59,576 bases of DNA, taken from the NCBI RefSeq assembly GCF_000787835.1, contig NZ_BBPP01000047.1, forward strand, positions 1-59,576, in the 5' to 3' direction. The notes beneath the pieces were generated by a model. That model saw only the letters and a program-made list of their open reading frames with translations. It had not been told where the DNA came from and ran no database searches. The translations under genes were made by a program, and so were the position numbers. Positions within the stretch are counted from its first letter, which is position 1. Each line of letters opens with the position of its first letter. This DNA comes from Streptacidiphilus melanogenes (GTDB taxonomy: Bacteria; Actinomycetota; Actinomycetes; Streptomycetales; Streptomycetaceae). Below are positions 1-59,576 of this stretch, piece after piece.

Positions 1-112
1 CCGCGCTGGGGCGCCCCACCGACCAGCGCTGCTGACCCGTCCGGAACCGGGCGGCCGATTGGCCGCCTTGGCCGCCGTCGCGGGCCGGAAGATCACAGAA
101 CGTACTCCTCCA

Positions 113-1261
113 TCAGCTGGGCCAGGTGCATGGTGGCGGGCCAGAGGGTGGCGATCTCCGTGTGCGCGTGGAATCGCCTGCGCGTGGACGTACATGGCCC
201 AGTCGGCGGGGTTTGCGTTGGTTGAGGTGGCCGACCCACGGGGCGAGCGCGCGCCTGGTCTGCAGCGGTGGGATCAGCAACTGCTCGACCGTGGGTGCGT
301 GGGCGTACTTGCGTACCGTCTTGCGGTCCAGGCCCAGGAGTTCGCCGATACGGCCGATGGCCACCCCCTTGGTGTGCAGGCTCTGGACTGCCGCGTAGCG
401 TTCGCGGATCACGGTCGCCCGCTTGCCTTCCGGCAGCACCGTGTCGGGCCCGCCCTCCGACCGTTCATCCTCGGTTGGTTCGGGTTCGGCGAGGCAGGAG
501 CGGTGGGCGACCACGCACTTCTCGACGGCCTCAGCCAGGTTCCTCCAAAGGTGGAACCTGTCCGCGACCTGCACCGCGTCGGGCGCGGCGGCGCGGACGG
601 CCTCGGCGTACGCGCTGGCCCGGTCCCGGCACACGATGTCCGCGCCGGGGTGGGCTCGGAGCCAGGCGGCGAGCGTGGCGGCGGTCCGGTCGGGCAGGAC
701 GTCCACGGGGCGCCCGGCCTCGATGTCGATCAGGATGGTTCCGTAGTCGTGGCCGCGGCGGAACGCGAAGTCGTCGACGCCGAGGACGCGCGGTGCGCGC
801 ATCAGCGGTGGATCGGGGCCCTCTCGGATGAGCTTGAGCAGGGTGTTCGTGCTCGCGTGGCAGCTCAGATGCTCGGCCAGGCGGCTGCCCGCGCGGCCGG
901 CCAGGGCGAGGGCGACCCGCTCCAACAGCCTGCGCTGGAGCACGGTCCGACGACCGTAGCGGAACGTGAGGCCCTCGACCTGCTCGGCGAAGGTCCGGCG
1001 CGGGCATCCGCCCGTGTCGCAGCGGAACCGACGGACTACCAACATGATCACCAGTGCCCGTCCGCCGGCCGCCAGGTCGGCCATCCTGCGCTGGTACCGG
1101 TCGTGGACACGTCGCGAGGTAGCGCCGCAGGATGGGCAAGCGGCCCGGTCGGAGCCGGTCCGCGCGGCGATCAGCAGTCCCGCGCCAGCCTCCCGGATCT
1201 CTTCCACCACCACGCCGGACAGATGCGGGAGCAGCGTCGTCAAGATCTCATCGGATAACAC
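113..1261 (-). pseudogene. ISL3-family transposase, 3' truncated
   Basis: The N-terminal half has the ISL3 zinc-binding segment (CPSCGATSRRVHDRY, about residues 40-54), then the first acidic motif VLGVDDFAFRRG and a second in the stretch IVCRDRASAYAEAV. The usual helix-turn-helix linker and LLIPPLQTRRALAPWVGHLNQ follow. After that the sequence stops matching the family: the last 35 or so residues are Arg/Pro-rich and the C-terminal catalytic glutamate region is missing. At 382 residues it is shorter than I expect for actinobacterial ISL3 transposases (about 500). I infer an inactive remnant. The outer right end of the element seems to lie near 1325, because the 45 bases before it look like an IS terminus. 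No left terminus is visible. Confidence 0.85.
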
Positions 1262-1427
1262 GCCTGTTCAAAGACCAAGCTGACGTCCGGTCACGCTGGG
1301 CGATCCCGAAATGTTGATCAGAGCCGTCTTCCGTGTCCTCTGGCACCCGGGCCACATGCCAGCACAGTGTGCGTGGCGCCCACGGGTCCACGCGCACGTC
1401 TTCCGCGCGCAGCTGGTAGTGGGCCAT
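1248..1427 (-). pseudogene. Small protein gene probably cut by the ISL3 end
   Basis: An ATG at 1427 opens a frame beginning MAHYQLRAEDVRVDPWAP and continuing to about VPEDTEDG. It then runs into the presumed ISL3 terminus (about 1281-1325) and stops at 1248. The first 35 residues have the look of a small conserved actinobacterial protein. The last 25 are probably IS-encoded read-through. I do not recognise a family. An insertion that removed the original 3' end is my inference, and the exact junction cannot be fixed without an intact homologue. Confidence 0.35.
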
Positions 1428-1678
1428 GGCGCTCTCCGCTTTGGGCGGCGCCCCGGTACGGGGGGTGTCCGGGGCGCCTGACCGCCGCGGCGCGACCCAC
1501 GCGGATCACGGCGGCATCCGGCGTATCACCGCTTCCCGTGGCACCAAACCGGGCGGAGGTGAACTGCCTGCTACCCAGGCGTGTAAGCCTTGACCGGAGG
1601 CCGCTGCCTCGGCACGATCAGATTCAGATGGCCCTGCTGGTCCCCCGTCTCGCAGGGCCATCACTGCGTCCGAACGGC

Positions 1679-1912
1679 TCACTCCCACACGTCGGAGCCG
1701 CCGCCGATCCACTCGACCATCCGCTCAGCGTCGAGGTCGAGCTCGTCCAGGCCGGCGCGGCGGCAGAACCCGGACACGTCCCCGATGCCGTAGGCCTTCC
1801 CGACGTACTCGCCGAGGATGTCCACCCGCCGGTACGGGGGCGTCGCATCGGATTGGACGGGGTGAACGACGACGTGGGCGTGACGGTGCTCAGCGTGGGA
1901 CGGCTCGGTCAT
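1679..1912 (-). CDS. Small acidic hypothetical protein, 77 aa
   Basis: It starts with ATG at 1912 (MTEPSHAEHRHAHVVVHPVQ). The protein is rich in His near the N-terminus and acidic at the C-terminus (LDLDAERMVEWIGGG). It has no signal peptide, membrane segment or catalytic motif. A longer frame upstream in the same phase is Arg-rich and unconvincing, so the internal ATG was chosen. No function is assigned. It sits alone between the ISL3 remnant and a terminator. Confidence 0.5.
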   Translation of the reverse strand: MTEPSHAEHRHAHVVVHPVQSDATPPYRRVDILGEYVGKAYGIGDVSGFCRRAGLDELDLDAERMVEWIGGGSDVWE

Positions 1913-2045
1913 GCCGCCCAGCCTCCGACGCCGACGCGGTGATCGCGTCCGCGCGATCTGGCGAAACTTCCAGAAGCGCGGCTGACACCGGCTTTGGTCC
2001 ATCATCATGAACTGGTGGACGTACCTGGCGTTGATCAAGCGAGGA

Positions 2046-2079
2046 GCCCCCGTGCACCGGACTCGTGCACGGGGGCTTT
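2046..2079 (+). terminator. Strong hairpin terminator
   Basis: A perfect 12-bp stem (GCCCCCGTGCAC and its complement) encloses a 7-base loop, CGGACTC, and is followed by CTTTG on the plus side. It lies just past the end of the secreted-protein gene that stops at 2134 on the minus strand, so it may also stop that transcript. A hairpin with the identical stem and the reverse-complement loop occurs at 4722-4752. Confidence 0.75.
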
Positions 2080-2133
2080 GCTGCGATACCGAGCTTGAGG
2101 CCCGATCGGCGCGCAGCCGGTGGAGCCTTTGGA

Positions 2134-2676
2134 TCAGTGGTGGACGCGCATCGCGCGGTCCGGTCCGGCCAGCCACTCGAGGTGGGGAGCCGTGCCCTGC
2201 GTCACGATGCCATCCGTGGCCTCGTTCAGGTGCCAGGTGCCGACCGGGACGTTCTTGCCCACGGTGATCTTGAACTGGATCTTGTACCACTTGTGCGGCA
2301 CCATCGCAACGCCGTTGGCCGGCGTCGGGACGAACTGAAGCTCCGCGCCCTGCGACCACGTCCCCGTGGACGCCTGCCAGCGGTGCGTCACCGGGTTGAG
2401 CCAGCTGACCGTGAAGCCGCGGTCGGTACGCGCGGCCAAGCTCCAGACGCTCAGCCCGTAGCTCACGGCGCTGACGCGGACCGGGCTGTTCTGCATGTAC
2501 CAGGCATCCGCGTAGAACGTCGTGCCGGCCTTCACCGACGCCGGGATGCCGTACGTGTTGTTGTACATGTGGTATGTGCGGCTCCCGGCCGCCGACTGTG
2601 CCGTCGCGGCACCGGCGCCCAGCCCGACGAACATTCCCGCCGCCGCGAGCGCGGTGAGCGCGCGCTTCCAGCGCAT
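2134..2676 (-). CDS. Secreted protein with Sec signal peptide, 180 aa
   Basis: The N-terminus MRWKRALTALAAAGMFVGLG has a basic n-region and a hydrophobic core, and ends in a likely AxA cleavage site (GAATA-Q, about residue 26). The mature part (about 154 aa) is rich in aromatic residues (YHMYNNTYG, FYADAWYMQ, PHKWYKIQFKITVG), has no Cys pair and shows no catalytic motif. It looks like an extracellular beta-sheet protein. It resembles the secreted proteins at 2920 and 14817 only in general type. The start is ATG at 2676. Purine-rich sequence lies upstream (gggggaggaaag on the coding strand), which is a good ribosome site. Function unknown. Confidence 0.75.
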   Translation of the reverse strand: MRWKRALTALAAAGMFVGLGAGAATAQSAAGSRTYHMYNNTYGIPASVKAGTTFYADAWYMQNSPVRVSAVSYGLSVWSLAARTDRGFTVSWLNPVTHRWQASTGTWSQGAELQFVPTPANGVAMVPHKWYKIQFKITVGKNVPVGTWHLNEATDGIVTQGTAPHLEWLAGPDRAMRVHH

Positions 2677-2919
2677 TCTTTCCTCCCCCTCAATTTGATG
2701 TTGGGGGCGCAGCTTAGCCGTTGATCAAGTGGCCCCGACAATGGGTTCACCAGTGAGTCCGGACCCATACGGGGCCTCTCGGGAGGTACCTGGGCGACCG
2801 AGGCCCCCGACGCTTGAGTCCGAAGCGTCCGGGCCGCCGCATACCCACGCACATGCACATGAGTAGGTCGATCGGCCGAGCGACACCAGCCCCCAGGGCG
2901 ACAATACGAAGGGACAGCC

Positions 2920-3318
2920 GTGATCCGCGCCCTCAGAATCACCGCAGCGATCCTCGCCGCCACAGCCCTCGTCAGCCTCCCCACAACCGCCACCGCGATC
3001 GGGCGAACACGCGCCGTCGAGACCATCAATCTGCACATCATCTTCGTCCCTTCCGCCGGGCAGTTGAACCTGGACTACAGCGAAGGCGGCGACTTCCCGA
3101 AGGCTCTCGACGGACGCCCCCCTGAGCATCAGGTTCTGGTCCAGGGCATCGCCGTCGCGGTTTACAAGGACCGCTACGGCGGAATCGTCACGATTGCGGA
3201 AGACGCGGCTAGGCCTGGTCAGGCCCCGATCTGTGTCGCCGAAAGCTTGATGTTCCACTGCCAGGGAACTCTGGACGCGCCGGGGCTTCCGGGTCGGCCC
3301 ACCGTCATCATTTACTAG
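2920..3318 (+). CDS. Small secreted protein, 132 aa
   Basis: It starts at GTG 2920 with GAAGGGA about 6 bases upstream. MIRALRITAAILAATALVSL is a signal peptide with probable cleavage after ATA (about residue 26). The mature part is about 106 aa with two Cys near the end (ICVAES, FHCQG) that could form a disulfide. Family not recognised. The stop codon TAG uses the TA that is duplicated at the IS5-type insertion. The uninterrupted locus would have run from this gene straight into the hairpin terminator now found at 4722. Transcription of this gene therefore now runs into the mobile element. Confidence 0.7.
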   Translation: MIRALRITAAILAATALVSLPTTATAIGRTRAVETINLHIIFVPSAGQLNLDYSEGGDFPKALDGRPPEHQVLVQGIAVAVYKDRYGGIVTIAEDAARPGQAPICVAESLMFHCQGTLDAPGLPGRPTVIIY

Positions 3319-3689
3319 GCCGTGTCCGGTGAATCGTCAGTCGTGGAGCCAGGGGTGGGACCGGAAGGTTGCGTAAGGTCAAGGTGGAAGGTGCTGGCTG
3401 ATGTCTCCGGTTGCCAGCCCCGGTCCCGGGCTTCGCGGATGGCGAGGGCCACGTTTGCGGGAGTGACACCCGCCGAAGGCAAGCCGAGCCAGTTACCCGG
3501 ATGCGCCTGGGGAAACCGGATGACGAGCACGGACCCTGACTGCTCGGCGTGCTCGACGGCGACCGTCAGTGGAGACTGCCCGATCCCCTGGCTGTAGGTC
3601 GGCTTGCGCCTGACAGCCCACCTGTAGGGCACTTCGGCGACCGTAATGCGCCGGGTCCCCTTGCTTGGCAGCGTCACCGATCCTCCCAC
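3315..3689 (-). CDS. Conserved hypothetical, possible IS passenger gene
   Basis: The protein core (LPSKGTRRITVAEVPYRWAV, then HPGNWLGLPS and ARDRGWQPE) is a pattern I associate with a small streptomycete protein of unknown function. Its last 12 or so residues (TTDDSPDTA) are encoded by the IS terminal repeat, so the natural C-terminus may have been replaced. The first GTG is at 3689, but GGAGGA lies inside the frame just before a second GTG at 3677, which may be the true start (120 aa). It has no signal peptide or membrane segment. It is either a passenger of the element or a host gene trapped between two IS ends. Confidence 0.6.
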   Translation of the reverse strand: MGGSVTLPSKGTRRITVAEVPYRWAVRRKPTYSQGIGQSPLTVAVEHAEQSGSVLVIRFPQAHPGNWLGLPSAGVTPANVALAIREARDRGWQPETSASTFHLDLTQPSGPTPGSTTDDSPDTA

Positions 3690-4690
3690 CGTGCTGGCCA
3701 GTCACCCCTGAGCAGACTATTGCAGGTCACCTGGCGGCTCACGATGCCCCCGGAACCAACCGGGATTCCTTGATCGTCCGCGGGGGTGTGGGACGTGGTG
3801 ATCTTACGAACGAGGAGTGGGTGCGGCTGGAGCCGCACCTGCCGGTGAACGGTGGCCGGGGAGCGCAGTGGAGCGACCACCGCCGAGTGCTCAATGGCAT
3901 CTACTTCCGCGAGCGCACGGGCGTCCCCTGGCGGGATCTGCCCGTGCGTTACGGGAACTGGAAGACCGTCTATGAACGCCATCGGCGCTGGTCCGCCGAC
4001 GGGACCTGGGACCGGATCCTGAAAGCCGTCCAGGCCCAGGCCGACGCGGAGGGCCGTCTGGACTGGAGCCAGGTCAGCGTCGACTCCACCACCTGCCGGG
4101 CCCACCAGCACGCCGCAGGCGCACGGAAGGCCGCCCCGACCAACGGCTCAAAAAGGGGGCAGTCCCGGCCCGCCACCGCGCCGACGAGGGACTCGGACGA
4201 TCCCGCGGCGGCCTCACCAGCAAGATTCACCTGGCCGGCGAAGGCGGTCGCCGGCCACTCGGTCTCGTCGTAACCCCCGGCCAGGCCCACGACGGGAGCA
4301 TGTTCGAGCAGGTCATGGCCGAGGTCCGAGTTCCCCGCCAGGGCGGCGGCCACCCACGCACACGCCCCGACGCACTGAGCGCCGATAAGGCCTACAGCTG
4401 CCGCCGGATACGGATCTACCTGCGCAGACGCCAAATCCCGCACAGCATCCCGGAGAAGAAGGACCAGGTGGGCCACCGGCTGGCCCGGGGCCAGGCGGGT
4501 GGCCGCCCACCCGCCTTCGATCGCGCCGCCTACAAGCGCCGCAACGAGGTGGAGCGCCTGATCAACAGGCTGAAGGGCTTCCGCGCCGTGGCGACGCGCT
4601 ACGACAAACGCGCCTACGTCTTCCACGGCACCGTGACCGTTGCCGCGATCCGCCTCTGGCTCCACGACTGACGATTCACCGGACACGACC
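3318..4690 (+). mobile_element. IS5-family element with 35-bp terminal inverted repeats
   Basis: Bases 3318-3352 are the inverse complement of 4656-4690 with one mismatch, and both ends are flanked by TA (3316-3317 and 4691-4692). The unit of 1373 bp holds a transposase in two reading frames (3770-4671) and, at the left, a gene on the opposite strand (3315-3689). The right repeat overlaps the last codons of the transposase. The left repeat overlaps the last codons of the other gene. IS5 elements are usually about 0.9-1.2 kb. Alternatively, the left repeat could be a leftover end from a second copy. The TA on both sides favours one unit. Confidence 0.7.
3770..4671 (+). CDS. IS5-family transposase, likely made by -1 frameshift
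   Basis: The first frame starts at TTG 3770 (LTNEEWVRLEPHLPVNGG) and carries the first acidic motif VSVDSTTCRAH. After the run of five A and five G at 4150-4159 the family sequence continues in the -1 frame (RGGLTSKIHLAGEGG). It then runs through LSADKAYSCRR and the catalytic RNEVERLINRLKGFRAVATR to WLHD. IS427-type members of IS5 are known to use two overlapping frames joined by frameshifting, and TCAAAAAGGGGG is a plausible slip site. Both frames are otherwise open, so the element could be active. A fixed one-base deletion cannot be excluded. Confidence 0.85.
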
Positions 4691-4721
4691 TAGGCCCAGT
4701 CCAGTTGCCTGAGCCGTCGGG

Positions 4722-4755
4722 GCCCCCGTGCACGAGTCCGGTGCACGGGGGCTTT
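4722..4755 (+). terminator. Hairpin terminator stranded by the IS5 insertion
   Basis: A 12-bp perfect stem (GCCCCCGTGCAC) with loop GAGTCCG is followed by CTTT on the plus strand. It lies 32 bases to the right of the IS5 end, so before insertion it would have stood about 30 bases after the stop codon of the secreted-protein gene at 2920-3318. It is also placed to stop the minus-strand operon ending at 4842. Confidence 0.7.
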
Positions 4756-4841
4756 GTGCTGTCCGCATGCTCCTCCTCGATGAATGCGGACAGGCCCACC
4801 CTGGGCGCGCAGCAGCGCGACGGGATCCCCGGGCAGGCAGC

Positions 4842-5180
4842 TCATCTCAACGGCCACGCGTCGGCGCGCAGAGCCCGCGCCGTCTTCGGCCCTTTCCAGT
4901 TGCCATGCATCCACCGGCCAGATTGCACGATGACGCCGCGGCCGATCTCGCCCAGCAGCTTCTGCATCGTCGGCATATTCAGCACCTCCACACCCTCCAC
5001 GTGGCAGCGGCACGAACAGCGGCGCCGCTCCGAAGAGGCCGTCGGGGTTGCTCGGTGCTCGTAGCTGCCGGGGCACAGCCGGTGCAGGCGAGGAAGCGTC
5101 TCCTCGTAGCAGCAGCCGGAGCGGCCGTTCGGGCTGTCCGTCGGCCCGTCGTCGGCCCCTCGCGGTTCGATCCGGCTCAC
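4842..5180 (-). CDS. Small Cys-containing hypothetical, third gene of operon
   Basis: The GTG at 5180 overlaps the stop of the upstream gene as GTGA, with AGGAG about 8 bases before it. A GTG at 5189 in the same frame is the alternative. The 112-residue product has clustered Cys (SGCCYE, RRCSCRCH) and a Trp/Lys-rich C-terminus (GRWMHGNWKGPKTARALR). The CxCxCH cluster could bind metal but does not match a named finger that I know. Function unknown. It is translationally coupled to the two genes before it and divergent from an XRE regulator. This arrangement is frequent next to Streptomyces XRE/TPR regulators. Confidence 0.6.
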   Translation of the reverse strand: MSRIEPRGADDGPTDSPNGRSGCCYEETLPRLHRLCPGSYEHRATPTASSERRRCSCRCHVEGVEVLNMPTMQKLLGEIGRGVIVQSGRWMHGNWKGPKTARALRADAWPLR

Positions 5181-5356
5181 TTCTGCCACTCCTCACGCCA
5201 CGCCGGGTACAGGTCGTGCAGCTGGTCGACGAGCGCAAAGCCCTCGGGCAGGAGGTGACCGCGGTAGGCCGAGCGGCGCAGGCGTTCCCAGACGGCGCGG
5301 TCGACGACCGGGTCCGGGCCGGCGGCTGGTGTCGGCTCCTCCGCGGGCGACCTCAC
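5177..5356 (-). CDS. Small hypothetical, 59 aa, middle gene of operon
   Basis: The GTG at 5356 overlaps the preceding stop codon as GTGA, and its own stop overlaps the next GTG as GTGA. The product (from VRSPAEEPTPAAGPDPVVD to LYPAWREEWQK) has a Pro-rich start followed by a short amphipathic stretch (AVWERLRRSAYRGHLLPEGF). It has no known domain. The tight coupling suggests that the three proteins are made in fixed ratio. Confidence 0.55.
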   Translation of the reverse strand: MRSPAEEPTPAAGPDPVVDRAVWERLRRSAYRGHLLPEGFALVDQLHDLYPAWREEWQK

Positions 5357-5622
5357 GACGCCCGCTCCTCGGCTGCGCGCTGTTCGTGGCAGGAACAGAC
5401 GCACGGCACCGTCACCCAGCCCAGCACGCGGCCCTGATAGCCGGGCGCGCTGCACATCTGGTGCAGGTCCGGCCAGCGCTCCGCGCCGGTACGGCACTCC
5501 GGCGTCGAGTAGCCGCGCAGCAGGGGGCCACCCGTCGACAACCTGCTCCCGCTCACCTGCTGCTCCCACCGTGCGATCCGTCCACTCACTGCACGATCAG
5601 CTTCCCAAGCAGCCACAACCAC
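5353..5622 (-). CDS. Small Cys/Trp-containing hypothetical, first gene of operon
   Basis: The frame opens at GTG 5622, 65 bases from the start of the divergent regulator. The product (89 aa) ends CVCSCHEQRAAEERAS and contains several Trp and Cys (EQQVSGSRL, TPECRTGAERWPDLHQMCSA). The CxCxCH motif resembles the cluster in the third gene of the same operon, so the two may share a metal-binding role. No strong ribosome site lies before 5622, and the GTG at about 5589 is an alternative. Function unknown. Confidence 0.5.
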   Translation of the reverse strand: MVVAAWEADRAVSGRIARWEQQVSGSRLSTGGPLLRGYSTPECRTGAERWPDLHQMCSAPGYQGRVLGWVTVPCVCSCHEQRAAEERAS

Positions 5623-5642
5623 CCGAGAGGGCCACGGAAGGT

Positions 5643-5677
5643 GGCCAATCGGTGACGGGGGGCCAACAGGGGGCCAA
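5643..5677. promoter_or_regulatory. Three GGCCAA direct repeats between divergent genes
   Basis: GGCCAA occurs at 5643-5648, 5661-5666 and 5672-5677. All are in the same direction and lie within the 65 bases that separate the small-gene operon from the XRE regulator. The last copy ends 10 bases before the regulator's chosen ATG. Repeated short boxes in such a place are good candidates for a binding site of the regulator itself. This is inference. Confidence 0.4.
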
Positions 5678-5687
5678 TATGGGAGCC

Positions 5688-6959
5688 ATGACGGAGGCGT
5701 TCGGGGACCTGTTACGTCGGCTGCGCGAACGCGCCGGCCGCTCCCAGACCGAGCAGGCCGAGGAACTGTGCCGCCTGATGGGCGATCCGCTCAACAGCGT
5801 CACCAGGTCCGAGGTCTCCCGTTACGAACGCGGCGGACGCGTCCCCCGGCCCCGTATGGTCCGCCTTTACGCCCAGTCGTTCGGTGTACCCGAGGGTGAA
5901 CTGCTGCGCGCCGCGGCCGTTGCACGAACCGCCCGCTCCGCTTCTACAGTCAGGGCAGGCGCCCCGAACGTGGACGCCGATCCGGAGGATCCGTTGAGAC
6001 GCCGCGAGTTCATGGGCGCTGCAGCCCTCGGTGTCGGGCTTGCGGCCGAGCCTTGGAGCCGCCTCGCCTATGCCCTTGAGCGCCGCGGCCCTGCCGACGC
6101 CCAAGTGTCGGCGGCCATGACCGAGCGCACCACAGCGCTGTTTGCGGCCGAGGAGCGCATGCCCGCCCGCGAGCTGTACCGGGGCCTGGCCGAGCACCTC
6201 GACGAGCTGACCGTGCTCCTCGGCGCCGGCGGATGTCACCGCCGCGACCTCCTTGTCACCGCAGGGGAAACCGCCGCGCTCGCAGGGTGGCTGGCCTTCG
6301 ACATGGGCGACATGACGACCGCCCAGCACTACTACGCTGCCGCGGCGCACGCTGGCCGCGAAGCCGACCATGAGCCGCTTCTCGCCCTGGTCCTCGCCTA
6401 CGGCTCATACGCCGTCGACGAGCCCACCGGGGCCCGCAGCATGCTCCGCGCCGCACAGCAGCACGTCCGGCAGCCCGGCTGCGCCACCGCGCGCGCCTGG
6501 GTGTCCGCGCGCGAGGCGGAGGAGTCCGCGGCGATAGGAGACCGTGAGGGTGCTCTACGGGCGCTGGAGCGGGCACAGGCCGTCTTCGACTACGCCGACC
6601 CGGACAGCGAGCAGCCGTGGGTTCGGTTCTTCTCCCGGGCACGCCTGGACTCCATGACCGTCGCCACGTACGCGCGCCTGGACCACCCGGACATTGCGGA
6701 GGTGTCCGAGGCCGCGCTGCAGGCGCTGCGCCCGGAGGACGCGAAGGTGCGCGCGGTCATCCTCGGCGACGTAGCGCTCTCGTACGTTCAGCGAGGGGAG
6801 GTCGACCGGGGCAGCGAGATCGCCCGCCAGGCACTCGACGTGACGATGCGTTCGGAGGCAACGCTCGGCCGGCACCGGCTGGCTGCGGTGGCGCAGCAGC
6901 TGCCCGCCCAAGGTGAGGGCGGACAGCTGCGGGACGAGCTTCGGGCGCTACTGGGTTAG
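5688..6959 (+). CDS. XRE-family regulator with TPR-like C-terminal domain
   Basis: The helix-turn-helix is at about residues 6-70 (FGDLLRRLRERAGRSQTEQ, then SVTRSEVSRYERGGRVPRP). After a linker, an alpha-helical region of about 300 residues has repeated Ala-rich helices (TAQHYYAAAAHAGREADHE, EGALRALERAQAVFDYADP) typical of the TPR-like part of streptomycete XRE regulators. A segment RREFMGAAALGVGLAAEP between them looks like a Tat-type or membrane-like stretch but is common in these proteins. ATG 5688 was chosen (GGGAGCC upstream). ATG 5679 is the alternative. It probably controls the divergent small-gene operon. The 3' end overlaps cutA by 4 bases. Confidence 0.8.
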   Translation: MTEAFGDLLRRLRERAGRSQTEQAEELCRLMGDPLNSVTRSEVSRYERGGRVPRPRMVRLYAQSFGVPEGELLRAAAVARTARSASTVRAGAPNVDADPEDPLRRREFMGAAALGVGLAAEPWSRLAYALERRGPADAQVSAAMTERTTALFAAEERMPARELYRGLAEHLDELTVLLGAGGCHRRDLLVTAGETAALAGWLAFDMGDMTTAQHYYAAAAHAGREADHEPLLALVLAYGSYAVDEPTGARSMLRAAQQHVRQPGCATARAWVSAREAEESAAIGDREGALRALERAQAVFDYADPDSEQPWVRFFSRARLDSMTVATYARLDHPDIAEVSEAALQALRPEDAKVRAVILGDVALSYVQRGEVDRGSEIARQALDVTMRSEATLGRHRLAAVAQQLPAQGEGGQLRDELRALLG

Positions 6960-7279
6960 CGCGTGGTGGTCTCGGCGTCGACCCAGGCGAGGTACTCGGC
7001 ACTGCCGCGCTCGATCGTCGCGGAGATGATCTCCGGCGTGTCGTAGGTGTGCAGCTGCTTGATGAGCGCCTCGAGCTCGTCGTACTTCGCTGCGGGGAGC
7101 TTGAACAGCACGCGCCATTCCAGTTCTTCCTGCAGGGCGCCATCCCACCAGTAGACGGAGCGGACCGGGCCCTCGATCTGCGCGCAGGCGGCGCCGCGGG
7201 CTTCGACGACGGCGCGCGCGAGCCCGGAGGCACGGTCGGCGCTGTCGGTGGTGGTCAGCACGGTGATGTGCTCGGCCAT
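6956..7279 (-). CDS. cutA: CutA-type divalent-cation tolerance protein
   Basis: The 107-residue protein has the CutA pattern: an N-terminal strand MAEHITVLTTTDS, the segment GAACAQIEGPVRSVYWW with the conserved Trp pair, EELEWRVLFKLP, and YDTPEIISATIERGS-EYLAWV at the end. CutA1 proteins are trimeric PII-like proteins linked to copper and other metal tolerance, but their exact role is unsettled. ATG 7279 has GGAGGA at the right distance. Length matches the family (100-115 aa). It converges on the XRE regulator with a 4-base overlap. Confidence 0.9.
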   Translation of the reverse strand: MAEHITVLTTTDSADRASGLARAVVEARGAACAQIEGPVRSVYWWDGALQEELEWRVLFKLPAAKYDELEALIKQLHTYDTPEIISATIERGSAEYLAWVDAETTTR

Positions 7280-7760
7280 GGTTCCTCCCGAAGTCGGTGA
7301 CGACTCGAGGCTACCTGTGGCGCTGACTACGCCGGATCTGCTCCTGGCCCCGGGACGAGGTCGGCGGGCCCCCAACCGGGGCAGCGGAGGTCGTGTGGGG
7401 TTTGTCCGCCGCGGCCGTGGCGGGCGCCGTCGTGCAGCCGGGCTGCTGGTACGCCGGAAGTACTACGGCGGGGCGCAGAGTCAGCGGATCAGCATCTACT
7501 GAGAACCGTCTGACGGCGGGCCTTGAGCAGCCCCGGTGCCCCCAGTGCTAGGCCGGGGCCTGTGCCCCGGGGGCCTAGGGAGGTTCGGAACGGGGCCCGG
7601 GAACCACACGAAGGGTGCCTGGCTGGGGAGGTGGAGGCGCCAACAAGGGCGACGCCAGCGCGGGCACCACCGAGGCCGAAGAGACGACCACGGCCACCGA
7701 GGAGTTGGCGAGCGCTGACACGGTGATCGAGACCGGCGAAGGCGCGACGCCGAGGGAGTC
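7280..7760. other. No convincing gene; hairpin at 7548-7578
   Basis: Codon use in all frames is Arg/Pro/Gly-rich and shows no family similarity. The stretch contains an inverted repeat, CTAGGCC at 7548-7554 with GGCCTAG at 7572-7578, around a GC-rich loop. It could terminate transcription or be a remnant end. The RHS-like sequence that follows has no start, so its 5' part has been lost somewhere in here. Confidence 0.4.
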
Positions 7761-8057
7761 GACTGCAGCTTCGACAGCGCTGACACCTGGACCAACAACC
7801 CGGTCGACAACAGCACCGAAGCCAACCCCTACGCCTACGCCGACGACAACCCCCTCACCGACACCGACCCCAACGGCCACCGCCCCCTCGGCCCCACCGA
7901 CGGAGGCACCAGCGCCGACAACATCTGGGCCGCCCAGCGCGGCATGACGGCCGGCTACACCGTCAGCAACGGTCACTACACCTGGCACCAGACTCCCAAG
8001 CCCGATCGGGCTGACCAGATCCGGTACCACCGCTACATCGCCAACCCCCCTACATGA
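7761..8057 (+). pseudogene. 3' remnant of an RHS-repeat protein gene
   Basis: One frame reads DTWTNNPVDNSTEANPYAY followed by ADDNPLTDTDPNGH, the signature end of the RHS-repeat-associated core. In complete RHS proteins the core cleaves off a variable C-terminal domain, often a toxin. Everything upstream of this core end is missing. The frame stops at 8055 straight after a run of six C (8045-8050). With one more C it would continue without a break into the next reading frame (about IANPPYMIDDQYVREY). The Pro/Thr-repeat frame over the same bases is an out-of-frame translation. Confidence 0.75.
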
Positions 8058-8749
8058 TCGACGATCAGTACGTGCGGGAGTATGCCGCCCACGAGCGCCA
8101 GGTCTACCTCGATCGACTGGCCTACGATCGGGCACAGGCACGACTGGCGGCTCAGCGGGCGCAAGCAAGACTGGCGTACGAGCGGGCCCAGACACAGCTG
8201 CACCAAGCCTCGGTACACTTCAACAACTACGCCTGCGGGCGTCTCGGCCGATGTGTCGGGCAACCGCAGCAGCTCCAAGGCAGCCTCCCCAAGCCGATCA
8301 AGGTTGCCGGACTGAGCTTGGGCGATGCATTCCTCACCGGGGTCGACCTCGCCCAAGGCGGCGTGGATCCAGCCACTGACGCCGCTGACGCCGTCGACAT
8401 CGAAGCCCTCGACGCCGCACTCGGCGACGGCGCCGGCGCCTCCGACGCCGCCACGACCGCAGCAAAAGACAACAGCGCCGACGTCGACTGGCGCACTGAG
8501 TTCGAGAACCTGACCAAGGGGCGGCAGCCTCACGTCAGGGAGTCGCCCACGACGGAGGACATGCGCGGCCTCTTCGACCGCTGGACCACCGGAGCGGACC
8601 GGATGCCCGCGCGTGGCGCGAAGGTCCCGGACGTGTTCAAGCTGTCAGATGGAACAGTCATGCAGTGGCGACTGACCTCCGGATCCGGCGGCGAAACCAT
8701 CGACATCTTCCCCGAACTCGGAAAGGCACTGAAGGTTCATCTGCCATGA
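8054..8749 (+). CDS. C-terminal region of RHS protein, putative toxin domain
   Basis: An ATG at 8054 overlaps the stop of the RHS remnant. The product has a charged helical linker rich in Arg/Ala/Gln (RLAYDRAQARLAAQRAQARL), then an Ala/Asp-rich hinge (VDPATDAADAVDIEALDAAL). It ends in a compact domain of about 85 residues (from WRTEFENLTKGRQPHV through DGTVMQWRLTSGSGGETIDI to KVHLP). The position directly after an RHS core, and a coupled downstream gene, fit the polymorphic-toxin layout. I do not recognise the toxin family. It is probably the same gene as the RHS remnant, now out of frame, so translation from 8054 alone is uncertain. Confidence 0.55.
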   Translation: MIDDQYVREYAAHERQVYLDRLAYDRAQARLAAQRAQARLAYERAQTQLHQASVHFNNYACGRLGRCVGQPQQLQGSLPKPIKVAGLSLGDAFLTGVDLAQGGVDPATDAADAVDIEALDAALGDGAGASDAATTAAKDNSADVDWRTEFENLTKGRQPHVRESPTTEDMRGLFDRWTTGADRMPARGAKVPDVFKLSDGTVMQWRLTSGSGGETIDIFPELGKALKVHLP

Positions 8750-9078
8750 GCCAGGAACAGATCATCGAAGAGATCCTCTACGAAGGCCTGGAGGACTGGG
8801 TGCCGATCGACACCGTGATCGGCTGGGCCCGAGAGACAGCCCCCGACGAATTCAAGAGCCTCACGACCTCCGTCTTGGAGGAACTGCTCGGCAACGGATG
8901 GATGCTGGCCGGGGACATCGGCGACCAGGGCTTCGAGCCGCGCCAGGGAGAGTGGCAAGCCACCCTGCAGACACTCCTGCAGGAGCTCGAGGAGATGCAG
9001 TGGGCCCCGTTCGGCGGTGGTTGCTGGTTGGCCAACACCGAGGCCGGCAGTGAATGGGTGCGACGCCGTCGTCCCTGA
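8746..9078 (+). CDS. Putative immunity protein for the adjacent toxin
   Basis: The ATG at 8746 overlaps the toxin-region stop as ATGA, so the two are translationally coupled. The product (110 aa) is acidic, with many Glu/Asp (MSQEQIIEEILYEGLEDWV, LLQELEEMQWAPFGGG) and several Trp. That is common for immunity proteins that mask basic toxin surfaces. It has no signal peptide or membrane segment, so it should be cytoplasmic. The specific family is not recognised. The role is inferred from position, coupling and charge. Confidence 0.6.
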   Translation: MSQEQIIEEILYEGLEDWVPIDTVIGWARETAPDEFKSLTTSVLEELLGNGWMLAGDIGDQGFEPRQGEWQATLQTLLQELEEMQWAPFGGGCWLANTEAGSEWVRRRRP

Positions 9079-9356
9079 GGAGCTGAACTCCAACCCCTGC
9101 CAGACCGAAATCGCTGGAGCCCAAGACCGCAGTCACCCTCAGCAGGTCTTGGTATCCGCTCGACCGCGTGAGCCGTCGCCTGAGCAAGCGGCGGTCGCCG
9201 GCCTTCCATCCCGCGGAACTCGAGGCGGGTGCTCTCCGCGCCGGTTCTGCATCGACCCTGGTCCTCCATTCGGCTGCGTCGCAGCCGGACTTTGCGGGTG
9301 TGTTCAAGCCGGCAGGGTCATCAACGCCTTCCCCTTCGATGCCGGAGGATGATGAG

Positions 9357-9761
9357 ATGGAATTCAGGTACAGCAACCTGACAATCCAAGACCTGCGGCA
9401 CCGCACCCTTGCCGACCTAGTCGTAAACATCGAGGCTGATTTCCAGATCATCGAATCGGACAAGGTTCTCTACACAGAGCAATCCTTTCCGGTCTACGAA
9501 CTCGCACGGCAATTGACACTGTGGGGACGCGCAGAGGAGGACGCGCTTGACGATTTCACGTTCGATTCGATGTCCTTCGAAGACCCCGGTGCCGTCCAAG
9601 TGGCCAGGAGTGGCGACGCTTGGGTCGTGTTCTCGGGATTCACGCCCGGGGTGACCAGCTCTAGTTTGAGCTTGGACAGGATTCGAGGCGCAGTCCAGAG
9701 ATTTTCGGCACAACTGCGGGCGGAGCTCGACTCCCTGGGGGTTTTCGCCCCAGATATCTGA
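9357..9761 (+). CDS. Small acidic protein, DUF7878-like
   Basis: ATG 9357 has GGAGGA at 9344-9349. The 134-residue product (MEFRYSNLTIQDLRHRTLAD, then IEADFQIIESDKVLYTEQSF and VYELARQLTLWGR) resembles small streptomycete proteins that I would place with DUF7878. That name is from memory and unverified. It is strongly acidic and soluble, like an immunity protein. The base composition is less GC-rich than its surroundings, as is that of the next gene, which suggests transfer together with the RHS module. Confidence 0.55.
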   Translation: MEFRYSNLTIQDLRHRTLADLVVNIEADFQIIESDKVLYTEQSFPVYELARQLTLWGRAEEDALDDFTFDSMSFEDPGAVQVARSGDAWVVFSGFTPGVTSSSLSLDRIRGAVQRFSAQLRAELDSLGVFAPDI

Positions 9762-9990
9762 ATCGACGGACAGGGCTTGGCGACATCTCGTTGCCGGGCC
9801 CTTTTCGTTGTTGTGCTGCAGCGCAATGAAACAGCTCACAGGCAGGAGACCCCGCTGATGGCGGGCGAGCCCGGGCTGTTGGAAGAACGCTCCTTGGCGC
9901 CGTTGGGGGAGCTGGACGATGCTGCGGCAGATGTCGTCAAGTCCCGTGGGGGCGACCCCTAGTGCGTGATCAGATTGGGAGGAAGTCGCA

Positions 9991-10485
9991 ATGAGCGGCC
10001 AGAAATTGCCAACGGACGAAGCGGAGCTCTACCGGGCGTTCCTGCGAGGAGCGGTACCGTTTCGCCCCTACTCGGCAGCAGTTGACTTGGTATTCAGAGT
10101 TCCTGAACTGCGCCAATGGATGATCGACGGCGGATTCGCATACCTGCGCGAAGACAAAGAGCGGCCAACTGCCGAGATCGACTTCAAGGCCGCCACGGAC
10201 CGCGTCCGTGAAGCGGTGGCCAGCGGGTCGTTCGAGTCGGAGTTCCCTCCGGGCGACTCGTGCCGCGCGGCGCTCTGGCTGGCCGCCAGCCTCGCAGGCG
10301 TCCCGCACTTGGACCCGCTGAGATTCTTCGTGGAAGCCCTGAGCGCCGACCACGCAAAGCTCTGCGCCGAGGCAGTCATGTATGCGGCGGATTTCATGGA
10401 CGGCACTGCTGATCCGAGCGGCGGACTTGACGATGAGTCGATGGGGCCGCGTGAAGAACTGTTTGACAAAATCTGCTGGGAGTAG
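9991..10485 (+). CDS. Acidic hypothetical, possible orphan immunity protein
   Basis: ATG 9991 is preceded by GGGAGGAAG. The 164-residue product (MSGQKLPTDEAELYRAFLRG) contains MIDGGFAYLREDKERPTAEI and a Cys-containing helical middle (DSCRAALWLAASLAGVPHLD). It ends acidic (GLDDESMGPREELFDKICWE). No membrane segment or catalytic motif is visible. Families of this size and charge commonly follow RHS toxin tips as spare immunity genes. That role is inferred from place only. Confidence 0.5.
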   Translation: MSGQKLPTDEAELYRAFLRGAVPFRPYSAAVDLVFRVPELRQWMIDGGFAYLREDKERPTAEIDFKAATDRVREAVASGSFESEFPPGDSCRAALWLAASLAGVPHLDPLRFFVEALSADHAKLCAEAVMYAADFMDGTADPSGGLDDESMGPREELFDKICWE

Positions 10486-10627
10486 AGTTCGATCTGGCCA
10501 AGACATTATGAGTATTGGCCTCGGAGGCCCCAGGCCCAACGGAAGCGGTCCGACTTGGAAGCACGTCCGGCTTGAGGTCGGGCCTGGCAGCGATGACCGC
10601 CCCGGCGATCGCCGCCAGCACCCAATG

Positions 10628-10661
10628 GCAGCTTTCCTATGAGGGATCATGGGAAAGCTGC
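10628..10661. terminator. Hairpin downstream of the Fic/Doc toxin gene
   Basis: GCAGCTTTCC (10628-10637) is the exact complement of GGAAAGCTGC (10652-10661) around a 14-base loop. It lies about 75 bases past the stop of the minus-strand toxin gene and about 140 bases past the plus-strand gene ending at 10485. There is no clear T-run on either side, so the termination role is tentative. Confidence 0.4.
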
Positions 10662-10734
10662 GCTTCGCTCCAAAACGGTTGGACGTCGGCTGCTTCTGCC
10701 GGTCAGCTCCTGGGCTTCAAATCGCTGTGTCCGG

Positions 10735-11106
10735 TCAGACCCGCCAGCCGCGGATCAGGTCGGCGCACGTGTACACGTCGGCACTGCCCGCGCGAACCGC
10801 GTGCGCCAGCTCGCTCAGCGCCCCGTAGGGGGCGTCGACGGCCTGCCCGGACGCCGCCATGTAGGCCACCGCGATCAGCGCCCCGTACAAGGCATTGCGA
10901 GCCGGCAGGGGGCGGACCGAGACAATCTCGTGGAACAGCGCCGCCGCGCGCCAGGCCGCGTCTGCGGTGTAGTCCAGTCGTGGCGTGTTGACCCGGTGCC
11001 GGGCGACCGCGGCAACCAGGCCGGAGAAGTCGTGGACGTCCGGGTATTTCGGCAGCACCTCTGCCTGGCGTTCCAGGAGCCAGCGGATGTCGACGTGGAG
11101 CTCCAT
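10735..11106 (-). CDS. Fic/Doc-family toxin
   Basis: The 123-residue protein has the streptomycete Doc-like layout: VDIRWLLERQAEVL, then WRAAALFHEIVSVRPLPARN with ALYGALIAVAYM, then YGALSELAHAVRAGSADVYT. The classical Fic motif HPFxxGNGR is degenerate here (HEIVSVRPLPARN keeps the His and an Arg-Asn). Doc toxins phosphorylate EF-Tu and stop translation. Whether this divergent motif does so is unknown. The stop/start region is directly next to the antitoxin gene (one base apart), forming an antitoxin-first operon. Confidence 0.8.
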   Translation of the reverse strand: MELHVDIRWLLERQAEVLPKYPDVHDFSGLVAAVARHRVNTPRLDYTADAAWRAAALFHEIVSVRPLPARNALYGALIAVAYMAASGQAVDAPYGALSELAHAVRAGSADVYTCADLIRGWRV

Positions 11107-11107
11107 C

Positions 11108-11341
11108 TCAGGCGGCCTGCCCGGTGGCGCTGTCCGGTTCCTCCTCCGGGAAAGCCTCGGCGAACTCGCAGGCGTGCTTCGCCAGGAAAGCGGCCGCAGT
11201 CGCGGCGCCGCCGTCCAGGCGCGGATCGCGTTCGGCCGCCTGCGTGATCAAAGCGGTCACCGTGGTGCCCTCGGCCTCGGCCCGTGCGACGAGCCGGGCA
11301 TGCACATCGTCATCGAGCCGGATGTTGATCTGCTTCGTCAT
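11108..11341 (-). CDS. Ribbon-helix-helix antitoxin
   Basis: ATG 11341 starts a 77-residue protein whose first part, MTKQINIRLDDDVHARLVAR, is a ribbon-helix-helix DNA-binding fold. It is followed by an acidic tail (CEFAEAFPEEEPDSATG) that would bind the toxin. The palindrome GTATAGC-N5-GCTATAC lies 10 bases upstream of the start and is the likely operator. The pair would autoregulate as RHH modules usually do. Confidence 0.85.
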   Translation of the reverse strand: MTKQINIRLDDDVHARLVARAEAEGTTVTALITQAAERDPRLDGGAATAAAFLAKHACEFAEAFPEEEPDSATGQAA

Positions 11342-11350
11342 ACCCCCAGC

Positions 11351-11369
11351 GTATAGCAAGCCGCTATAC
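11351..11369. promoter_or_regulatory. Palindromic operator of the toxin-antitoxin operon
   Basis: GTATAGC (11351-11357) and GCTATAC (11363-11369) form a perfect inverted repeat with a 5-base spacer. It lies 10 bases upstream of the antitoxin ATG and overlaps the stop region of the 5'-nucleotidase gene (11364). TATA-like bases in the arms could also serve as a -10 element, so bound antitoxin would block the promoter. Confidence 0.65.
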
Positions 11370-12350
11370 ACCGGGGAGGTCCTGCTCGGTTTCAGTGGCC
11401 CCGGCCGGCCCCGACTGCGGCACCTGGTTGAGCTGGCCGAACGGCACGTGCACGCTGGGTGCGGCCAGCGAGGTACTGGCGAGGTGGCCCTTCTGGTCAT
11501 CAAAAAAGATGTGCGGCTTCAGCACCTTCATGATCGCCCCCTTGTCGATGCCGCCAAGGAAGAAGGCGTCGTTGACCCGCAGCCCCCACCGCTTCAGGCT
11601 CATCACTGCCCGCTCGTGAGCGGGGGCGTTGCGCGCGGTGACGAGCGAGACGTGGACGCGGATCCGGTAGGTGTCATCGCTCCTGCGCCTTTCCTCCTCG
11701 CTCTGCTGGATGCGGTTCACGGCGGCTAGGAAGTCTCTCAGCGGGCCTGGGTCGAGAGGTTCATCGGCGTGAGCTGCCTCGTGCGCCCGGTATCCCTCGA
11801 TCCCTTCCGTCTGGAAAACCTGCTCGGAAGCATCGCCAGCCAGCACACCGTCGAAGTCGAAGGCGATCCGCAGGTCCCCGTCATCGGAATCGTCTTGCAA
11901 GACAGGGCCGATGACCTGGCCCGCGGGCAGGCCCATGGCGACGGCCTCGCGCACGTCGCCCTCGTTGGCCGACAGGAACAAGGACATGTGCAGAGCCCGC
12001 ATGAACCGGTACGGCGAGCGTCCCTGCATGAAGATCGCCCGGGTGATCGACAGCCCCCGGGCCCGGACGGATCGCATGACCCGCAGACCGGTGTCCGGAT
12101 CGTTGCGGGACAAGACGATGACCTCGACCAGCGGATCGCCTTCGTCGGCGAGATCGTTCAGCGAGAGCACGCGGCGGATAAAGGAGAACGCGACGCCAGG
12201 CTGGAGTGTGTCGTCCAGGTGCTCCTGCTGGTAAGCCCGATAGCTCTCCTCGCCGTGCTCACGAAAGACCCTGTCCGAGTCAGACAGGTCGAACAAGGCG
12301 CTGGACGCGACACCGACGACCAGACGTTCAGCGAGCTCGTAAGGCGGCAT
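11364..12350 (-). CDS. 5'-nucleotidase (cytosolic NT5C1-like)
   Basis: The 328-residue protein matches the bacterial members of the cytosolic 5'-nucleotidase family (PF06189). It opens MPPYELAERLVVGVASSALF, has VIVLSRNDPDTGLRVMRSV, and carries the HAD-like DFDGVLAGDASEQVF, IRVHVSLVTARNAPAHERAV, FLGGIDKGAIMKVLKPHIFF and DDQKGHLAST. It should hydrolyse nucleoside monophosphates in the cytoplasm. Its start is ATG 12350. The last codons overlap the operator of the downstream toxin-antitoxin operon, so read-through from this gene could feed that operon. Confidence 0.85.
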   Translation of the reverse strand: MPPYELAERLVVGVASSALFDLSDSDRVFREHGEESYRAYQQEHLDDTLQPGVAFSFIRRVLSLNDLADEGDPLVEVIVLSRNDPDTGLRVMRSVRARGLSITRAIFMQGRSPYRFMRALHMSLFLSANEGDVREAVAMGLPAGQVIGPVLQDDSDDGDLRIAFDFDGVLAGDASEQVFQTEGIEGYRAHEAAHADEPLDPGPLRDFLAAVNRIQQSEEERRRSDDTYRIRVHVSLVTARNAPAHERAVMSLKRWGLRVNDAFFLGGIDKGAIMKVLKPHIFFDDQKGHLASTSLAAPSVHVPFGQLNQVPQSGPAGATETEQDLPGV

Positions 12351-12450
12351 ATCAAACCCTCACGGACGACAGCATCCCAAGCACCGCCATCGTCGCACTG
12401 GTGTCCCTGCCCCACTGCCTGAGCACATCGGTCCGCCGGCTCCGCCATGT

Positions 12451-13206
12451 CGTACAACGCACGCGCATCCACCCTTCGGCCCCGTCCAGGTCTCCCCGCC
12501 CGTCGACGCCGACAAAGACCACGTCGTCGCACAGTTGGTCTTCGCGTTGGACCTGTCCGGGATTCCCACCGCCGTTCGGCTCGACCGCATCCGCGAGCGC
12601 TTCGCCCCGGACGAGGTCGAGCTGACCCTCGCCCTGGCCCACGCCACGGTGCTGCCGGTGCCTCGCGCCCGGACACTCGCCCACGCCTTCCAGTACTTCT
12701 GGCTGGGGAAGCTCGACGCGGCGGCGTGCATCGCCCTGCCGCATATCGAGCAGATCCTCCGCCAGCTCCTACGCCCCCAAGTCCCCATCGTGTCCGTGGC
12801 CAAGGGTCAGACACCCGGCACCATTGACCAACTGGGCAGGCCCATCCGCAACATGCCGGCCGCCGGGTATCCCGCAGATTGGAGCCGCGCCCTGGAGCTT
12901 CTCCTCACCCACCCCGGCCGCGGCGTGAACCTGCGCAACGACGTCTGCCACGGCTTGATCGGCACACCACCAAAGAACCGCGTCGCGCTCATCCGCCAGG
13001 CAGCTCTGTACCTGCTCAGCCACACGGGCACCGAAGCCTCACGCTTCCGGCCCAGCCCGTCCTTTGACTGGACCTGGGGAAGTGGCGCTCACTCGGGGCT
13101 CCACCGGTCAGGCACCCTCGACCAGCCCTACCGCGTGGTTTCCTCCCGGGGAGCCCGGACAAACCTTGAACGGCAACTACGACGGACGATATATCTAATC
13201 CCATGA
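12451..13206 (+). pseudogene. Remnant of a HEPN/DUF4209-like protein gene
   Basis: A frame with family-like composition (SPPVDADKDHVVAQLVFALD, RTLAHAFQYFWLGKLDAAAC) contains GVNLRNDVCHGLIG. The R-N-D-V-C-H pattern fits the Rx4-6H motif of HEPN domains as found near the end of DUF4209-type proteins. No start codon with a ribosome site is present; TTG 12535 is the first possible one. The last 50 residues look like read-through into the PadR promoter. I infer that the gene lost its 5' end, probably in the rearrangement beside the nucleotidase gene. Confidence 0.5.
13166..13196 (+). promoter_or_regulatory. Promoter for padR, probable leaderless transcript
   Basis: TTGAAC at 13166-13171 and TATATC at 13190-13195 are separated by 18 bases. 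Transcription would begin about 7 bases after the -10 box, essentially at the PadR start codon (13203). No ribosome site precedes that ATG, so a leaderless mRNA is likely. Confidence 0.5.
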
Positions 13207-13574
13207 GCGATCGAGCCATGCAGGAGCCGACGCTGCTCCTGCTCGCAGCACTGGCTGGCGAGCCGAGACACGGCTACGCCCTGATCCGCGAGGTCCATGC
13301 AATCTCCGCCGGCCGTGTCAGGCTCCGGGTCGGCACCCTCTACAGCGCCCTGGACCGCCTCCTGCGCGAGGGCCTGATCCGCGTCGAACGCGAAGAGGTC
13401 ATCGACGGCCGCGCCCGCAAGATCTACGCCCTGGCCGACCCGGGACACGACGTACTGACAGCCGAAGCCGAGCGGCTCCGCGCCCTCCTGGCCGCCGTCG
13501 AGCAGAGCATCCAGCCGCGCAAGCGCCCCACCCGTGCCGCCATCAGCCCCAGCCCTAAGGGAGCCCTGGCATGA
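13203..13574 (+). CDS. PadR-family transcriptional regulator
   Basis: The 123-residue protein has the PadR winged-helix: LLLLAALAGEPRHGYALIRE, VRLRVGTLYSALDRLLREGL and IRVEREEVIDGRARKIYALA. These repressors sense small molecules and usually control the gene next to them. It starts at ATG 13203, and its stop overlaps the start of the membrane protein gene as ATGA. It probably represses its own operon, with the operator inside the promoter at 13166-13196. Confidence 0.9.
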   Translation: MSDRAMQEPTLLLLAALAGEPRHGYALIREVHAISAGRVRLRVGTLYSALDRLLREGLIRVEREEVIDGRARKIYALADPGHDVLTAEAERLRALLAAVEQSIQPRKRPTRAAISPSPKGALA

Positions 13575-14539
13575 CCCACCAACCGAGCCCCCTGGCCCTG
13601 CGACTGGCTCTGCGCCTGTATCCAGTCGCCTACCGCGCCGAACACGCGGCCGAGCTCACCACCACCTTCCACGACGTCACCACCGGTGCACCGCGGGCCG
13701 AGCGGCTACGCGAGTACGCGAGCCTGACCGGCACAGCCATTCGCCTGCGCGTGGGGCTGGGCCGCACCGGCCTGCCGGGACGCGTCCTGGCTCAGGCCGC
13801 CCCGTTGGCGATCGCGGTCGCGGCAGGCAGCCAACTGCCTTACCTGCTGCGCGCACACCTTCTGCTCGAATCATGGGGTTCGCCCTTGGGACCGCCGCTC
13901 GCGGACCAGGCCTGGGCTGTCGACCAGGGCCTGCTTGTGCCGCTGCTGTGGATCGCGGCCCTGGCCGTCGCGATCGCCAAGCGCTGGGGAGCCCTCCGGG
14001 TCCTGGCCCTGTTCGCCGGCCTGGACCAGGCCGTGCTGGGGATCATCCACCCCAACGCAATGCCGGTTCCCTTCGGCATGGTGATGGACGCCGACGCGTT
14101 CACCGCGCTGTCCGGACTTCTAGGCGCCGCGCTCGTTCTGGCCCCACCGCGCGAGCAACTCGCAACCGCACCCTGGCGGGGGCTGCTGCCGGCCGCGCTG
14201 ACACTCGGGGTGGCCATCACCTTGGTCTTCCCCGGCTTCTACCTCCGTATCCTGCTGGGCGTCCTTTACGGCTTCTTCGGCGAAGAAGCCTCCGGGCCGA
14301 TGATCGGGCCCTCCGCCGCCGTCCTCGGCTGCGTACTCGCCGCGCTGATCAGCGTCTGGGCGCTCCGGCGCCCGGAGCGCGTCGCGGGCATCGCCCTGGC
14401 CGCCCTGCCCTGCTCCCTGGCGGGATACCTGCCCACCGTCTCCGGCTACGGCGCCGCCATCAGTGCCGCCGCGGTGCTGCTCACCGGAGCGGCCGTGGCC
14501 ACACTCCGCCGACGCGGCGCGCCAACCGAGCGCGCCTGA
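13571..14539 (+). CDS. Multi-pass membrane protein coupled to PadR
   Basis: ATG 13571 overlaps the PadR stop (ATGA). The 322-residue protein begins with a soluble segment typical of PadR partners (LALRLYPVAYRAEHAAELTT). At least seven hydrophobic segments follow (for example VLAQAAPLAIAVAAG, LLVPLLWIAALAVAIA, LLPAALTLGVAITLVF, GLLGAALVLAP, AAVLGCVLAALISVWAL). No transporter motif or ATP-binding partner is visible. Families of this kind (PadR plus permease-like membrane protein) often act in envelope stress or antibiotic resistance. That is context only. Confidence 0.8.
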   Translation: MTHQPSPLALRLALRLYPVAYRAEHAAELTTTFHDVTTGAPRAERLREYASLTGTAIRLRVGLGRTGLPGRVLAQAAPLAIAVAAGSQLPYLLRAHLLLESWGSPLGPPLADQAWAVDQGLLVPLLWIAALAVAIAKRWGALRVLALFAGLDQAVLGIIHPNAMPVPFGMVMDADAFTALSGLLGAALVLAPPREQLATAPWRGLLPAALTLGVAITLVFPGFYLRILLGVLYGFFGEEASGPMIGPSAAVLGCVLAALISVWALRRPERVAGIALAALPCSLAGYLPTVSGYGAAISAAAVLLTGAAVATLRRRGAPTERA

Positions 14540-14768
14540 AACGCGCGGGACCGTCGCACTCTGGGGTCGTCAAGCGATAGCAGCAGGTCATCGTGCATCT
14601 GATGCCTAGCAGGTTGCGGGGGGCCTCCGGCTCCTCGAACGCCCTCTCAGCGGTGTCACATCCCGTAGCGGCTCCACAGGTAGGCGGCGCAGGGCCCCAC
14701 GCCGGGAGGGCCCGGAGGTGTTGACCGAGTGGGCGGTGGTCACCGCCTGAGCAGTCTTGCGCGGTGTG

Positions 14769-14811
14769 CCCGCCTTGCCCGGCCGCGCGATATGGGCCCG
14801 GGCAGGGCGGG
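14769..14811 (-). terminator. GC-rich terminator of the secreted-protein gene
   Basis: CCCGCCTTGCCCGG (14769-14782) pairs with CCGGGCAGGGCGGG (14798-14811), with one wobble. It lies directly after the stop of the minus-strand gene at 14817. No T-run is present, as is usual for actinobacterial terminators. Confidence 0.6.
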
Positions 14812-14816
14812 ACAGG

Positions 14817-15233
14817 TCAGCGGGTGACGTGGATGGTGTCGGTGTTGGAGTAGTCGAGCGGGACCAGCCTGTGGTTGCGGACGGTCTCGAGGACTGCGCG
14901 CAACTGGTAGGCGCCGGGTTTGTCGAATTCGACGGACGTGACCATCACGCCGAATCCGTCGGGGTCGAACGAGATGGGCTGCGCCGGGCAGTACGCGTGC
15001 CAGCTGCCGTGCGTTCCGCTGCGCCACTGGAGGCAGAACCAGGGGTGACGGGTGCGCGAGTCTATCCCCTCCGGCTGGACGTCGAACCGGTGGTGAGCAC
15101 GGACCGCGCCCGGGGCCTTGAGGACGAAGAACCTCTGCCCGGACCGGTCGGTCGCACCTGCGGTCACCGGCACGGCCGCGGCAAGTCCCACGGTGGCGGC
15201 GATCACGCCGAGGCGCAGGATACCTTTCAACAC
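14817..15233 (-). CDS. Secreted protein with signal peptide, 138 aa
   Basis: MLKGILRLGVIAATVGLAAA is a Sec signal with likely cleavage after AGA (about residue 27). The mature part has two Cys (WFCLQW, AYCPAQ) that could form a disulfide, and it ends DYSNTDTIHVTR. No catalytic motif is seen. Small extracellular beta-sheet proteins of this kind are common in Streptomyces and uncharacterised. It starts at ATG 15233 with GGGGGAATCG upstream. Confidence 0.7.
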   Translation of the reverse strand: MLKGILRLGVIAATVGLAAAVPVTAGATDRSGQRFFVLKAPGAVRAHHRFDVQPEGIDSRTRHPWFCLQWRSGTHGSWHAYCPAQPISFDPDGFGVMVTSVEFDKPGAYQLRAVLETVRNHRLVPLDYSNTDTIHVTR

Positions 15234-15587
15234 TGCTGCGATTCCCCCTCTTTCATGACACTTGAGGAAAACACGTGCCAGGTGGCAGGTGTTCGCACGC
15301 GATCGTATCCGCCTGCGGAATCGACCACGCCCCGATCCGGCGAGATACCCGCCCGCTCGCGCCGGGGCCGCACAGCGCCCGCACTCCCTCAGGTGCTGCC
15401 CCCCCGTTCAACCAGCAGGTACCGCGACCGGCCCGCCCGGTAGAGCAGGGCGTCCCAGCCAGCTCGCCTGAGGGTTGCGTCCTGGGAAGTGGTGTACGGG
15501 TTTCCACCTGATCCGGGGGGGTTGATCCTGAATCGGTTGGGCACCCGCATAGTTGAACGACCATCGGCTGATCTTCGAGGTGTCTAA
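15234..15587. other. Gene-free stretch before the IS701 copy
   Basis: No frame has family-like composition. The part next to the insertion, together with the bases right of the IS (from 16982), reads like an older IS end, and the joined sequence across the CTAA target is AT-richer than its surroundings. I cannot name that older element. Confidence 0.35.
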
Positions 15588-16977
15588 TACTCCAACGGTG
15601 GATCGTGTCTTGAGCTGCTGACTCTCGTTGTGCTGGGTGTGGTGGTGATAGCTGAGGCCCGTGAGTGGGCATCCGAGTTGGAGTCGTTGTTCGCGCGGAC
15701 CGCCGGTCGTTTCGGGCGGGCTGACCTGCGGTGGCGGATGCGGGACTACGTCCGTGGCCTGCTGGCACCGGTGGACCGGAAGAACGGCTGGCAGTTGGCT
15801 GAGCGGGTCGGTCACAAGACACCGGACGGGTTCCAGCGACTGCTGAACAGCAGTCGCTGGGACGCGGACGCGCTACGCGACGACGTCCGTACCTACGTGG
15901 CTCAGCAACTGGGCCCGGGTGGAGTGTTGATCCTGGACGACACCGGCTTCATCAAGAAGGGCACCACCTCGGCCGGGGTGGGACGGCAGTACACCGGCAC
16001 CTCCGGAAAGATCGACAACTGCCAGATCGGGGTGTTCGCCGCCTACGCCACACCGCTGGGCCGGGCCCTGGTGGACCGCGAGCTCTACCTCCCCAAGGCT
16101 TGGACGAAGGACCGGGACCGCTGCCGGGCCGCGAAGATCCCCGACGACCGCGAGTTCGCCACCAAGGGCGAGCTCGCGCGCGCAATCGTGCTCAGATGCC
16201 TGGCCGCAGGCCTGCCGGCCGACTGGGTCACCGCCGACGAGGCCTACGGGCAGGACTGGTCCTTCCGCCGGATGCTCGAGGAGTCCGGCGTCGGCTACGT
16301 GGTCGCCGTGCCCAAGTCCCAGCAGATCAAGTCCTTGGCCGGGATGTGGCGCATCGACGAACTCATCCACGATGCACCCGAAGAAGCCTGGCAGCGGCTC
16401 TCCTGCGGTGACGGCGCCAAGGGTCCTCGCGTCTACGACTGGGCCGCGGCCAAGCTTCCGCGCAACCTCGTCTTCGACCCGGATCCGCCGACCCACCACC
16501 GCTGGGTCCTGGCCCGCCGCAGCCTGTCCGAACCCGGCGAACTGGCCTATTACCTCGCCTACGCGCCGGTCGAGGCGGGGGTCGCGGACCTGGCTCGCGT
16601 GGCCGGCTCCCGCTGGGCGATCGAGGAATGCTTCCAAGCCGCCAAGAACGAGTGTGGCCTGGACGAGTACGAGGTCCGCCGCTACCCGGGCTGGTACCGG
16701 CACATCACCTTGGCCATGCTCGCCCACGCATTCCTCGCGGCCCTGGCGGCCCAAGCCCTCGCCCGGGAAACCGCAGAAACGACCCCACCAGCCCAATCCC
16801 ACTCAGCGTGGCAGAGATCCGGCGCCTCCTGGACACTCTCCTGCCTCCACCTCGCCCCATCCCCGATCCCATCCGACACGCACTGAACTGGTCCCACTGG
16901 AGACGCCTACGCCAGGCAGCCGCCCGCCACAGCCACTACCAGAACCGCAGCTCAAGACACGATCCACCGTTGGAGTA
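15588..16977 (+). mobile_element. IS701-family element, 1390 bp, with CTAA target duplication
   Basis: The ends are perfect 31-bp inverted repeats starting TACTCCAACGGTGGATCGTG on both sides. They are flanked by CTAA at 15584-15587 and 16978-16981. IS701 elements are known to duplicate a 4-bp YTAR target, and CTAA fits. The intact repeats and exact duplication point to a recent insertion, although the transposase is frameshifted near its 3' end. Confidence 0.92.
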
Positions 16978-16981
16978 CTAA
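15630..16981 (+). pseudogene. IS701 transposase, frameshifted near the C-terminus
   Basis: From GTG 15630 the protein shows the IS701 motifs: GVLILDDTGFIKKGTTSAGV, GLPADWVTADEAYGQD and RWAIEECFQAAKNECGLDEY. The expected C-terminus (NPIPLSVAEIRRLLDTLL, then WSHWRRLRQAAARHSHYQNR) is present but in another frame from about 16780, so a single indel separates it. The current frame runs to 16886 with an unrelated tail. The catalytic residues lie before the break, so residual activity is possible but unlikely. Confidence 0.85.
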
Positions 16982-17267
16982 GAACTCCTAACAGAATGGC
17001 CAAGTCGGGACAAAGTTTGGTCCGCCCGCGCTGACCTCTGCCTCAGTCCGCGTGCTGACCGGGTTTCCTCGGCCCGGCGTAGGAGCGGGCCGAGGCGGGC
17101 GCCGTACTGTCCCTGACGGGCGCCTGCTCGATGAGATCCGCCTCGGTACGGGCTGGCATTGCACTGCCGCGTTCTTCCGACTGCGCCGAGGAGTAGCGAC
17201 CGGTCAACGCGGGCGAGATCAACCGCTGATCCGCGCACTGCTTCGGTCATCTTCTAGGGTCGTCCGT

Positions 17268-17729
17268 ATGATGATCGACACTGGGGTCGCCGACTCGCTC
17301 TTCGAATCCCTCCAGGCGGACGCCCTCACCAGCCCAGACCAGCTGCGCGAGCTCTACCCGCAGCCGAACCCGAACTCGCTCCGTAAGGAGATCGACCGCC
17401 TGACCGAGGAGTCCCGGGCTCTGATCGGCTGTTCCTCGCTGGTGTTCATCGGCAGTGCGGACGTCGAGGGCCGGTCAGACGTGACGCCGCGTGGCGGCCC
17501 GGCCGGGTTCGTCTCGGTACTCGACGAGCGGACCTTGGTCATCCCCGATGCGACCGGCAACAAGCGACTCGACACCATGCACAACCTGCTGCAGACCGAA
17601 CGCGTCGGACTGCTCTTCCTCATTCCCGGCCGCCCGAGCACGCTGCGCGTCAATGGCCGAGCCTGCGTCTCGGCGCGCCCGGAGCTGCTCGCCCAACTCA
17701 CGCCGGTCGTGTCCCTTGATGTGGTGTAG
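17268..17729 (+). pseudogene. Flavin-nucleotide-binding (PPOX-fold) protein, 3' end lost
   Basis: ATG 17268 starts a protein with LTEESRALIGCSSLVFIGSA, DVTPRGGPAGFVSVLDERTL, IPDATGNKRLDTMHNLLQTE and LFLIPGRPSTLRVNGRA, the pattern of the pyridoxamine-phosphate-oxidase-like flavin-binding family. It ends abruptly at TPVV followed by six residues encoded by the IS256 terminal repeat, which begins at 17711. The C-terminal 50 or so residues are missing and do not resume to the right of the IS (20734 on), so the flank has been rearranged. Confidence 0.8.
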
Positions 17730-17733
17730 CCGA

Positions 17734-18939
17734 TCAACCAGCGGTCGTGTTGGTGGTGTTGGGTAGCGCGGGGGCGCTATCGGGGAGCTCGGGGTAGAGC
17801 TGCTCCATGCTGCCCTCGGGCAGGTAGCGGCGGGGGAAGGCGATCCACTCGTCGTGCAGCTCGAACAGCACGGCGGTGACCAGCCGCAGCAGCGCGTCGT
17901 CGTTGGGGAAGACCTGGACGACGTCGGTGCGGCGTTTGACCTCGCGGTTGATCCGCTCGAGCGGGTTGGTCGACTGGATCTTCTTCCAATGTCGCTCCGG
18001 GAAGGCAGCGAACGCGGTCAGGTCGTCCTTCGCGTCCAGCAGCATCTCCTTGACCTTCGGGAACTGCTTGCCGAGCATGTCGGCGACCGTGTCGAGCTGG
18101 GTGCGAACCGCGTCCGCGGTGGACTGGGCGAAGATCGTGCGGATCGTCGCGGCGACCATCTCGCCGGCTTCCTTGCTGATCACGGCGAAGGTGTTGCGCA
18201 GGAAATGGACCCGGCAGCGCTGGTAGGCGGCGCCGAGCATGATCTTGCGGATGGCCTTGACCAGCCCGAGGTGGTGGTCGCCGATGACGAGCCGGACGCC
18301 GGTCAGGCCGCGTTCGCGCAGGTGACGGAGGAACTCGGTCCAGAACAGTTCGGTCTCGCTGTCGCCGACCATCACGCCGAGGACTTCGCGGCCGCCGTCC
18401 TCGGCGATGCCCGTGGCGATGACCACGGCCCGGGACACGATCTGGTGATCGACTCTGGCCTTGCAGTAGGTCGCGTCCAGGTAGACGTAGGGGAAGCGGA
18501 CGTGGTCCAGGGCCCGGGTGCGGAACGCGGTCAGCTGGCCGTCCAGGTCCTGGCAGATGCGGGAGACCTCGCTCTTGGAGATCCCGGTGTCGGCTCCGAG
18601 GGCCTTGACCAGGTCGTCGACCGAGCGGGTGGAGACGCCGTGGACGTAGGCCTCCATGATCACGGCGTAGAGGGCCTGGTCGATGCGGCGTCGCCGTTCC
18701 AGCAGGACGGGGAAGAAGCTCCCCGAGCGAAGCTTGGGGATCCCCAGCTCCAGGTCGCCGGCCTGGGTGCTGAGGGTCTTGTCGCGGTGGCCGTTGCGGA
18801 ACGTGGTCCGGGCGTCGGTGTGCTCGTTCCACTCGGCACCGATCCTCGCGGTGGCCTCGGCCTCGATCAGTTCCTGGAGCATCCGCTCGGCCACACCGCG
18901 GACGAGTTCGAGACCGTCCGCCGAACGTAGACACCTCAC
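17734..18939 (-). pseudogene. IS256-type transposase, main fragment
   Basis: This fragment carries the mutator-type core: ERMLQELIEAEATARIGAEW, LELGIPKLRSGSFFPVLLER, VHGVSTRSVDDLVKALGAD, then FPYVYLDATYCKAR (Asp), VRLVIGDHHLGLVKAIRK (Asp) and STNPLERINREVKRRTDVVQ (Glu). The apparent GTG start at 18939 and its first four codons come from the inserted IS110 end. The true sequence starts with the CGT codon at 18927. The first 15 residues are encoded on the far side of the IS110 (20548-20592). Joined, they give a 412-residue transposase with no other defect. Confidence 0.9.
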
Positions 18940-18951
18940 GGGGATAGCGCG

Positions 18952-20178
18952 TCAAGCTGCCGCGAAAAGTGGTGTGGGGAAGGCGATGTCTTCGTCGAAC
19001 GGTTCGTGCTTCTGGAGGCAGTGGTAGAGCTGCCCGAGCAGGCGATTGAAGAGGTTCCTCTGGGCGGCCGCGTGCCAGTCCCCGGCTTCCCGCCGGCGAC
19101 GGTAGTGCCCGTTGGCACCTGGTGATGCGCTGATCGCGGAGAAGGCCCAGAGGTAGCCGGCGTGGTTGAGCCGGTCGTTCTTCACCCAGCGTCTGGTGAT
19201 GCTCGACTTCTTCCCCGACGCCCGGGTGACCGGGGACGCGCCAGCGTAGGCCTTGAGGCCGCGGGCGTCGGCAAATCGGGTGTGGTCGTCTCCGATCTCA
19301 GCGAGGATCCGGGCGCCGAGCTGGGTGCCGAGCCCGGGGAAGCTCAGGATCACTTCGGCGTCCGGATGCTGTGGGAAAGCCTCGTTCACCGCCTCCGCCA
19401 GTTGGTCGGCGGCAGTGCAGGTGGCGTCCAACTGCCGCAGTAGGGCGAGCATCTGCTTGCCCAACGCGTCCTCGACCAGAGCGGGCTGGTGGGCGTACCC
19501 ACCGTGGAAGACAGCGCGGATCCGGTCGGCTTCGGCGTCGATGCCACGCTGCCGCCCTGCCCTCTTGAGCGCGGATCGGATCTGGTTGAGGGAGAGCCGG
19601 GCGGCCTTCGTCGGTGTCGGGGCAAGCGCGAGCAACTGCCGGGCTTCAGGCCGGCAGAGGCCGTTCTGCCAGGTGGCGAAGGCGTCCAGGGCAGCGGGGT
19701 AGTACTCGCGCAGCAGCGAGCGGAGCTGGTTGGACAGCTGCTGGCGGTTCCAGGTGGCGTCCTGTTGGGCACGGGCCAGGACTGCGATCGCGCGGCCCAG
19801 GTCGCTGTCGTTCGGGAGCGGCCGATGGGCGTGCATGTCCGTGCGGAGGATGTTCGCGAGGACCAGGGCGTCACCCGGGTCGGACTTCTTGCGGGAGACG
19901 GCGTGGCGGTCGCGGTAGCGGGCGGCGGCCATCGGGTTGATGGCGTAGACCTGCCGCGTGCCGGTCCGCAGCACGGCGACGAGCAGCCCGCGGGAGGTCT
20001 CGATGGCAATCGGGATCGGGTTCTCCTCGCTGTCGCCGTGGTCAGCCAGGAGGTCCAGTAGTAATCGGTAGCCAGCCGCGTCGTCGGTGATGTGGCGTTT
20101 GGCCAGCAGTTTGCCGGTGTTGTCGACGAGGGCAACGTCGTGCGTCTTCTCCGCCCAGTCGATGCCGCAGTAGATCAA
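18952..20178 (-). CDS. IS110-family RNA-guided recombinase (DEDD)
   Basis: The 408-residue protein has the RuvC-like N-terminal domain: GIDWAEKTHDVALV (Asp7), IPIAIETSRG (Glu60) and SRKKSDPGDALVLANILRT (Asp100, Asp103). A coiled linker follows, then the Tnp domain with ILSFPGLGTQLGARILAEIG and KAYAGASPVTRASGKKSS, where Ser315 or Ser321 would be the serine nucleophile. It appears intact. It would act with the bridge RNA encoded just upstream (20229-20490) to join element ends and target at a shared CT-containing core. The start is ATG 20178. Confidence 0.93.
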   Translation of the reverse strand: MIYCGIDWAEKTHDVALVDNTGKLLAKRHITDDAAGYRLLLDLLADHGDSEENPIPIAIETSRGLLVAVLRTGTRQVYAINPMAAARYRDRHAVSRKKSDPGDALVLANILRTDMHAHRPLPNDSDLGRAIAVLARAQQDATWNRQQLSNQLRSLLREYYPAALDAFATWQNGLCRPEARQLLALAPTPTKAARLSLNQIRSALKRAGRQRGIDAEADRIRAVFHGGYAHQPALVEDALGKQMLALLRQLDATCTAADQLAEAVNEAFPQHPDAEVILSFPGLGTQLGARILAEIGDDHTRFADARGLKAYAGASPVTRASGKKSSITRRWVKNDRLNHAGYLWAFSAISASPGANGHYRRRREAGDWHAAAQRNLFNRLLGQLYHCLQKHEPFDEDIAFPTPLFAAA

Positions 20179-20228
20179 GATGTTCTCCCGAGAGTGCAGA
20201 TGTTCGCGCTGGTCACGAGCACTTGCGG

Positions 20229-20490
20229 GCCACGCGTCGCACTAATCCCAGGCCTCGACCATGCGGCGGTCGGGCCGACACCTCACGAGCCATTCGTGGC
20301 ACCAGCGCACCGCGCGGGTCTCGGTCTGCGCGGGAGCTCGGAGGCTCTCGTGCGGCAAGGGATCACCGTGCAGTGGGCTCGTATCACAAACGTCAACGAG
20401 TGAGCCGGAAGAAGAGTTTGGTGTGAGGCGCCGGAGGTGCCGATCTACGTATGGGCCTGACTGGCCTGTGACTCCAAAGGCCTGCCTCCG
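20229..20490 (-). ncRNA. Putative IS110 bridge RNA with readable guide segments
   Basis: On the minus strand, 5' to 3': stem CGGAGG (20490-20485); UGGAGUCAC (20476-20468), identical to the left half of the actual target; hairpin GGCC-AGUCA-GGCC; ACGUAG (20450-20445), complementary to the right target half CTACGT; closing stem CCUCCG (20437-20432). Further on: stem GCCACG (20300-20295); CGUGAGGUGUC (20287-20277), identical to the element's 3' end; hairpin CGACC-GCCGCAU-GGUCG; GGAUUAG (20248-20242), complementary to core plus left end CTAATCC; closing stem CGUGGC (20234-20229). The order target loop, then donor loop matches known IS110 bridge RNAs. Ends are approximate. Confidence 0.85.
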
Positions 20491-20547
20491 ACGCCTCTCG
20501 GGCGATCACCGCCCAAGCGGCTGCCGCAGCAACCGTTAGCACCGGAT

Positions 20548-20592
20548 TAGTGACTCCAGCAGTCGCAGTAAGTCATGCTGGGACAGGGCCAC
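20548..20592 (-). pseudogene. First 15 codons of the interrupted IS256 transposase
   Basis: AGGAGG followed 6 bases later by GTG (20592) opens MALSQHDLLRLLESL, ending with the CTA codon at the IS110 junction. Joining this to the CGT codon at 18927 gives ESL-RSADGLELVRGVAERM, a continuous IS256 N-terminus. This fixes both the IS110 insertion point and the original start codon. Confidence 0.9.
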
Positions 20593-20733
20593 CCTGCACC
20601 TCCTGAGTTGAACTGGCCGTTCACTTCGGAGAGTTGCATGGTGGCCCGCCCTGCGGGCAGGGAGCAGAGACCACGCAGGGTCACGCCCCCGGCGTACGCC
20701 TGAGCCGTGATCGGCTACACCACTTCAAGGGAC

Positions 20734-21031
20734 GCGATCCCAAGCGCAGCAACTGACACCCCACCGCCCCGACATACGCCGTTACCCAGGAGGAGCATCG
20801 CCTGGTCCGGGACTCAGCACGCGCTGCGCTCCCCCGAGTACCGCGCCGACACCCGGGACGCCTTCGCGACTATCGCACGAAGGCCGCCGACTACTACGGG
20901 CCCCTCGGTCTCGCCAACCGGCTCGCTCCGTGATGTCCTACCCGATCCGTGCGGGCAAGCCGACAGGGCCATGCGAGCGCCTGGTACCCGGCCGCGGTTT
21001 GCTGCCCCCTGACTCTGGTTACGCGCTCACC
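20734..21031. other. Remnant DNA right of the IS256, no assignable gene
   Basis: One frame, ending at a TGA at 20935-20937, reads HRLVRDSARAALPRVPRR and later DYRTKAADYYGPLGLANRLA. It has no start and no family that I recognise. It may be the tail of a gene cut by the IS. The last 90 bases before 21032 would hold the promoter of the DUF2231 gene, but I see no clear -35/-10 pair. Confidence 0.3.
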
Positions 21032-21610
21032 ATGGACACCACTGCCGCGACCAGCGCTGACGTCCCGCACGACCAGCCGGTGCGGCGGGCCCTCGACTCG
21101 CTGGACGGACTGACCCCGCTGGATCCGCTCGCTGCGCTCATGCGCCGCGCCATCACCAGCACAGCCCTGGCCCCTGTCCGAGACACGCTGCGCGGGGACT
21201 GGCTGGGACACCGACTGCATCCGGCGCTGGTCCAGCTCCCCATCGGCTGCTGGACCAGCGCGGCCGTGCTCGACCTCCTCCCCAGCGAGCGTCGGGCGGC
21301 GACCGGTCTGATCGCCCTCGGACTGTTGACCGTCCCACCCACCGCTCTCACCGGCTGGATCGACTGGGCCGATCTACCGCCCGAGCGCCAGCGCGCCGGA
21401 CTGGTCCACGCCACCACCAACCTCACGGCCATCGCGCTCTACACCGCGTCGCTTTGCGCCCGGACCCGGGGCCGCTGGGCCCGCGGGCGCACGCTGGCCT
21501 GGACAGGCCTGGCCGTGGCCTCGGTCGGCGGAGCGATCGGAGGACACCTGGTCCATCGCGAGCCCAGTAACGCTGACGGGATGGACAGCCCGTCCGGCGC
21601 GACGGGCTGA
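21032..21610 (+). CDS. DUF2231-type membrane protein
   Basis: ATG 21032 begins a 192-residue protein. After a hydrophilic N-terminus comes DWLGHRLHPALVQLPIGCWT, the conserved GHxLHPxLVxxPIG signature of the DUF2231 membrane family. Three or four membrane segments follow (ATGLIALGLLTVPPTALTGW, TTNLTAIALYTASLCART, LAWTGLAVASVGGAIGGHL). The first His pair and the later GGHLVHR could bind metal or heme. The function of the family is unknown. It probably sits in the cytoplasmic membrane. Confidence 0.8.
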   Translation: MDTTAATSADVPHDQPVRRALDSLDGLTPLDPLAALMRRAITSTALAPVRDTLRGDWLGHRLHPALVQLPIGCWTSAAVLDLLPSERRAATGLIALGLLTVPPTALTGWIDWADLPPERQRAGLVHATTNLTAIALYTASLCARTRGRWARGRTLAWTGLAVASVGGAIGGHLVHREPSNADGMDSPSGATG

Positions 21611-22099
21611 CAGCCGGGCTGACGGCCCGTCTGCGAACTCCGGAGTGGACGTTGCCACCGAACCTTCGTGGCGGGACCGACCGTGGAGACGGCCGTGCAC
21701 AGCGCGGTCGCGGATCTCCTGATCGCGCTGCTGGCGATCAGCGCGGTGCGCGAACGGGCGGAAGCCAGACGCCGGGCGGCCTCTAGAGTCGCCAACGTCG
21801 CGGCCGGAACTGACGGCGCGGGGCAGCCAAGCCCGCATGGTGCCGCCCGTCGGCGCACATGCGGTCCACGCCCACGAATGGCGCAATACCGGGCGGACGG
21901 CTGAGCCCCTCCTAGGGTCGGCGGGGTGACCGTCCAGCGCCAGCTGGACGCGGCCACACGGATCCAGCATCACGACAAGACAGCGTGGCGTTGTCTTGAA
22001 GGATCAGCCGGTGGCCGTTCTCCTATCCCAGGACTCACTCCGACGCCGAAGCAAACCCCCGGATCCGGCAGAACCCGTACACCACCTCAAAGGACTCAA
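21611..22099. other. No supported gene
   Basis: A GTG-started frame of 78 codons at 21668-21904 (VETAVHSAVADLLIALLAIS, then an Arg-rich part) lacks a ribosome site and a recognisable family. The rest is Arg/Pro-rich in every frame. The stretch looks like degraded accessory DNA between the DUF2231 gene and an IS fragment. Confidence 0.3.
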
Positions 22100-22430
22100 C
22101 CCCCGGCGCACTTGGGCCGCCAGGTGCGTGCGTGGAGCCGCCGCATGAGATCGCGGTGCCACCGCAGCGCCGTGTCCGGGCGGACGAGCAGCCGCAGCCG
22201 GTGCAGGAACTCCCGCGGCAGCGGCACCAGCAGAGCCGCCAGGAACGCGCGATCCAACGGAGAGAACGTCACCTTGTACCCACCGAGCTGTCGTTCAAGG
22301 ACCGCGATTTTGGTGGCGCAGAACGAGGATCTCCGCGTCCTTCTCGCGGTCGCTCATCGGCAGCAGTCGCAGGGCGGCGAAAGCGTGGGAGACGGCAAGG
22401 TAGAGTGATCATCTCGCCGTAACTCCAAGC
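22100..22430 (-). pseudogene. N-terminal fragment of an IS3/IS481-like integrase
   Basis: The minus strand encodes YLAVSHAFAALRLLPMSDRE followed by KDAEILVLRHQ in one frame, and then IAVLERQLGGYKVTFSPLDR with VRPDTALRWHRDLMRRLHAR in another. This is the start of a common streptomycete integrase-type transposase. A one-base shift near 22310 breaks it, and the catalytic core is absent. It is a dead remnant next to the IS30 element. Confidence 0.7.
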
Positions 22431-22508
22431 AACCTCTGACCGGGCGGATGCAGGCGCACAGTTGGCGGCTGTCAACGCTTCGCGAAAAGTGACCCTCTGG
22501 CAGTCCTT

Positions 22509-23761
22509 GGATTCTAAAGCTTGTCGCAACATCCGTGATCATGATGGGTGTGTTGATGGGCATACAAGGGCGCAAGCGTCGGCTCGATCTGGAGGCGGAG
22601 TACTGGCGCCTGCTGCAGTCCGGGGTCGGCACGGTCGAGGCCTGCAAACTGGTCGGGATCGGGAGGAAGACCGGCTACCGGTGGCGGGCGGAGAACGGAG
22701 GCCTGCCGCCCGAGCGGGTGCCTGAGGCCGAGCACTCAGGCCGCTAACCTGTCGCTGCTGGAACGCAAGCGCATCGCGACGCTGCGGGAACGCGGCCTGA
22801 CCATGACGGAGATCGCTTCCCGGATCGGCCGGTCGACCTCCACGGTCAGCCGTGAACTGCGCCGCAACATGCTCGAACACGACAAGGGTGTCTACGACGC
22901 CAACATGGCTCACCACCGCTCCCGCGAGCGGGCTACCCGTCCGCGCCGGCCGAAGCTGCAGACCGACGCCGAACTCCGCGCCGAGGTCCAGGCCAAGCTC
23001 GACCTGGAGTGGAGCCCGGAACAGATCGCCGCCCACCTGCGCATCCGGTGGCCGGACCAGCCGGACCGGCACCTGTGCCATGAGACCATCTACCGCGCGC
23101 TCTACCAGGGCGCCAAATACACCCTGAGCAGGACCTTGACGAAGAAGTTGCGGACCGGCCGGGCCCTGCGCAAACGCCGCCGCAGCGGCAGCGCGCGGGC
23201 TCCGCGGTTCCAGACGCCGGCCACCCCCATCCACGACCGCCCTGTCGTCGTCGAGCTGCGCGAGCGCGTGGGCGACTGGGAAGGCGACCTCGTCGTCGGC
23301 CGCGGCAACAAGTCCGCCGTCGCCACACTGGTCGACCGCTGCACCCGCCTGCTGCGGCTGGTCCCGCTGCCCGACGGACACGACTCCGCGAAGGTCTGCA
23401 ACGCCATCACCGCCGCGATGGCAACTCTCCCCGGACAGGCACGGATGACGCTGACATGGGACCAGGGCACCGAGATGGCCCGCCACCACGAACTGGCACC
23501 CCTGTTCCAGGACGGAGTGTTCTTCGCCTATCCAGCCAGCCCCTGGCAGCGCGGCACCAAAGAGAACACGAACGGCCTGCTGCGGCAGTACCTGCCCAAG
23601 GGCACTGACCTCTCCGTCCACACCCACGAGGAGCTACGCGCGATCGAGGACCGTCTCAACAGCCGGCCCCGAAAGACGCTGGGATGGCGAACTCCAGCTC
23701 ACGCGTTCGCCGCCGCTCTGACAGCATGAGACCAGCAACGTTGCGACGATCATGCGAATCC
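22509..23761 (+). mobile_element. IS30-family element
   Basis: The imperfect terminal repeats are GGATTC-N8-GTCGCAAC at the left (22509-22530) and its inverse at the right (23740-23761). Between them is one transposase in two frames (22556-23729). The length of about 1250 bp is normal for IS30. No target duplication could be assigned with confidence. Confidence 0.75.
22556..23729 (+). pseudogene. IS30-family transposase with one frameshift
   Basis: From ATG 22556 the first frame gives MGIQGRKRRLDLEAEYWRLL and the N-terminal helix-turn-helix (GVGTVEACKLVGIGRKTGYR). It hits TAA at 22744 where the family expects SGRYLSLLERKRIATLRERG. The remainder continues in another frame with EIASRIGRSTSTVSRELRRN, the Asp motif RVGDWEGDLVVGRGNKSAV, MTLTWDQGTEMARHHELAP and the Glu in TKENTNGLLRQYLPKG. 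One inserted base in CGCTAACCTG explains the break. A programmed +1 shift is possible but not supported by any known slip site. Confidence 0.85.
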
Positions 23762-23843
23762 GCCTGATCTTGGCCGCTGACAACGGAACGCCGAAATGGC
23801 GATGACGGGGTGTTCTCGCTGTTCAGGGTGACATGCACCGGTT

Positions 23844-23896
23844 CCATGTCAGTCCATGTCACCCGGCCCTGTCAGTTCCATGTCGCGCACCATGTC
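23844..23896. repeat. Four CCATGTC repeats
   Basis: CCATGTC occurs at 23844, 23854, 23878 and 23890 in the same direction, with an inverse GACATG at 23830. Short, closely spaced repeats like these are found at the ends of IS21-type elements, where the transposase binds. No IS21 gene is present, so this may be a leftover end. Confidence 0.4.
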
Positions 23897-23966
23897 GCCG
23901 CGTGGCAAGGGGCGCTACGCCGCCCGGGACCGTGACGGGCGTCCCGGCACTCCGTGGCTTCGGGTT

Positions 23967-24476
23967 TCAGCGCAGGACCTCGACCAGGAGCACCCAGGCG
24001 TTGACGGCGGCGATCGTGACGGCGAGGACGAATGCGGCGGGCAGCCAGTACAGGCCGCCGCCATGGCCGGCCGCGAGGGATACTCCGGCGGTCAGCAGGG
24101 TGAGGGTGACGGCGGCCGCGAGGAAGCGCCGCAGGATCACTTCGGTTGGGTTCGGGCTGCGGCCTCGGCCGGTGTAGGCGGCGCGGACGGGCGAGATCGC
24201 GCTCGCAGCGGCGTTGAGGAGGACGAAGGCGGCGAGCACGTCGGGGTTGATGGCCGGGGTCAGTGCGACGACGCTGATGAGCGAGACGATGAGCAGCGCG
24301 ACGAGGGCTTCGAGGGCGCGGCCCGTCATGGAGCTCTGGCCTTCGCGTTTCTCCATGTCCAGGACGGTGCGGATGTTGACGCTGAGGCCGACGAAGATGA
24401 GGCCGCAGAGCGCTGCTGCCGCGCCGCCCGCGCACAGGAACATGTCGGTCCAGCCTCCGGTGGCGTAGCCGGTCAT
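23967..24476 (-). CDS. Four-helix membrane protein, 169 aa
   Basis: ATG 24476 (MTGYATGGWTDMFLCAGGAA) starts a protein with four hydrophobic segments: the N-terminal one up to LCGLIFVGLSVNI, then ALVALLIVSLISVVALTPAI, ILRRFLAAAVTLTLLTAGVSL and LPAAFVLAVTIAAVNAWVLLV. Small integral membrane proteins of this type are widespread in actinobacteria and their function is unknown. The ribosome site is weak. A start at 24554 would add a hydrophilic leader. It lies downstream of the hydrolase gene on the same strand, about 140 bases away, and may be co-transcribed. Confidence 0.7.
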   Translation of the reverse strand: MTGYATGGWTDMFLCAGGAAAALCGLIFVGLSVNIRTVLDMEKREGQSSMTGRALEALVALLIVSLISVVALTPAINPDVLAAFVLLNAAASAISPVRAAYTGRGRSPNPTEVILRRFLAAAVTLTLLTAGVSLAAGHGGGLYWLPAAFVLAVTIAAVNAWVLLVEVLR

Positions 24477-24615
24477 CTGCGGGGAGCCCCTTTCGTCGGT
24501 GTCGTTGCGGTGGCTTTGCGCCGGTGTGTGGTGGTCATCGGGTGTGCCGGGCACCGGAGTGCGCGCATCAGTGCGCCCACCCCGGGCGTCCGGGCGTTCG
24601 GCAGGCCTTAGGCAC

Positions 24616-25833
24616 TCAGCTCCCGGGGTGGGCCTTTGCGGCGAGGGTGGTGTCGATCCAGTCGAAGGTGATCTGGTTGAAGCGGGACATGGCGCCCATG
24701 TGGCAGTGCTCGCCGGCGCCTTCGGCCTCGGGGAGGGTGATCAGGGTGTGGGGGCAGGTCAGGGCGGCCTGGACGCGGTGGGGCTGGCCGCGGAAGAACT
24801 GGTCGTTCTCGGCGTCCAGGATGAGGGTGGGGCAGGCGATGAGCTGGGCGACGCCCTCGAGGGTGTACTCGGCCGTTCGGCGGATGTAGTCCGCGGGCGA
24901 GGTGGCGCCGAATGTCCACACCCCGTTGCGCAGGGCCCACCGGAGTTGGGTGTTGCCCTTCATGAGCATGCTCGCGACGGGGTTGGCGAGGTCGTCGTGT
25001 CCGGTCTCGACCCACTCGGCAAGGAACGGCGGCATCATCCGGGTGTGCGCGTCGTGGTAGTCGTAGAGGCCGTCGTCCAGCACCAGTGCGGCGAGGCGGT
25101 GCTCGAACGCGGCGGCGCGGGCGGTGAGGTAGCCACCGAGGCTGTAGCCCATCAGGACGAGCCGGTCGGGGTCGATCTGGGGGCGCGTCAGCGCGTAGTC
25201 GACGACCGGGGTGACCACGGCCTCCCAGTCCGGACGGAAAACCAGGTGCTGTTCGCGCAGCGCTGCCCCCTGGCCGGGGCCGTCGTAGGCGAGCACGTTG
25301 TAGCCGCGGCGCAGCGCGGCCGCCCCGACGACGAAGTACGCCTCCTCCAGGGTGGAGTCGAAACCGCTGGTGAAGATGACGGTGGGGCGGGGGGTGTCCG
25401 AGTCGTCGACGAGGAAGAGGTAGCCGGGCAGGGTGCCGTCCTCGTACGGGATGCGGACGGCTTCGACCGGGGTGTCCATCAGGGACGCGGCGGTCGCGAA
25501 CGTCTCGCGCGAGAGGGCGGACAGACGCTTGACCTCGGGGTCGCCTGCGGGGTCGTCGCGGCGGTAGAACTCGGCGGTGCGGTAGTAGCTCGAGGCGCGC
25601 AGCAGGGCCTCGCGAGCGCTCACCCGGTGTCCGCCTGCCAGGGCGCGGGAGCCGATCGCGTGGACGCGCTCGGCGGTGCTGCTCCACTCGCGCAGCCAGG
25701 CGTCCTCGTCCCCTTCGGCGATGTTGCGGGCGGTGGCCACGACCTCACCCAGGTCCGCGCCACCGTAGTTGGCGAACCCGGCCGCGCGCAGGGTCTCGAA
25801 GGAGAACGACTCGTCCTCGAACAGGAACCGCAT
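24616..25833 (-). CDS. Alpha/beta hydrolase (dienelactone/acyl-peptidase type)
   Basis: The 405-residue protein has an all-helical N-terminal cap of about 130 residues (RVSAREALLRASSYYRTAEF) and then the hydrolase fold: PRPTVIFTSGFDSTLEEAY (oxyanion region), YNVLAYDGPGQGAALREQHL, nucleophile elbow LMGYSLGGYLTAR (Ser), CPTLILDAENDQFFRG (Asp) and EGAGEHCHMGAMSRF (His). This two-domain form resembles 2,6-dihydroxypseudooxynicotine hydrolase-like enzymes that cleave C-C or ester bonds. The substrate is unknown. ATG 25833 was chosen over 25845 because GGGGTG lies at a better distance. It is divergent from the TetR gene and almost surely its target. Confidence 0.85.
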   Translation of the reverse strand: MRFLFEDESFSFETLRAAGFANYGGADLGEVVATARNIAEGDEDAWLREWSSTAERVHAIGSRALAGGHRVSAREALLRASSYYRTAEFYRRDDPAGDPEVKRLSALSRETFATAASLMDTPVEAVRIPYEDGTLPGYLFLVDDSDTPRPTVIFTSGFDSTLEEAYFVVGAAALRRGYNVLAYDGPGQGAALREQHLVFRPDWEAVVTPVVDYALTRPQIDPDRLVLMGYSLGGYLTARAAAFEHRLAALVLDDGLYDYHDAHTRMMPPFLAEWVETGHDDLANPVASMLMKGNTQLRWALRNGVWTFGATSPADYIRRTAEYTLEGVAQLIACPTLILDAENDQFFRGQPHRVQAALTCPHTLITLPEAEGAGEHCHMGAMSRFNQITFDWIDTTLAAKAHPGS

Positions 25834-25865
25834 GATGCACCCCAAACTCTGAAATCAACCTTTAG

Positions 25866-25941
25866 CGAGACGGAACGCACCCGTCTCGTCTACTGGAAGA
25901 CGGTAGTCTTCATCTAGTCGAGACGCAACCGTTCCGTCTCG
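25866..25941. promoter_or_regulatory. Paired palindromic operators in the hydrolase/TetR intergenic region
   Basis: CGAGACGG-N7-CCGTCTCG (25866-25888) and CGAGACG-N8-CCGTCTCG (25919-25941) are two copies of one palindrome whose centres are 53 bases apart. A third inverted repeat, GAAGAC-GGTA-GTCTTC (25896-25911), lies between them. Each outer copy sits next to one of the divergent start codons. This is a textbook arrangement for a TetR repressor that controls both its own gene and the neighbour. Confidence 0.8.
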
Positions 25942-25956
25942 TGGTAGTTTTCCGGT

Positions 25957-26571
25957 ATGCCCAGCTCACCCGCACAAGCCCGCGACCCCCAGCGCCGCCC
26001 CCTGGGGGGCCCCGTCCTGCAGGACTCCGTCACCGAGGCGATCGCAGCCGCCTTCTTCGAAGAACTGGCCGGGGCCGGCTACGCGCGGCTCTCCCTGGAA
26101 ACGGTCGCCAAGCGGGCCGGCGCGGGCAAGGCCGCGATCTACCGCCGTTGGCCCTCCAAGCTCGACATGACCGTCGCCCTGGCCACCGCGGTCGCCGTGG
26201 ACGCGCCCGTACCGCCCGACACGGGAACCCTGCGGGGCGACGTCCTCGCGTTCCTCACCGGCGTCGCGGACGCGCTGCGCAACCCGCTGGCCTCCAAGAT
26301 CATCCCCGACCTGCTCGCCGAGAGCGCCCGCAACCCAGAACTGCAGCAGGCCCTGTTCACCGCCGTCCGCGACACCCGCCGCAGCAAAGCCACCCGCATG
26401 CTCGAACAGGCCGTCGAGCGCGGCGAACTGCCCGCCGACACCGACCTCGAGCTCGCCCTCGACCTCCTCGCGGGGCCCCTCTACTGGCGCCTCGCCGTCC
26501 TCCACGCGCCCACCGCCCCCGACTACCTCCACCGCCTCACCGACAAGCTCCTGGCCGCCATCGCCGCCTGA
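25957..26571 (+). CDS. TetR-family repressor
   Basis: The 204-residue protein has the TetR helix-turn-helix at about residues 25-70 (QDSVTEAIAAAFFEELAGAG, then LSLETVAKRAGAGKAAIYRR and WPSKLDMTVALAT). It is followed by a helical ligand domain (LLAESARNPELQQALFTAVR, LALDLLAGPLYWRLAVLH), as in the AcrR/EthR-like subgroup with a C-terminal TetR domain. It likely represses the divergent hydrolase and itself through the palindromes at 25866-25941. The inducer is probably the hydrolase substrate. Confidence 0.9.
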   Translation: MPSSPAQARDPQRRPLGGPVLQDSVTEAIAAAFFEELAGAGYARLSLETVAKRAGAGKAAIYRRWPSKLDMTVALATAVAVDAPVPPDTGTLRGDVLAFLTGVADALRNPLASKIIPDLLAESARNPELQQALFTAVRDTRRSKATRMLEQAVERGELPADTDLELALDLLAGPLYWRLAVLHAPTAPDYLHRLTDKLLAAIAA

Positions 26572-26712
26572 TGCCGCCGGCCGGACCGCCCGGCGGCGCT
26601 GTCCTCGGGCTCGCTTCGGATGCCGGGGGGCAGCTGCGGCCCTCGGCCTGCCGGCGCTGCCGGGCGGATGGCGGGCGACCGTGGGGCCTGAGGGTGCGCC
26701 ACATGCCCGAAG

Positions 26713-27190
26713 TCAGCCGGACAGGCTCTCGGCGGCGGTGGTTTCCGGGCCGTTCGCACTGCCGGCGAGCCACTGCTGCCAGGTCAGGTCGAACGAGGCG
26801 TATCCGTTGTCGGCCTGCGCCTTGCCGCGCGGTGAGCCGGTGATGGTGACCGGGTCCCCGACGTGGACGTAGTTGTAGAACCAGGTCGCGTCGGCAAGCG
26901 ACAGATGGACGCAGCCGTGCGAGCCGACGCTGTGGCCCGGGTGCTTGTCGCCGTCGGAGTAGTGGACGTACGTGCCGGACCCGGTCAGGTGGACATCCCA
27001 GGGCAGGGTCGTGTCGTAGAAGTTGGGGTTGCCCGGGTCGCAGGTGATGTGGACGCTGCAGGAGGTCATGTGCACCTCGGGCTGCTTGTCCATCACGGCC
27101 ATCGTGCCGTCCTAGGACGGGAACGAGGGGCTGCCCGCGTCGATGGGCATGGTCTTGACGACCGTGCCGTACCTGCTCCCACTCAAGATC
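26713..27190 (-). pseudogene. L,D-transpeptidase with an in-frame amber codon
   Basis: The C-terminal catalytic domain is clear: NPNFYDTTLPWDVHLTGSGT, VHYSDGDKHPGHSVGSHGCV and HLSLADATWFYNYVHVGDPV, with the YkuD-type His and Cys in SHGCVHL. Upstream the same frame continues (RYGTVVKTMPIDAGSPSFPS) but is cut by TAG at 27112-27114, where relatives have Trp (SWDGTMAV). Beyond about 27190 the N-terminal part is missing. L,D-transpeptidases make 3-3 crosslinks in peptidoglycan. This copy has both a nonsense codon and a 5' truncation. The downstream ATG at 27102 could still give a 129-residue catalytic piece. Confidence 0.8.
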
Positions 27191-27216
27191 ATTTCGATTG
27201 GACAAGACACGTCTAC

Positions 27217-28554
27217 TCAGCTCGCCGGGCGGACGCGCGCTGCGTTCGTGGCGGCGCGCGTCCGCGCGGGGCTGCTACCAGCGCAGCGCGAGGCGCGCGG
27301 TGGCCTGCCAGTAGGTGGTGCGGACGGACTCGTCCACCCGCACTCCTGCCCTGGGCAGGGCGACGGGCGCGGCCGGGCCGACCGAACCACGCTGGGCGGC
27401 ACCGGGGAAGTACACCTCCAGGAAGTGCACGGTGTGGCTGTGCCGGGCTCCGCCGCTCGTGGTGTGGACCAGCGCGTAGGCGGACTGGCCGGGGGCGAGG
27501 GCGACCACGGCCTGCGGGACGCTGCCGGGGATGTCGGCCGGCCCGGCCTGGGCGTCACCGAAGCGCGGGTACGGGTAGCCGTAGGCATAAGCCTGCCGAT
27601 GTTGGTGGCCGTCAGCAGCAGGCGCTGCCCCGGCTCGGTCTTGGCCGTGACCTTCGTGTTGCCACCGGTGCAGGTGACCGGCGTGGCGGCCAGCCTCGCT
27701 GCGTGCGAAGCGACAGTGGCGGCGTCGGACGGCGCGGCCAGGGCGATCGCGGCACCGAGGGCGTGAGGTCCGTTGCCCAGGTACCAGGTGGAGCCCTCGG
27801 TGCCGTGGCCGACCCGCAGGCGGCGCAGCCATCCGCCGGGCTTGAGAACCGTCTCGTAGGCGTTGTGCAGGGTCTGCCGGGATATTCCGGCCTCCTCGGC
27901 GGTCTGCCGCTCGCTGGCGGCGTGGAGGCGGCCGCCGGCGGTCTCGGCGAAGTTGAGGTGGGCCCGCAGCACGCGCAGTGCGGTGCGGCCGCGCTCGCCG
28001 CGCCACGGAGTGGTCTCGATCCGCTCCCGCAGAGCGGCAAGGTCCTCGTGCGCGCCGTGACGGGAGCCGACGCCCACGGTGGCGGCGACCTCCGCGCTGG
28101 CGCTGGCCCAGACCCGCTCGATGTAGGCGCGGGCGCGGGCCTGACCGGAGCGCAGCTCGATGATCTGGGCGTGCCTGCCGCCCTCGTGGTCCGGGTGCAG
28201 CAGCAGCCGGGTCAGCTGATCTGCATTGCCGCCGGCGCGGGCCACGTGGCAGGCGATGGCCGCGGTGATCCGGTGGCCGTGCTCCGCAACGCCCTGACGG
28301 TCCTCACGGCGGACCAGGGCGCCCCTGGAGTTCCGCCTCGTGTAGCTGCCGGTCGCGTAGCGGCCGGTGAGGTCCCCCAACAGGATCAGGTCGACCGCAG
28401 CGGCGGGGAGCCGGTCGAAGCCGAGCAGGGTGGGGTGACTGCCTCTGATTGCCTCTGACTGCCTCGAAGTTGGCAGAGCGGTCGTGGTCGAGGCGAGTGC
28501 TGGAGGGGCGCCGTGTGGCATTCTGGTGACGTCTCGCAAGGACGGGAACACCAC
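27217..28554 (-). CDS. Rep-like/primase-type protein fused to a DUF4232 start
   Basis: The first 280 or so residues resemble streptomycete replication-type proteins: FDRLPAAAVDLILLGDLTGR, DRQGVAEHGHRITAAIACHV, QARARAYIERVWASASAEVA, and a winged-helix segment RQTAEEAGISRQTLHNAYET with WLRRLRVGHGTEGSTWYLG. The frame then passes without a stop into VTCTGGNTKVTAKTEPGQRL, the beginning of a DUF4232-type secreted domain. After a frameshift near 27595 it continues as Arg/Pro-rich noise. The start is uncertain, because iterons at 28437-28466 lie inside the first 40 codons. A start nearer 28430 is possible. I infer a truncated Rep-like gene joined to a foreign fragment by deletion. Confidence 0.5.
   Translation of the reverse strand: MVFPSLRDVTRMPHGAPPALASTTTALPTSRQSEAIRGSHPTLLGFDRLPAAAVDLILLGDLTGRYATGSYTRRNSRGALVRREDRQGVAEHGHRITAAIACHVARAGGNADQLTRLLLHPDHEGGRHAQIIELRSGQARARAYIERVWASASAEVAATVGVGSRHGAHEDLAALRERIETTPWRGERGRTALRVLRAHLNFAETAGGRLHAASERQTAEEAGISRQTLHNAYETVLKPGGWLRRLRVGHGTEGSTWYLGNGPHALGAAIALAAPSDAATVASHAARLAATPVTCTGGNTKVTAKTEPGQRLLLTATNIGRLMPTATRTRASVTPRPGRPTSPAASRRPWSPSPPASPPTRWSTPRAAEPGTATPCTSWRCTSPVPPSVVRSARPRPSPCPGQECGWTSPSAPPTGRPPRASRCAGSSPARTRAATNAARVRPAS
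27275..27710 (-). pseudogene. DUF4232-type secreted protein, N-terminus lost and frameshifted
   Basis: After the shared piece CTGGNTKVTAKTEPG the family sequence continues in a second frame: QAYAYGYPYPRFGDAQAGPA, PQAVVALAPGQSAYALVHTT, RHSHTVHFLEVYFPGAAQRG and RVDESVRTTYWQATARLALR, ending at 27275. DUF4232 proteins are exported, disulfide-linked beta-sheet proteins of unknown function. The signal peptide is replaced by the Rep-like sequence, and a small deletion near 27595 removed the second Cys segment. It is not functional. Confidence 0.75.
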
Positions 28555-28583
28555 CGCAGCCGGTCAAAGCACCGGTGGTGTTC
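28546..28583. other. Perfect 11-bp hairpin between iteron clusters
   Basis: GAACACCACCG (28546-28556) pairs exactly with CGGTGGTGTTC (28573-28583) around a 16-base loop. It lies between the first and second iteron clusters and could be part of the origin or a small antisense RNA. It is not followed by T residues. Confidence 0.45.
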
Positions 28584-28611
28584 GGGACCGACCTCCGATC
28601 GGTGCCAGCGA

Positions 28612-28642
28612 AGCCTCCAGGACGGTCATCCTGGGGGCTTTC
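28612..28642 (+). terminator. Hairpin terminator
   Basis: AGCCTCCAGGA (28612-28622) and TCCTGGGGGCT (28629-28639) form a stem with two wobble or mismatched pairs and a 6-base loop, followed by TTCGTATTG. It reads in the plus direction, away from the Rep-like gene, and together with 28546-28583 could belong to a short counter-transcript. Confidence 0.5.
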
Positions 28643-29127
28643 GTATTGCCCTGGCACTGCTCGAAGGCAGACATCACTCTCGCGGCGGGGCAGGAAGCCG
28701 CCAGCGGCGAGCCAGAGTGACTGCCTCTGACCGCCTCCGGCTGCCTCCAAAACGACCGGGTCGAATCGGGGTCGAATCAGAGTGATTGGCTCTGACTGCC
28801 TCTGATTGCCTTCGACTGCCTCTGACTGCCTCCTACAGCAGGTCAGAGCGGGTTTGATCCACATCAGCCCAGGTCAGAGCGGTGGGGCAGAAAAACCCGG
28901 CGTACAGGCCGACTCGTCCGCCGCTCACGTTTATGCAGGTCAGCACCGATATCCCGGAAATCCCATAACTCTACGCTTAGGCCCCGTTACACGACCGCGC
29001 CCCGTTCGTCCGGGTCATCGCCCAGGCGCGCCAAGGCCCGCGCAGTCGGAGAACGCCCTGATCAGGAAGTCAAGGGATGGGGCCGAAGGCCAGACGGGGC
29101 TGGCGTTGAGCTTCTGCTTTACGGTCC

Positions 29128-30369
29128 TCACGAGTTCTGTCCACTTCGTCCGCTGCGGTCGGCGGGGGCCGGTGTGCGTAGGGCCTGTGTCACGGCCCAG
29201 ACGACCGAGACGGCGGGGACGGCGAGGACCGCACCGATGATGCCGAGCGCGATCGCTCCGGCGATCACCGAGACCGCGACGACGACGGGATGCAACCGCA
29301 CGGCCCAGCTCATGATCAGCGGCTGGAGCAGGTGCCCCTCGATCTCCCCGATCACCACGATCAGGCCCAGGACGATGACGGCGGTGATGGGGCCTCGGGT
29401 GGCCAGCGCCACCGCGCTCGCGACGGCGAGGGCGACGGGTGAGCCGATGAGCGGCACGAACGCGGCCACGAACTCCAGCATCGCCAAAGGGGCGGCCAGG
29501 GGAACCCGAAGCACGAACAGGGCGACGCCGACCAGGACGGCGTTGATGGCCGCGACCAGGATGATGCCGCGGATGTAGCCGGACAAGGTATGCCATGCGG
29601 CCAGTCCCCCGCGCTGCCAGCCGTCGCGCCGGCCGGGAGGGAGCTGTTCTCGGCAGAAGTCCCACATCCGCTCTCCGGAGTAGACGAAGAACACCGAGCA
29701 GAACAGACCGAGCGCGGCGACGGTGAGGATCTCCACGGCCTGAGTGGCGCCGCTGACAGCGCTCTGCAACAGGGTGGAGCGGTGAGCGGAGATGAAGGCG
29801 GTGACTTTCTGCTGCAGGCCGGTCAACGCACGAGGCCGCACATGGAACGGTGCGCCTTCAAGCCAGCGCTCGACGCGGCCGATGCCGGTGTCGAACTGCG
29901 CCGCCACCCTCGGGGCCTCGTGCGCGACCAGCAAACCGGTCGCCGAGAGCACAGCGGCGATGAACAGCACGGCGAGCACATAGGCGCACGCCACGGCCAG
30001 CGCGCGGGGCATCACCCGACTCATCCGGTCAGCCAGCGGCCTCAGCAGCGCGGCAACCACCAGGCCCAGGAAAACGGCGATCACGACCGGCTGGAACCTG
30101 GCCAGCAGCATGAACGCCACATAAACCACCACCCCCAGCACCAGCACTCGCCACGCCCACCCGGCGGCGGTCTGCAAGAACGCCGGCACCCCGGGGCTGG
30201 GACGCCGGGCGTGCGCTGCACCGTGGTCGGCGGCCGGTGACCGACCACCGGCCGCCGAGCCGGCTTGGGCCCGCCCGGCGTCCCGCGCCCAGCGCGGGAC
30301 GCCGACGCACGACGGCTGGCCATCTCCGGCCTCCGCCCCGGCAACTGCAGCCACCGGCCCATCCGCCAT
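29128..30369 (-). CDS. AI-2E family transporter-like membrane protein
   Basis: The 413-residue protein has a hydrophilic N-terminal extension of about 65 residues and then the family layout of eight membrane segments: WRVLVLGVVVYVAFMLLARF, VVIAVFLGLVVAALLRPLAD, ALAVACAYVLAVLFIAAVLS, VSGATQAVEILTVAALGLFC, GYIRGIILVAAINAVLVGVA, MLEFVAAFVPLIGSPVALA, ITAVIVLGLIVVIGEIEGHL and VVVAVSVIAGAIALGIIGAV. The GEIEGHLLQPLIMSW motif is diagnostic. Members include TqsA and sodium-proton antiporters, so the substrate is uncertain. The N-terminus may be shorter than annotated. Confidence 0.88.
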   Translation of the reverse strand: MADGPVAAVAGAEAGDGQPSCVGVPRWARDAGRAQAGSAAGGRSPAADHGAAHARRPSPGVPAFLQTAAGWAWRVLVLGVVVYVAFMLLARFQPVVIAVFLGLVVAALLRPLADRMSRVMPRALAVACAYVLAVLFIAAVLSATGLLVAHEAPRVAAQFDTGIGRVERWLEGAPFHVRPRALTGLQQKVTAFISAHRSTLLQSAVSGATQAVEILTVAALGLFCSVFFVYSGERMWDFCREQLPPGRRDGWQRGGLAAWHTLSGYIRGIILVAAINAVLVGVALFVLRVPLAAPLAMLEFVAAFVPLIGSPVALAVASAVALATRGPITAVIVLGLIVVIGEIEGHLLQPLIMSWAVRLHPVVVAVSVIAGAIALGIIGAVLAVPAVSVVWAVTQALRTPAPADRSGRSGQNS

Positions 30370-30555
30370 CTCCCTCCTCCGCCCCGTAACGCCACTGCCC
30401 TCAATCGCCGCGCCGAGACCCCGGGGTTACGTGGCGATGACTCGGGCCGCCGGCACGGTGCACCGGTCACATAAGCGGGCAGGCCCAACGGCCACAGGAC
30501 TGCCCGCGATTCGGGTCCCGGTCCCGCTTCGTCGGCGGCTGCGAGCGGTCAAGGC

Positions 30556-32193
30556 TCACAAGGGCCCGTGGTCCGGCTCCCCGAGCAGGTGTCGTTGGAG
30601 AGCGGACAGGGCGACGGCCGCCGGCCGCCGGGTCGCCGTTTGGGAGCGGAGGGCCGCTCGGGCGGCGTTCGCTCCGCAGGCCCCGTGCACTCCTCCCCCG
30701 GGGTGGGCAGACGAGGATGCCAGGTACAGGCCCCGGATCGGGGTTTCCGGTCGGCCGGTCGATGTGGTGGGGCGGAAGATCAACTGCTGGTGGAGGTTGG
30801 TGGTACCGCCGTTGATGGCGCCGCCGACCAGGTTGCAGTTGAGCCGTTCCAGGGTGTGCGGGGAGAGGACGCGACGGTGTTGGATGCGGGCCCGGAAGCC
30901 GGGGGCGAAGCGTTCGACCTGCTCCTCCATGCGGTCGGCCATCGCCTCTTCCTCTGCCCGGTCCCAGCGGCCGGTGAGCTGGTCGGGGCCGAGGTCTTCT
31001 GTCACCTGTTGCGGGACGTGGGTGTACATCCAGGCGGATTCGGTGCCCCGCGGGGAGCGGGTCGGGTCGGCGGTGGTCATCTGGCCGAGCAGGCCGAAGG
31101 GTCGCGCCGGGATGCGTCCGGTGGCGGTCTGCAGGGCGTAGTCGCTGAGCTCATTGAGGTCGGCTCCCACGTGCACGGTGCCGGCCGTTGCCGCCTCGGG
31201 TGCTTTCCAGGGGATGGGCCCGGACAGTGCCCAGTCGACCTTGATGGTGGACAGGTCCCAGTGGAAGCGGCGCATCGCGCGCCGCATGCCGTCGGGGAGG
31301 TACTGCCAGTCGATCAGGCCGCCGTACAGGGCGGTGGCCGGGATGGCCGCGAGGACGGCGTGCCGGACGGCCAGTTCTCCCTGGTCGGTGCGTACGGCGA
31401 CGGCCCGGCCGCTGCGTACGACGATCTCGCGGGCCTGCGTGCGGCAGTGGATTGTGCCACCCCTGTCGTGCAGTCGTCGCACCAGGGCTGTGGTCAGGGA
31501 GCTTGAGCCGCCTTCGGGCACGGGCCAGCCGTGCTGCTGGCCGAGCATCGCCATCAGCCATCCGAAAGCGGCACTGCCGGGGGCGTCGGGCAGCAGGTCG
31601 GCGTGCAGGGCGCAGCCGGCCAGGAGCAAACCCGGCCCTGGTTCCTCGAAGTCCTGTTCTTGGATGAGTCGGCGGACGGGGAGGGTGGCGAAGCGTGCCA
31701 TGCGCAGCCCATCCCTGGCCCCCAGGCGTGCTGCGAGGTGCGCGGCGGCGTGGACAGGGGGAAAGGGCGCGAACAGGGCGTTGACCAGCCACGGGTCCAG
31801 CCGCGTCCACAGGTCGGCCAGATCCTGCCACTTCTGCTGGTCAGCGGGGGTACACGCCCCGTCGATGCCCGTGGTGCCGTGCCCCGAGTCGCGGTGCAGG
31901 ACGGCGCAGGAGCCGTCGAGCATCGGGTGGGCCAGTACCGCGGCAGCGTGGCTCCAGGAGAGTCCGTGCCGTTCCAGTCCGAGGGCTTGGATGACCGGCG
32001 AGGCCACGGCCAAGGGGTAGAACGAGCTGAAGAGGTCGTGGGTGTAGGCGGGGTCCAGGCCGTGGTCGCTGCGGACGGCGCCGCCCGGGTGTTCGGCTCT
32101 CTCGAGGACGTCGACGGTCCAGCCGGCGTCCGCGAGGAGGTTGGCGGCGACCAAGCCGTTGGGTCCGGCTCCGATGACGACGGCGTCGCTCAT
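30556..32193 (-). CDS. FAD-dependent phytoene-desaturase-like oxidoreductase
   Basis: ATG 32193 starts a 545-residue protein with the dinucleotide fold VVIGAGPNGLVAANLLADAG and LERAEHPGGAVRSDHG. Typical CrtI-type later motifs follow: PVPEGGSSSLTTALVRRLHD, GGTIHCRTQAREIVVRSGRA and, near the end, IRGLYLASSSAHPGGGVHGA with CGANAARAAL. These enzymes oxidise or isomerise polyenes and other lipids, but many actinobacterial homologues have no known substrate. It overlaps the SRPBCC gene by 4 bases (ATGA) and is the last gene of the three-gene operon that starts at 33798. Confidence 0.88.
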   Translation of the reverse strand: MSDAVVIGAGPNGLVAANLLADAGWTVDVLERAEHPGGAVRSDHGLDPAYTHDLFSSFYPLAVASPVIQALGLERHGLSWSHAAAVLAHPMLDGSCAVLHRDSGHGTTGIDGACTPADQQKWQDLADLWTRLDPWLVNALFAPFPPVHAAAHLAARLGARDGLRMARFATLPVRRLIQEQDFEEPGPGLLLAGCALHADLLPDAPGSAAFGWLMAMLGQQHGWPVPEGGSSSLTTALVRRLHDRGGTIHCRTQAREIVVRSGRAVAVRTDQGELAVRHAVLAAIPATALYGGLIDWQYLPDGMRRAMRRFHWDLSTIKVDWALSGPIPWKAPEAATAGTVHVGADLNELSDYALQTATGRIPARPFGLLGQMTTADPTRSPRGTESAWMYTHVPQQVTEDLGPDQLTGRWDRAEEEAMADRMEEQVERFAPGFRARIQHRRVLSPHTLERLNCNLVGGAINGGTTNLHQQLIFRPTTSTGRPETPIRGLYLASSSAHPGGGVHGACGANAARAALRSQTATRRPAAVALSALQRHLLGEPDHGPL

Positions 32194-32639
32194 GGCTGTG
32201 CCTCTGTGCGTTCGTCGACGGTGGCGGCGAGGCGGGCGAGCATCTGCCGGTGCCGCAGGTGCAGGAGTGCGTCGGCGGGGGCCGTGTGCAGCTTGGCGCC
32301 GACGCCGCGCAGGGGGTGTTCGTCGACGACGACCACGCTGTGTTCCTCGCCCCATTCGATGATGCGGATCGCGATGCGGGCGCTGCCCAGGGGCCCGGCG
32401 AACGCTTCCAGTTCGAGCCGGCTGGGCGGCTCGCTGATGCGCACCACCGTGCGGCCGCGCAGATCCCAGGGACCGATGCGGACCAGGTAGCGCAGCGCAG
32501 CGCCCTGGTCGGGCCAGTCCCCTTGGGCGGCCTTCGTGTCGTGCGTGCCGGGCACCCAGCTCGCGTAGGCTTCGGGGTCGCTGAGGACGTCCCAGATCTG
32601 CTTCGGGGTTCCCGGGACGAGGACGTGTCGTACGGCCAT
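32190..32639 (-). CDS. SRPBCC-family (START-like) protein
   Basis: ATG 32639 begins a 149-residue protein with MAVRHVLVPGTPKQIWDVLS and DPEAYASWVPGTHDTKAAQG, the typical first helix and wall of the SRPBCC fold. It ends VVVVDEHPLRGVGAKLHTAP. Such proteins hold hydrophobic ligands in a deep pocket. Being coupled to an FAD desaturase-like enzyme, it may present or protect that enzyme's lipid substrate. The ligand is unknown. It lies 25 bases after the dehydrogenase stop. Confidence 0.85.
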   Translation of the reverse strand: MAVRHVLVPGTPKQIWDVLSDPEAYASWVPGTHDTKAAQGDWPDQGAALRYLVRIGPWDLRGRTVVRISEPPSRLELEAFAGPLGSARIAIRIIEWGEEHSVVVVDEHPLRGVGAKLHTAPADALLHLRHRQMLARLAATVDERTEAQP

Positions 32640-32664
32640 GGGATGTCTCCCTGAGACGTGGGTT

Positions 32665-33798
32665 TCACGGGCGGAGGACGACCTTGGTCCAGCCGCGGTC
32701 ACGGTCGTCGAAGTGGCGGTAGGCCTGCGGTGCTTCGTTCAGGGGCAGTTGGTGCGAGACCAGGAACGAAGGGCGGGCTCGGTCGGCCGCGATCAGGTCC
32801 CGCAGTTGCCGGTTGTAGCGCTTGACGTGGGCCTGCCCGCTGGCCATGTGCAGGCTCTTCTGGAAGAACGCACCCAGGTCGAAGGCGATCTGCCCCTCCC
32901 GGGCGAGTCGGTCCGGGGCTCCGGGGTCCTCGGGCACGAACACGCCGACGACGCCGATGCCGCCGGTCGCGCGGACACTTCCCACGAGCCGGTTCATGGT
33001 CTGGTTCGGATGCTCTGTGCCGTCGGGGTCGTGGGCCTGCCAGCCCACGCATTCACAGCCGCGGTCCGCGCCAGCACCTCGGGTCAGGTCCATGACCTGC
33101 TCGACGGGGTCGGCTGCGGAGTCGTCGACGGGGGTCGCGCCGATCTTCTCGACGAGGGCGAGGCGGTCGGGCAGCCGGTCCACGACCATGACGTTCGCCG
33201 CGCCGAGGAGGGTGGCCGAGTAGGCCGCCATCAATCCGACCGGGCCGGCGCCGTAGATCACGATGCTGTCGCCCGGTTCCAGGCCCGCGAGCTGGGTGGC
33301 GTGGTACCCGGTGGGCCAGATGTCCGCGAGCATCACGTAGTCCAGCTCGCGTTCGATCGAGTCTTCGGGGAGCTTGAGGCAGTTGACGTCGCCGAACGGG
33401 ACGCGCAGCAGTTCGGCCTGGCCTCCGCGGTACGGTCCCATGCCGGTGTAGCCGTACGCTCCGCCATCCATTCCGGGGCTCACCGTCAGGCAGGAGCCCG
33501 TCAGGCCGCGGTCGCAGTTGCGGCAGAAGCCGCACGCGATGTTGAACGGGATACAAACGCGGTCACCGGCCCGGATCCGCACGACGGCGTCGCCGACCTC
33601 CACGACCTCGCCGAGGTTCTCGTGCCCGAACACCGTGCCGGGCTCGACATCGGTCCGTCCTTCGTACATGTGCAGGTCGGAACCGCAGATGCTCGTCGCC
33701 GTGACCTTGATCAGGACGTCGGTCGGCTCTTCGATCCGGGCGTCAGGGACCTCGCGCACCGCGACGTCCCGCTCCCCCTGGTACACCAGCGCCTTCAT
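32665..33798 (-). CDS. Zinc-dependent dehydrogenase, formaldehyde-dehydrogenase type
   Basis: The 377-residue protein has catalytic zinc residues in TSICGSDLHMYEGRTDVEPG and FGHENLGEVVEVG, a structural-zinc Cys set (CGFCRNCDRGLTGSC) and the NAD-binding motif VIYGAGPVGLMAAYSATLLG. The insert KRYNRQLRDLI and CVGWQAHDPDG fit glutathione-independent formaldehyde dehydrogenases such as Pseudomonas FdhA. ATG 33798 has AGGAGA at 7 bases. It is first in an operon with the SRPBCC and FAD genes. Confidence 0.88.
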   Translation of the reverse strand: MKALVYQGERDVAVREVPDARIEEPTDVLIKVTATSICGSDLHMYEGRTDVEPGTVFGHENLGEVVEVGDAVVRIRAGDRVCIPFNIACGFCRNCDRGLTGSCLTVSPGMDGGAYGYTGMGPYRGGQAELLRVPFGDVNCLKLPEDSIERELDYVMLADIWPTGYHATQLAGLEPGDSIVIYGAGPVGLMAAYSATLLGAANVMVVDRLPDRLALVEKIGATPVDDSAADPVEQVMDLTRGAGADRGCECVGWQAHDPDGTEHPNQTMNRLVGSVRATGGIGVVGVFVPEDPGAPDRLAREGQIAFDLGAFFQKSLHMASGQAHVKRYNRQLRDLIAADRARPSFLVSHQLPLNEAPQAYRHFDDRDRGWTKVVLRP

Positions 33799-34189
33799 GG
33801 ATTCTCCTGACACGGTCCGAAAGGGGTGGGTTGCACGCGCGCCTGCCCGCGATGCCCTCACCCACACCGCCCCGGCCTGCCTTCCAGAGCGTGATCACCT
33901 CGTGGCTCGGCGGCGGAGGCCGGTCCCGTACGGGGTCGGGCCGTGTCATGGGCTTGTTCTGGGTAGCCGCCGATTAGCGGCGGCGGGAACCTGCGGACGT
34001 GCAGGCGCGTCTGGGCGGAGCGTGCCCTCCCCGCGCTACCAGTGCCCGGGCCAGGTGAGCCGACTGCCTGACCTCGAAGCGGCCACGGCGAGAACCTGGG
34101 AGCAGCGGGCACGCAGGGCTCATCCTCCGCCTCAATACTCCCTTGCGTACCACGAGCATCGAACTCCCCTTTGTGGGCAGGCGCTGGCC
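33799..34189. other. Divergent promoter region
   Basis: It separates the dehydrogenase operon (minus) from the methyltransferase gene (plus). All frames are Arg/Pro-rich without a family. GAACTCCCCTTTGTGGG just before 34190 has no clear ribosome site for ATG 34190, so the methyltransferase may begin further upstream (for example near 34140, LAYHEHRTPLCGQALA in frame). Confidence 0.35.
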
Positions 34190-34840
34190 ATGCTGCTGAT
34201 CAAGCCGCCGGGCGTCTACCGGGCCCAAGTCGACACCGAAATGCTGATCGGCGCCTTCCAGGACGAGTCACTCGTCCCGGGAGCCGCGGTCCTGGACGTC
34301 GGCACGGGCTCGGGTGCCGTCGCCGTGGCGGCAGCGTGCCGGGGGGCGCTCGTGACCGCCGTGGACGTGTCGTGGGCTGCCTTGACCGCCGCGCTGGTCA
34401 ACGGGGCCCTGCACGGGCGGTGGATCCGGGCTCGGCACGGGGATCTGCTCCGGCCCGTTCGCGAGCAGCGCTTCGACATGGTCCTTACCAATCCGCCGTA
34501 TGTGCCCTCGCCCTCGCCGGGACCGGCGCGCAGCGGGCTGGCGCGGGCGTGGGACGCCGGGCGGGACGGCCGCCTGCTGCTCGACCGGATCTGCGCGCAG
34601 GCCCCCGCACTGCTCAAGCCCAAGGGGGTGCTGCTGCTGGTGCAGTCCGATCTCAGTGGAGTCGACACCACCTGTGAGCTGCTGCGCGCCCGTGGACTTC
34701 GCACCGAGATCGTGGCCCGGGCCAGGCAGCCCTACGGTCCCGTCATGCGCTCGCGCGCCGAGTGGTTCGAGCGGGCGGGGCTGGCGCGCCCGGGCCAGCG
34801 TGAGGAGGAACTGGTGGTGATCCGCGGTGCCCGGCGGTGA
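34190..34840 (+). CDS. HemK2/MTQ2-type N5-glutamine or N6-adenine methyltransferase
   Basis: The class I methyltransferase motifs are LLIKPPGVYRAQVDTEMLIG, AAVLDVGTGSGAVAVAAACR (SAM loop), TAVDVSWAALTAALVNGAL, FDMVLTNPPYVPSPSPG (NPPY catalytic motif) and LLKPKGVLLLVQSDLSG. The short form (216 aa) with GVYRAQVDT matches archaeal/eukaryotic-like HemK2 relatives common in Streptomyces. The substrate is a protein Gln or a small molecule, not known here. The 3' end overlaps the CDGSH gene by 14 bases. Confidence 0.85.
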   Translation: MLLIKPPGVYRAQVDTEMLIGAFQDESLVPGAAVLDVGTGSGAVAVAAACRGALVTAVDVSWAALTAALVNGALHGRWIRARHGDLLRPVREQRFDMVLTNPPYVPSPSPGPARSGLARAWDAGRDGRLLLDRICAQAPALLKPKGVLLLVQSDLSGVDTTCELLRARGLRTEIVARARQPYGPVMRSRAEWFERAGLARPGQREEELVVIRGARR

Positions 34841-35057
34841 TCGAGTCGCCCGTGTGGTGATGCCGGATGGTGTGGGGCCGCTGCTGGTGGACGGCCCGAT
34901 CGAGGTCGAGTTGGCGGACGGCTCGACGGTGCGCAGTGAGCGGCCGGTCGTGGCGTTGTGTGCGTGTCGGCGCAGTCGGTGCTATCCGTTCTGCGACACC
35001 AGTCACCGCCGTCGATCAGCTCCCGGCGGGCGCGTCGAGCAAGCCGAGGTGCAATGA
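34827..35057 (+). CDS. CDGSH-type iron-sulfur protein
   Basis: The 76-residue protein contains CACRRSRCYPFCDTSHRRR, the CxCx6-PxCDxSH signature of the CDGSH (mitoNEET-like) fold, which binds a 2Fe-2S cluster with three Cys and one His. Upstream, GPLLVDGPIEVELADGSTV forms the beta-cap strand. GTG 34827 overlaps the methyltransferase frame, and ATG 34860 is an alternative start that would drop the first eleven residues. Such proteins transfer electrons or Fe-S clusters. The 3' end overlaps the convergent heme-oxygenase-fold gene by 42 bases. Confidence 0.9.
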   Translation: MPGGDRVARVVMPDGVGPLLVDGPIEVELADGSTVRSERPVVALCACRRSRCYPFCDTSHRRRSAPGGRVEQAEVQ

Positions 35058-36026
35058 ACTTCGTCCTTTGGTCCAGTTGCTGACCATGCGTTGGGCGAGC
35101 CGGTCCTCCAGCAACGCCGAGGCGGCAAGTCCGAACGCGATGTCGTCCTCCAGCTGCGGTTCCTGACGCAGAAGTTCACCGATCACGCCGCGGCGGACCA
35201 GCTGCTCGTGGACCGCGTCAGCCTCCACGTGCTCGCGGTAGAAGCGCGTCCCCGCCTCGCCGGCGCCGAGCGCGGTCAGCGCCTCCACGAGCCGGGCGGA
35301 GCCGGGAGAGGACGCGATCTCCACGCCGGCGAACTGCCCGACCAGGGCGCCGCGAAGGCCCCGGTGGAGGCCGAAGAGGGACATCAGGTTGACCACGGCC
35401 AGCCCCTCGGCGGGGACACGGTCGAGATAGTGGTTGTAGGCGGGGTCGAGGCCGAAGTCACGCATCATGTCCGCGAACAGGCGCGAATGCACTCGCTCGC
35501 CGTGGCCGTCTCCGTACTCGTCGAACTCGATCGCGACGAACGCCGCCTGGGCGGCGCCGTGAAGCCTCGGGATCGCCCACGCCTGCGGATCTGCCTCCTT
35601 CAGGTGGTACAGCGAGCGCTGGACCAGGTACTCGCGGACCTGCCAGCGCTCGCCGTGCGCGCGCAGGAAGTGGGACGGGCCCGTGCCGTCCAGTGGCTCG
35701 GTGAGCAGCGCCGAGAGCTGCTCGGCCAAGGGCGCGCTGTCGGCTTCGGCACGCAGCGCGGACAAGAACGCGCGCTCCAGACGGCCTCGCCAGCCCAGCA
35801 GCTCCGGGTTCCACTCCCATTCGGGGTCGACCCCATCGAACCCGCGGTAGTGCAGCTCGTAACAGACGTAGAGGGCCAGTTGGAGGTCCTCCCCGAGGAT
35901 CGGCCCGCGGGGCGGGGGCAGTCCCCGAACAATCGGCGTCGGCGGCCTTGCCAATTGTCGAAGCAGCGCGGCTGAGCACAGCCCGCGGCCATCGGGAAGT
36001 GGCGGACTGCTGCCGTCGACACCCAT
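35016..36026 (-). CDS. Heme-oxygenase-like-fold iron enzyme (HOLD superfamily)
   Basis: The 336-residue protein shows YVCYELHYRGFDGVDPEWEW with ELLGWRGRLERAFLSALRAE, then VAIEFDEYGDGHGERVHSRL (Glu/His iron ligands) and FYREHVEADAVHEQLVRRGV (second His/Asp/His set). These pairs of E...H and H..D..H motifs are typical of the iron-containing redox or diiron oxidases of the heme-oxygenase-like fold. Substrates in the family range from amino acids to fatty acids. The ATG at 36026 is preceded by GAGGAGGAG. It is convergent with the CDGSH gene, a pairing I have seen annotated together in Streptomyces, so the CDGSH protein may be its electron donor. Confidence 0.85.
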   Translation of the reverse strand: MGVDGSSPPLPDGRGLCSAALLRQLARPPTPIVRGLPPPRGPILGEDLQLALYVCYELHYRGFDGVDPEWEWNPELLGWRGRLERAFLSALRAEADSAPLAEQLSALLTEPLDGTGPSHFLRAHGERWQVREYLVQRSLYHLKEADPQAWAIPRLHGAAQAAFVAIEFDEYGDGHGERVHSRLFADMMRDFGLDPAYNHYLDRVPAEGLAVVNLMSLFGLHRGLRGALVGQFAGVEIASSPGSARLVEALTALGAGEAGTRFYREHVEADAVHEQLVRRGVIGELLRQEPQLEDDIAFGLAASALLEDRLAQRMVSNWTKGRSSLHLGLLDAPAGS

Positions 36027-36051
36027 GCGTGTTCTCCTCCTCCCACTCTGT

Positions 36052-36921
36052 CTATGCGGCGGCCACTTCGGCCCCTGGTCCCGGGTGGGTCGCATCGTCT
36101 TGGTGAAGTTCCAGCACGCAGCACTTCGGGCCGCCGCCGGCCTTCATCAGCTCGCTGACCTCGACGAAATGCGGCTTGTAACCCCTCGCCCGCAGGGGCG
36201 CGTCGAGCCGCGCCGCACCGCTGGGCAGGACGACGTTCAAGCCGTCGCAGATCGCGTTGAGGGCGAACGCCGCTGCTTCGGTCTCACGTGCGTGGACGGC
36301 GTCAGGGAACAGCGCGGTGAGCCGGCTCGCGGCCGCGGACGAGAACGCCTGCGGGTAGTACATGACCTCCCCGTCCGCGAGTGCGGCCAGGGCTGTGTCC
36401 AGGTGGTAGAAGCGTGGATCGACCAGTGTCAGCGGGACCACGGGGCGCCGCAGGAAGGCCTCGGCCTCCACGTGGGCGGCCGGGTCCGTGCGGAATCCGT
36501 GTCCGGCCAGGAGCAGGCCACCGGTCAGCAGGTGGTCGCCCTGCCCTTCGTTGCAGCATCTGGCACGCTCCATCACCTCATATCCCTGCGCTCGGAACCA
36601 GGCCTCATACGCGACGGCTTCGGGGCCACGCTGGGGGTGGCGGAACTTGGCGACGAGCACCCGCCCGTCGATGACGGTGGCCGCATTGGCCGCGAAGACC
36701 ATGTCCGGCAGTCCCGGGACCGGCTCGACCAGCTCGACCTGGTGCCCTAGGGAGACCAGAAGCTCGTAGAGCCGGGACCACTGGTCCTCGGCCGCCGCCG
36801 GGTCGGGCGGGTCGGCAGGGTCCATCCACGGATTGATCGCATACCGGACGTCGAAGAACGTCGGCGGGCACATTAGGAAGCGGCGGGCGCGCGCCACCCG
36901 GTCAGGCACAGGCCGGAGCAT
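36052..36921 (-). CDS. Dimethylarginine dimethylaminohydrolase (DDAH)
   Basis: The 289-residue protein has the amidinotransferase fold of DDAH: FLMCPPTFFDVRYAINPWMD, VPGLPDMVFAANAATVIDG, CCNEGQGDHLLTGGLLLAGH, DPRFYHLDTALAALADGEV (His) and the catalytic Cys in KAGGGPKCCVLELHQDD. It cleaves methylated arginines to citrulline plus methylamines. Arginine or ornithine deiminase-like activity on other guanidines is also possible. ATG 36921 was chosen; GTG 36924 adjoins. It lies 25 bases downstream of the heme-oxygenase-fold gene's start region and is independently transcribed from 36922 on. Confidence 0.9.
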   Translation of the reverse strand: MLRPVPDRVARARRFLMCPPTFFDVRYAINPWMDPADPPDPAAAEDQWSRLYELLVSLGHQVELVEPVPGLPDMVFAANAATVIDGRVLVAKFRHPQRGPEAVAYEAWFRAQGYEVMERARCCNEGQGDHLLTGGLLLAGHGFRTDPAAHVEAEAFLRRPVVPLTLVDPRFYHLDTALAALADGEVMYYPQAFSSAAASRLTALFPDAVHARETEAAAFALNAICDGLNVVLPSGAARLDAPLRARGYKPHFVEVSELMKAGGGPKCCVLELHQDDATHPGPGAEVAAA

Positions 36922-37035
36922 CACATCGAGCCCCTTCCATCCGATTGCCACGTTGCACCTGCGGCTACCCCGCAAACCCTCAGGCACACGTGCCCGCCGA
37001 CCGGTTGACCCGAGGCGGCACCGGGCAGACGCGCC

Positions 37036-37431
37036 ATGTCGAGAACGAGCGAGCTGGCCGGAGCGGTGGAGGTGGTGGCTGTGGAGCTGGCATGGGTGCT
37101 GGACTGCGCGGATCCGCCCACTCTCGCCAGCTTCTGGGCGGGCGCCCTCGGCTACACCGCCGGGCCTTACCGGCAGCCCTACCTGGAGCTCTCGGATCCT
37201 CGCGGCCACGGCCCGGAACTGCTGCTGCAGCGTGTTCCCGAGCCCAAGCGCGGCAAGAACCGGATGCACGTCGACCTGCGGGTGCAGGACCAGGACACGA
37301 AGGTCGAACGGCTGGTTGAGCTCGGCGGCCGGCTGCTGCGGCCGCCGTTCGACGACACGGGATGGTGGACAGCGCACGTAGCCGACCCGGAGGGCAACGA
37401 GTTGTGCGTCATCGTCCCGCCCAGACCGTAG
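37036..37431 (+). CDS. VOC-family glyoxalase-like protein
   Basis: The 131-residue protein has two VOC half-folds: AVELAWVLDCADPPTLASFW with LGYTAGPYRQPYLELSDPRG, and NRMHVDLRVQDQDTKVERLV with DTGWWTAHVADPEGNELCVI. The last motif is typical of glyoxalase/bleomycin-resistance proteins. Metal ligands in related proteins are His and Glu, here H in RMHVD and E in PEGNE. It starts at ATG 37036. Function unknown beyond a metal-dependent small-molecule enzyme or binding protein. Confidence 0.85.
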   Translation: MSRTSELAGAVEVVAVELAWVLDCADPPTLASFWAGALGYTAGPYRQPYLELSDPRGHGPELLLQRVPEPKRGKNRMHVDLRVQDQDTKVERLVELGGRLLRPPFDDTGWWTAHVADPEGNELCVIVPPRP

Positions 37432-37436
37432 CGAGT

Positions 37437-38546
37437 TCAGCAGTCCGCTGTGGCGGCCGCGAGCTCGGCCACGACGCTGCGCAGGTGACCGTGCCGCTCG
37501 TAGGCCGCGCGCTGGTGGTCCGCCCCGGTGCCCGTCCTCCGTACTCGGCCCAGCAGGTCGGCCGCCAACAGGTCGTCCCCGGCCGCGCGCAGCCCAGGCC
37601 TGGCACGTTCCACCAGGGCGGTCAGGCAGGCGCTCAGGGGACGACGGCCGCCCGTCGCCGGGTCGACGCCCTGCCCGCGCAAGCCGAGGCGGGCCGCTTG
37701 CCCGTGGGCGGCGAGCAACGCCACATCGTCCACGTGATCGCGCCACGGCGTACCTGCCCTGATCTCCGCCATGAGCACGGTTCCCAGCCCGCGCATGAGG
37801 ACGGCCAGCAGCAGGTCAAGGTCAAGGTGAGCGTTGACGTCGCACAGCCGGATCTCCAGCGTGGGCCAGCGTTCGGAAGGGCGCGCGTACCAGTAGATCA
37901 TCTGGCGGTCGCGGATCTCGCCCGTAGCCACCATCCGGGTCACGAGCGCCTCGTAGCCGCTCTCGTCCAGGACGGGAGCGGGCCCGACGGTGGGCCAGCG
38001 GACGTACTGCGCTGCCCGCCAACTCTCCCAGCCGCGGTCGTGCCCTGCGGCGAACGGAGAGTTGGCGCCCAGCGCTTGGAGCACCGGGAGCCAGGGCCGC
38101 AGCCGGGCGCTCAGGGCGAGGGCTTCACCCCGGCCGAGGGTGCCGAGATGGACGTGGCAGCCGGACAGTTCACTGTCCGTCGTGCGGACGAACGGGGCGA
38201 GCCGGTGCACGATGTCCCGGTAGCGATGAGCGTCCGTCACGACAGGTTGACTGGTCGTCAATACAGCGCAGCCGGCACCGACCAGGCCGCCGCCGATGCC
38301 CTCGGCCGCGACGCAACAAACCCGGCGCGCTTCGGCGAGATCCGCGCGCACCGCGCCCGCGGTGAATGCGGGCGCGGTGCGGATCTCCAACTGCGCGGCG
38401 TAGAACTCCTCACCGACGCGATCCCCCAGCCTCGTCGCGGACTTTGCGACGACCTCCTGCGCACGCGGCATCGAGACGCCCGTCTTCGGGTCCACGAGCA
38501 GGAGTTCCTCCTCCACACCCAGGGTGAGAACCTCCTCGATCACCAC
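37437..38546 (-). CDS. Glutamate-cysteine ligase family (YbdK-type carboxylate-amine ligase)
   Basis: The 369-residue protein begins LTLGVEEELLLVDPKTGVSM and contains YAAQLEIRTAPAFTAG, SGCHVHLGTLGRGEALALSA (metal and substrate His), ALGANSPFAAGHDRGWESWR and WPTLEIRLCDVNAHLDLDL. These are the GCS2/YbdK landmarks. Members join Glu-like acids to amines using ATP, and the Escherichia coli enzyme has weak gamma-glutamylcysteine activity. Start choice is uncertain: GTG 38546 and GTG 38543 adjoin, with a weak ribosome site. It overlaps the small membrane protein gene by 7 bases and is coupled to it. A second GCS2 gene lies at 45566. Confidence 0.88.
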   Translation of the reverse strand: MVIEEVLTLGVEEELLLVDPKTGVSMPRAQEVVAKSATRLGDRVGEEFYAAQLEIRTAPAFTAGAVRADLAEARRVCCVAAEGIGGGLVGAGCAVLTTSQPVVTDAHRYRDIVHRLAPFVRTTDSELSGCHVHLGTLGRGEALALSARLRPWLPVLQALGANSPFAAGHDRGWESWRAAQYVRWPTVGPAPVLDESGYEALVTRMVATGEIRDRQMIYWYARPSERWPTLEIRLCDVNAHLDLDLLLAVLMRGLGTVLMAEIRAGTPWRDHVDDVALLAAHGQAARLGLRGQGVDPATGGRRPLSACLTALVERARPGLRAAGDDLLAADLLGRVRRTGTGADHQRAAYERHGHLRSVVAELAAATADC

Positions 38547-38713
38547 CGATACCAGCGGCTCCGCCCGCCTGCACCCGCACCCGAGCCGCGGGCGACGAAT
38601 CCGAGCAACCAGAGCACGAGAACGGCCAGGGCGACCCACCACAGGATGTGGATGGCGAAGCCCGCGCCTCCCAGAATCACAGCAAGGAGCAGCACCAATA
38701 TCAGAGCAAGCAT
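38540..38713 (-). CDS. Small two-helix membrane protein (Lmo0937-type)
   Basis: The 57-residue product is nearly all hydrophobic: MLALILVLLLAVILGGAGFA then HILWWVALAVLVLWLLGFVA, ending in a short basic Gly/Arg tail. This matches the widespread small membrane proteins annotated as lmo0937 or DUF5670 type, which are induced by stress in some bacteria. AAGGAGG precedes ATG 38713. Its stop overlaps the start of the GCS2 gene, so both are translated together. Confidence 0.8.
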   Translation of the reverse strand: MLALILVLLLAVILGGAGFAIHILWWVALAVLVLWLLGFVARGSGAGAGGRSRWYRW

Positions 38714-39058
38714 GTGTCGTACCTCCTTGCACGCGTCTGCCCCGATTCGGCCCACGCACGCGTGCTCCAGTTCCAGTTGTCGCCTGGTCGTGCGGGGCCG
38801 GTGGCGCACCTTGGTCCTGCTGGCTGGCCGCGCCACCAGCCCATCTGACCAAGCCCGACAGTTGAATCGTGCTGGCGTCCCGCCCACGGGCGTCACCGTG
38901 CCGCCCCCAGACGCCCCGAACATCGCCCACGCCCGGCCCCAGTCGCGAGGGCAAGGCCTCCCAGCTGACGTCGGCACCGGCCCGAAACCCTTGGACGGCA
39001 ACGGGACCGGCTTGCTGAAATAGGAGACGGCCGCTTTTGGAGTCGAAGGGATGCGGCG

Positions 39059-39547
39059 ATGACAGAAATCAGGCTGCACCTGTCGGTCCGCGGCCTCACC
39101 GACGCGGACCTGCCGTCCTGCAGCTGGGCCGGCTCCCCCAAACACGTGCGCGAGCTCGTCCACCAGATCCGCCGCGCCGAGGCGGGCGAGATCGACTACC
39201 TGGCGGTGTGCACGCAGGTCGGGCTCCCCGTGGCGGTCGGCGGCATCGACTACACGGTCAACCCCGGCGCCGGCACGCTCTGGCAATTCGGCGTCCACCC
39301 GGCCCTGCAGTCCTGCGGTATCGGCACGCTGCTCATCCGCTCCGCCGAGCGACGGATCCACGCCCGGGGCCTGACCCGCGCCGAAGTCGGCGTCGCGGAG
39401 AGCAACCAGCGCGCCCGCGCCCTCTACGAACGCCTGGGCTACCAGGCCTTCGGCCGCGAGCTCGATTCCTGGGACGTGGAGGCAGAGGACGGCTCGCTCC
39501 AGCGGTACGAGACGATGTGCACGCTGATGGGCAAGGACCTGGCCTGA
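39059..39547 (+). CDS. GNAT-family N-acetyltransferase
   Basis: The 162-residue protein carries the acetyl-CoA motif QFGVHPALQSCGIGTLLIRS with AERRIHARGLTRAEVGVAES, then NQRARALYERLGYQAFGREL. An Ala/Gly-rich strand AVGGIDYTVNPGAGTLW precedes it. It starts at ATG 39059 with AAGGGA upstream. The substrate is unknown. Confidence 0.9.
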   Translation: MTEIRLHLSVRGLTDADLPSCSWAGSPKHVRELVHQIRRAEAGEIDYLAVCTQVGLPVAVGGIDYTVNPGAGTLWQFGVHPALQSCGIGTLLIRSAERRIHARGLTRAEVGVAESNQRARALYERLGYQAFGRELDSWDVEAEDGSLQRYETMCTLMGKDLA

Positions 39548-39631
39548 CGCTGGATTTCGCGGCGTTCGTCTCCTGAGGCGAGGGGCCGGGCCGTCTGGAC
39601 GGGCGGTGTCCTGGGCCGCGGGGAACGGCGA

Positions 39632-39904
39632 TCAGGTGTGGATGTAGCTCTTGGCGCCGTCGTGGTGGTCGGCATCTTCCTCGTCGAACCACACGTCGCC
39701 CTCCGCGAGGTAGCGGAACGCACTGACCTTCCCCTTGGGCAGAACCCGACTGACCGCCCGGCTGCCGTCCTCACGCGCCTGAAACGGATGGGCACCGGGG
39801 GTCCAGTCGTTGAAGTCCCCCACGACGCTCACCGGCCGCTCGTCCGTTCCCGACAGGACGAATGTGACTTTCGTGCCCTGCTTGACGGCCGCGCGCTCCA
39901 GCAT
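39632..39904 (-). CDS. Isoamylase-type carbohydrate-binding (CBM48) domain protein
   Basis: The 90-residue protein is a single early-set domain: KVTFVLSGTDERPVSVVGDF-NDWTPGAHPFQAREDGS and FRYLAEGDVWFDEEDADHHD. The VVGDFNDW motif is the hallmark of CBM48 glycogen-binding modules, as in the AMPK beta subunit. Free-standing copies are common in actinobacteria and may bind glycogen. It ends SYIHT at 39632 and starts at ATG 39904 with GAGGAGGCG upstream. Confidence 0.9.
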   Translation of the reverse strand: MLERAAVKQGTKVTFVLSGTDERPVSVVGDFNDWTPGAHPFQAREDGSRAVSRVLPKGKVSAFRYLAEGDVWFDEEDADHHDGAKSYIHT

Positions 39905-40080
39905 GACGCCTCCTCAGCTTCGTGTATCGGACCTCCCAGACTGGACTGCGCTTTCTGACCCGGTCCGGTGAAGCGGATACGGCACGCCTGCACATCACCC
40001 GTATAGCGGCGCGCCATGAAGCCGACCGGCCGCAGCCGGTTGGCTTTTCATGTCACCTGGATGGCCTACCTTCGCGGACC

Positions 40081-40669
40081 TCAGCTGGGGCGGTGCTGGG
40101 CGCGGAGGCACCGCGCGAGCTCCTCGCCGTAGAGGAGTCCCAGGGTGCCGGCTCCGGCGGCGGCTCCGGCGAGATAGCGGGCGGGGAACGGAGGGCGGCG
40201 CGCCGTGAGCCGCCATGCACTTCGGCCGGGTTTCCCAGCCGACCGCACAGTCGACGGACCTGGTCGGGGTGGAGGCAGGCGAGGGCGGCCAAGGCCATGT
40301 AGGGCAGGGATTCCAGAAAGCTGTGCATGTGCTGCTCAGTGACGGTGACCTCGCGGCCGGCGTCCTCCGCGGTGTGCACTACCCACAGGGCGGTGGCCTC
40401 GTGGGCGAGGACCCCCAGCACGAGCGCCGCGAGGAGCGCGGGTCGACTTCGCGCAGCAGCACCAGACCCGCCGGGACACCCACCTCGGCCATCATCAGCA
40501 GATGGATCAGCGACTCGCGGGTTCCGGCGTTGTCCTGAATACGCGTGCGGCGGTGCATGATCCAGTCGGCGGCGGCGGGGACGGTCCACGCGGGCAGCAG
40601 CCCGTGCATGAGAGACCGCAGGGTCGCGTCCTCCACCTGGGCGGGGGGCGCGGGTGGGGCCGCCGCCAC
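40081..40669 (-). pseudogene. Conserved hypothetical gene with two frameshifts
   Basis: The family sequence is spread over three frames: VEDATLRSLMHGLLPAWTVP with DWIMHRRTRIQDNAGTRESL (ATG 40669), then AHEATALWVVHTAEDAGREV with TVTEQHMHSFLESLPYMALA, and finally FPARYLAGAAAGAGTLGLLY with GEELARCLRAQHRPS. I know this as a widespread streptomycete membrane-associated protein of unknown function. Two breaks in the same direction make it non-functional, or the sequence has two base errors. Confidence 0.65.
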
Positions 40670-40682
40670 GCGTGGCTAGAGG

Positions 40683-41177
40683 TCATGCGCTCATCGCGTC
40701 CGCGACGCGCTGGATCAGGCCGGGCCGGTGCGGGCTGGTCGGCGCGGTCTGCCGCAGCGCCAGCAGGTGCTCGCCGATCTGCTGCAGTTCTTTGCGTCCC
40801 ATCGCGTCGCGCACCTTGGGGAACCAGTCCTGTTCCTCAGTGTGGATGTGCCGGGTGACGACGTCGGTCAGCACGGCCATCTTCGCCGGGAGTTCCGGGT
40901 CGTCGTCGCTCATGGCGTCGATCTCGGCGCAGAGGACTTCGGCGACGTGGTGCTCCTGGTGGGCAAGGTCCATTTCGAAAGCGAGGTCGGGCACGGCGGC
41001 GCGGATCTTCGGGTAGAGGACCTCGTCCTCCAGGTAGGAGTGGACGGTCAGGGCGCGGACGATCTCGTCGGCGAGCGCTGCGCGGGTGGCGGTGCCGGTT
41101 TCGGCGCGGTACTGCCGGAACAGGCGCTGGACTTCCTTGTGGTCCGCCTTGAGGAGGACCAGGGCGTCGGTGGACAT
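40683..41177 (-). CDS. Hemerythrin-like protein (first of three)
   Basis: The 164-residue protein has a hemerythrin HHE domain: LLKADHKEVQRLFRQYRAET, ALTVHSYLEDEVLYPKIRAA, DLAHQEHHVAEVLCAEIDAM and VVTRHIHTEEQDWFPKVRDA. Its His and Glu ligands form the usual di-iron set. Hemerythrins of this type bind oxygen or nitric oxide, or act in peroxide defence. ATG 41177 has GGAGG upstream. It shares the same start (MSTDA-VLLK-DHKE) with the paralogue at 51379, so the two probably arose by duplication. Confidence 0.93.
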   Translation of the reverse strand: MSTDALVLLKADHKEVQRLFRQYRAETGTATRAALADEIVRALTVHSYLEDEVLYPKIRAAVPDLAFEMDLAHQEHHVAEVLCAEIDAMSDDDPELPAKMAVLTDVVTRHIHTEEQDWFPKVRDAMGRKELQQIGEHLLALRQTAPTSPHRPGLIQRVADAMSA

Positions 41178-41307
41178 CGGGTACCTCCGCTGCACGGTCG
41201 ATGAAGGGCCGGTCGGCCCGGCCGGTGCTCGGCGGATGCCCCGTGCACGGCGGTTCACGCCCCACTGCCTGGGGACGGCTGTGTGCCGGGCACCGGCGCG
41301 ACTGGTG

Positions 41308-41562
41308 CTATCCCAGGAGGTGCAGCACGGCTGCTTCGACGGCGCCGGGCGTGGCCGGAACGCCCGCCTGGTGGTGCTCTCTGAGGCGGGGAAGCGCCGC
41401 GGCGATGGATGTGCCTTGCTCGAATAGCTCGATGAGCCGGAGGTTGATGTAGACGGCACGGCAGACCGCCGGTGTTCCCCAGGCAATCGGCTACCTCGCG
41501 CACGGCTCGGGTGACGGCCAGGCGCTACGTCGTCTGCGAGCCGCTCCGGAACCGTGCGCTGT
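41308..41562 (-). pseudogene. C-terminal remnant of a DNA topoisomerase IB
   Basis: One frame reads RLAVTRAVREVADCLGNT. After a single-base shift the rest continues VCRAVYINLRLIELFEQGTS, IAAALPRLREHHQAGVPATP and VEAAVLHLLG, ending at TAG 41308. The motif LGNTxAVCRxxYI near the C-terminus, with its Tyr in AVYIN, is the active-site region of bacterial topoisomerase IB. The N-terminal 250 or so residues are missing. It is a dead fragment between the hemerythrin and CYTH-CHAD genes. Confidence 0.7.
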
Positions 41563-43089
41563 TCACAGGCCAGCTGCGCGCCGGGCGGCGCGGATGTCGG
41601 CCGGGGAGTTCTCACGTTGCCGGGTCCTGAGGATGCCGAAGGCGAAGGCCTCTTCGGGGCGGGTGCCTTCGGCGTGCCCCAGGGCAGTTAGGGCCTGCTC
41701 GGCGCTGCGGGCGTCTTGGTGCTGGCCGAGCCGCTTGTGGATCTTCTTGTGCCGTGCCTCCTGTTTCGTCGCCGTCGAACCGAGAGCGGGCCGGAGGGCT
41801 TCGGCCAGGTACCGGGTCCGTTTGGCGGCCTTGCGCGCGCGGTGCAGCGCGTCATCCTGGCGCTCGCCGTCGGTTAGCTTGATCGCTTTGCGCAGGCGCC
41901 GCCGGGTGCGGCGCACCTCTCGTCGCAGGATGCGCTTCGCGCGGCCGCCCCCTCGATGCGTGCCCCCGCGCAGCGGCGGATCGGCGACGAACGCCTCCAG
42001 CCGGTCCAGCAGGGTGAAGTAACGCGCTGATGAGAGAGCTGCCACGAGTTGGCGGTGCGCGTGACGGCAGCGCCGGTCCAGCACCTTGCGCAGCTTCCGC
42101 TGCGCCGCGTGCGGGCTGCAGTCGTCCGGAAGGGCGCGGGCCTGGGCGGTGAGGCGGTCGCGCAGTGCCTCCGGCTCGCGGTAGGCCCCGAGCTGGTGTC
42201 CGAGCCAGCGCAGGTCCGCGGCCAGGTCGTCCGCCCGGTCCTCATCGAACAGGCTGGTGCAGGCGCGCAGCAGACTGCGGAGCCTTCGTGCGGTGACGCG
42301 CATCTGGTGTACGGCGTCTTCCTCGTCGAGCCGGACGGCCGGGTCCAGCGCGGTGAGGCGGTCGGCGTGGCGGCGCAGGGCCGCGACGATGGCCTTTCCC
42401 GCTTTCCCGGCGTGGGCGAGGTCGGTGCGGGGCACCGGCTCGGTGTCCAGGCCTGCGGCTCGCAGGGCGCGGGCCAGCTTGATGCCGCGTCCGGCACGGT
42501 GGAGTCCCTGATGGGTCAGCTTCCGGGCGGCGTCGTCCAGGAGGCCCGCGTCGCCGCCGGTCAGTTCCACCTCGGTCTCGTCCCAGGTGGTCAGCTCGGG
42601 TTGCGGACCAGTGGTGTCAGCCGGTTCCGTGCCCGGGCCCAGGACGCGGGCCGCCACATGGTCCGCGGCCAGCTCGGCGAGCGACCGTTCCTCATCGTCC
42701 AGCCAGAGCACGCGTCGCCGGTGGGTCAGCAGATGCGCCACCGGTCGCAGGCGCTCTCCGCGCGCGTAGCCGCAGGCAAGCTGTCTCAACTCCTGTGGAA
42801 TGTCCGCGTCCGACGCCTCACCGTCGAGCGGCCGGGTGATCTCGCGGCGGCCGCCCGTCTCGCCGGGGACCTTGAGGTGCCAGCCCGCGTCGTGGCCGCC
42901 GGCCCGGCGGCGGAGCGTGGCGCCGTGGCGGAGCAGGCTGTGGTCGGGGGTGTCGTAGTAGACCGCGTCCAGGACCTCGGTCTGGGCCGCTTCGGCGCGC
43001 GCCACTCCGGCGGGGCGGGTGGCTGCCGGATCCGAAGCCAGAGCTCCGTCGAAGGTGATCTCGTGTTCCGTGTGCGTAGTGCTGGGCAT
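41563..43089 (-). CDS. CYTH-CHAD protein
   Basis: The 508-residue protein has an N-terminal CYTH barrel of about 200 residues (HEITFDGALASDPAATRPAG, YYDTPDHSLLRHGATLRRRA, WHLKVPGETGGRREITRPLD). A helical CHAD domain follows with the signature VHQMRVTARRLRSLLRACTS and later LHRARKAAKRTRYLAEALRP. CYTH binds polyphosphate or thiamine triphosphate, and CHAD domains bind polyphosphate granules. The EXEXK motif of CYTH is weak here (EHEITF). It is divergent from the PHP gene. Confidence 0.88.
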   Translation of the reverse strand: MPSTTHTEHEITFDGALASDPAATRPAGVARAEAAQTEVLDAVYYDTPDHSLLRHGATLRRRAGGHDAGWHLKVPGETGGRREITRPLDGEASDADIPQELRQLACGYARGERLRPVAHLLTHRRRVLWLDDEERSLAELAADHVAARVLGPGTEPADTTGPQPELTTWDETEVELTGGDAGLLDDAARKLTHQGLHRAGRGIKLARALRAAGLDTEPVPRTDLAHAGKAGKAIVAALRRHADRLTALDPAVRLDEEDAVHQMRVTARRLRSLLRACTSLFDEDRADDLAADLRWLGHQLGAYREPEALRDRLTAQARALPDDCSPHAAQRKLRKVLDRRCRHAHRQLVAALSSARYFTLLDRLEAFVADPPLRGGTHRGGGRAKRILRREVRRTRRRLRKAIKLTDGERQDDALHRARKAAKRTRYLAEALRPALGSTATKQEARHKKIHKRLGQHQDARSAEQALTALGHAEGTRPEEAFAFGILRTRQRENSPADIRAARRAAGL

Positions 43090-43181
43090 GCAGCGCGTCT
43101 GCCCCGCAGGTCGGACGCTACTCCGCGGGTTCACCGTCGGCGCGGTCGCCCCTCCACCTGGCCTGGCCGAACACTGGAAGC

Positions 43182-44180
43182 ATGGATCCCGTCGAAGCAC
43201 TGCGGCGGATCGCCTTCCTGCTGGAGTGGTGTGGCGCCTCTCCCTACCGGGTGCGGGCCTTCCACACGGCGGCCGAAGCCGCCCGCGACCTGCCGCCGGA
43301 GCCGGTCGACGCGAGCGAGATACGGCGGCTGGCCGGGGTGGGGCCCGTCACCGCGGAGGTGATCGCGCAGGCGTCAGCGGGCGGCACCCCGGCCTATCTG
43401 GCTCGGCTGGAGGCGGAAACGGGGCCGGCCGCCTTGTCAGGCTGGGACCTGGTCGTGGCCAGCCGCGGCGACTGCCATGTGCACTCCGACTGGTCCGACG
43501 GCGGCAGCCCCATCGAGGAGATGGCCCGGGCTGCACGCGCTCAGGGCCATCAGTGGACGGTGCTGACCGACCACTCCCCCCGGCTCACGATCGCGCACGG
43601 CCTCAGCCCCGACCGGCTGAGGCTCCAGCTGGACGCCGTCGCCGCCGTCAACGCCGGGCTGGCTCCGTTCCGCCTGCTCACCGGCATCGAGTGCGACATC
43701 CTCGAGGACGGCTCGCTCGACCAGGACGAGGAGCTGCTGGCCCGGCTCGACGTGGTGGTCGCGTCCGTGCACTCGAAGCTGAGGTCGGAGCCAGAGCCGA
43801 TGACGGCGCGCATGCTCGCCGCCGTCCGCAGCCCGCACACGGACGTGCTGGGGCACTGCACCGGCCGGATCGTCACAGGCCGTGAGAGGCCGCAGTCCCG
43901 CTTCGACGCGCAGGCCGTTTTCGCGGCCTGCGCCAAGTCCGGCACCGCGGTGGAGATCAACTGCCGTCCCGAGCGCCGCGACCCGCCGGACGATCTGCTG
44001 CAGCTGGCATGCGAAGCTGGCTGCCTCTTCGCCGTGGACACCGACGCCCACGCGCCAGAACAGCTGCCGTGGCAGAGCTCCGGGTACGCCAGGGCGGCGC
44101 GGGCCGGTCTCGGCCCGGACCGCCTCATCACCAACTGGCCCGTCCAGGAGTTGCTGGACTGGGCGAACCGATCCTGCTGA
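43182..44180 (+). CDS. PHP-domain phosphoesterase with HhH, PolX-like
   Basis: The 332-residue protein has an N-terminal helix-hairpin-helix part (VEALRRIAFLLEWCGASPYR, RRLAGVGPVTAEVIAQASAG). A PHP domain follows with all metal motifs: CHVHSDWSDGGSPIEEMAR, WTVLTDHSPRLTIAHG, LLTGIECDILEDG, DVVVASVHSKL, VLGHCTGRIV, VEINCRPERRDPPDD and FAVDTDAHAPEQL. This is the C-terminal two-thirds of PolX without its polymerase domain. It may trim DNA 3' ends or hydrolyse histidinol-like phosphates. It starts at ATG 43182. Confidence 0.88.
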   Translation: MDPVEALRRIAFLLEWCGASPYRVRAFHTAAEAARDLPPEPVDASEIRRLAGVGPVTAEVIAQASAGGTPAYLARLEAETGPAALSGWDLVVASRGDCHVHSDWSDGGSPIEEMARAARAQGHQWTVLTDHSPRLTIAHGLSPDRLRLQLDAVAAVNAGLAPFRLLTGIECDILEDGSLDQDEELLARLDVVVASVHSKLRSEPEPMTARMLAAVRSPHTDVLGHCTGRIVTGRERPQSRFDAQAVFAACAKSGTAVEINCRPERRDPPDDLLQLACEAGCLFAVDTDAHAPEQLPWQSSGYARAARAGLGPDRLITNWPVQELLDWANRSC

Positions 44181-44365
44181 CCGTCCAGCCGGAGGAGACG
44201 CGGGTCGCCGAAACGCCCGAGCGCCGGCGAGTCGAAGGACGGACCACACCGCGCCGAGCGCCGCGGTCGCAGCCGGGGGTGTCGGCGATGGTGCAACCAT
44301 GAGCCAGGCCGACATGCCTCCAGCACCGCCAGCACCGGTACACCCCGGCCCGCTCAGCACGCCTC

Positions 44366-44395
44366 GCGGTCCGTATTCGGCTCCGGGCGGACCGC
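44366..44395 (-). terminator. Hairpin after the F420 oxidoreductase gene
   Basis: GCGGTCCG (44366-44373) and CGGACCGC (44388-44395) form a perfect 8-bp stem with a 14-base loop, 14 bases past the stop of the minus-strand gene at 44410. No T-run is present. Confidence 0.5.
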
Positions 44396-44409
44396 AGGGG
44401 CTAAAGGAT

Positions 44410-45366
44410 TCACTGGTTGAGAGCGGGCAGGACCCGAGTGCGGTAGGAACCGAAGAAGTCCTCCTGGTCCGGGCCGATCTGGCCGATGTAGACCTCGTCG
44501 AACCCGGCCCGAGCATAGGCGCGCACCGTCTCCACGTGTTCCTCGGCCTGGTCGCCGCAGGTGACGGCGTCGGCGACCATCTCGCGGGTCACCAGCTCGC
44601 TGGCCTGCTCGAAGTGGGCTGGGGTGGGCAGGATCTGGGCGAGTTCCCCGGGCAGCAGCTCGGTGGGCCACAGCCGGTGCACCAGGTCCACGGCCTTGTC
44701 GCGGTTGCTGCTCCAGCACACCTTCACCCCGCCGACCACCTTCTTGCCACCGCCCCCGCCGTCTCGGAAGGCCCCCACCAGGTCGGTGTCGGGAGTCATG
44801 GTGACGAAGCCGTCCCCGATCCGGCCTGCCAGTTCGGCGGCCTTCGGACCGAACCCCGACACCAGGACGGGCAGTGGGCGGGCGGGGGCTGTGTAGAGGC
44901 GAGCGTTGTCCACGGTGTAGTGAAGGCCGCGGTGACTGACTAGGTCCCCGGTGAAGAGCTTCCGCATCACCGCGACGGCCTCCTCCAGCATCTCGGCCCG
45001 GGTCTCGAACGACGGCCACGCATCGCCGTGGATGTGCTCGTTCAGCGCCTCCCCCGAGCCCACGCCGAGGGCGAACCGCCCGCCGAGCAGCACGCTGGAG
45101 GTTGCCGCGGCCTGGGCGGTCACCGCGGGGTGCAACCGCACCGTCGGGCAAGTCACCAAGGTGGTCACCGGCAGGTCCACGGCCTGCGACAACGCGCCGA
45201 TCATCGACCAGACGAACGCACCGTTGCCCTGGGCGTCGTTCCACGGATGGAAGTGGTCGGAGATCGCCAGGCGCGTGAAGCCCGCCTGCCGAGCCCGTCG
45301 GGCCTGGTCGATCAACTCGGCCGGGGTGAACTCCTCGCATGACAGGAAGTAGCCGTACTCGGTCAT
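44410..45366 (-). CDS. F420-dependent LLM-class oxidoreductase
   Basis: The 318-residue protein matches the luciferase-like F420 subgroup related to glucose-6-phosphate dehydrogenase: EYGYFLSCEEFTPAELIDQA, FTRLAISDHFHPWNDAQGNG, VTCPTVRLHPAVTAQAAATS, GRFALGVGSGEALNEHIHGD and GFDEVYIGQIGPDQEDFFGS. These enzymes use the deazaflavin F420 to transfer hydride to unknown substrates. ATG 45366 starts at MTEYGYF, with AGGAGCAGG upstream. Confidence 0.9.
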   Translation of the reverse strand: MTEYGYFLSCEEFTPAELIDQARRARQAGFTRLAISDHFHPWNDAQGNGAFVWSMIGALSQAVDLPVTTLVTCPTVRLHPAVTAQAAATSSVLLGGRFALGVGSGEALNEHIHGDAWPSFETRAEMLEEAVAVMRKLFTGDLVSHRGLHYTVDNARLYTAPARPLPVLVSGFGPKAAELAGRIGDGFVTMTPDTDLVGAFRDGGGGGKKVVGGVKVCWSSNRDKAVDLVHRLWPTELLPGELAQILPTPAHFEQASELVTREMVADAVTCGDQAEEHVETVRAYARAGFDEVYIGQIGPDQEDFFGSYRTRVLPALNQ

Positions 45367-45565
45367 CGCGATCCTGCTCCTCTCGCAGATCTCAGTCCCC
45401 TCCGCTCCACTCAAGTGCGGCTACCCCCACCGCGCCCGGCTACCGGCCGACGAGCCGCGTTCTTCCGCCGGCCCCGCGCCGGACAAAAAAGGAGAGGCAA
45501 TCCCCGGCGTCGGCGCGGGCACCGCTCACGGGACGCAGGCGACTCCTTGCGACGAGCGAACGGCA

Positions 45566-46705
45566 TCACCTGTCCTGGGTATGGTCGCCAAGCTGGGACA
45601 GGACGGCTGGCCATCCGTGTTCGTCGAGGGCCCGGCGCAACCGGACGGCTCCGTTTCCCTCTTTGAGCAGGCGTTCCATGACCCGGCGGACGGGCTGCTG
45701 ATCGCCGGCCTGCTGCAGGGCGGGTTCCAGGTGGGTGAGGGCGTGGCGGACGACCGTCGCCGCGGGTCGGGGCTGCAGATCCCGCGGGTCGTGCAGGTGC
45801 CCGGTCAGGCCATTGCGGGCGGCGTGCCAGACCGCGGCTGCCAGTGCCTCCGGGGCCGGGTCGGGAGCGGGCAGGCCAGCCTCCGCCTCGGCCAGAACGG
45901 TCATGACCAGCGCGCGGACCAGGCCGGCCAACGCCACCGCGTCGTCGACCCTGATCTGCACGTCGAAGGCCCGGACCTCCAAGGTCGGGAAGCGGGCCGA
46001 AGCACGGGCCAGCCAGTACAGCTGTCCGGGGTCGACGACCATCTGGCGGTCCACCAGGTCGCGGCTGCGGCGGTGGTAGTCGCGGGCGTCGTGGAAGCGC
46101 GGTGGGATGCCGCTGACCGGCCAGCGGTCGTTGACCAGGTAGCGCCAGCTGGCGAAGCCGGTGTCGCGGCCGCGCCACAGCGGTGAGCTGGCTGACAGGG
46201 CCAGCAACAGCGGCACCCATGGGCGCACCCGGTTCAGCGCCTCGATGCGCGCCTGGTCGTCCTGGATCTCGACGTGGACGTGCTGGCCGTTGATGAGCTG
46301 CTCGTCCGTCAGCAGTGGCGCCTGTTCGTGCAGCTGCTGGTAGCGGGGTTTGTCGGTGACCGGTACCGGCCAAGCGCCGTCCGCGAACGGCGACGCCGCG
46401 CACGCGGCCAGGACGCAGCCCTCCAGGTTAGCCGCGTCGGCGAGGGTGCGGCGCATCCGCAGCAGGTGCGCCCTGACTTCGGGGAGCGTCCGGCACACGG
46501 GGGTGGCCGTCTCCTGCGAGCAACAGCTCGTGCTGCACCTCTTGCGGACCGAGGGTGGGGTACAGGCGCGAGCGGCGCCGGCCTGGGTGGCGTACGGAAG
46601 CGGCCGACCGGTCGCGGGGTCGAGCAAGAGGAACTCCTCCTCGACGCCCAAACGCGGCACGCGGCTGGTCCCGGACACCGCGGGGTCTTGGTCGTGAGTG
46701 TTCAA
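45566..46705 (-). CDS. Second glutamate-cysteine ligase family protein, with a scrambled segment
   Basis: The 379-residue protein has the GCS2/YbdK pattern (RLGVEEEFLLLDPATGRPLP; HVHVEIQDDQARIEALN; LLLALSASSPLWRGRDTGF; RFPTLEVRAFDVQIRVDDAV). TTG 46705 starts it with GAGGAG 5 bases before. Residues about 40-63 (ACTPPSVRKRCSTSCCS) do not fit. The neighbouring frame over the same bases reads YPTLGPQEVQHELLLA, as the family expects, before returning to ETATPVCRTLPEVRAHLL. Two compensating indels thus alter about 20 residues near the active site. Activity is uncertain. Confidence 0.8.
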   Translation of the reverse strand: MNTHDQDPAVSGTSRVPRLGVEEEFLLLDPATGRPLPYATQAGAARACTPPSVRKRCSTSCCSQETATPVCRTLPEVRAHLLRMRRTLADAANLEGCVLAACAASPFADGAWPVPVTDKPRYQQLHEQAPLLTDEQLINGQHVHVEIQDDQARIEALNRVRPWVPLLLALSASSPLWRGRDTGFASWRYLVNDRWPVSGIPPRFHDARDYHRRSRDLVDRQMVVDPGQLYWLARASARFPTLEVRAFDVQIRVDDAVALAGLVRALVMTVLAEAEAGLPAPDPAPEALAAAVWHAARNGLTGHLHDPRDLQPRPAATVVRHALTHLEPALQQAGDQQPVRRVMERLLKEGNGAVRLRRALDEHGWPAVLSQLGDHTQDR

Positions 46706-46826
46706 CGCTGCTCCTCGTGGCCGGCTCTTCCCGTCCGGGCAGGGCGTGACCTGCGCCATTTCGTCCAGCGCGGCATACCGGTACCGTCCAGGTCAAAGCC
46801 GCCCACACCGAGGTGGCCGCCCCCGT

Positions 46827-47309
46827 GTGAGGACTCCTGCCGTGCCGCCCACCTCGACCGACACGCTCCAGAGCGTGATCGCGGCCGTCGCCGGGCGGCT
46901 GCTGCGCGACTTCCCGGCCCCGCCCGGGGCGCTCAACCAAGCCTTGGCCCAGTTGCAGGCCGAGCAGGCCGCCGCCGTGGCCGCCCGTCTGCGCCTGCCG
47001 ACCGCGCTCGACCTGGCGCTGCTGGCTTTGACCGGCCCGCCCGGACCCGAGGACGAGCCCTGGCTGGACGACACTGTTCTGGGCTGGGCGGCCGCCCTGC
47101 TGGCCGACCCCGACCTGGCCCGCCGCGCCACCCTCGCGGCCGGACTGTCACCGGCCGCCTACCGGCGCCTGACCCAGCCCGGGCCGCACGAGCAGGCCGC
47201 CGCCGCACTGCTGCGCCACCCCGACCTGCTGGACACCACCGCGCTCGCGCACCGCGACGATCTCCTCGCCGCCGTCGAACGCGGCCTCCAGGACATCCCG
47301 GCCGCCTGA
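46827..47309 (+). CDS. Ala/Leu-rich hypothetical protein
   Basis: The GTG at 46827 opens a 160-residue, very Ala/Leu/Pro-rich helical protein (DTLQSVIAAVAGRLLRDFPA, LAQLQAEQAAAVAARLRLPT, ALLALTGPPGPEDEPWLDDT). It has no signal peptide, and the segments are too polar for membrane helices. Not recognised. The codon bias is strongly GC3-rich in this frame, which supports it as coding. It lies between the GCS2 gene and the plasmid-stabilisation-type protein. Confidence 0.5.
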   Translation: MRTPAVPPTSTDTLQSVIAAVAGRLLRDFPAPPGALNQALAQLQAEQAAAVAARLRLPTALDLALLALTGPPGPEDEPWLDDTVLGWAAALLADPDLARRATLAAGLSPAAYRRLTQPGPHEQAAAALLRHPDLLDTTALAHRDDLLAAVERGLQDIPAA

Positions 47310-47318
47310 CCGCGCTGA

Positions 47319-47642
47319 TCAACGTCCCAGAGCGTGGGCCAGTTCGCGCTTGGTCATGCTGGAACGGCCGTGGATGTTCTTCCTCCTGGCCTCCTGGTAG
47401 AGCTGCTCCTTCGTGGGGCCCTGGGCGCCGGTGTGGGAGCGCTGGCCGCCGCGCCTGGACGAGGAGGTGTCCTTCGTCGAGGTCCGGCTCGCGGTCTTCG
47501 ACTCACCCGCGCGTGCGCGTTCCTTGTTCACCGTCCGCCCCGCGATCTCCTCGGCGCGTTTAGTGCTCTCACCGCGGTCCTGCGCGCTCTTCTTGATGTG
47601 CTCGTACTGCCGCTCCCGCTTCGGGGACGATCCTGCCGGCAT
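47319..47642 (-). CDS. Plasmid-stabilisation-type basic protein
   Basis: The 107-residue, highly charged protein (PKRERQYEHIKKSAQDRGES, AEEIAGRTVNKERARAGESK) ends with TKEQLYQEARRKNIHGRSSM and TKRELAHALGR. This end is a Rho-N-like helical motif found in streptomycete proteins often annotated as plasmid stabilisation proteins. The real role is unknown. It is probably a nucleic-acid-binding, disordered protein. ATG 47642 starts it. A related tail fragment occurs at 53230-53445. Confidence 0.75.
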   Translation of the reverse strand: MPAGSSPKRERQYEHIKKSAQDRGESTKRAEEIAGRTVNKERARAGESKTASRTSTKDTSSSRRGGQRSHTGAQGPTKEQLYQEARRKNIHGRSSMTKRELAHALGR

Positions 47643-47843
47643 CAGCCTGCCCGCCTCTCCACTCCCGCCGGGCGGCCCGTCCGCCCGGGGTTGGCGGATA
47701 CCCCGCCGGGGACCTCGGCACCGCCATCGGGGTCTGGATCGACCCGGCCGGACGCGCCGGGGCCGGTTCGACCGCTTGGACTGGGGGCGAACGGGGAACG
47801 GATGCCGCCCCGCCCCTGTCCGGGGGCCGACCGAAGGGACGCA

Positions 47844-48410
47844 ATGACCATGGGTCACGGCGGCAACGTCATCGAGGAACTCAAGGCCGACCACCGCGAG
47901 GTGCAGGCCATGTTCGACAAGATCAACGGCATGCCCCCGGGCGACGCCCGCCGACGCGACATCGCGGACGAGTTCACCATCGAACTCGTCCGCCACTCGG
48001 TCGCCGAAGAGATGTACCTCTACCCGGCTGTCCGCGAGCACATCCTGGGCGGGGACGCGATGGCCGACAAAGAGATCGCCGACCACTCCAAGGTCGAGAA
48101 GATGCTCAAGCAGCTCGAAGGCATGGACGCCGGCCGCGCCGAGTTCGACACCCTGGTCGCCGGCGTCATCAGCGAGGTGGTCGCGCACGTCATGGACGAG
48201 GAGACCCGCCTCTTCCCTGCCCTGGCCGACGCGTGCACCTCCCAGCAGTTGGACGAGCTCGGCGACAAGATTCGCTCAGCGAAGGCGATCGCTCCCACCC
48301 GCCCGCACCCGGGCGCGCCCAGTACCCCGCCGATGAACAAGCTCCTGGCCCCCGGCGCCGGCCTGGTCGACCGCGCCCGCGACATGATCTCCGGCCGCGG
48401 CCGCTCCTGA
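47844..48410 (+). CDS. Hemerythrin-like protein (second of three)
   Basis: The 188-residue protein has the HHE domain: VIEELKADHREVQAMFDKIN, TIELVRHSVAEEMYLYPAVR, IADHSKVEKMLKQLEGMDAG and VVAHVMDEETRLFPALADAC. Its C-terminus is extended with a Pro-rich linker (RPHPGAPSTPPMNKLLAPGA). GAAGGGA lies before ATG 47844. It belongs to a different subgroup from the paralogues at 40683 and 51379. Confidence 0.92.
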   Translation: MTMGHGGNVIEELKADHREVQAMFDKINGMPPGDARRRDIADEFTIELVRHSVAEEMYLYPAVREHILGGDAMADKEIADHSKVEKMLKQLEGMDAGRAEFDTLVAGVISEVVAHVMDEETRLFPALADACTSQQLDELGDKIRSAKAIAPTRPHPGAPSTPPMNKLLAPGAGLVDRARDMISGRGRS

Positions 48411-48988
48411 CCCCAGACGGCCCTGGGCGTGTCCGCCGCCCCGAGCACCGGCGGACACGCCCCGCCCCGGCACGGCGGCCAGACCAGTGCCGTAGTTCCC
48501 AGCGCCTGCCACGCCCGCCCGGGAGACGCGGACGTCCAGGTACGCGTCATTGTCAATCCGGTCCGCCACGCACACGATCGTCATCTCGGCGCGCGAGCCG
48601 AGGCCGCCGCACATGCGCACATGCAGCCCCCAACCGCCTGGGAACAGCCCACGCACCCCGCGCGGTTCGACTGCGCTGAGCCAGCCTCCAGAGCACAAGG
48701 TCCCGGACCGCAAAACTACTCGCCGCCGTCCGCTTCGGGCCGACAGGCATGTCGCCCCTGCCGATCTCCGCGTCGCCGTACGGCACCCTCGGGTGGCTTC
48801 TGATCGGTCGGTGCTGTGGTGCCCCCGGTGATCACGGGGTGGGTGCGGGACGCCTGAGCGTGATGACCAGGTCCTCCGTTCGGCCCAGCGGCCGCGGTTC
48901 GCGTGCGTGTCCACCGGATTCTCTCCTCCCAGGGGCCGACGGCGGCCTAGGGTCGGTGCCCATCGCGGGTTCGGACGGAGGGACAGCC
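48411..48988. other. No supported gene
   Basis: Frames on both strands are Arg/Pro/Ala-rich without recognisable families. One minus frame begins MTIVCVADRIDNDAYLDVRV near 48594 but then becomes low-complexity. The promoter of the STAS-like gene (start 48989) should lie at the right end, but no -35/-10 pair stands out. Confidence 0.35.
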
Positions 48989-49384
48989 GTGGTCTTCACG
49001 GTCAACAGGGACGCGTGGGGCGTTGTGATCGTCACCCTGCTGGCGCCGCTCACGCTCGATGACAGGCCGGTGCTGTGCCGGGCGGTGGAGGAGCAACTGC
49101 GCCGTCCTGTCTGTCACCTGGTCCTGAACCTGGGCAATGATCCGTTGGGGCCCGCGGCGGTCAGCGCTGTGCTGCGGATCGACGCCCTGTGCACCGCCCG
49201 CGGTGTAACCCGGGCCGTCGTCACGCGTGACCCGGACCGAGTCCGCCGCGCGATCACCGACAACGCTCCCTCGGGTTCGCGTCCGGAGATCACCGTCACC
49301 GCCGAACTGGCCACCGCGCTGTCCGCCCCTGAAAGCCTGCACACCCCGCCTCCGCGCCCGGCAGCAGTTGTGCGGGCCCGCTGA
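48989..49384 (+). CDS. STAS-like protein
   Basis: The GTG at 48989 has CGGAGGGA at a good distance. The 131-residue protein (VFTVNRDAWGVVIVTLLAPL, LCRAVEEQLRRPVCHLVLNL, GPAAVSAVLRIDALCTARGV, TRAVVTRDPDRVRRAITDNA) has the strand-helix rhythm of a STAS domain but lacks the usual DLSxxxFxDSSG phospho-Ser loop. It may be a degenerate anti-sigma antagonist. Other STAS genes are at 53454 and 55575. Confidence 0.6.
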   Translation: MVFTVNRDAWGVVIVTLLAPLTLDDRPVLCRAVEEQLRRPVCHLVLNLGNDPLGPAAVSAVLRIDALCTARGVTRAVVTRDPDRVRRAITDNAPSGSRPEITVTAELATALSAPESLHTPPPRPAAVVRAR

Positions 49385-49584
49385 GGGGCGCATCCGAGGC
49401 CGGCACGGTCCCGGCGGAACATCAGCGAGCCGCCAACCCGGTTGACGCAGCGAGCAGTCCCCCGACGTCCGTGACGCGCCGGCCATCCGTGAAGGGCCGC
49501 CCGATCAAGAGTGTGGCCCAGCTCGATGCGAGCAAGCGCGCCCCGCAGACGCACGGATACCGACCGAACGAGGAAGTGAGCGGC

Positions 49585-49858
49585 ATGGGGCATCACGAGA
49601 GCGAGGCCGGCTCGGTCACCGGCACGATGGACAAGGACTACAACCTGACCTGGTTCGTTCAGTCCTGCCTGGCCAACGCGCTGCGCCTGGAGACCTACAT
49701 GAAGGACGCCGCCCGCGTGGGCGACGCGGAGCTGTCGGAGCTGTTCACCAAGGCTCAGGCGGACAGCCTCAAAGGCGCGGAAGCTCGGCAAGCGCCTGCT
49801 CGCAACCCGCCTCGGTGCCGCGCCGGTGACGCATCGTCTTGTCCAGCGTTCAACGTAG
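49585..49858 (+). pseudogene. Small ferritin-like/DUF892-type protein, 3' frameshift
   Basis: ATG 49585 begins MGHHESEAGSVTGTMDKDYN and continues LTWFVQSCLANALRLETYMK with DAARVGDAELSELFTKAQAD, a short helical protein conserved in Streptomyces. The conserved ending (GKRLLATRLGAAPVTHRLVQ) is in another frame after about 49780 and would stop at 49858. Read without the shift, the frame runs on to 49935 with a low-complexity tail. GTG 49576 is another possible start. Its 3' end overlaps the phosphatase gene. Confidence 0.5.
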
Positions 49859-51114
49859 GGGGTGCCATTCAGCGAGGAGGATGGTGGCGTCGTCCCTCAG
49901 CCGCTGGTCCTGGTGCGAGAGGATCTGCTGGGTGAGGCGGCGTAGCGCTTCGGGTGCGGGCAGGCCGTCGGCCATGGTGCGGACGACGGTATCGGCCAGC
50001 CGGTCTTCGCCGAACAGTTCGCCGGTGGCCGAGCGGGCTTCGGTGACGCCGTCGGTGAACAGCAGCACGCGGTCGCCGGGCTGCAGATGGGCGGTGTGGA
50101 CCCGTGGCGGTGCCGCTCCGTGTCCGGCCAGGCCCAGTGGCAGGTGCGGGGGACGTTCGAGGGCGCCGGTGACGATGTGGCGGTCGCGGATGAGAAGGGG
50201 GGTGGGGTGGCCGCAGTTGATCCAGTCCAGGCGGCCGGTGACGGTGTCGAGGTCCGCGATGACGCAGGTCAGCAGACGGTCAGGGATCCAGCGGGCCAAG
50301 GTGCCGTCGATCTGGTCAGCGATGTCGGGCAGGCCGCCGCCGGCCCGACGGGTGGAGCGGCAGGCGGCCAGGGCCACGGCGCTGCAGCCGCCTGAGGCGA
50401 GGTCATGGCCCATCGCATCCAGCAGTGTGAGGTGAAGGCGCCTGCTGGCCAGGCTGTGGTCGAAGGCGTCGCCGCCGACCTCGTAAGCTGGTTCCAGGAC
50501 AGCCGTGGAGGTCACCGAGGCGGTTCCGATGGTCCGCGGCGCACGAACGCCCACAACAGCTCCGCCTGAAGCGTCATCGTCCGCCTGCGCACCGTCTGGG
50601 CGAGGACGTCGCTGTAGGCCCGCTTGGTAGCGAGGATCATCGCGGTCAGCGAGGCGAGCGCCTGGCACCGGTCCACCAGGGACTGTTCGAGGGCGGGCGC
50701 AGCCACGCGCAGCACCCCCAGGCGTCCGACGCCGTCCACGAGCGGAAGCCAACCCACCCGGTCGCCACGATCGCCGACCGCGGCGAGCTGCACCGTCTCG
50801 GTCCGGTAGGCCCGCCCGGCGAGTGAGGTGTCCACCGGCAGGGTCTCCAGCACGGGGGCGCAGCCGTCGGCGAGCTGTTGCGCCTGTTCGACGGTGGGCA
50901 GAGCGACCAGCTCACCCTGCTGCATGTCAGCGACATAGACCCATGCCCGCGACAGCCCCAGACGCCGGCCGGCCTCCTGCACAAGCGCGGGAATCTCGCG
51001 CGGGGCCAAGCGATGGGACGCGGCCAGCACGTCGGCGAGGACCTCCCCCAGACCATGGTCCAGCGTCGGCACACATCCGCCCTCCGCCGTCGTCGGCCGC
51101 GGTCGGTCGACCAT
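49850..51114 (-). pseudogene. GAF-SpoIIE (PP2C) phosphatase, split by a frameshift
   Basis: The first part (ATG 51114) is a GAF-like sensor (LGLSRAWVYVADMQQGELVA, GRLGVLRVAAPALEQSLVDR). It then shifts frame within about AELLWAF-VRAPRTIGTASV. The second part is a PP2C catalytic domain: AYEVGGDAFDHSLASRRLHL, LLDAMGHDLASGGCSAVALA, GDRVLLFTDGVTEARSATGE and LRDDATILLAEWHPLR. Joined, they form the usual streptomycete SpoIIE-type phosphatase of about 420 aa, which acts on STAS anti-sigma antagonists. One inserted or deleted base near 50525 separates them. A sequencing error would restore a working gene. Confidence 0.8.
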
Positions 51115-51378
51115 CTCCTCATCATCACGCGGCAGGGCGGACCGCGTCACGACGGCGCGCTGCGTGACCAGGTTCCACGAGAAACTTGGCTCCGACGCGA
51201 CGCGGTGCCCACCGCCGCCCGAATGCGACCTATGTCAGCTCGTCACCGCGCTGGCCCGAGCAGGCCGGCCACCGGGCCTGGACGGGGGTTCCCCTGGTCC
51301 GACGGAACCAACGGCGGCCGGTCCACCAAGCTCGCGGGAGGGCGCCTCCAGGTCAGCGGGGAAGGCGGGGGCGGGCAG

Positions 51379-51879
51379 TTATCCGAAGACGGCGTCTGCG
51401 GCCTTCTTGATCACGCCGGGCTGTTCGGGCCGGTGCGGGGCCCTGGCACGGGCCTCGAGCAGCTGAGCGCCGATGTCCTGCAGTTCCTTACGGCCCAGCG
51501 CGGCGCGGACCTTGGGGAACCAGTCGCCTTCCTCCTCCTCGATGTGGCGGGTGACGGCCTCGATGAGGACGAACGTCTTCGCGTCGTAGCGCTCGTTCTC
51601 CGGGCTCATCAGCGCCAGCTCCTGGCACAGGACGTCGGCCACATGGTGCTCCTCGAAAGACTCCAGGATCTCCGCTCGCAGGTCCGGTACGAGCTCGCTG
51701 ACCCTCGGGTACATCACCTCGTTCTCGATGTAGGTGTGCACGGTCAGCGCTTCAAGGATCTTGTCGGTCAGGTTGGCCCGGGTCGCGTGCGCGTCCGGGC
51801 CCGTCGCCTTGAAGGCCCGGAACAGCTTCCGGATCTCCTTGTGGTCTTCCTTCAGCAACACGATCGCGTCGGTGGACAC
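51379..51879 (-). CDS. Hemerythrin-like protein (third of three)
   Basis: The 166-residue protein (MSTDAIVLLKEDHKEIRKLF, ALTVHTYIENEVMYPRVSEL, ESFEEHHVADVLCQELALMS, VTRHIEEEEGDWFPKVRAAL) has the same HHE set and nearly the same N-terminus and C-terminus (QPGVIKKAADAVFG) as the protein at 40683. This makes them close paralogues. GTG 51879 starts it, with AAAGGGACTGAGGTG just upstream on the coding strand. Confidence 0.92.
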   Translation of the reverse strand: MSTDAIVLLKEDHKEIRKLFRAFKATGPDAHATRANLTDKILEALTVHTYIENEVMYPRVSELVPDLRAEILESFEEHHVADVLCQELALMSPENERYDAKTFVLIEAVTRHIEEEEGDWFPKVRAALGRKELQDIGAQLLEARARAPHRPEQPGVIKKAADAVFG

Positions 51880-52109
51880 CTCAGTCCCTTTCCTTGAGAA
51901 AACTGCTGATGGATGGTCCGCTCAATCGCGCGAGACGGACCGGAGTCCTACTGTCATCGTCATGCCGCCGATCGTGAGCCGCGACCGCGCTGTCCATGCA
52001 AGGTGCAGCACCCTGTATCGGCGGAGGATTGCTTGACACCGGCAGGGGCGATTCAAGGACGCGTAATAGGCGGGAGCCTCGGACCGCAGGCCCCGGAGCA
52101 GGGACGGAT

Positions 52110-52805
52110 TCACAGTGCGTGGCCGGGGTTCAGAGAGGCCGGGTCGGCGAGCAGGCTCGCGTCGAGGAAACCCGCCAACTCTCCGGCGTCGCGGTAGATC
52201 TGCGCCGCGCCTGCGTCTGCGAGCTCCGACCGGCTCCAGCCGCCACTCAGCACGCCGAGACACGGCACTCCTGCCCGGTGCGCGGCCTGAACGTCCCAGG
52301 CGGTGTCGCCGACGAACACCGCGCGCCCGGCGTCGACGCCCGCCTGCGCGAGTGCCTGCTCGACCAGGTCCGGGGCCGGCTTGGCCGCGTCCACCTGGTC
52401 GGCGTGGACCTGGTCGGCGATCGCGTCGTCCGCGTCCAGCACCTTGCGGAGCACCTCGACCTCGCGGGCACCGGCGGAGGTGGCGAGAACGACGGTCCAG
52501 CCGCGCTCCGCGCAGGCCCGCAGGACCTGGGCCGCGCCGGGAAGGGGCTCCAGAGAAGGCCAGTGCACGGCGTACAGGGCTTGGTGCGCGCTGTCCAGTT
52601 CGCCGTCGCCCGCCCGGTCTCGCCCGACGCCCAGGAGGTGGTCGAGGAGTTCGGCGGAGCCGAGCCCGATGGCCCGGTGGACCCGCGCCATGGGTACGAG
52701 ATGTCCGGCCTGGCGCAGGGCCTGCCACCAGGTGACGGTGTGCAGGTAGGAGCTGTCGACGAGGGTTCCGTCGACGTCGAAGAGCGCTGCCGCCGTACTG
52801 GTCAT
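52110..52805 (-). CDS. HAD-family phosphatase
   Basis: The 231-residue protein has all HAD motifs: AALFDVDGTLVDSSYLHTVT, TVVLATSAGAREVEVLRKVL, DQVDAAKPAPDLVEQALAQA and VFVGDTAWDVQAAHRAGVPC. A helical cap lies at residues 20-90 (WWQALRQAGHLVPMARVHRA). It resembles phosphoglycolate or beta-phosphoglucomutase-like phosphatases. The substrate is unknown. ATG 52805 has GGAGCC upstream. Confidence 0.9.
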   Translation of the reverse strand: MTSTAAALFDVDGTLVDSSYLHTVTWWQALRQAGHLVPMARVHRAIGLGSAELLDHLLGVGRDRAGDGELDSAHQALYAVHWPSLEPLPGAAQVLRACAERGWTVVLATSAGAREVEVLRKVLDADDAIADQVHADQVDAAKPAPDLVEQALAQAGVDAGRAVFVGDTAWDVQAAHRAGVPCLGVLSGGWSRSELADAGAAQIYRDAGELAGFLDASLLADPASLNPGHAL

Positions 52806-53059
52806 CGCCGGCTCCTTTTCCGCTCGCACCGCTGGTGGAGTCTTGCGCGTGCCCGGTTTCGCCGCGTCCATTCCTGGCTGCCTGCCCCCTCGGCACCGGT
52901 GGGTGGCAGCCCCATGGCGGCCCGGTCGGTGGCTGGCCGCATGGACGTCGCAGGCAGGGGCATACGCGCCGCCGAGCAGGGTTGCGTGGCCGACTGGGCG
53001 TGCTGGGCGCCGCGGATGGCCGGAGCGACGGCGGCCTCTCACAGGGGGCCTGCAGTCCC

Positions 53060-53215
53060 AGTGCGAGACCACCCAGGTCCGCGAGTACGGCAGCGGCGCG
53101 GCCCTGTTCGGCTACACCAAGCTCTACGGCCAGGTCCCCGGCGGGCAGGCCGAGCTCTGCGCGTCCCGTTCGGAAACACCATGCCGATCAAGGTGCCCGA
53201 CGGGCCGCCGGACGA
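53060..53215 (+). pseudogene. Fragment of a zinc-dependent alcohol dehydrogenase
   Basis: The frame reads YGSGAALFGYTKLYGQVPGG-QAEL and continues, after a one-base shift, as RVPFGNTMPIKVPDGPPDD. GYTKLYGQVPGGQAEYLRVP is a conserved stretch of the glutathione-dependent formaldehyde dehydrogenase-like zinc enzymes. Neither the zinc-site nor the NAD-fold sequence is present. It is a short leftover, joined directly to the Rho-N-like fragment that follows. Confidence 0.6.
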
Positions 53216-53229
53216 CCACGACTGCGGCG

Positions 53230-53445
53230 GCCACGAAAACGACGCGCACCCCGAAACCCGACGCGGATACCGCCAACTCGCACCGCACCCTCAAAAGGAG
53301 GGCAGCAGCGAAAACGCGGCCCGGCCCCACCGCGGTGGAAGACCTCGACAAGCTGACCAAGGCCGAACTGTACAAGCGCGCCACCGACCTGGGCATCACC
53401 CACCGCTCGCGCGCTCATGACCGCCCCTCCCGCGAAGAGCGATGA
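53230..53445 (+). pseudogene. Rho-N-like tail fragment
   Basis: The frame contains AVEDLDKLTKAELYKRATDL and GITHRSRAHDRPSREER. The helical LTKAELYKRATDLGI pattern matches the C-terminal motif of the plasmid-stabilisation-type protein at 47319, but the last dozen residues have slipped out of frame. No start with a ribosome site is present. Probably a fragment of a related gene. Confidence 0.4.
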
Positions 53446-53453
53446 CAGCTCGG

Positions 53454-53834
53454 TCAGCGTGGGTCCGACGTGGGCGGCGGGCCGGGTACCAGCTCGGTCA
53501 GGGCGGCGTGCAGGTCGGGGTGGATGTGGAACAGTCCGGTGGCGTCGGTGAGCTCCAGTACGCGGGCGGTCGCCGCAGGCACAGCGACCAGGTGGACGGG
53601 CATGCCGAGGGGTTCGGCGCGCAGGCGCAGGCCGAGCAGGGCGTTCAGGGCAGTGGAGCTGAAGAAAGTCACCTGGGACAGGTCAACGACGACGGCGTGG
53701 AAGTCGGCGAGGGGCTTGTCGAAGGCGAGGACGTCCTTGGTGTCGAAGTCGAGGTCGCCGGCCAGGCGGTAGAGCAGCACGCCGCCGGTGTCCTCTGCGG
53801 TGCAGCGGGGCTGGGACTCCGGCTTGCCGTCCAT
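53454..53834 (-). CDS. STAS-domain anti-sigma-factor antagonist
   Basis: The 126-residue protein has a STAS domain: VLLYRLAGDLDFDTKDVLAF, FHAVVVDLSQVTFFSSTALN (the phosphorylatable Ser motif SSTALN) and LRAEPLGMPVHLVAVPAATA. ATG 53834 overlaps the upstream stop as TGATG. It would be dephosphorylated by SpoIIE-type phosphatases and release a sigma factor from its HATPase partner. Confidence 0.88.
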   Translation of the reverse strand: MDGKPESQPRCTAEDTGGVLLYRLAGDLDFDTKDVLAFDKPLADFHAVVVDLSQVTFFSSTALNALLGLRLRAEPLGMPVHLVAVPAATARVLELTDATGLFHIHPDLHAALTELVPGPPPTSDPR

Positions 53835-54073
53835 CACGCCGCCTGCGGGCTGATCGGGGCCGGCCGGAGCGCGAGCGCGGCGGCGGTGTCCTGCAGGGCG
53901 TGCCACAGGTCGAGGGCGTGGCCGTGCTCGTAGGTGAGCGCTGCCGCGTCCGGGTGGCTCTCGGCCAGCGTCAGGTAGGCGTCGATGGCCTCCAGGGCTT
54001 GGTCGACGGAGCGGGGCGCGTTCCCGTATCGGCGCAGTAGCGCGGTCAACGCGTTCAGTTCATCCCTGGTCAC
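53834..54073 (-). CDS. Small helical protein coupled to STAS
   Basis: The GTG at 54073 starts a 79-residue protein (MTRDELNALTALLRRYGNAP, SVDQALEAIDAYLTLAESHP, EHGHALDLWHALQDTAAALA), entirely alpha-helical and without a known domain. It is translationally coupled to the STAS gene, so the two may act together. Function unknown. Confidence 0.65.
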   Translation of the reverse strand: MTRDELNALTALLRRYGNAPRSVDQALEAIDAYLTLAESHPDAAALTYEHGHALDLWHALQDTAAALALRPAPISPQAA

Positions 54074-54227
54074 AGCGCCACCCCGCTTCGCGACATTCGA
54101 CACCCGGCAGGCGCGGCCCATCCGGATTGTGCCTCTTAAGGATCGCCCCCGATTCAAGGGGTGTCAACCGTTGCATGAAACTGGTGTCGTGTTTGCTGTA
54201 GCACGTGTTCCGGAGGATCCTGGCAGT

Positions 54228-54536
54228 ATGGAACCGGCTCCCGCCCCCAGAGCTGCGCAGTGGACGTTCCTGACCAACCATGCCCGGGTCCTGGTCCAGA
54301 TCGCCCGCGACCCGGGTGTCCGGGTGCGTGACATCGCCTCGCGCTGCCTGCTGACAGAGCGGGCCGTGCTGCGCATCATCGCCGACCTGGAAGCGGCCGG
54401 CTATCTCTCCCACACCCGGGCGGGTCGCCACAACCGCTACCGACTCGTGCCCGAAACGAAGCTGCGCCACCCCACCGACGCCGGCCCCACCGTCGCCGAA
54501 CTCCTCTCCACGCTCACCGCTCGCCCGGCCCCCTAA
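54228..54536 (+). CDS. Winged-helix (MarR/ArsR-like) regulator
   Basis: The 102-residue protein is a single winged helix-turn-helix: WTFLTNHARVLVQIARDPGV, RVRDIASRCLLTERAVLRII and ADLEAAGYLSHTRAGRHNRY. ATG 54228 has CGGAGGA at 54211. It is divergent from the STAS/helical pair, so it may control it. The 150 bases between them contain no obvious palindrome. Confidence 0.85.
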   Translation: MEPAPAPRAAQWTFLTNHARVLVQIARDPGVRVRDIASRCLLTERAVLRIIADLEAAGYLSHTRAGRHNRYRLVPETKLRHPTDAGPTVAELLSTLTARPAP

Positions 54537-54681
54537 CCCCTCGCCCCGTAGAGCACCATTCTCCCGTTGGATCCGGTCCTGGTTCCGGCGCGGGCCGTCG
54601 CACCGCACGGCATCAACAGCGGGCCTCGTGCCGAAGACACTGAGCGGGGACTACAGACGAGGACAGGTCCGGAGGAGTGGA

Positions 54682-54921
54682 ATGAGTGCTTTCGAGCTGC
54701 GCGCCGAGCACCGGCCCGCCGAGATCGGACGGCAGGTGCGCTGCTGGCACATCGCCCAAGCCCGCCATCCGAGTGGCCTGGGCCGACGCCTGCTCACCCC
54801 CTGTGCGGACGCGCTGCCGATCACCGCGGCCGCGAGCATCACCCCGCAGCTGCGCTGCGGGGGCTGCTGGCGCTTGCACGGCCACGCGACCGCGCTCGCG
54901 CAGGGGCGAACCGGAGGCTGA
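54682..54921 (+). CDS. Small Cys-rich hypothetical, 79 aa
   Basis: ATG 54682 has GGAGGAG in front. The product MSAFELRAEHRPAEIGRQVR then CWHIAQARHPSGLGRR and ADALPITAAASITPQLRCGG-CWRLHG has Cys at three places, which could bind a metal. Not recognised. The ribosome site and codon bias support coding. Confidence 0.5.
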   Translation: MSAFELRAEHRPAEIGRQVRCWHIAQARHPSGLGRRLLTPCADALPITAAASITPQLRCGGCWRLHGHATALAQGRTGG

Positions 54922-55104
54922 AGGCCGCCGCCTCCTCGCCCCCCGGCACCGGCCCGGCCGACTGCGCCTGCGGCCTGCCCTGTGGCTGCGGCCGCTGGTG
55001 ACTTTTGCGTTCCGCGCCGCCAGCCCGGTCCGGGGGCCCGTTGCGCCGTGGCACCTGCGGCGCGGGCCGGTCAACAGGTGACGAAATCGCGTTGGCCGGA
55101 GACG

Positions 55105-55578
55105 TCACCGGTCGATTCGGCCGTAGCGCGGGATGCGGACCGGGACCTCCGCCCAGACGGCCTTGCCGCCGTGGTGCTGGGTGCTGCCCCAGGTGGACAG
55201 CCGGGTCAGGATGTGCAGGCCGTGACCCCGCGGCTGCTCGGGCCGGTGGGGCAGGACAGGTTGGGGGAGGTGATGAGGAGCGGCGTCCGCCACGGTGATC
55301 CGCAGACGCCGGCCGACGGGATCGAGGTCCAGGCGCAGCTCACGCGCGCCACCGCCGTGCTGTTCTGCATTGTCCAGCAATTCGGTCGCCACCAGCATGG
55401 CGTCGTCGGCGCGTTCGTGGTCGCCGCCGATCTCGGCCAAGCCCAGGTGCCACTCGGCCAGCGCATGGCGGACGAACTCCATGCCTTCGGTCACGGCCAG
55501 CCGCCGGCGACCGGTCGCCGGGAAGAAGATCCGCCGGTGGAAGTACGACGACAGGTTGGGGGCCGGAGTGCTGCTCAT
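55105..55578 (-). CDS. RsbW-like ATP-binding (HATPase) protein
   Basis: The 157-residue protein has the anti-sigma HATPase fold: EGMEFVRHALAEWHLGLAEI, AMLVATELLDNAEQHGGGAR (N-box) and PEQPRGHGLHILTRLSTWGS (G2 box). Such proteins are serine kinases of STAS antagonists or anti-sigma factors. ATG 55578 overlaps the STAS stop as ATGA. Confidence 0.9.
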   Translation of the reverse strand: MSSTPAPNLSSYFHRRIFFPATGRRRLAVTEGMEFVRHALAEWHLGLAEIGGDHERADDAMLVATELLDNAEQHGGGARELRLDLDPVGRRLRITVADAAPHHLPQPVLPHRPEQPRGHGLHILTRLSTWGSTQHHGGKAVWAEVPVRIPRYGRIDR

Positions 55579-55964
55579 GACCGGTTCCAGGATGATCGTG
55601 CCGATGGGACGCTGTGCGCCTGCCCGCCGGCCCGGTGTCCACACCTACAGGTGGCCGCCGGCCGGCGGCGGCCGTCGTCCACCGCGAGCTCGTGGCGCGG
55701 GTAGACGCGGAACAACTGGTCCGCGTCGGTGAGGTCCAGCAGCCGCTCCACCTGCCGGCTGGGCGCGACCACGGCCAGCGGCACCTCGTGCTCGGCCAGC
55801 GCCTGCACACCCAGCAGCAGGTTCAGCGCCGCCGAGCCGCAGAACGTCACCTCGCGCATGTCCACGCAGACCACGCGCGGCCGCGACTCCGCCGCCCGCC
55901 AGAACGCCACCTGGGCCTGCGGGCAGGTGTGCATGTCCAGGTCGCCGGCCAGTGAGCACACCAC
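55575..55964 (-). CDS. STAS-domain protein, N-terminus possibly frameshifted
   Basis: The frame from GTG 55964 gives VCSLAGDLDMHTCPQAQVAF, RVVCVDMREVTFCGSAALNL and LTDADQLFRVYPRHELAVDD. The STAS Ser-containing loop is CGSAALN. The sequence just upstream (SVVDPPSGAGPLLPLLKVEC, starting at 56046) looks like the true N-terminus but is in another frame, with the shift near 55965 (GTGGTGTG). Either translation starts internally or one base is missing. It is coupled to the HATPase gene. Confidence 0.7.
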   Translation of the reverse strand: MVCSLAGDLDMHTCPQAQVAFWRAAESRPRVVCVDMREVTFCGSAALNLLLGVQALAEHEVPLAVVAPSRQVERLLDLTDADQLFRVYPRHELAVDDGRRRPAATCRCGHRAGGQAHSVPSARSSWNRS

Positions 55965-56046
55965 CGAAGCCCGACACCTGGCTGCATTCCACCTTCAACA
56001 AGGGCAGCAGCGGCCCCGCGCCCGACGGAGGATCGACAACGCTCAT

Positions 56047-56984
56047 CGTTCTCCCCCTAAAGACTCAGCGCCTGACAAGACATGACGTCCAGTACCAGGC
56101 TGAGCCCGATGTCACCGGCCCACCCCCGAGGCAGGCTGCCCCAACCCCGGAAGCGTTGTCACGAGCCGGGGACGGCGCCGGTGTAGACGAGTTCGGCGGT
56201 CGCGTGCTGAGCGCGTCACAGGTGGGCGGCCACCTCCTCGATGCCGGCGATCGCCTCGCCGAGCTCCGCGGCGATGCGACCTTGGACCCGGCTGGGAGCC
56301 GGCGGACCGAAGGGACAGCAAGCTGGTCGCGGGGCATCGCGTTGATCGGCGCGGGTCACATCGGATGGGACAACCCGCCCGTGACGGGGGTGCACGGGCA
56401 GGCTGTCCAGGCCGCGGCTCTGCGGTCCTGCGGCCACTCCGGTCTGAGGTCCGGAGCAAATGCCATGGTAGGGCAGTCCGGGTCCAACGTATCTGGCTGA
56501 ACCAGGAGTCCACTCGCTCGGTTGATGTCCCAGCGCGGGGCCGCAGAGCTATACAGCCCGCCCACGCCCTCTGATGCGTGGGCGGGCTGTGCCGGCCGTG
56601 GACGGTGCGCCATCATCGGGCCGTGGGCTCCGGGTTGAGGTCCGGAGTGCCATCCATCGTAGATGGGACTGATGGTGCTAAGCGCAGGCTCACTCCGACG
56701 CCGGTCGGATTCACACTACTGGCGGAGTGCGCCGGTCACGCCTCCCGCCGGGCTTCGTTTTCGCCACAGCCGGGCCTGTGCGCCAAGGCCGGCACGGCTG
56801 GCATGTCGGCCTTGGCCTGCCTGGGCGTCCTCCACTGAGCCGTCGACATCGTGCGCCGCGGTTCGAGGGTGGAGACTTGTGCCTGGGTGCGCTGTCGCGG
56901 ATCGTGTCCGTCAGGTGCGTGCCTGCTCCGTGAAGGGGACCAGGTCGATGCCGATGGCCTGGCCGGCGCCGAGGTGCGCGGTCA
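56047..56984. other. Long gene-poor stretch with one terminator
   Basis: No frame has a convincing family. A minus frame ends RIAAELGEAIAGIEEVAAHL at 56216, possibly the tail of a lost gene. A strong hairpin lies at 56553-56590. The rest is Arg/Pro-rich in all frames. Confidence 0.4.
56553..56590. terminator. Strong bidirectional hairpin terminator
   Basis: ACAGCCCGCCCACGC (56553-56567) is the exact complement of GCGTGGGCGGGCTGT (56576-56590) around an 8-base loop. This is the longest perfect stem in the window. No gene ends within 400 bases on either side in a recognisable frame, so its partner gene may have been lost. Confidence 0.75.
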
Positions 56985-57146
56985 TTACGCGCCGCTGCGC
57001 CGAGGGGGCTGGCTGCCTTCCTGATCCTCGTCCCTGGCCTTCTCCCGTACGTCATGGGGGGTTGGGGCCACAATATCGCGCTGTTCGGCGGAGCGGTCGC
57101 GGGTTTCGTCGTCGGGGGCTTGGGGGTCGTGGTCCGGTGTGGTCAT
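56985..57146 (-). CDS. Small acidic hypothetical downstream of catalase
   Basis: ATG 57146 has GAGAGGAG upstream. The 53-residue product (MTTPDHDPQAPDDETRDRSA, EQRDIVAPTPHDVREKARDE) is almost entirely charged and Pro-rich, without a domain. It is likely disordered and in the same transcript as catalase, 78 bases after its stop. Confidence 0.55.
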   Translation of the reverse strand: MTTPDHDPQAPDDETRDRSAEQRDIVAPTPHDVREKARDEDQEGSQPPRRSGA

Positions 57147-57223
57147 CGAAGGCTCCTCTCGCCTTGGATCGCGTTTGCCGTACGCCGCTTGCTGCGGCGT
57201 GGAGATCGCCGGTGGCTGGGCGG

Positions 57224-58741
57224 TCACGCCTTGTGCTGCATGGCTGTCCGGGCCGAATTGGCCTGCTGGTCGGCCTTGGGGTCCTTCTCCCCCGCCTTGG
57301 CCTGGACGCCTTCCCGGATGCGCCGGCCGACCTCGGGGTCGATGTTCGCCCAGTACGCGAAGGCGCGCTGCAGGACGGGCTCGCTGACGCCGTTCAGCAG
57401 GTGGCCCACGACGTTGTCCACCAGCCGCGTGCGGGCGTCGTCGTTCATGACCTCGCGGACCAGGGTGCCCGCCTGGCTCCAGTCGTCGTCCTCCGGGTGG
57501 TCCACGTAGGCGGCGCGGGTGATCTCCCCGCTGACCTCCCAGCTCGGCAGCGGGCCCGAGGCCGACGAGTCCGCCGCCGGACCATCCTTCGAGTTGGGCG
57601 CGTACACAGGATCAGCGACCTTGCGGTACGCCATCGCCCCGTCCTTGGAGTACGAGTGCACCGGTACCGCCGGCGCGTTGACCGGCAGTTGCTGGTAGTT
57701 GGCGCCGATGCGGTAGCGGTGCGCGTCCGCGTAGGCGAACAACCGCGCCAGCAGCATGCGGTCCGGGCTCGGCCCGATCCCGGGCACGAAGTTGTTGGGC
57801 TGGAACGCCGCCTGCTCGATCGCGGCGTGGTGGTCGGTAGGGTTGCGGTCCAGTGTGAGCCGCCCGACCTCGATCAGCGGATAGTCTCCATGCGGCCATA
57901 TCTTGGTCAGGTCGAACGGGTTGAACCGATATGCCGCGGCGTCCTCGTAGGGCATGACCTGCACGAACATCGTCCAGGAAGGGTATTCGCCGTCGCGGAT
58001 GTGCTCGAACAGGTCACGCGTGTGGTAGTCGGTGTCGACCGAAGCCATCTGGTCGGCCTCGTCCTGGGTGAAGCACTCGATGCCCTGGTCGGTCTTGAAG
58101 TGGTACTTCACCCACGACCGCTGTCCCTGATCGTTGATCCACATGTACGTGTGGGAGCTGTAGCCGTTCATGTGCCGCCAGGTCCGCGGAATCCCGCGGT
58201 CTCCCATCAGCCAGGTCACCTGGTGGGCAGTCTCGGGCGAGAGCGTCCAGAAGTCCCACTGCATGTCGTGGTCGCGCAGGTTGTTGTCGGCACGGCGCTT
58301 CTGGGAACGGATGAAGTGCTGGAACTTCATCGGGTCCTTCACGAAGAACACCGGGGTGTCGTTGCCGACCATGTCGTAGTTGCCCTGCGAGGTGTAGAAC
58401 TTCAGCGCGAACCCGCGCGGGTCGCGCCAGGTGTCCGGGCTTCCGCGCTCCCCGGCCACGGTCGAGAACCGGGCCAGCACCTCCGTGCGCGTGCCCGGCT
58501 GGAAGAGGGCCGCCTTCGTGTACGCGGTCACATCACCGGTGACCTCGAAGTGCCCGAACGCGCCGCTGCCCTTGGCGTGAGGCTGACGTTCCGGGATCCG
58601 CTCCCGGTTGAACTGGGCCATCTGCTCGATCAGGTACGCGTCCTGCAACAGGACCGGTCCAGCGGGTCCCGCCGTCAGCGAGTGCTCATCACTCTCGACG
58701 GGCGCGCCCGAATCGGTGGTAGTGGCCGGAACTTCAGTCAT
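57224..58741 (-). CDS. katA: Monofunctional heme catalase
   Basis: The 505-residue protein has the small-subunit catalase landmarks: [20 protein letters not shown] (active His), [40 protein letters not shown] (active Asn), EGHE-less but typical [18 protein letters not shown], and the proximal heme Tyr in [19 protein letters not shown]. It breaks down hydrogen peroxide in the cytoplasm. The 25-residue N-terminal extension is hydrophilic. ATG 58741 has GGAGGCAGG upstream on the coding strand. Confidence 0.95.
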
Positions 58742-59452
58742 GCGTCCTGCCTCCCGAGACTGCGAGGGACGGTGTTCGAACGTGGCGTTCGGACCTTACG
58801 GGTATCTCGCGCCTGCCCCGTCCGCCCCATCCAAACCGGACTCGGCGCAGACCGCAGCCTGGATTGACCGCGCCCGCTCTTTGGCGCTTCCTGGCACGCA
58901 ATGCCTGCGACCCATACAGAGCCGTTCGCTGGTGTGGACGTTCACTTCAACCCGTCTAACGTTCGAGGTGCTGAACCGGGGCTGCGGAGCCCGTTGCGTT
59001 CGGTTCCGTAACGCCGTCGTTCACGCACCTGCCGCACGGCAATGGGAATTCGCTCACGGAACTGCCGTCATGCCCAATCAGCACGAGAACCGACACCGCG
59101 CCATCGTCAGCCCCGACCGCGCCGCCTCAAGGACTCTCGACACCCAGGCCTCACCCGGCGGCCAGCAGTACCGGACGCCACCGAGAGGTTGCCGGAAACG
59201 GAACTCGCCTGGCTCGCCTCGCTCGCCATGACCCGCGCCACCAGCTCGCAGGCCCTCGGTCTGCACGGGCCAACGCGGTGGTGTTCGCCCACCCGGTAGG
59301 TCCCGGGTCGGCCCCAGCCCTCCGCGACGGTGGTCCTCATATCCCGTAGCAGGCGCTGGCCGAGGGTTTGGCCGTTCATCAGTGCCTGACGGAAGGGGAC
59401 AGGTCCCGGATGCTGGAGACGATGGGGCCGGGCGGCGTGACATGCTCGTTGC
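58742..59452. other. Catalase upstream region and unassigned DNA
   Basis: The first 150 bases should contain the catalase promoter and any redox-regulator (FurA or OxyR type) operator, but I see no clear palindrome. A short plus frame (LPETELAWLASLAMTRATSS, about 59190-59300) has no start and no recognised family. Confidence 0.35.
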
Positions 59453-59576
59453 ATGAGGGATGACCACGAGGATTCGCAAGCCCCGCCAACGCGAGATGTC
59501 TTTTCCTCGGAGCGGTACCTGGCGCGCCGGCGGTCAGCCGGACCAAGCGCCGCGGTCAACGCCGCGGTCCCGGTGA
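59453..59576 (+). CDS. 5' end of a gene running off the window
   Basis: The ATG at 59453 opens a frame (MRDDHEDSQAPPTRDVFSSE, RYLARRRSAGPSAAVNAAVP) that is still open at the last base. There are 41 complete codons. No family can be assigned from so little. The preceding bases CATGCTCGTTGC do not hold a clear ribosome site, so the start may be wrong. Confidence 0.35.
   Translation, partial: MRDDHEDSQAPPTRDVFSSERYLARRRSAGPSAAVNAAVPV

What the first reader, a model, noticed from the sequence alone, without database searches (positions are those of the whole stretch)
20229..20490. Complete bridge-RNA guide set readable in an IS110 element, matching its own real target
Seen: the region before the recombinase gene has UGGAGUCAC (20476-20468), identical to nine bases of the left target half, and ACGUAG (20450-20445), complementary to the right target half. 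They flank a GGCC/GGCC hairpin and are closed by CGGAGG/CCUCCG. Further on, CGUGAGGUGUC (20287-20277) equals the element's 3' end, and GGAUUAG (20248-20242) complements core plus 5' end. These flank a second hairpin and are closed by GCCACG/CGUGGC. Known: IS110 elements such as IS621 use a bridge RNA with a target loop then a donor loop, each with left and right guides around a CT core. Inference: this is a bridge RNA for this streptomycete element, and its guide still records the site it entered.
Basis: partly seen in the sequence, partly recalled or inferred. Interest (0 to 1): 0.92.

Follow-up and report, generated by a model that had tools for sequence, protein, structure and literature searches.

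The report
Jumping gene with swappable target guides
The window holds a bacterial jumping gene whose own RNA spells out the exact DNA site it jumped into, and close relatives of it carry two to four such address modules in a row, with identical copies in one genome sitting at sites that match different modules.

Summary
A 1,620-bp IS110 element (18931-20550, minus) carries a bridge RNA ahead of its recombinase. Its target guides match the real insertion site (TGGAGTCA-CT-ACGT) and its donor guides match its own ends. An uninterrupted copy of the invaded gene, an IS256-family transposase, in a congener shows the exact empty site. Relatives show covariation in both loops, and donor guides follow element ends (82 of 83 and 49 of 49). 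The window copy is an ordinary single-loop member of a known kind. Its relatives show what I did not find in print: most carry two to four tandem target loops, median 96 nt apart, before one donor loop (45 of 58 and 24 of 29 non-redundant elements). One loop usually matches the real left flank at 7-8 of 8 bases (46 of 58; 18 of 29). A single loop fits both flanks in 26 of 36 and 10 of 17; control 0 of 92,110. In four genomes copies with no or one internal difference sit at different sites, each matching a different loop. These look like natural multi-target guide arrays; transcription and activity are untested.

The parts
18931..20550 (-). IS110 element, 1,620 bp, one CT core counted inside
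   Evidence: Ends fixed by the empty site in L258; one copy found in the genome
18952..20178 (-). IS110 recombinase, 408 aa, TTG start
   Evidence: Pfam DEDD_Tnp_IS110 and Transposase_20; NF033542 above cut-off; profile match to IS621 8wt6, E 8.7e-12
20425..20497 (-). target-binding loop of the bridge RNA
   Evidence: Covariance model R1, E 5.7e-11 (the window is one of its 32 seed rows); covariation
20468..20476 (-). left target guide TGGAGTCAC (8 nt of left target plus core C)
   Evidence: 8 of 8 to the left flank 20558-20551
20445..20450 (-). right target guide ACGTAG, complementary to CT-ACGT
   Evidence: 4 of the first 5 right-flank bases plus the core
20301..20424 (-). linker with a conserved hairpin that resembles a target loop
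   Evidence: Alignment A7 and its consensus fold; function unknown
20229..20300 (-). donor-binding loop of the bridge RNA
   Evidence: Covariation in 62 sequences
20277..20287 (-). left donor guide CGTGAGGTGTC, equal to the element's right end 18940-18930
   Evidence: a variable triplet agrees with the right end in 49 of 49 elements counted
20242..20248 (-). right donor guide GGATTAG, complementary to CTAATCC at the left end
   Evidence: A variable base covaries in 82 of 83
20551..20558 (-). left half of the target, TGGAGTCA
18921..18930 (-). core CT and right half of the target, ACGTTCGG
17707..20737 (-). IS256-family element interrupted by the IS110 element; terminal inverted repeats at 17707-17736 and 20708-20737
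   Evidence: Pfam Transposase_mut; inverted repeats; intact relative L258, 98.3% over 1,416 nt

Best explanation
The window feature is the bridge RNA of an IS110-group element. Shown: its target loop matches the site it occupies and its donor loop matches its own joined ends, both around a CT core; the site lies in the 5' coding part of an IS256-family transposase gene; the insertion is exact. Inferred from IS621: one recombinase dimer binds the target loop and target DNA, a second binds the donor loop and the circular element's junction, and the two are recombined at CT. In the wider subfamily the target loop is a repeatable module: one to four tandem loops precede one donor loop, each with its own left and right guide, and loops at every position of the array are seen to fit real insertion sites. 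So most relatives carry a small array of addresses; the window copy is a single-address form, and its nearest sister clade has two loops. Shown: several loops per element, guide-site agreement, and copies with no or one internal difference at sites that fit different loops. Inferred: that the loops directed those insertions, that they are made as one RNA, and that several are usable at the same time.
For: Window. Family: target-loop covariation, donor-loop covariation, donor guides versus ends 82 of 83 and 49 of 49. Tandem loops: model R1, built from 32 gene-proximal loops, finds further loops upstream and in a second set of genomes. Junctions were set by end motifs, not by guides; a loop matches the left flank at 7-8 of 8 in 46 of 58 and 18 of 29 non-redundant elements; one loop fits left (7 or more of 8) and right (4 or more of 5) in 26 of 36 and 10 of 17; targets of other elements with unrelated guides give 0 of 63,439 and 0 of 28,671. 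Near-identical copies, different loops: S. acidiscabies L008 versus L009/L010 (0 differences in 1,832 nt), NBC_01481 L031 versus L032 (1 difference in 1,842 nt), G221 L173 versus L174 and G107 L178 versus L179/L180/L181 (no difference inside the element in the stretches compared). The empty site of L174, which fits its upstream loop, is present in G461. In IS621 two different RNA molecules probably supply the two loops of one complex (PMC11208158 section 5), so an array is mechanically compatible.
Against: No RNA data. 12 of 58 and 11 of 29 elements have no model-found loop with 7 or more left matches. Explained: L022 and L171 have a fitting loop that the model missed, L016 and L047 fit at an outer left end that the script did not take, L165 fits with a one-base shift, L027 fits a loop it seems to have lost. 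Near misses or unexplained: L011, L020 and L051 (6 of 8), L052, L041, L042, L053, L064, L164, L172 and the 65-75% identical relatives L193, L198, L199, L201, L202, L209, L224. Ten of 36 and 7 of 17 fail the joint test. L059 and L077 match different loops left and right. In the control, left-only matches of 7 or more did occur by chance in 163 of 63,439 (set 1) and 0 of 28,671 (set 2). Upstream loops are more diverged: RNAalifold on 53 of them recovers only 7 pairs, all 7 with two-sided changes, and the upstream loop of L008 folds no better than shuffles on its own (139 of 200 as good), though the two-loop stretch does (z -4.74). Loop counts depend on the model threshold (identical L023 and L024 count as 3 and 2); one L202 hit (19.1 bits) is doubtful.
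Confidence: 0.9

Rival explanations
1. Only the gene-proximal loop works; upstream loops are dead relics of duplication.
For: Upstream loops are more diverged; some fit no known site; loop number is labile on the tree.
Against: Among multi-loop elements with a left match of 7 or more, the best-matching loop is not the proximal one in 21 of 35 and 10 of 15. Copies identical or one base apart fit different loops in four genomes.
Confidence: 0.05
2. The loops are real guides but are made as separate RNAs, or processed apart, rather than as one array.
For: In IS621 the two loops in one complex probably come from two RNA molecules.
Against: Regular spacing (83-131 nt, median 96, 109 intervals), one orientation, and a single donor loop suggest one leader transcript; not decisive.
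Confidence: 0.25
3. Arrays are remnants of IS110 elements nested inside each other's left ends.
For: A few elements (L016, L044, L047, L266) have partly duplicated left ends.
Against: In one search most elements show one left-end motif in the stretch searched, at the outer border, and upstream loops fit the site at that border and at the right end.
Confidence: 0.04
4. Guide-flank agreement is coincidence or is copied from the flank after insertion.
For: None found.
Against: Joint controls of 0 of 63,439 and 0 of 28,671; copies with 0 or 1 internal differences at unrelated sites carry the same guides, so the guides were not copied from the flank; published reprogramming (passages of PMC11208160 and PMC11187229) shows that guides determine targets.
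Confidence: 0.01

Closest known systems
IS621 and its bridge RNA (IS110 group; PMC11208160, PMC11208158)
   Same: DEDD plus Transposase_20 recombinase, RNA ahead of the gene, target loop and donor loop, left and right guides, CT core.
   Different: IS621 is described with two loops, one target and one donor (PMC11208158 abstract and passages); most relatives here have two to four target loops in tandem. Sequence is remote (profile match only).
seekRNA elements ISEc11 and ISEc21 (PMC11187229)
   Same: ISEc21 is also an IS110-type element with an upstream RNA and targets the transposase gene of another IS (IS3 family; passage).
   Different: The window element sits in an IS256-family gene; no tandem loops appear in the passages read.
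TIGR-Tas arrays (PMC12045711)
   Same: Repeated guide modules in an array and a related RNA-binding fold; the window recombinase has a weak TIGR_Tas match (35.7 bits, cut-off 100).
   Different: RNA-guided DNA targeting without transposition. [quoted passage not shown]

Membership tests
IS110 family, IS110 group | DEDD and Transposase_20 domains, RNA-guided transposase model | tested here: met
   D7, E60, D100, D103 and S321 invariant in 13 rows; S321 aligns with a serine of IS621 in the alignment (that it is S241 follows from my residue count)
IS110 family, IS110 group | long non-coding left end upstream of the gene holding the RNA | tested here: met
IS110 family, IS110 group | CT core and exact insertion without further duplication | tested here: met
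   Empty site L258
bridge RNA | target loop with left and right guides matching the occupied site | tested here: met
bridge RNA | donor loop with guides matching both element ends | tested here: met
bridge RNA | one target loop per RNA (as published) | tested here: met
   Met by the window element (one R1 hit); not met by most relatives (45 of 58 and 24 of 29 have two or more)
bridge RNA | RNA is expressed and directs recombination | not testable with these tools
   No RNA-seq or assay
IS1111 group | RNA in the right end, downstream of the gene | tested here: not met
   The loops lie upstream
IS1111 group | subterminal inverted repeats of 7-17 bp | not tested
   Not searched for; the length is from PMC11208160 section 12

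The most novel reading that the evidence does not exclude
A widespread actinobacterial branch of IS110 uses naturally multiplexed bridge RNAs: arrays of two to four interchangeable target modules feeding one donor module, gained, lost and exchanged between elements, so that one element has several alternative homes and can change its address book module by module.
Probability: 0.85. Interest if true: 0.82.

Novelty: new variant of a known kind. Interest (0 to 1): 0.74.

Why it matters
It would show that target specificity in RNA-guided recombinases comes in stackable modules in nature, explain how one IS110 element can occupy unrelated sites, offer a natural design for multi-target bridge RNAs, and give a tractable case of guide-array evolution outside CRISPR and TIGR. 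It makes a clear experiment possible: delete one loop and see which site is lost.

Tried and rejected
Rfam has no bridge-RNA match here. The full-length fold and the donor-loop fold are not better than shuffles, so I relied on covariation. A single-sequence PDB search found nothing; the profile found IS621 and ISCro4. My first right-guide parser misread loops with AGAGA and was corrected. The first seed alignment A1 had one row with wrong coordinates (L011) and was replaced by A2: the window and 31 of the 43 gene-proximal loops listed; the other 12 were left out by hand, mostly near-copies or odd ones. For L047 and L016 the script took an inner left-end motif; the outer ones give 8 of 8 and 7 of 8, but I left both as misses in the counts. 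The linker's target-like hairpin fitted no insertion that I noticed; this was not tested systematically. Literature: seven searches of the open PMC library, without bioRxiv, and passages or single sections of five papers show no tandem target loops; most subscription papers were not searchable. Rows dropped: of 81 set-1 places (window plus 80 of the 179 confirmed stretches) 68 had a left junction and loops, 58 after removing redundancy. Of the 82 rows I fetched 79 (not the window itself and two cut-off G211 rows); 9 were already in set 1, 33 of the rest had a left junction and loops, 28 or 29 (which also counts the right flank) after removing redundancy. The second set is a different draw of genomes but the same subfamily, so some of its elements are near-relatives of set-1 elements. 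Loop cut-offs were E 0.05 for set 1 (150 of 152 matches aligned) and 0.1 for set 2.

Full report
What is there. The minus strand of 18931-20550 is a 1,620-bp IS110 element. Its recombinase (18952-20178) has the DEDD and Transposase_20 domains, passes the NCBIfam model 'IS110 family RNA-guided transposase' (188 against a cut-off of 140) and, as a 13-row profile, finds IS621 (E 8.7e-12) and ISCro4 in the PDB. The only correction is that the shared core is CT.

The insertion is exact. The flanks belong to an IS256-family element with terminal inverted repeats at 17707-17736 and 20708-20737. A congener (G009, locus L258) has the same IS256-family element without the insert, 98.3% identical over 1,416 nt to the joined flanks, reading ..CTGGAGTCACTACGTTCGG.. 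across the site; the more distant L261 has the site too. The site lies in the 5' coding part of the transposase gene (..DLLRLLESL/RSADGLELV..). One copy of the IS110 element was found in the held assembly and no other perfect target: nine sites with two mismatches, against 17 for the reversed control pattern.

The RNA structure is conserved. Eighty relatives were kept of 179 confirmed stretches in the genome collection. An alignment of 32 target loops, including the window's, gives 90.8% of cells paired, 16 of 20 pairs with two-sided changes, and 0 of 500 shuffles as good on any of five measures. The donor loop in 62 sequences gives 96.5% paired and a covariation score reached by 0 of 500 shuffles; the number of pairs with two-sided changes and the number of pair types were reached by 11 and 6 of 500. 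The donor guides follow the element ends: a variable base of the right donor guide matches the left end in 82 of 83 distinct elements, and a variable triplet of the left donor guide matches the right end in 49 of 49 elements counted, not all of them distinct. Folding energy alone is strong only for the target loop (z -4.28), not for the donor loop (z 0.08) or the whole stretch (z -0.61).

Several target loops in a row. A covariance model of the target loop (R1), built from gene-proximal loops only, finds further loops upstream in most relatives. Spacing between loop starts is 83-131 nt, median 96, in 109 intervals. Non-redundant elements with a left junction and at least one loop: set 1 has 1, 2, 3 and 4 loops in 13, 31, 13 and 1 of 58; a second set, from 297 genomes of the family of which 60 had a match, the window's own included (79 places fetched, 9 of them already in set 1), has two or more loops in 24 of 29. 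Four Streptomyces plasmid relatives give 3, 1, 3 and 2 hits (L266-L269). Arthrobacter and Paenarthrobacter relatives give two hits each; read by eye, their two loops share the left guide and differ in the right guide, by one base in its first five, and both elements sit just upstream of an annotated parB-family gene. A Rhodococcus relative gives only one weak hit in the right place (E 0.053) and a Pseudonocardia relative none.

The loops match real sites. Junctions were found by the end motifs CTAATYC and GAGGTGTCT with its variants, not by the guides, and the guide register was fixed from the loop anatomy. The best loop of an element matches the 8 left-flank bases at 7 or 8 in 46 of 58 (set 1) and 18 of 29 (set 2). 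A single loop fits both flanks (7 or more of 8 left, 4 or more of 5 right) in 26 of 36 and 10 of 17 elements with both junctions known. Giving each element the target of another element with unrelated guides yields 0 of 63,439 and 0 of 28,671 joint fits; left-only fits of 7 or more occur in 163 and 0 of these. Among multi-loop elements with a left match of 7 or more, the best loop is not the proximal one in 21 of 35 and 10 of 15. Misses are told under evidence against.

The same element, different loops. In S. acidiscabies three copies identical over 1,832 nt occupy two kinds of site: L009 and L010 fit the proximal loop (7 and 8 of 8 left, 5 of 5 right), L008 fits the upstream loop (8 of 8, 5 of 5). 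In NBC_01481 L031 fits the proximal loop (8 and 4) and L032 the third loop (8 and 5), with one difference in 1,842 nt. In G221 L173 fits the proximal loop (8 and 4) and L174 the upstream loop (8 and 5). In G107 L178 fits the middle loop (8 and 5), L179 and L180 the distal loop (8 and 5), and L181 the distal loop on the left (8) with 3 of 5 on the right; the copies compared do not differ inside the element. Not every multi-copy genome shows this: the four NBC_01446 copies all fit the proximal loop. For L174 the uninterrupted site is present in G461, where the left flank (93.7% over 300 nt) and the right flank (94.2% over 259 nt, aligned from its 18th base) lie side by side at CCTACAGC-CT-ACGG.

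Turnover. Loop number is labile: on a tree of 85 recombinases, one versus two-or-more loops needs 13 changes (a quick tree, and loop counts depend on the model threshold). The smallest strongly supported clade around the window holds five two-loop rows besides it (97). L027 sits at a site that fits a loop it lacks but its relative L031 has. L059 and L077 have a left flank fitting one loop (8 of 8) and a right flank nearly fitting the other (4 of 5); I infer recombination between two copies.

How it most likely works. In IS621 one dimer holds the target loop with target DNA and another holds the donor loop with donor DNA, and the two loops probably come from different RNA molecules (PMC11208158, section 5 read). 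A leader with several target loops would then offer several alternative target complexes to the same donor complex. That the leader is one RNA, and that loops work in parallel, is inference; there is no expression or activity evidence here.

What is known. IS621 papers describe a bridge RNA with two loops, one for the target and one for the donor (PMC11208158, abstract start and passages, section 5; PMC11208160, passages and section 12, which also reports diverse structures and donor-binding multi-loops in many IS1111 relatives). The TIGR-Tas paper (PMC12045711; [quoted passage not shown] The seekRNA paper (PMC11187229; passages) reports ISEc21 in IS3-family transposase genes. A 2026 review (PMC13199778; passages) describes two loops. 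None of the seven paper searches turned up tandem target loops; preprints and most subscription papers are outside that library.

Verdict. The window feature is real, correctly read, and an ordinary member of a known kind. The subfamily it belongs to shows a variant that I have not found described: tandem target loops that fit different insertion sites.

Noticed in passing
window 20301-20424 minus; alignment A7: A conserved hairpin between target and donor loops has the anatomy of a target loop (GAGC..GCTCC, then about 5 nt, then AGACCG) but its guide-like parts vary little and I noticed no insertion that fits them. Possibly a fixed structural copy of a target loop.
   Followed up: partly
L016, L044, L047, L266 upstream of the recombinase: The left end is partly duplicated: two left-end motifs, or a repeated stretch of the left end, as if an element had inserted into, or recombined with, the loop region of its own kind. 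A possible route to loop gain.
   Followed up: no
L263 and L264: Arthrobacter and Paenarthrobacter relatives carry two target loops that differ slightly in the right guide and sit just upstream of a plasmid parB-family gene; this could hedge against target variants.
   Followed up: partly
L059 and L077: Left flank fits one loop and right flank nearly fits another, as expected after recombination between two copies.
   Followed up: partly
L265 (Pseudonocardia plasmid pFRP1-1): An IS110 relative lies between two copies of an IS256-family transposase gene (same protein accession), another IS110-IS256 neighbourhood.
   Followed up: no
window 17700-20745: The IS256-family element that hosts the insertion has inverted repeats but no obvious target duplication by eye; an open reading frame at 17052-17729 runs into its end.
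   Followed up: no
L178-L181 (G107): This element has over 500 nt between recombinase and right end, against 26-62 nt in the 46 set-1 elements with a right end found; content not examined.
   Followed up: no
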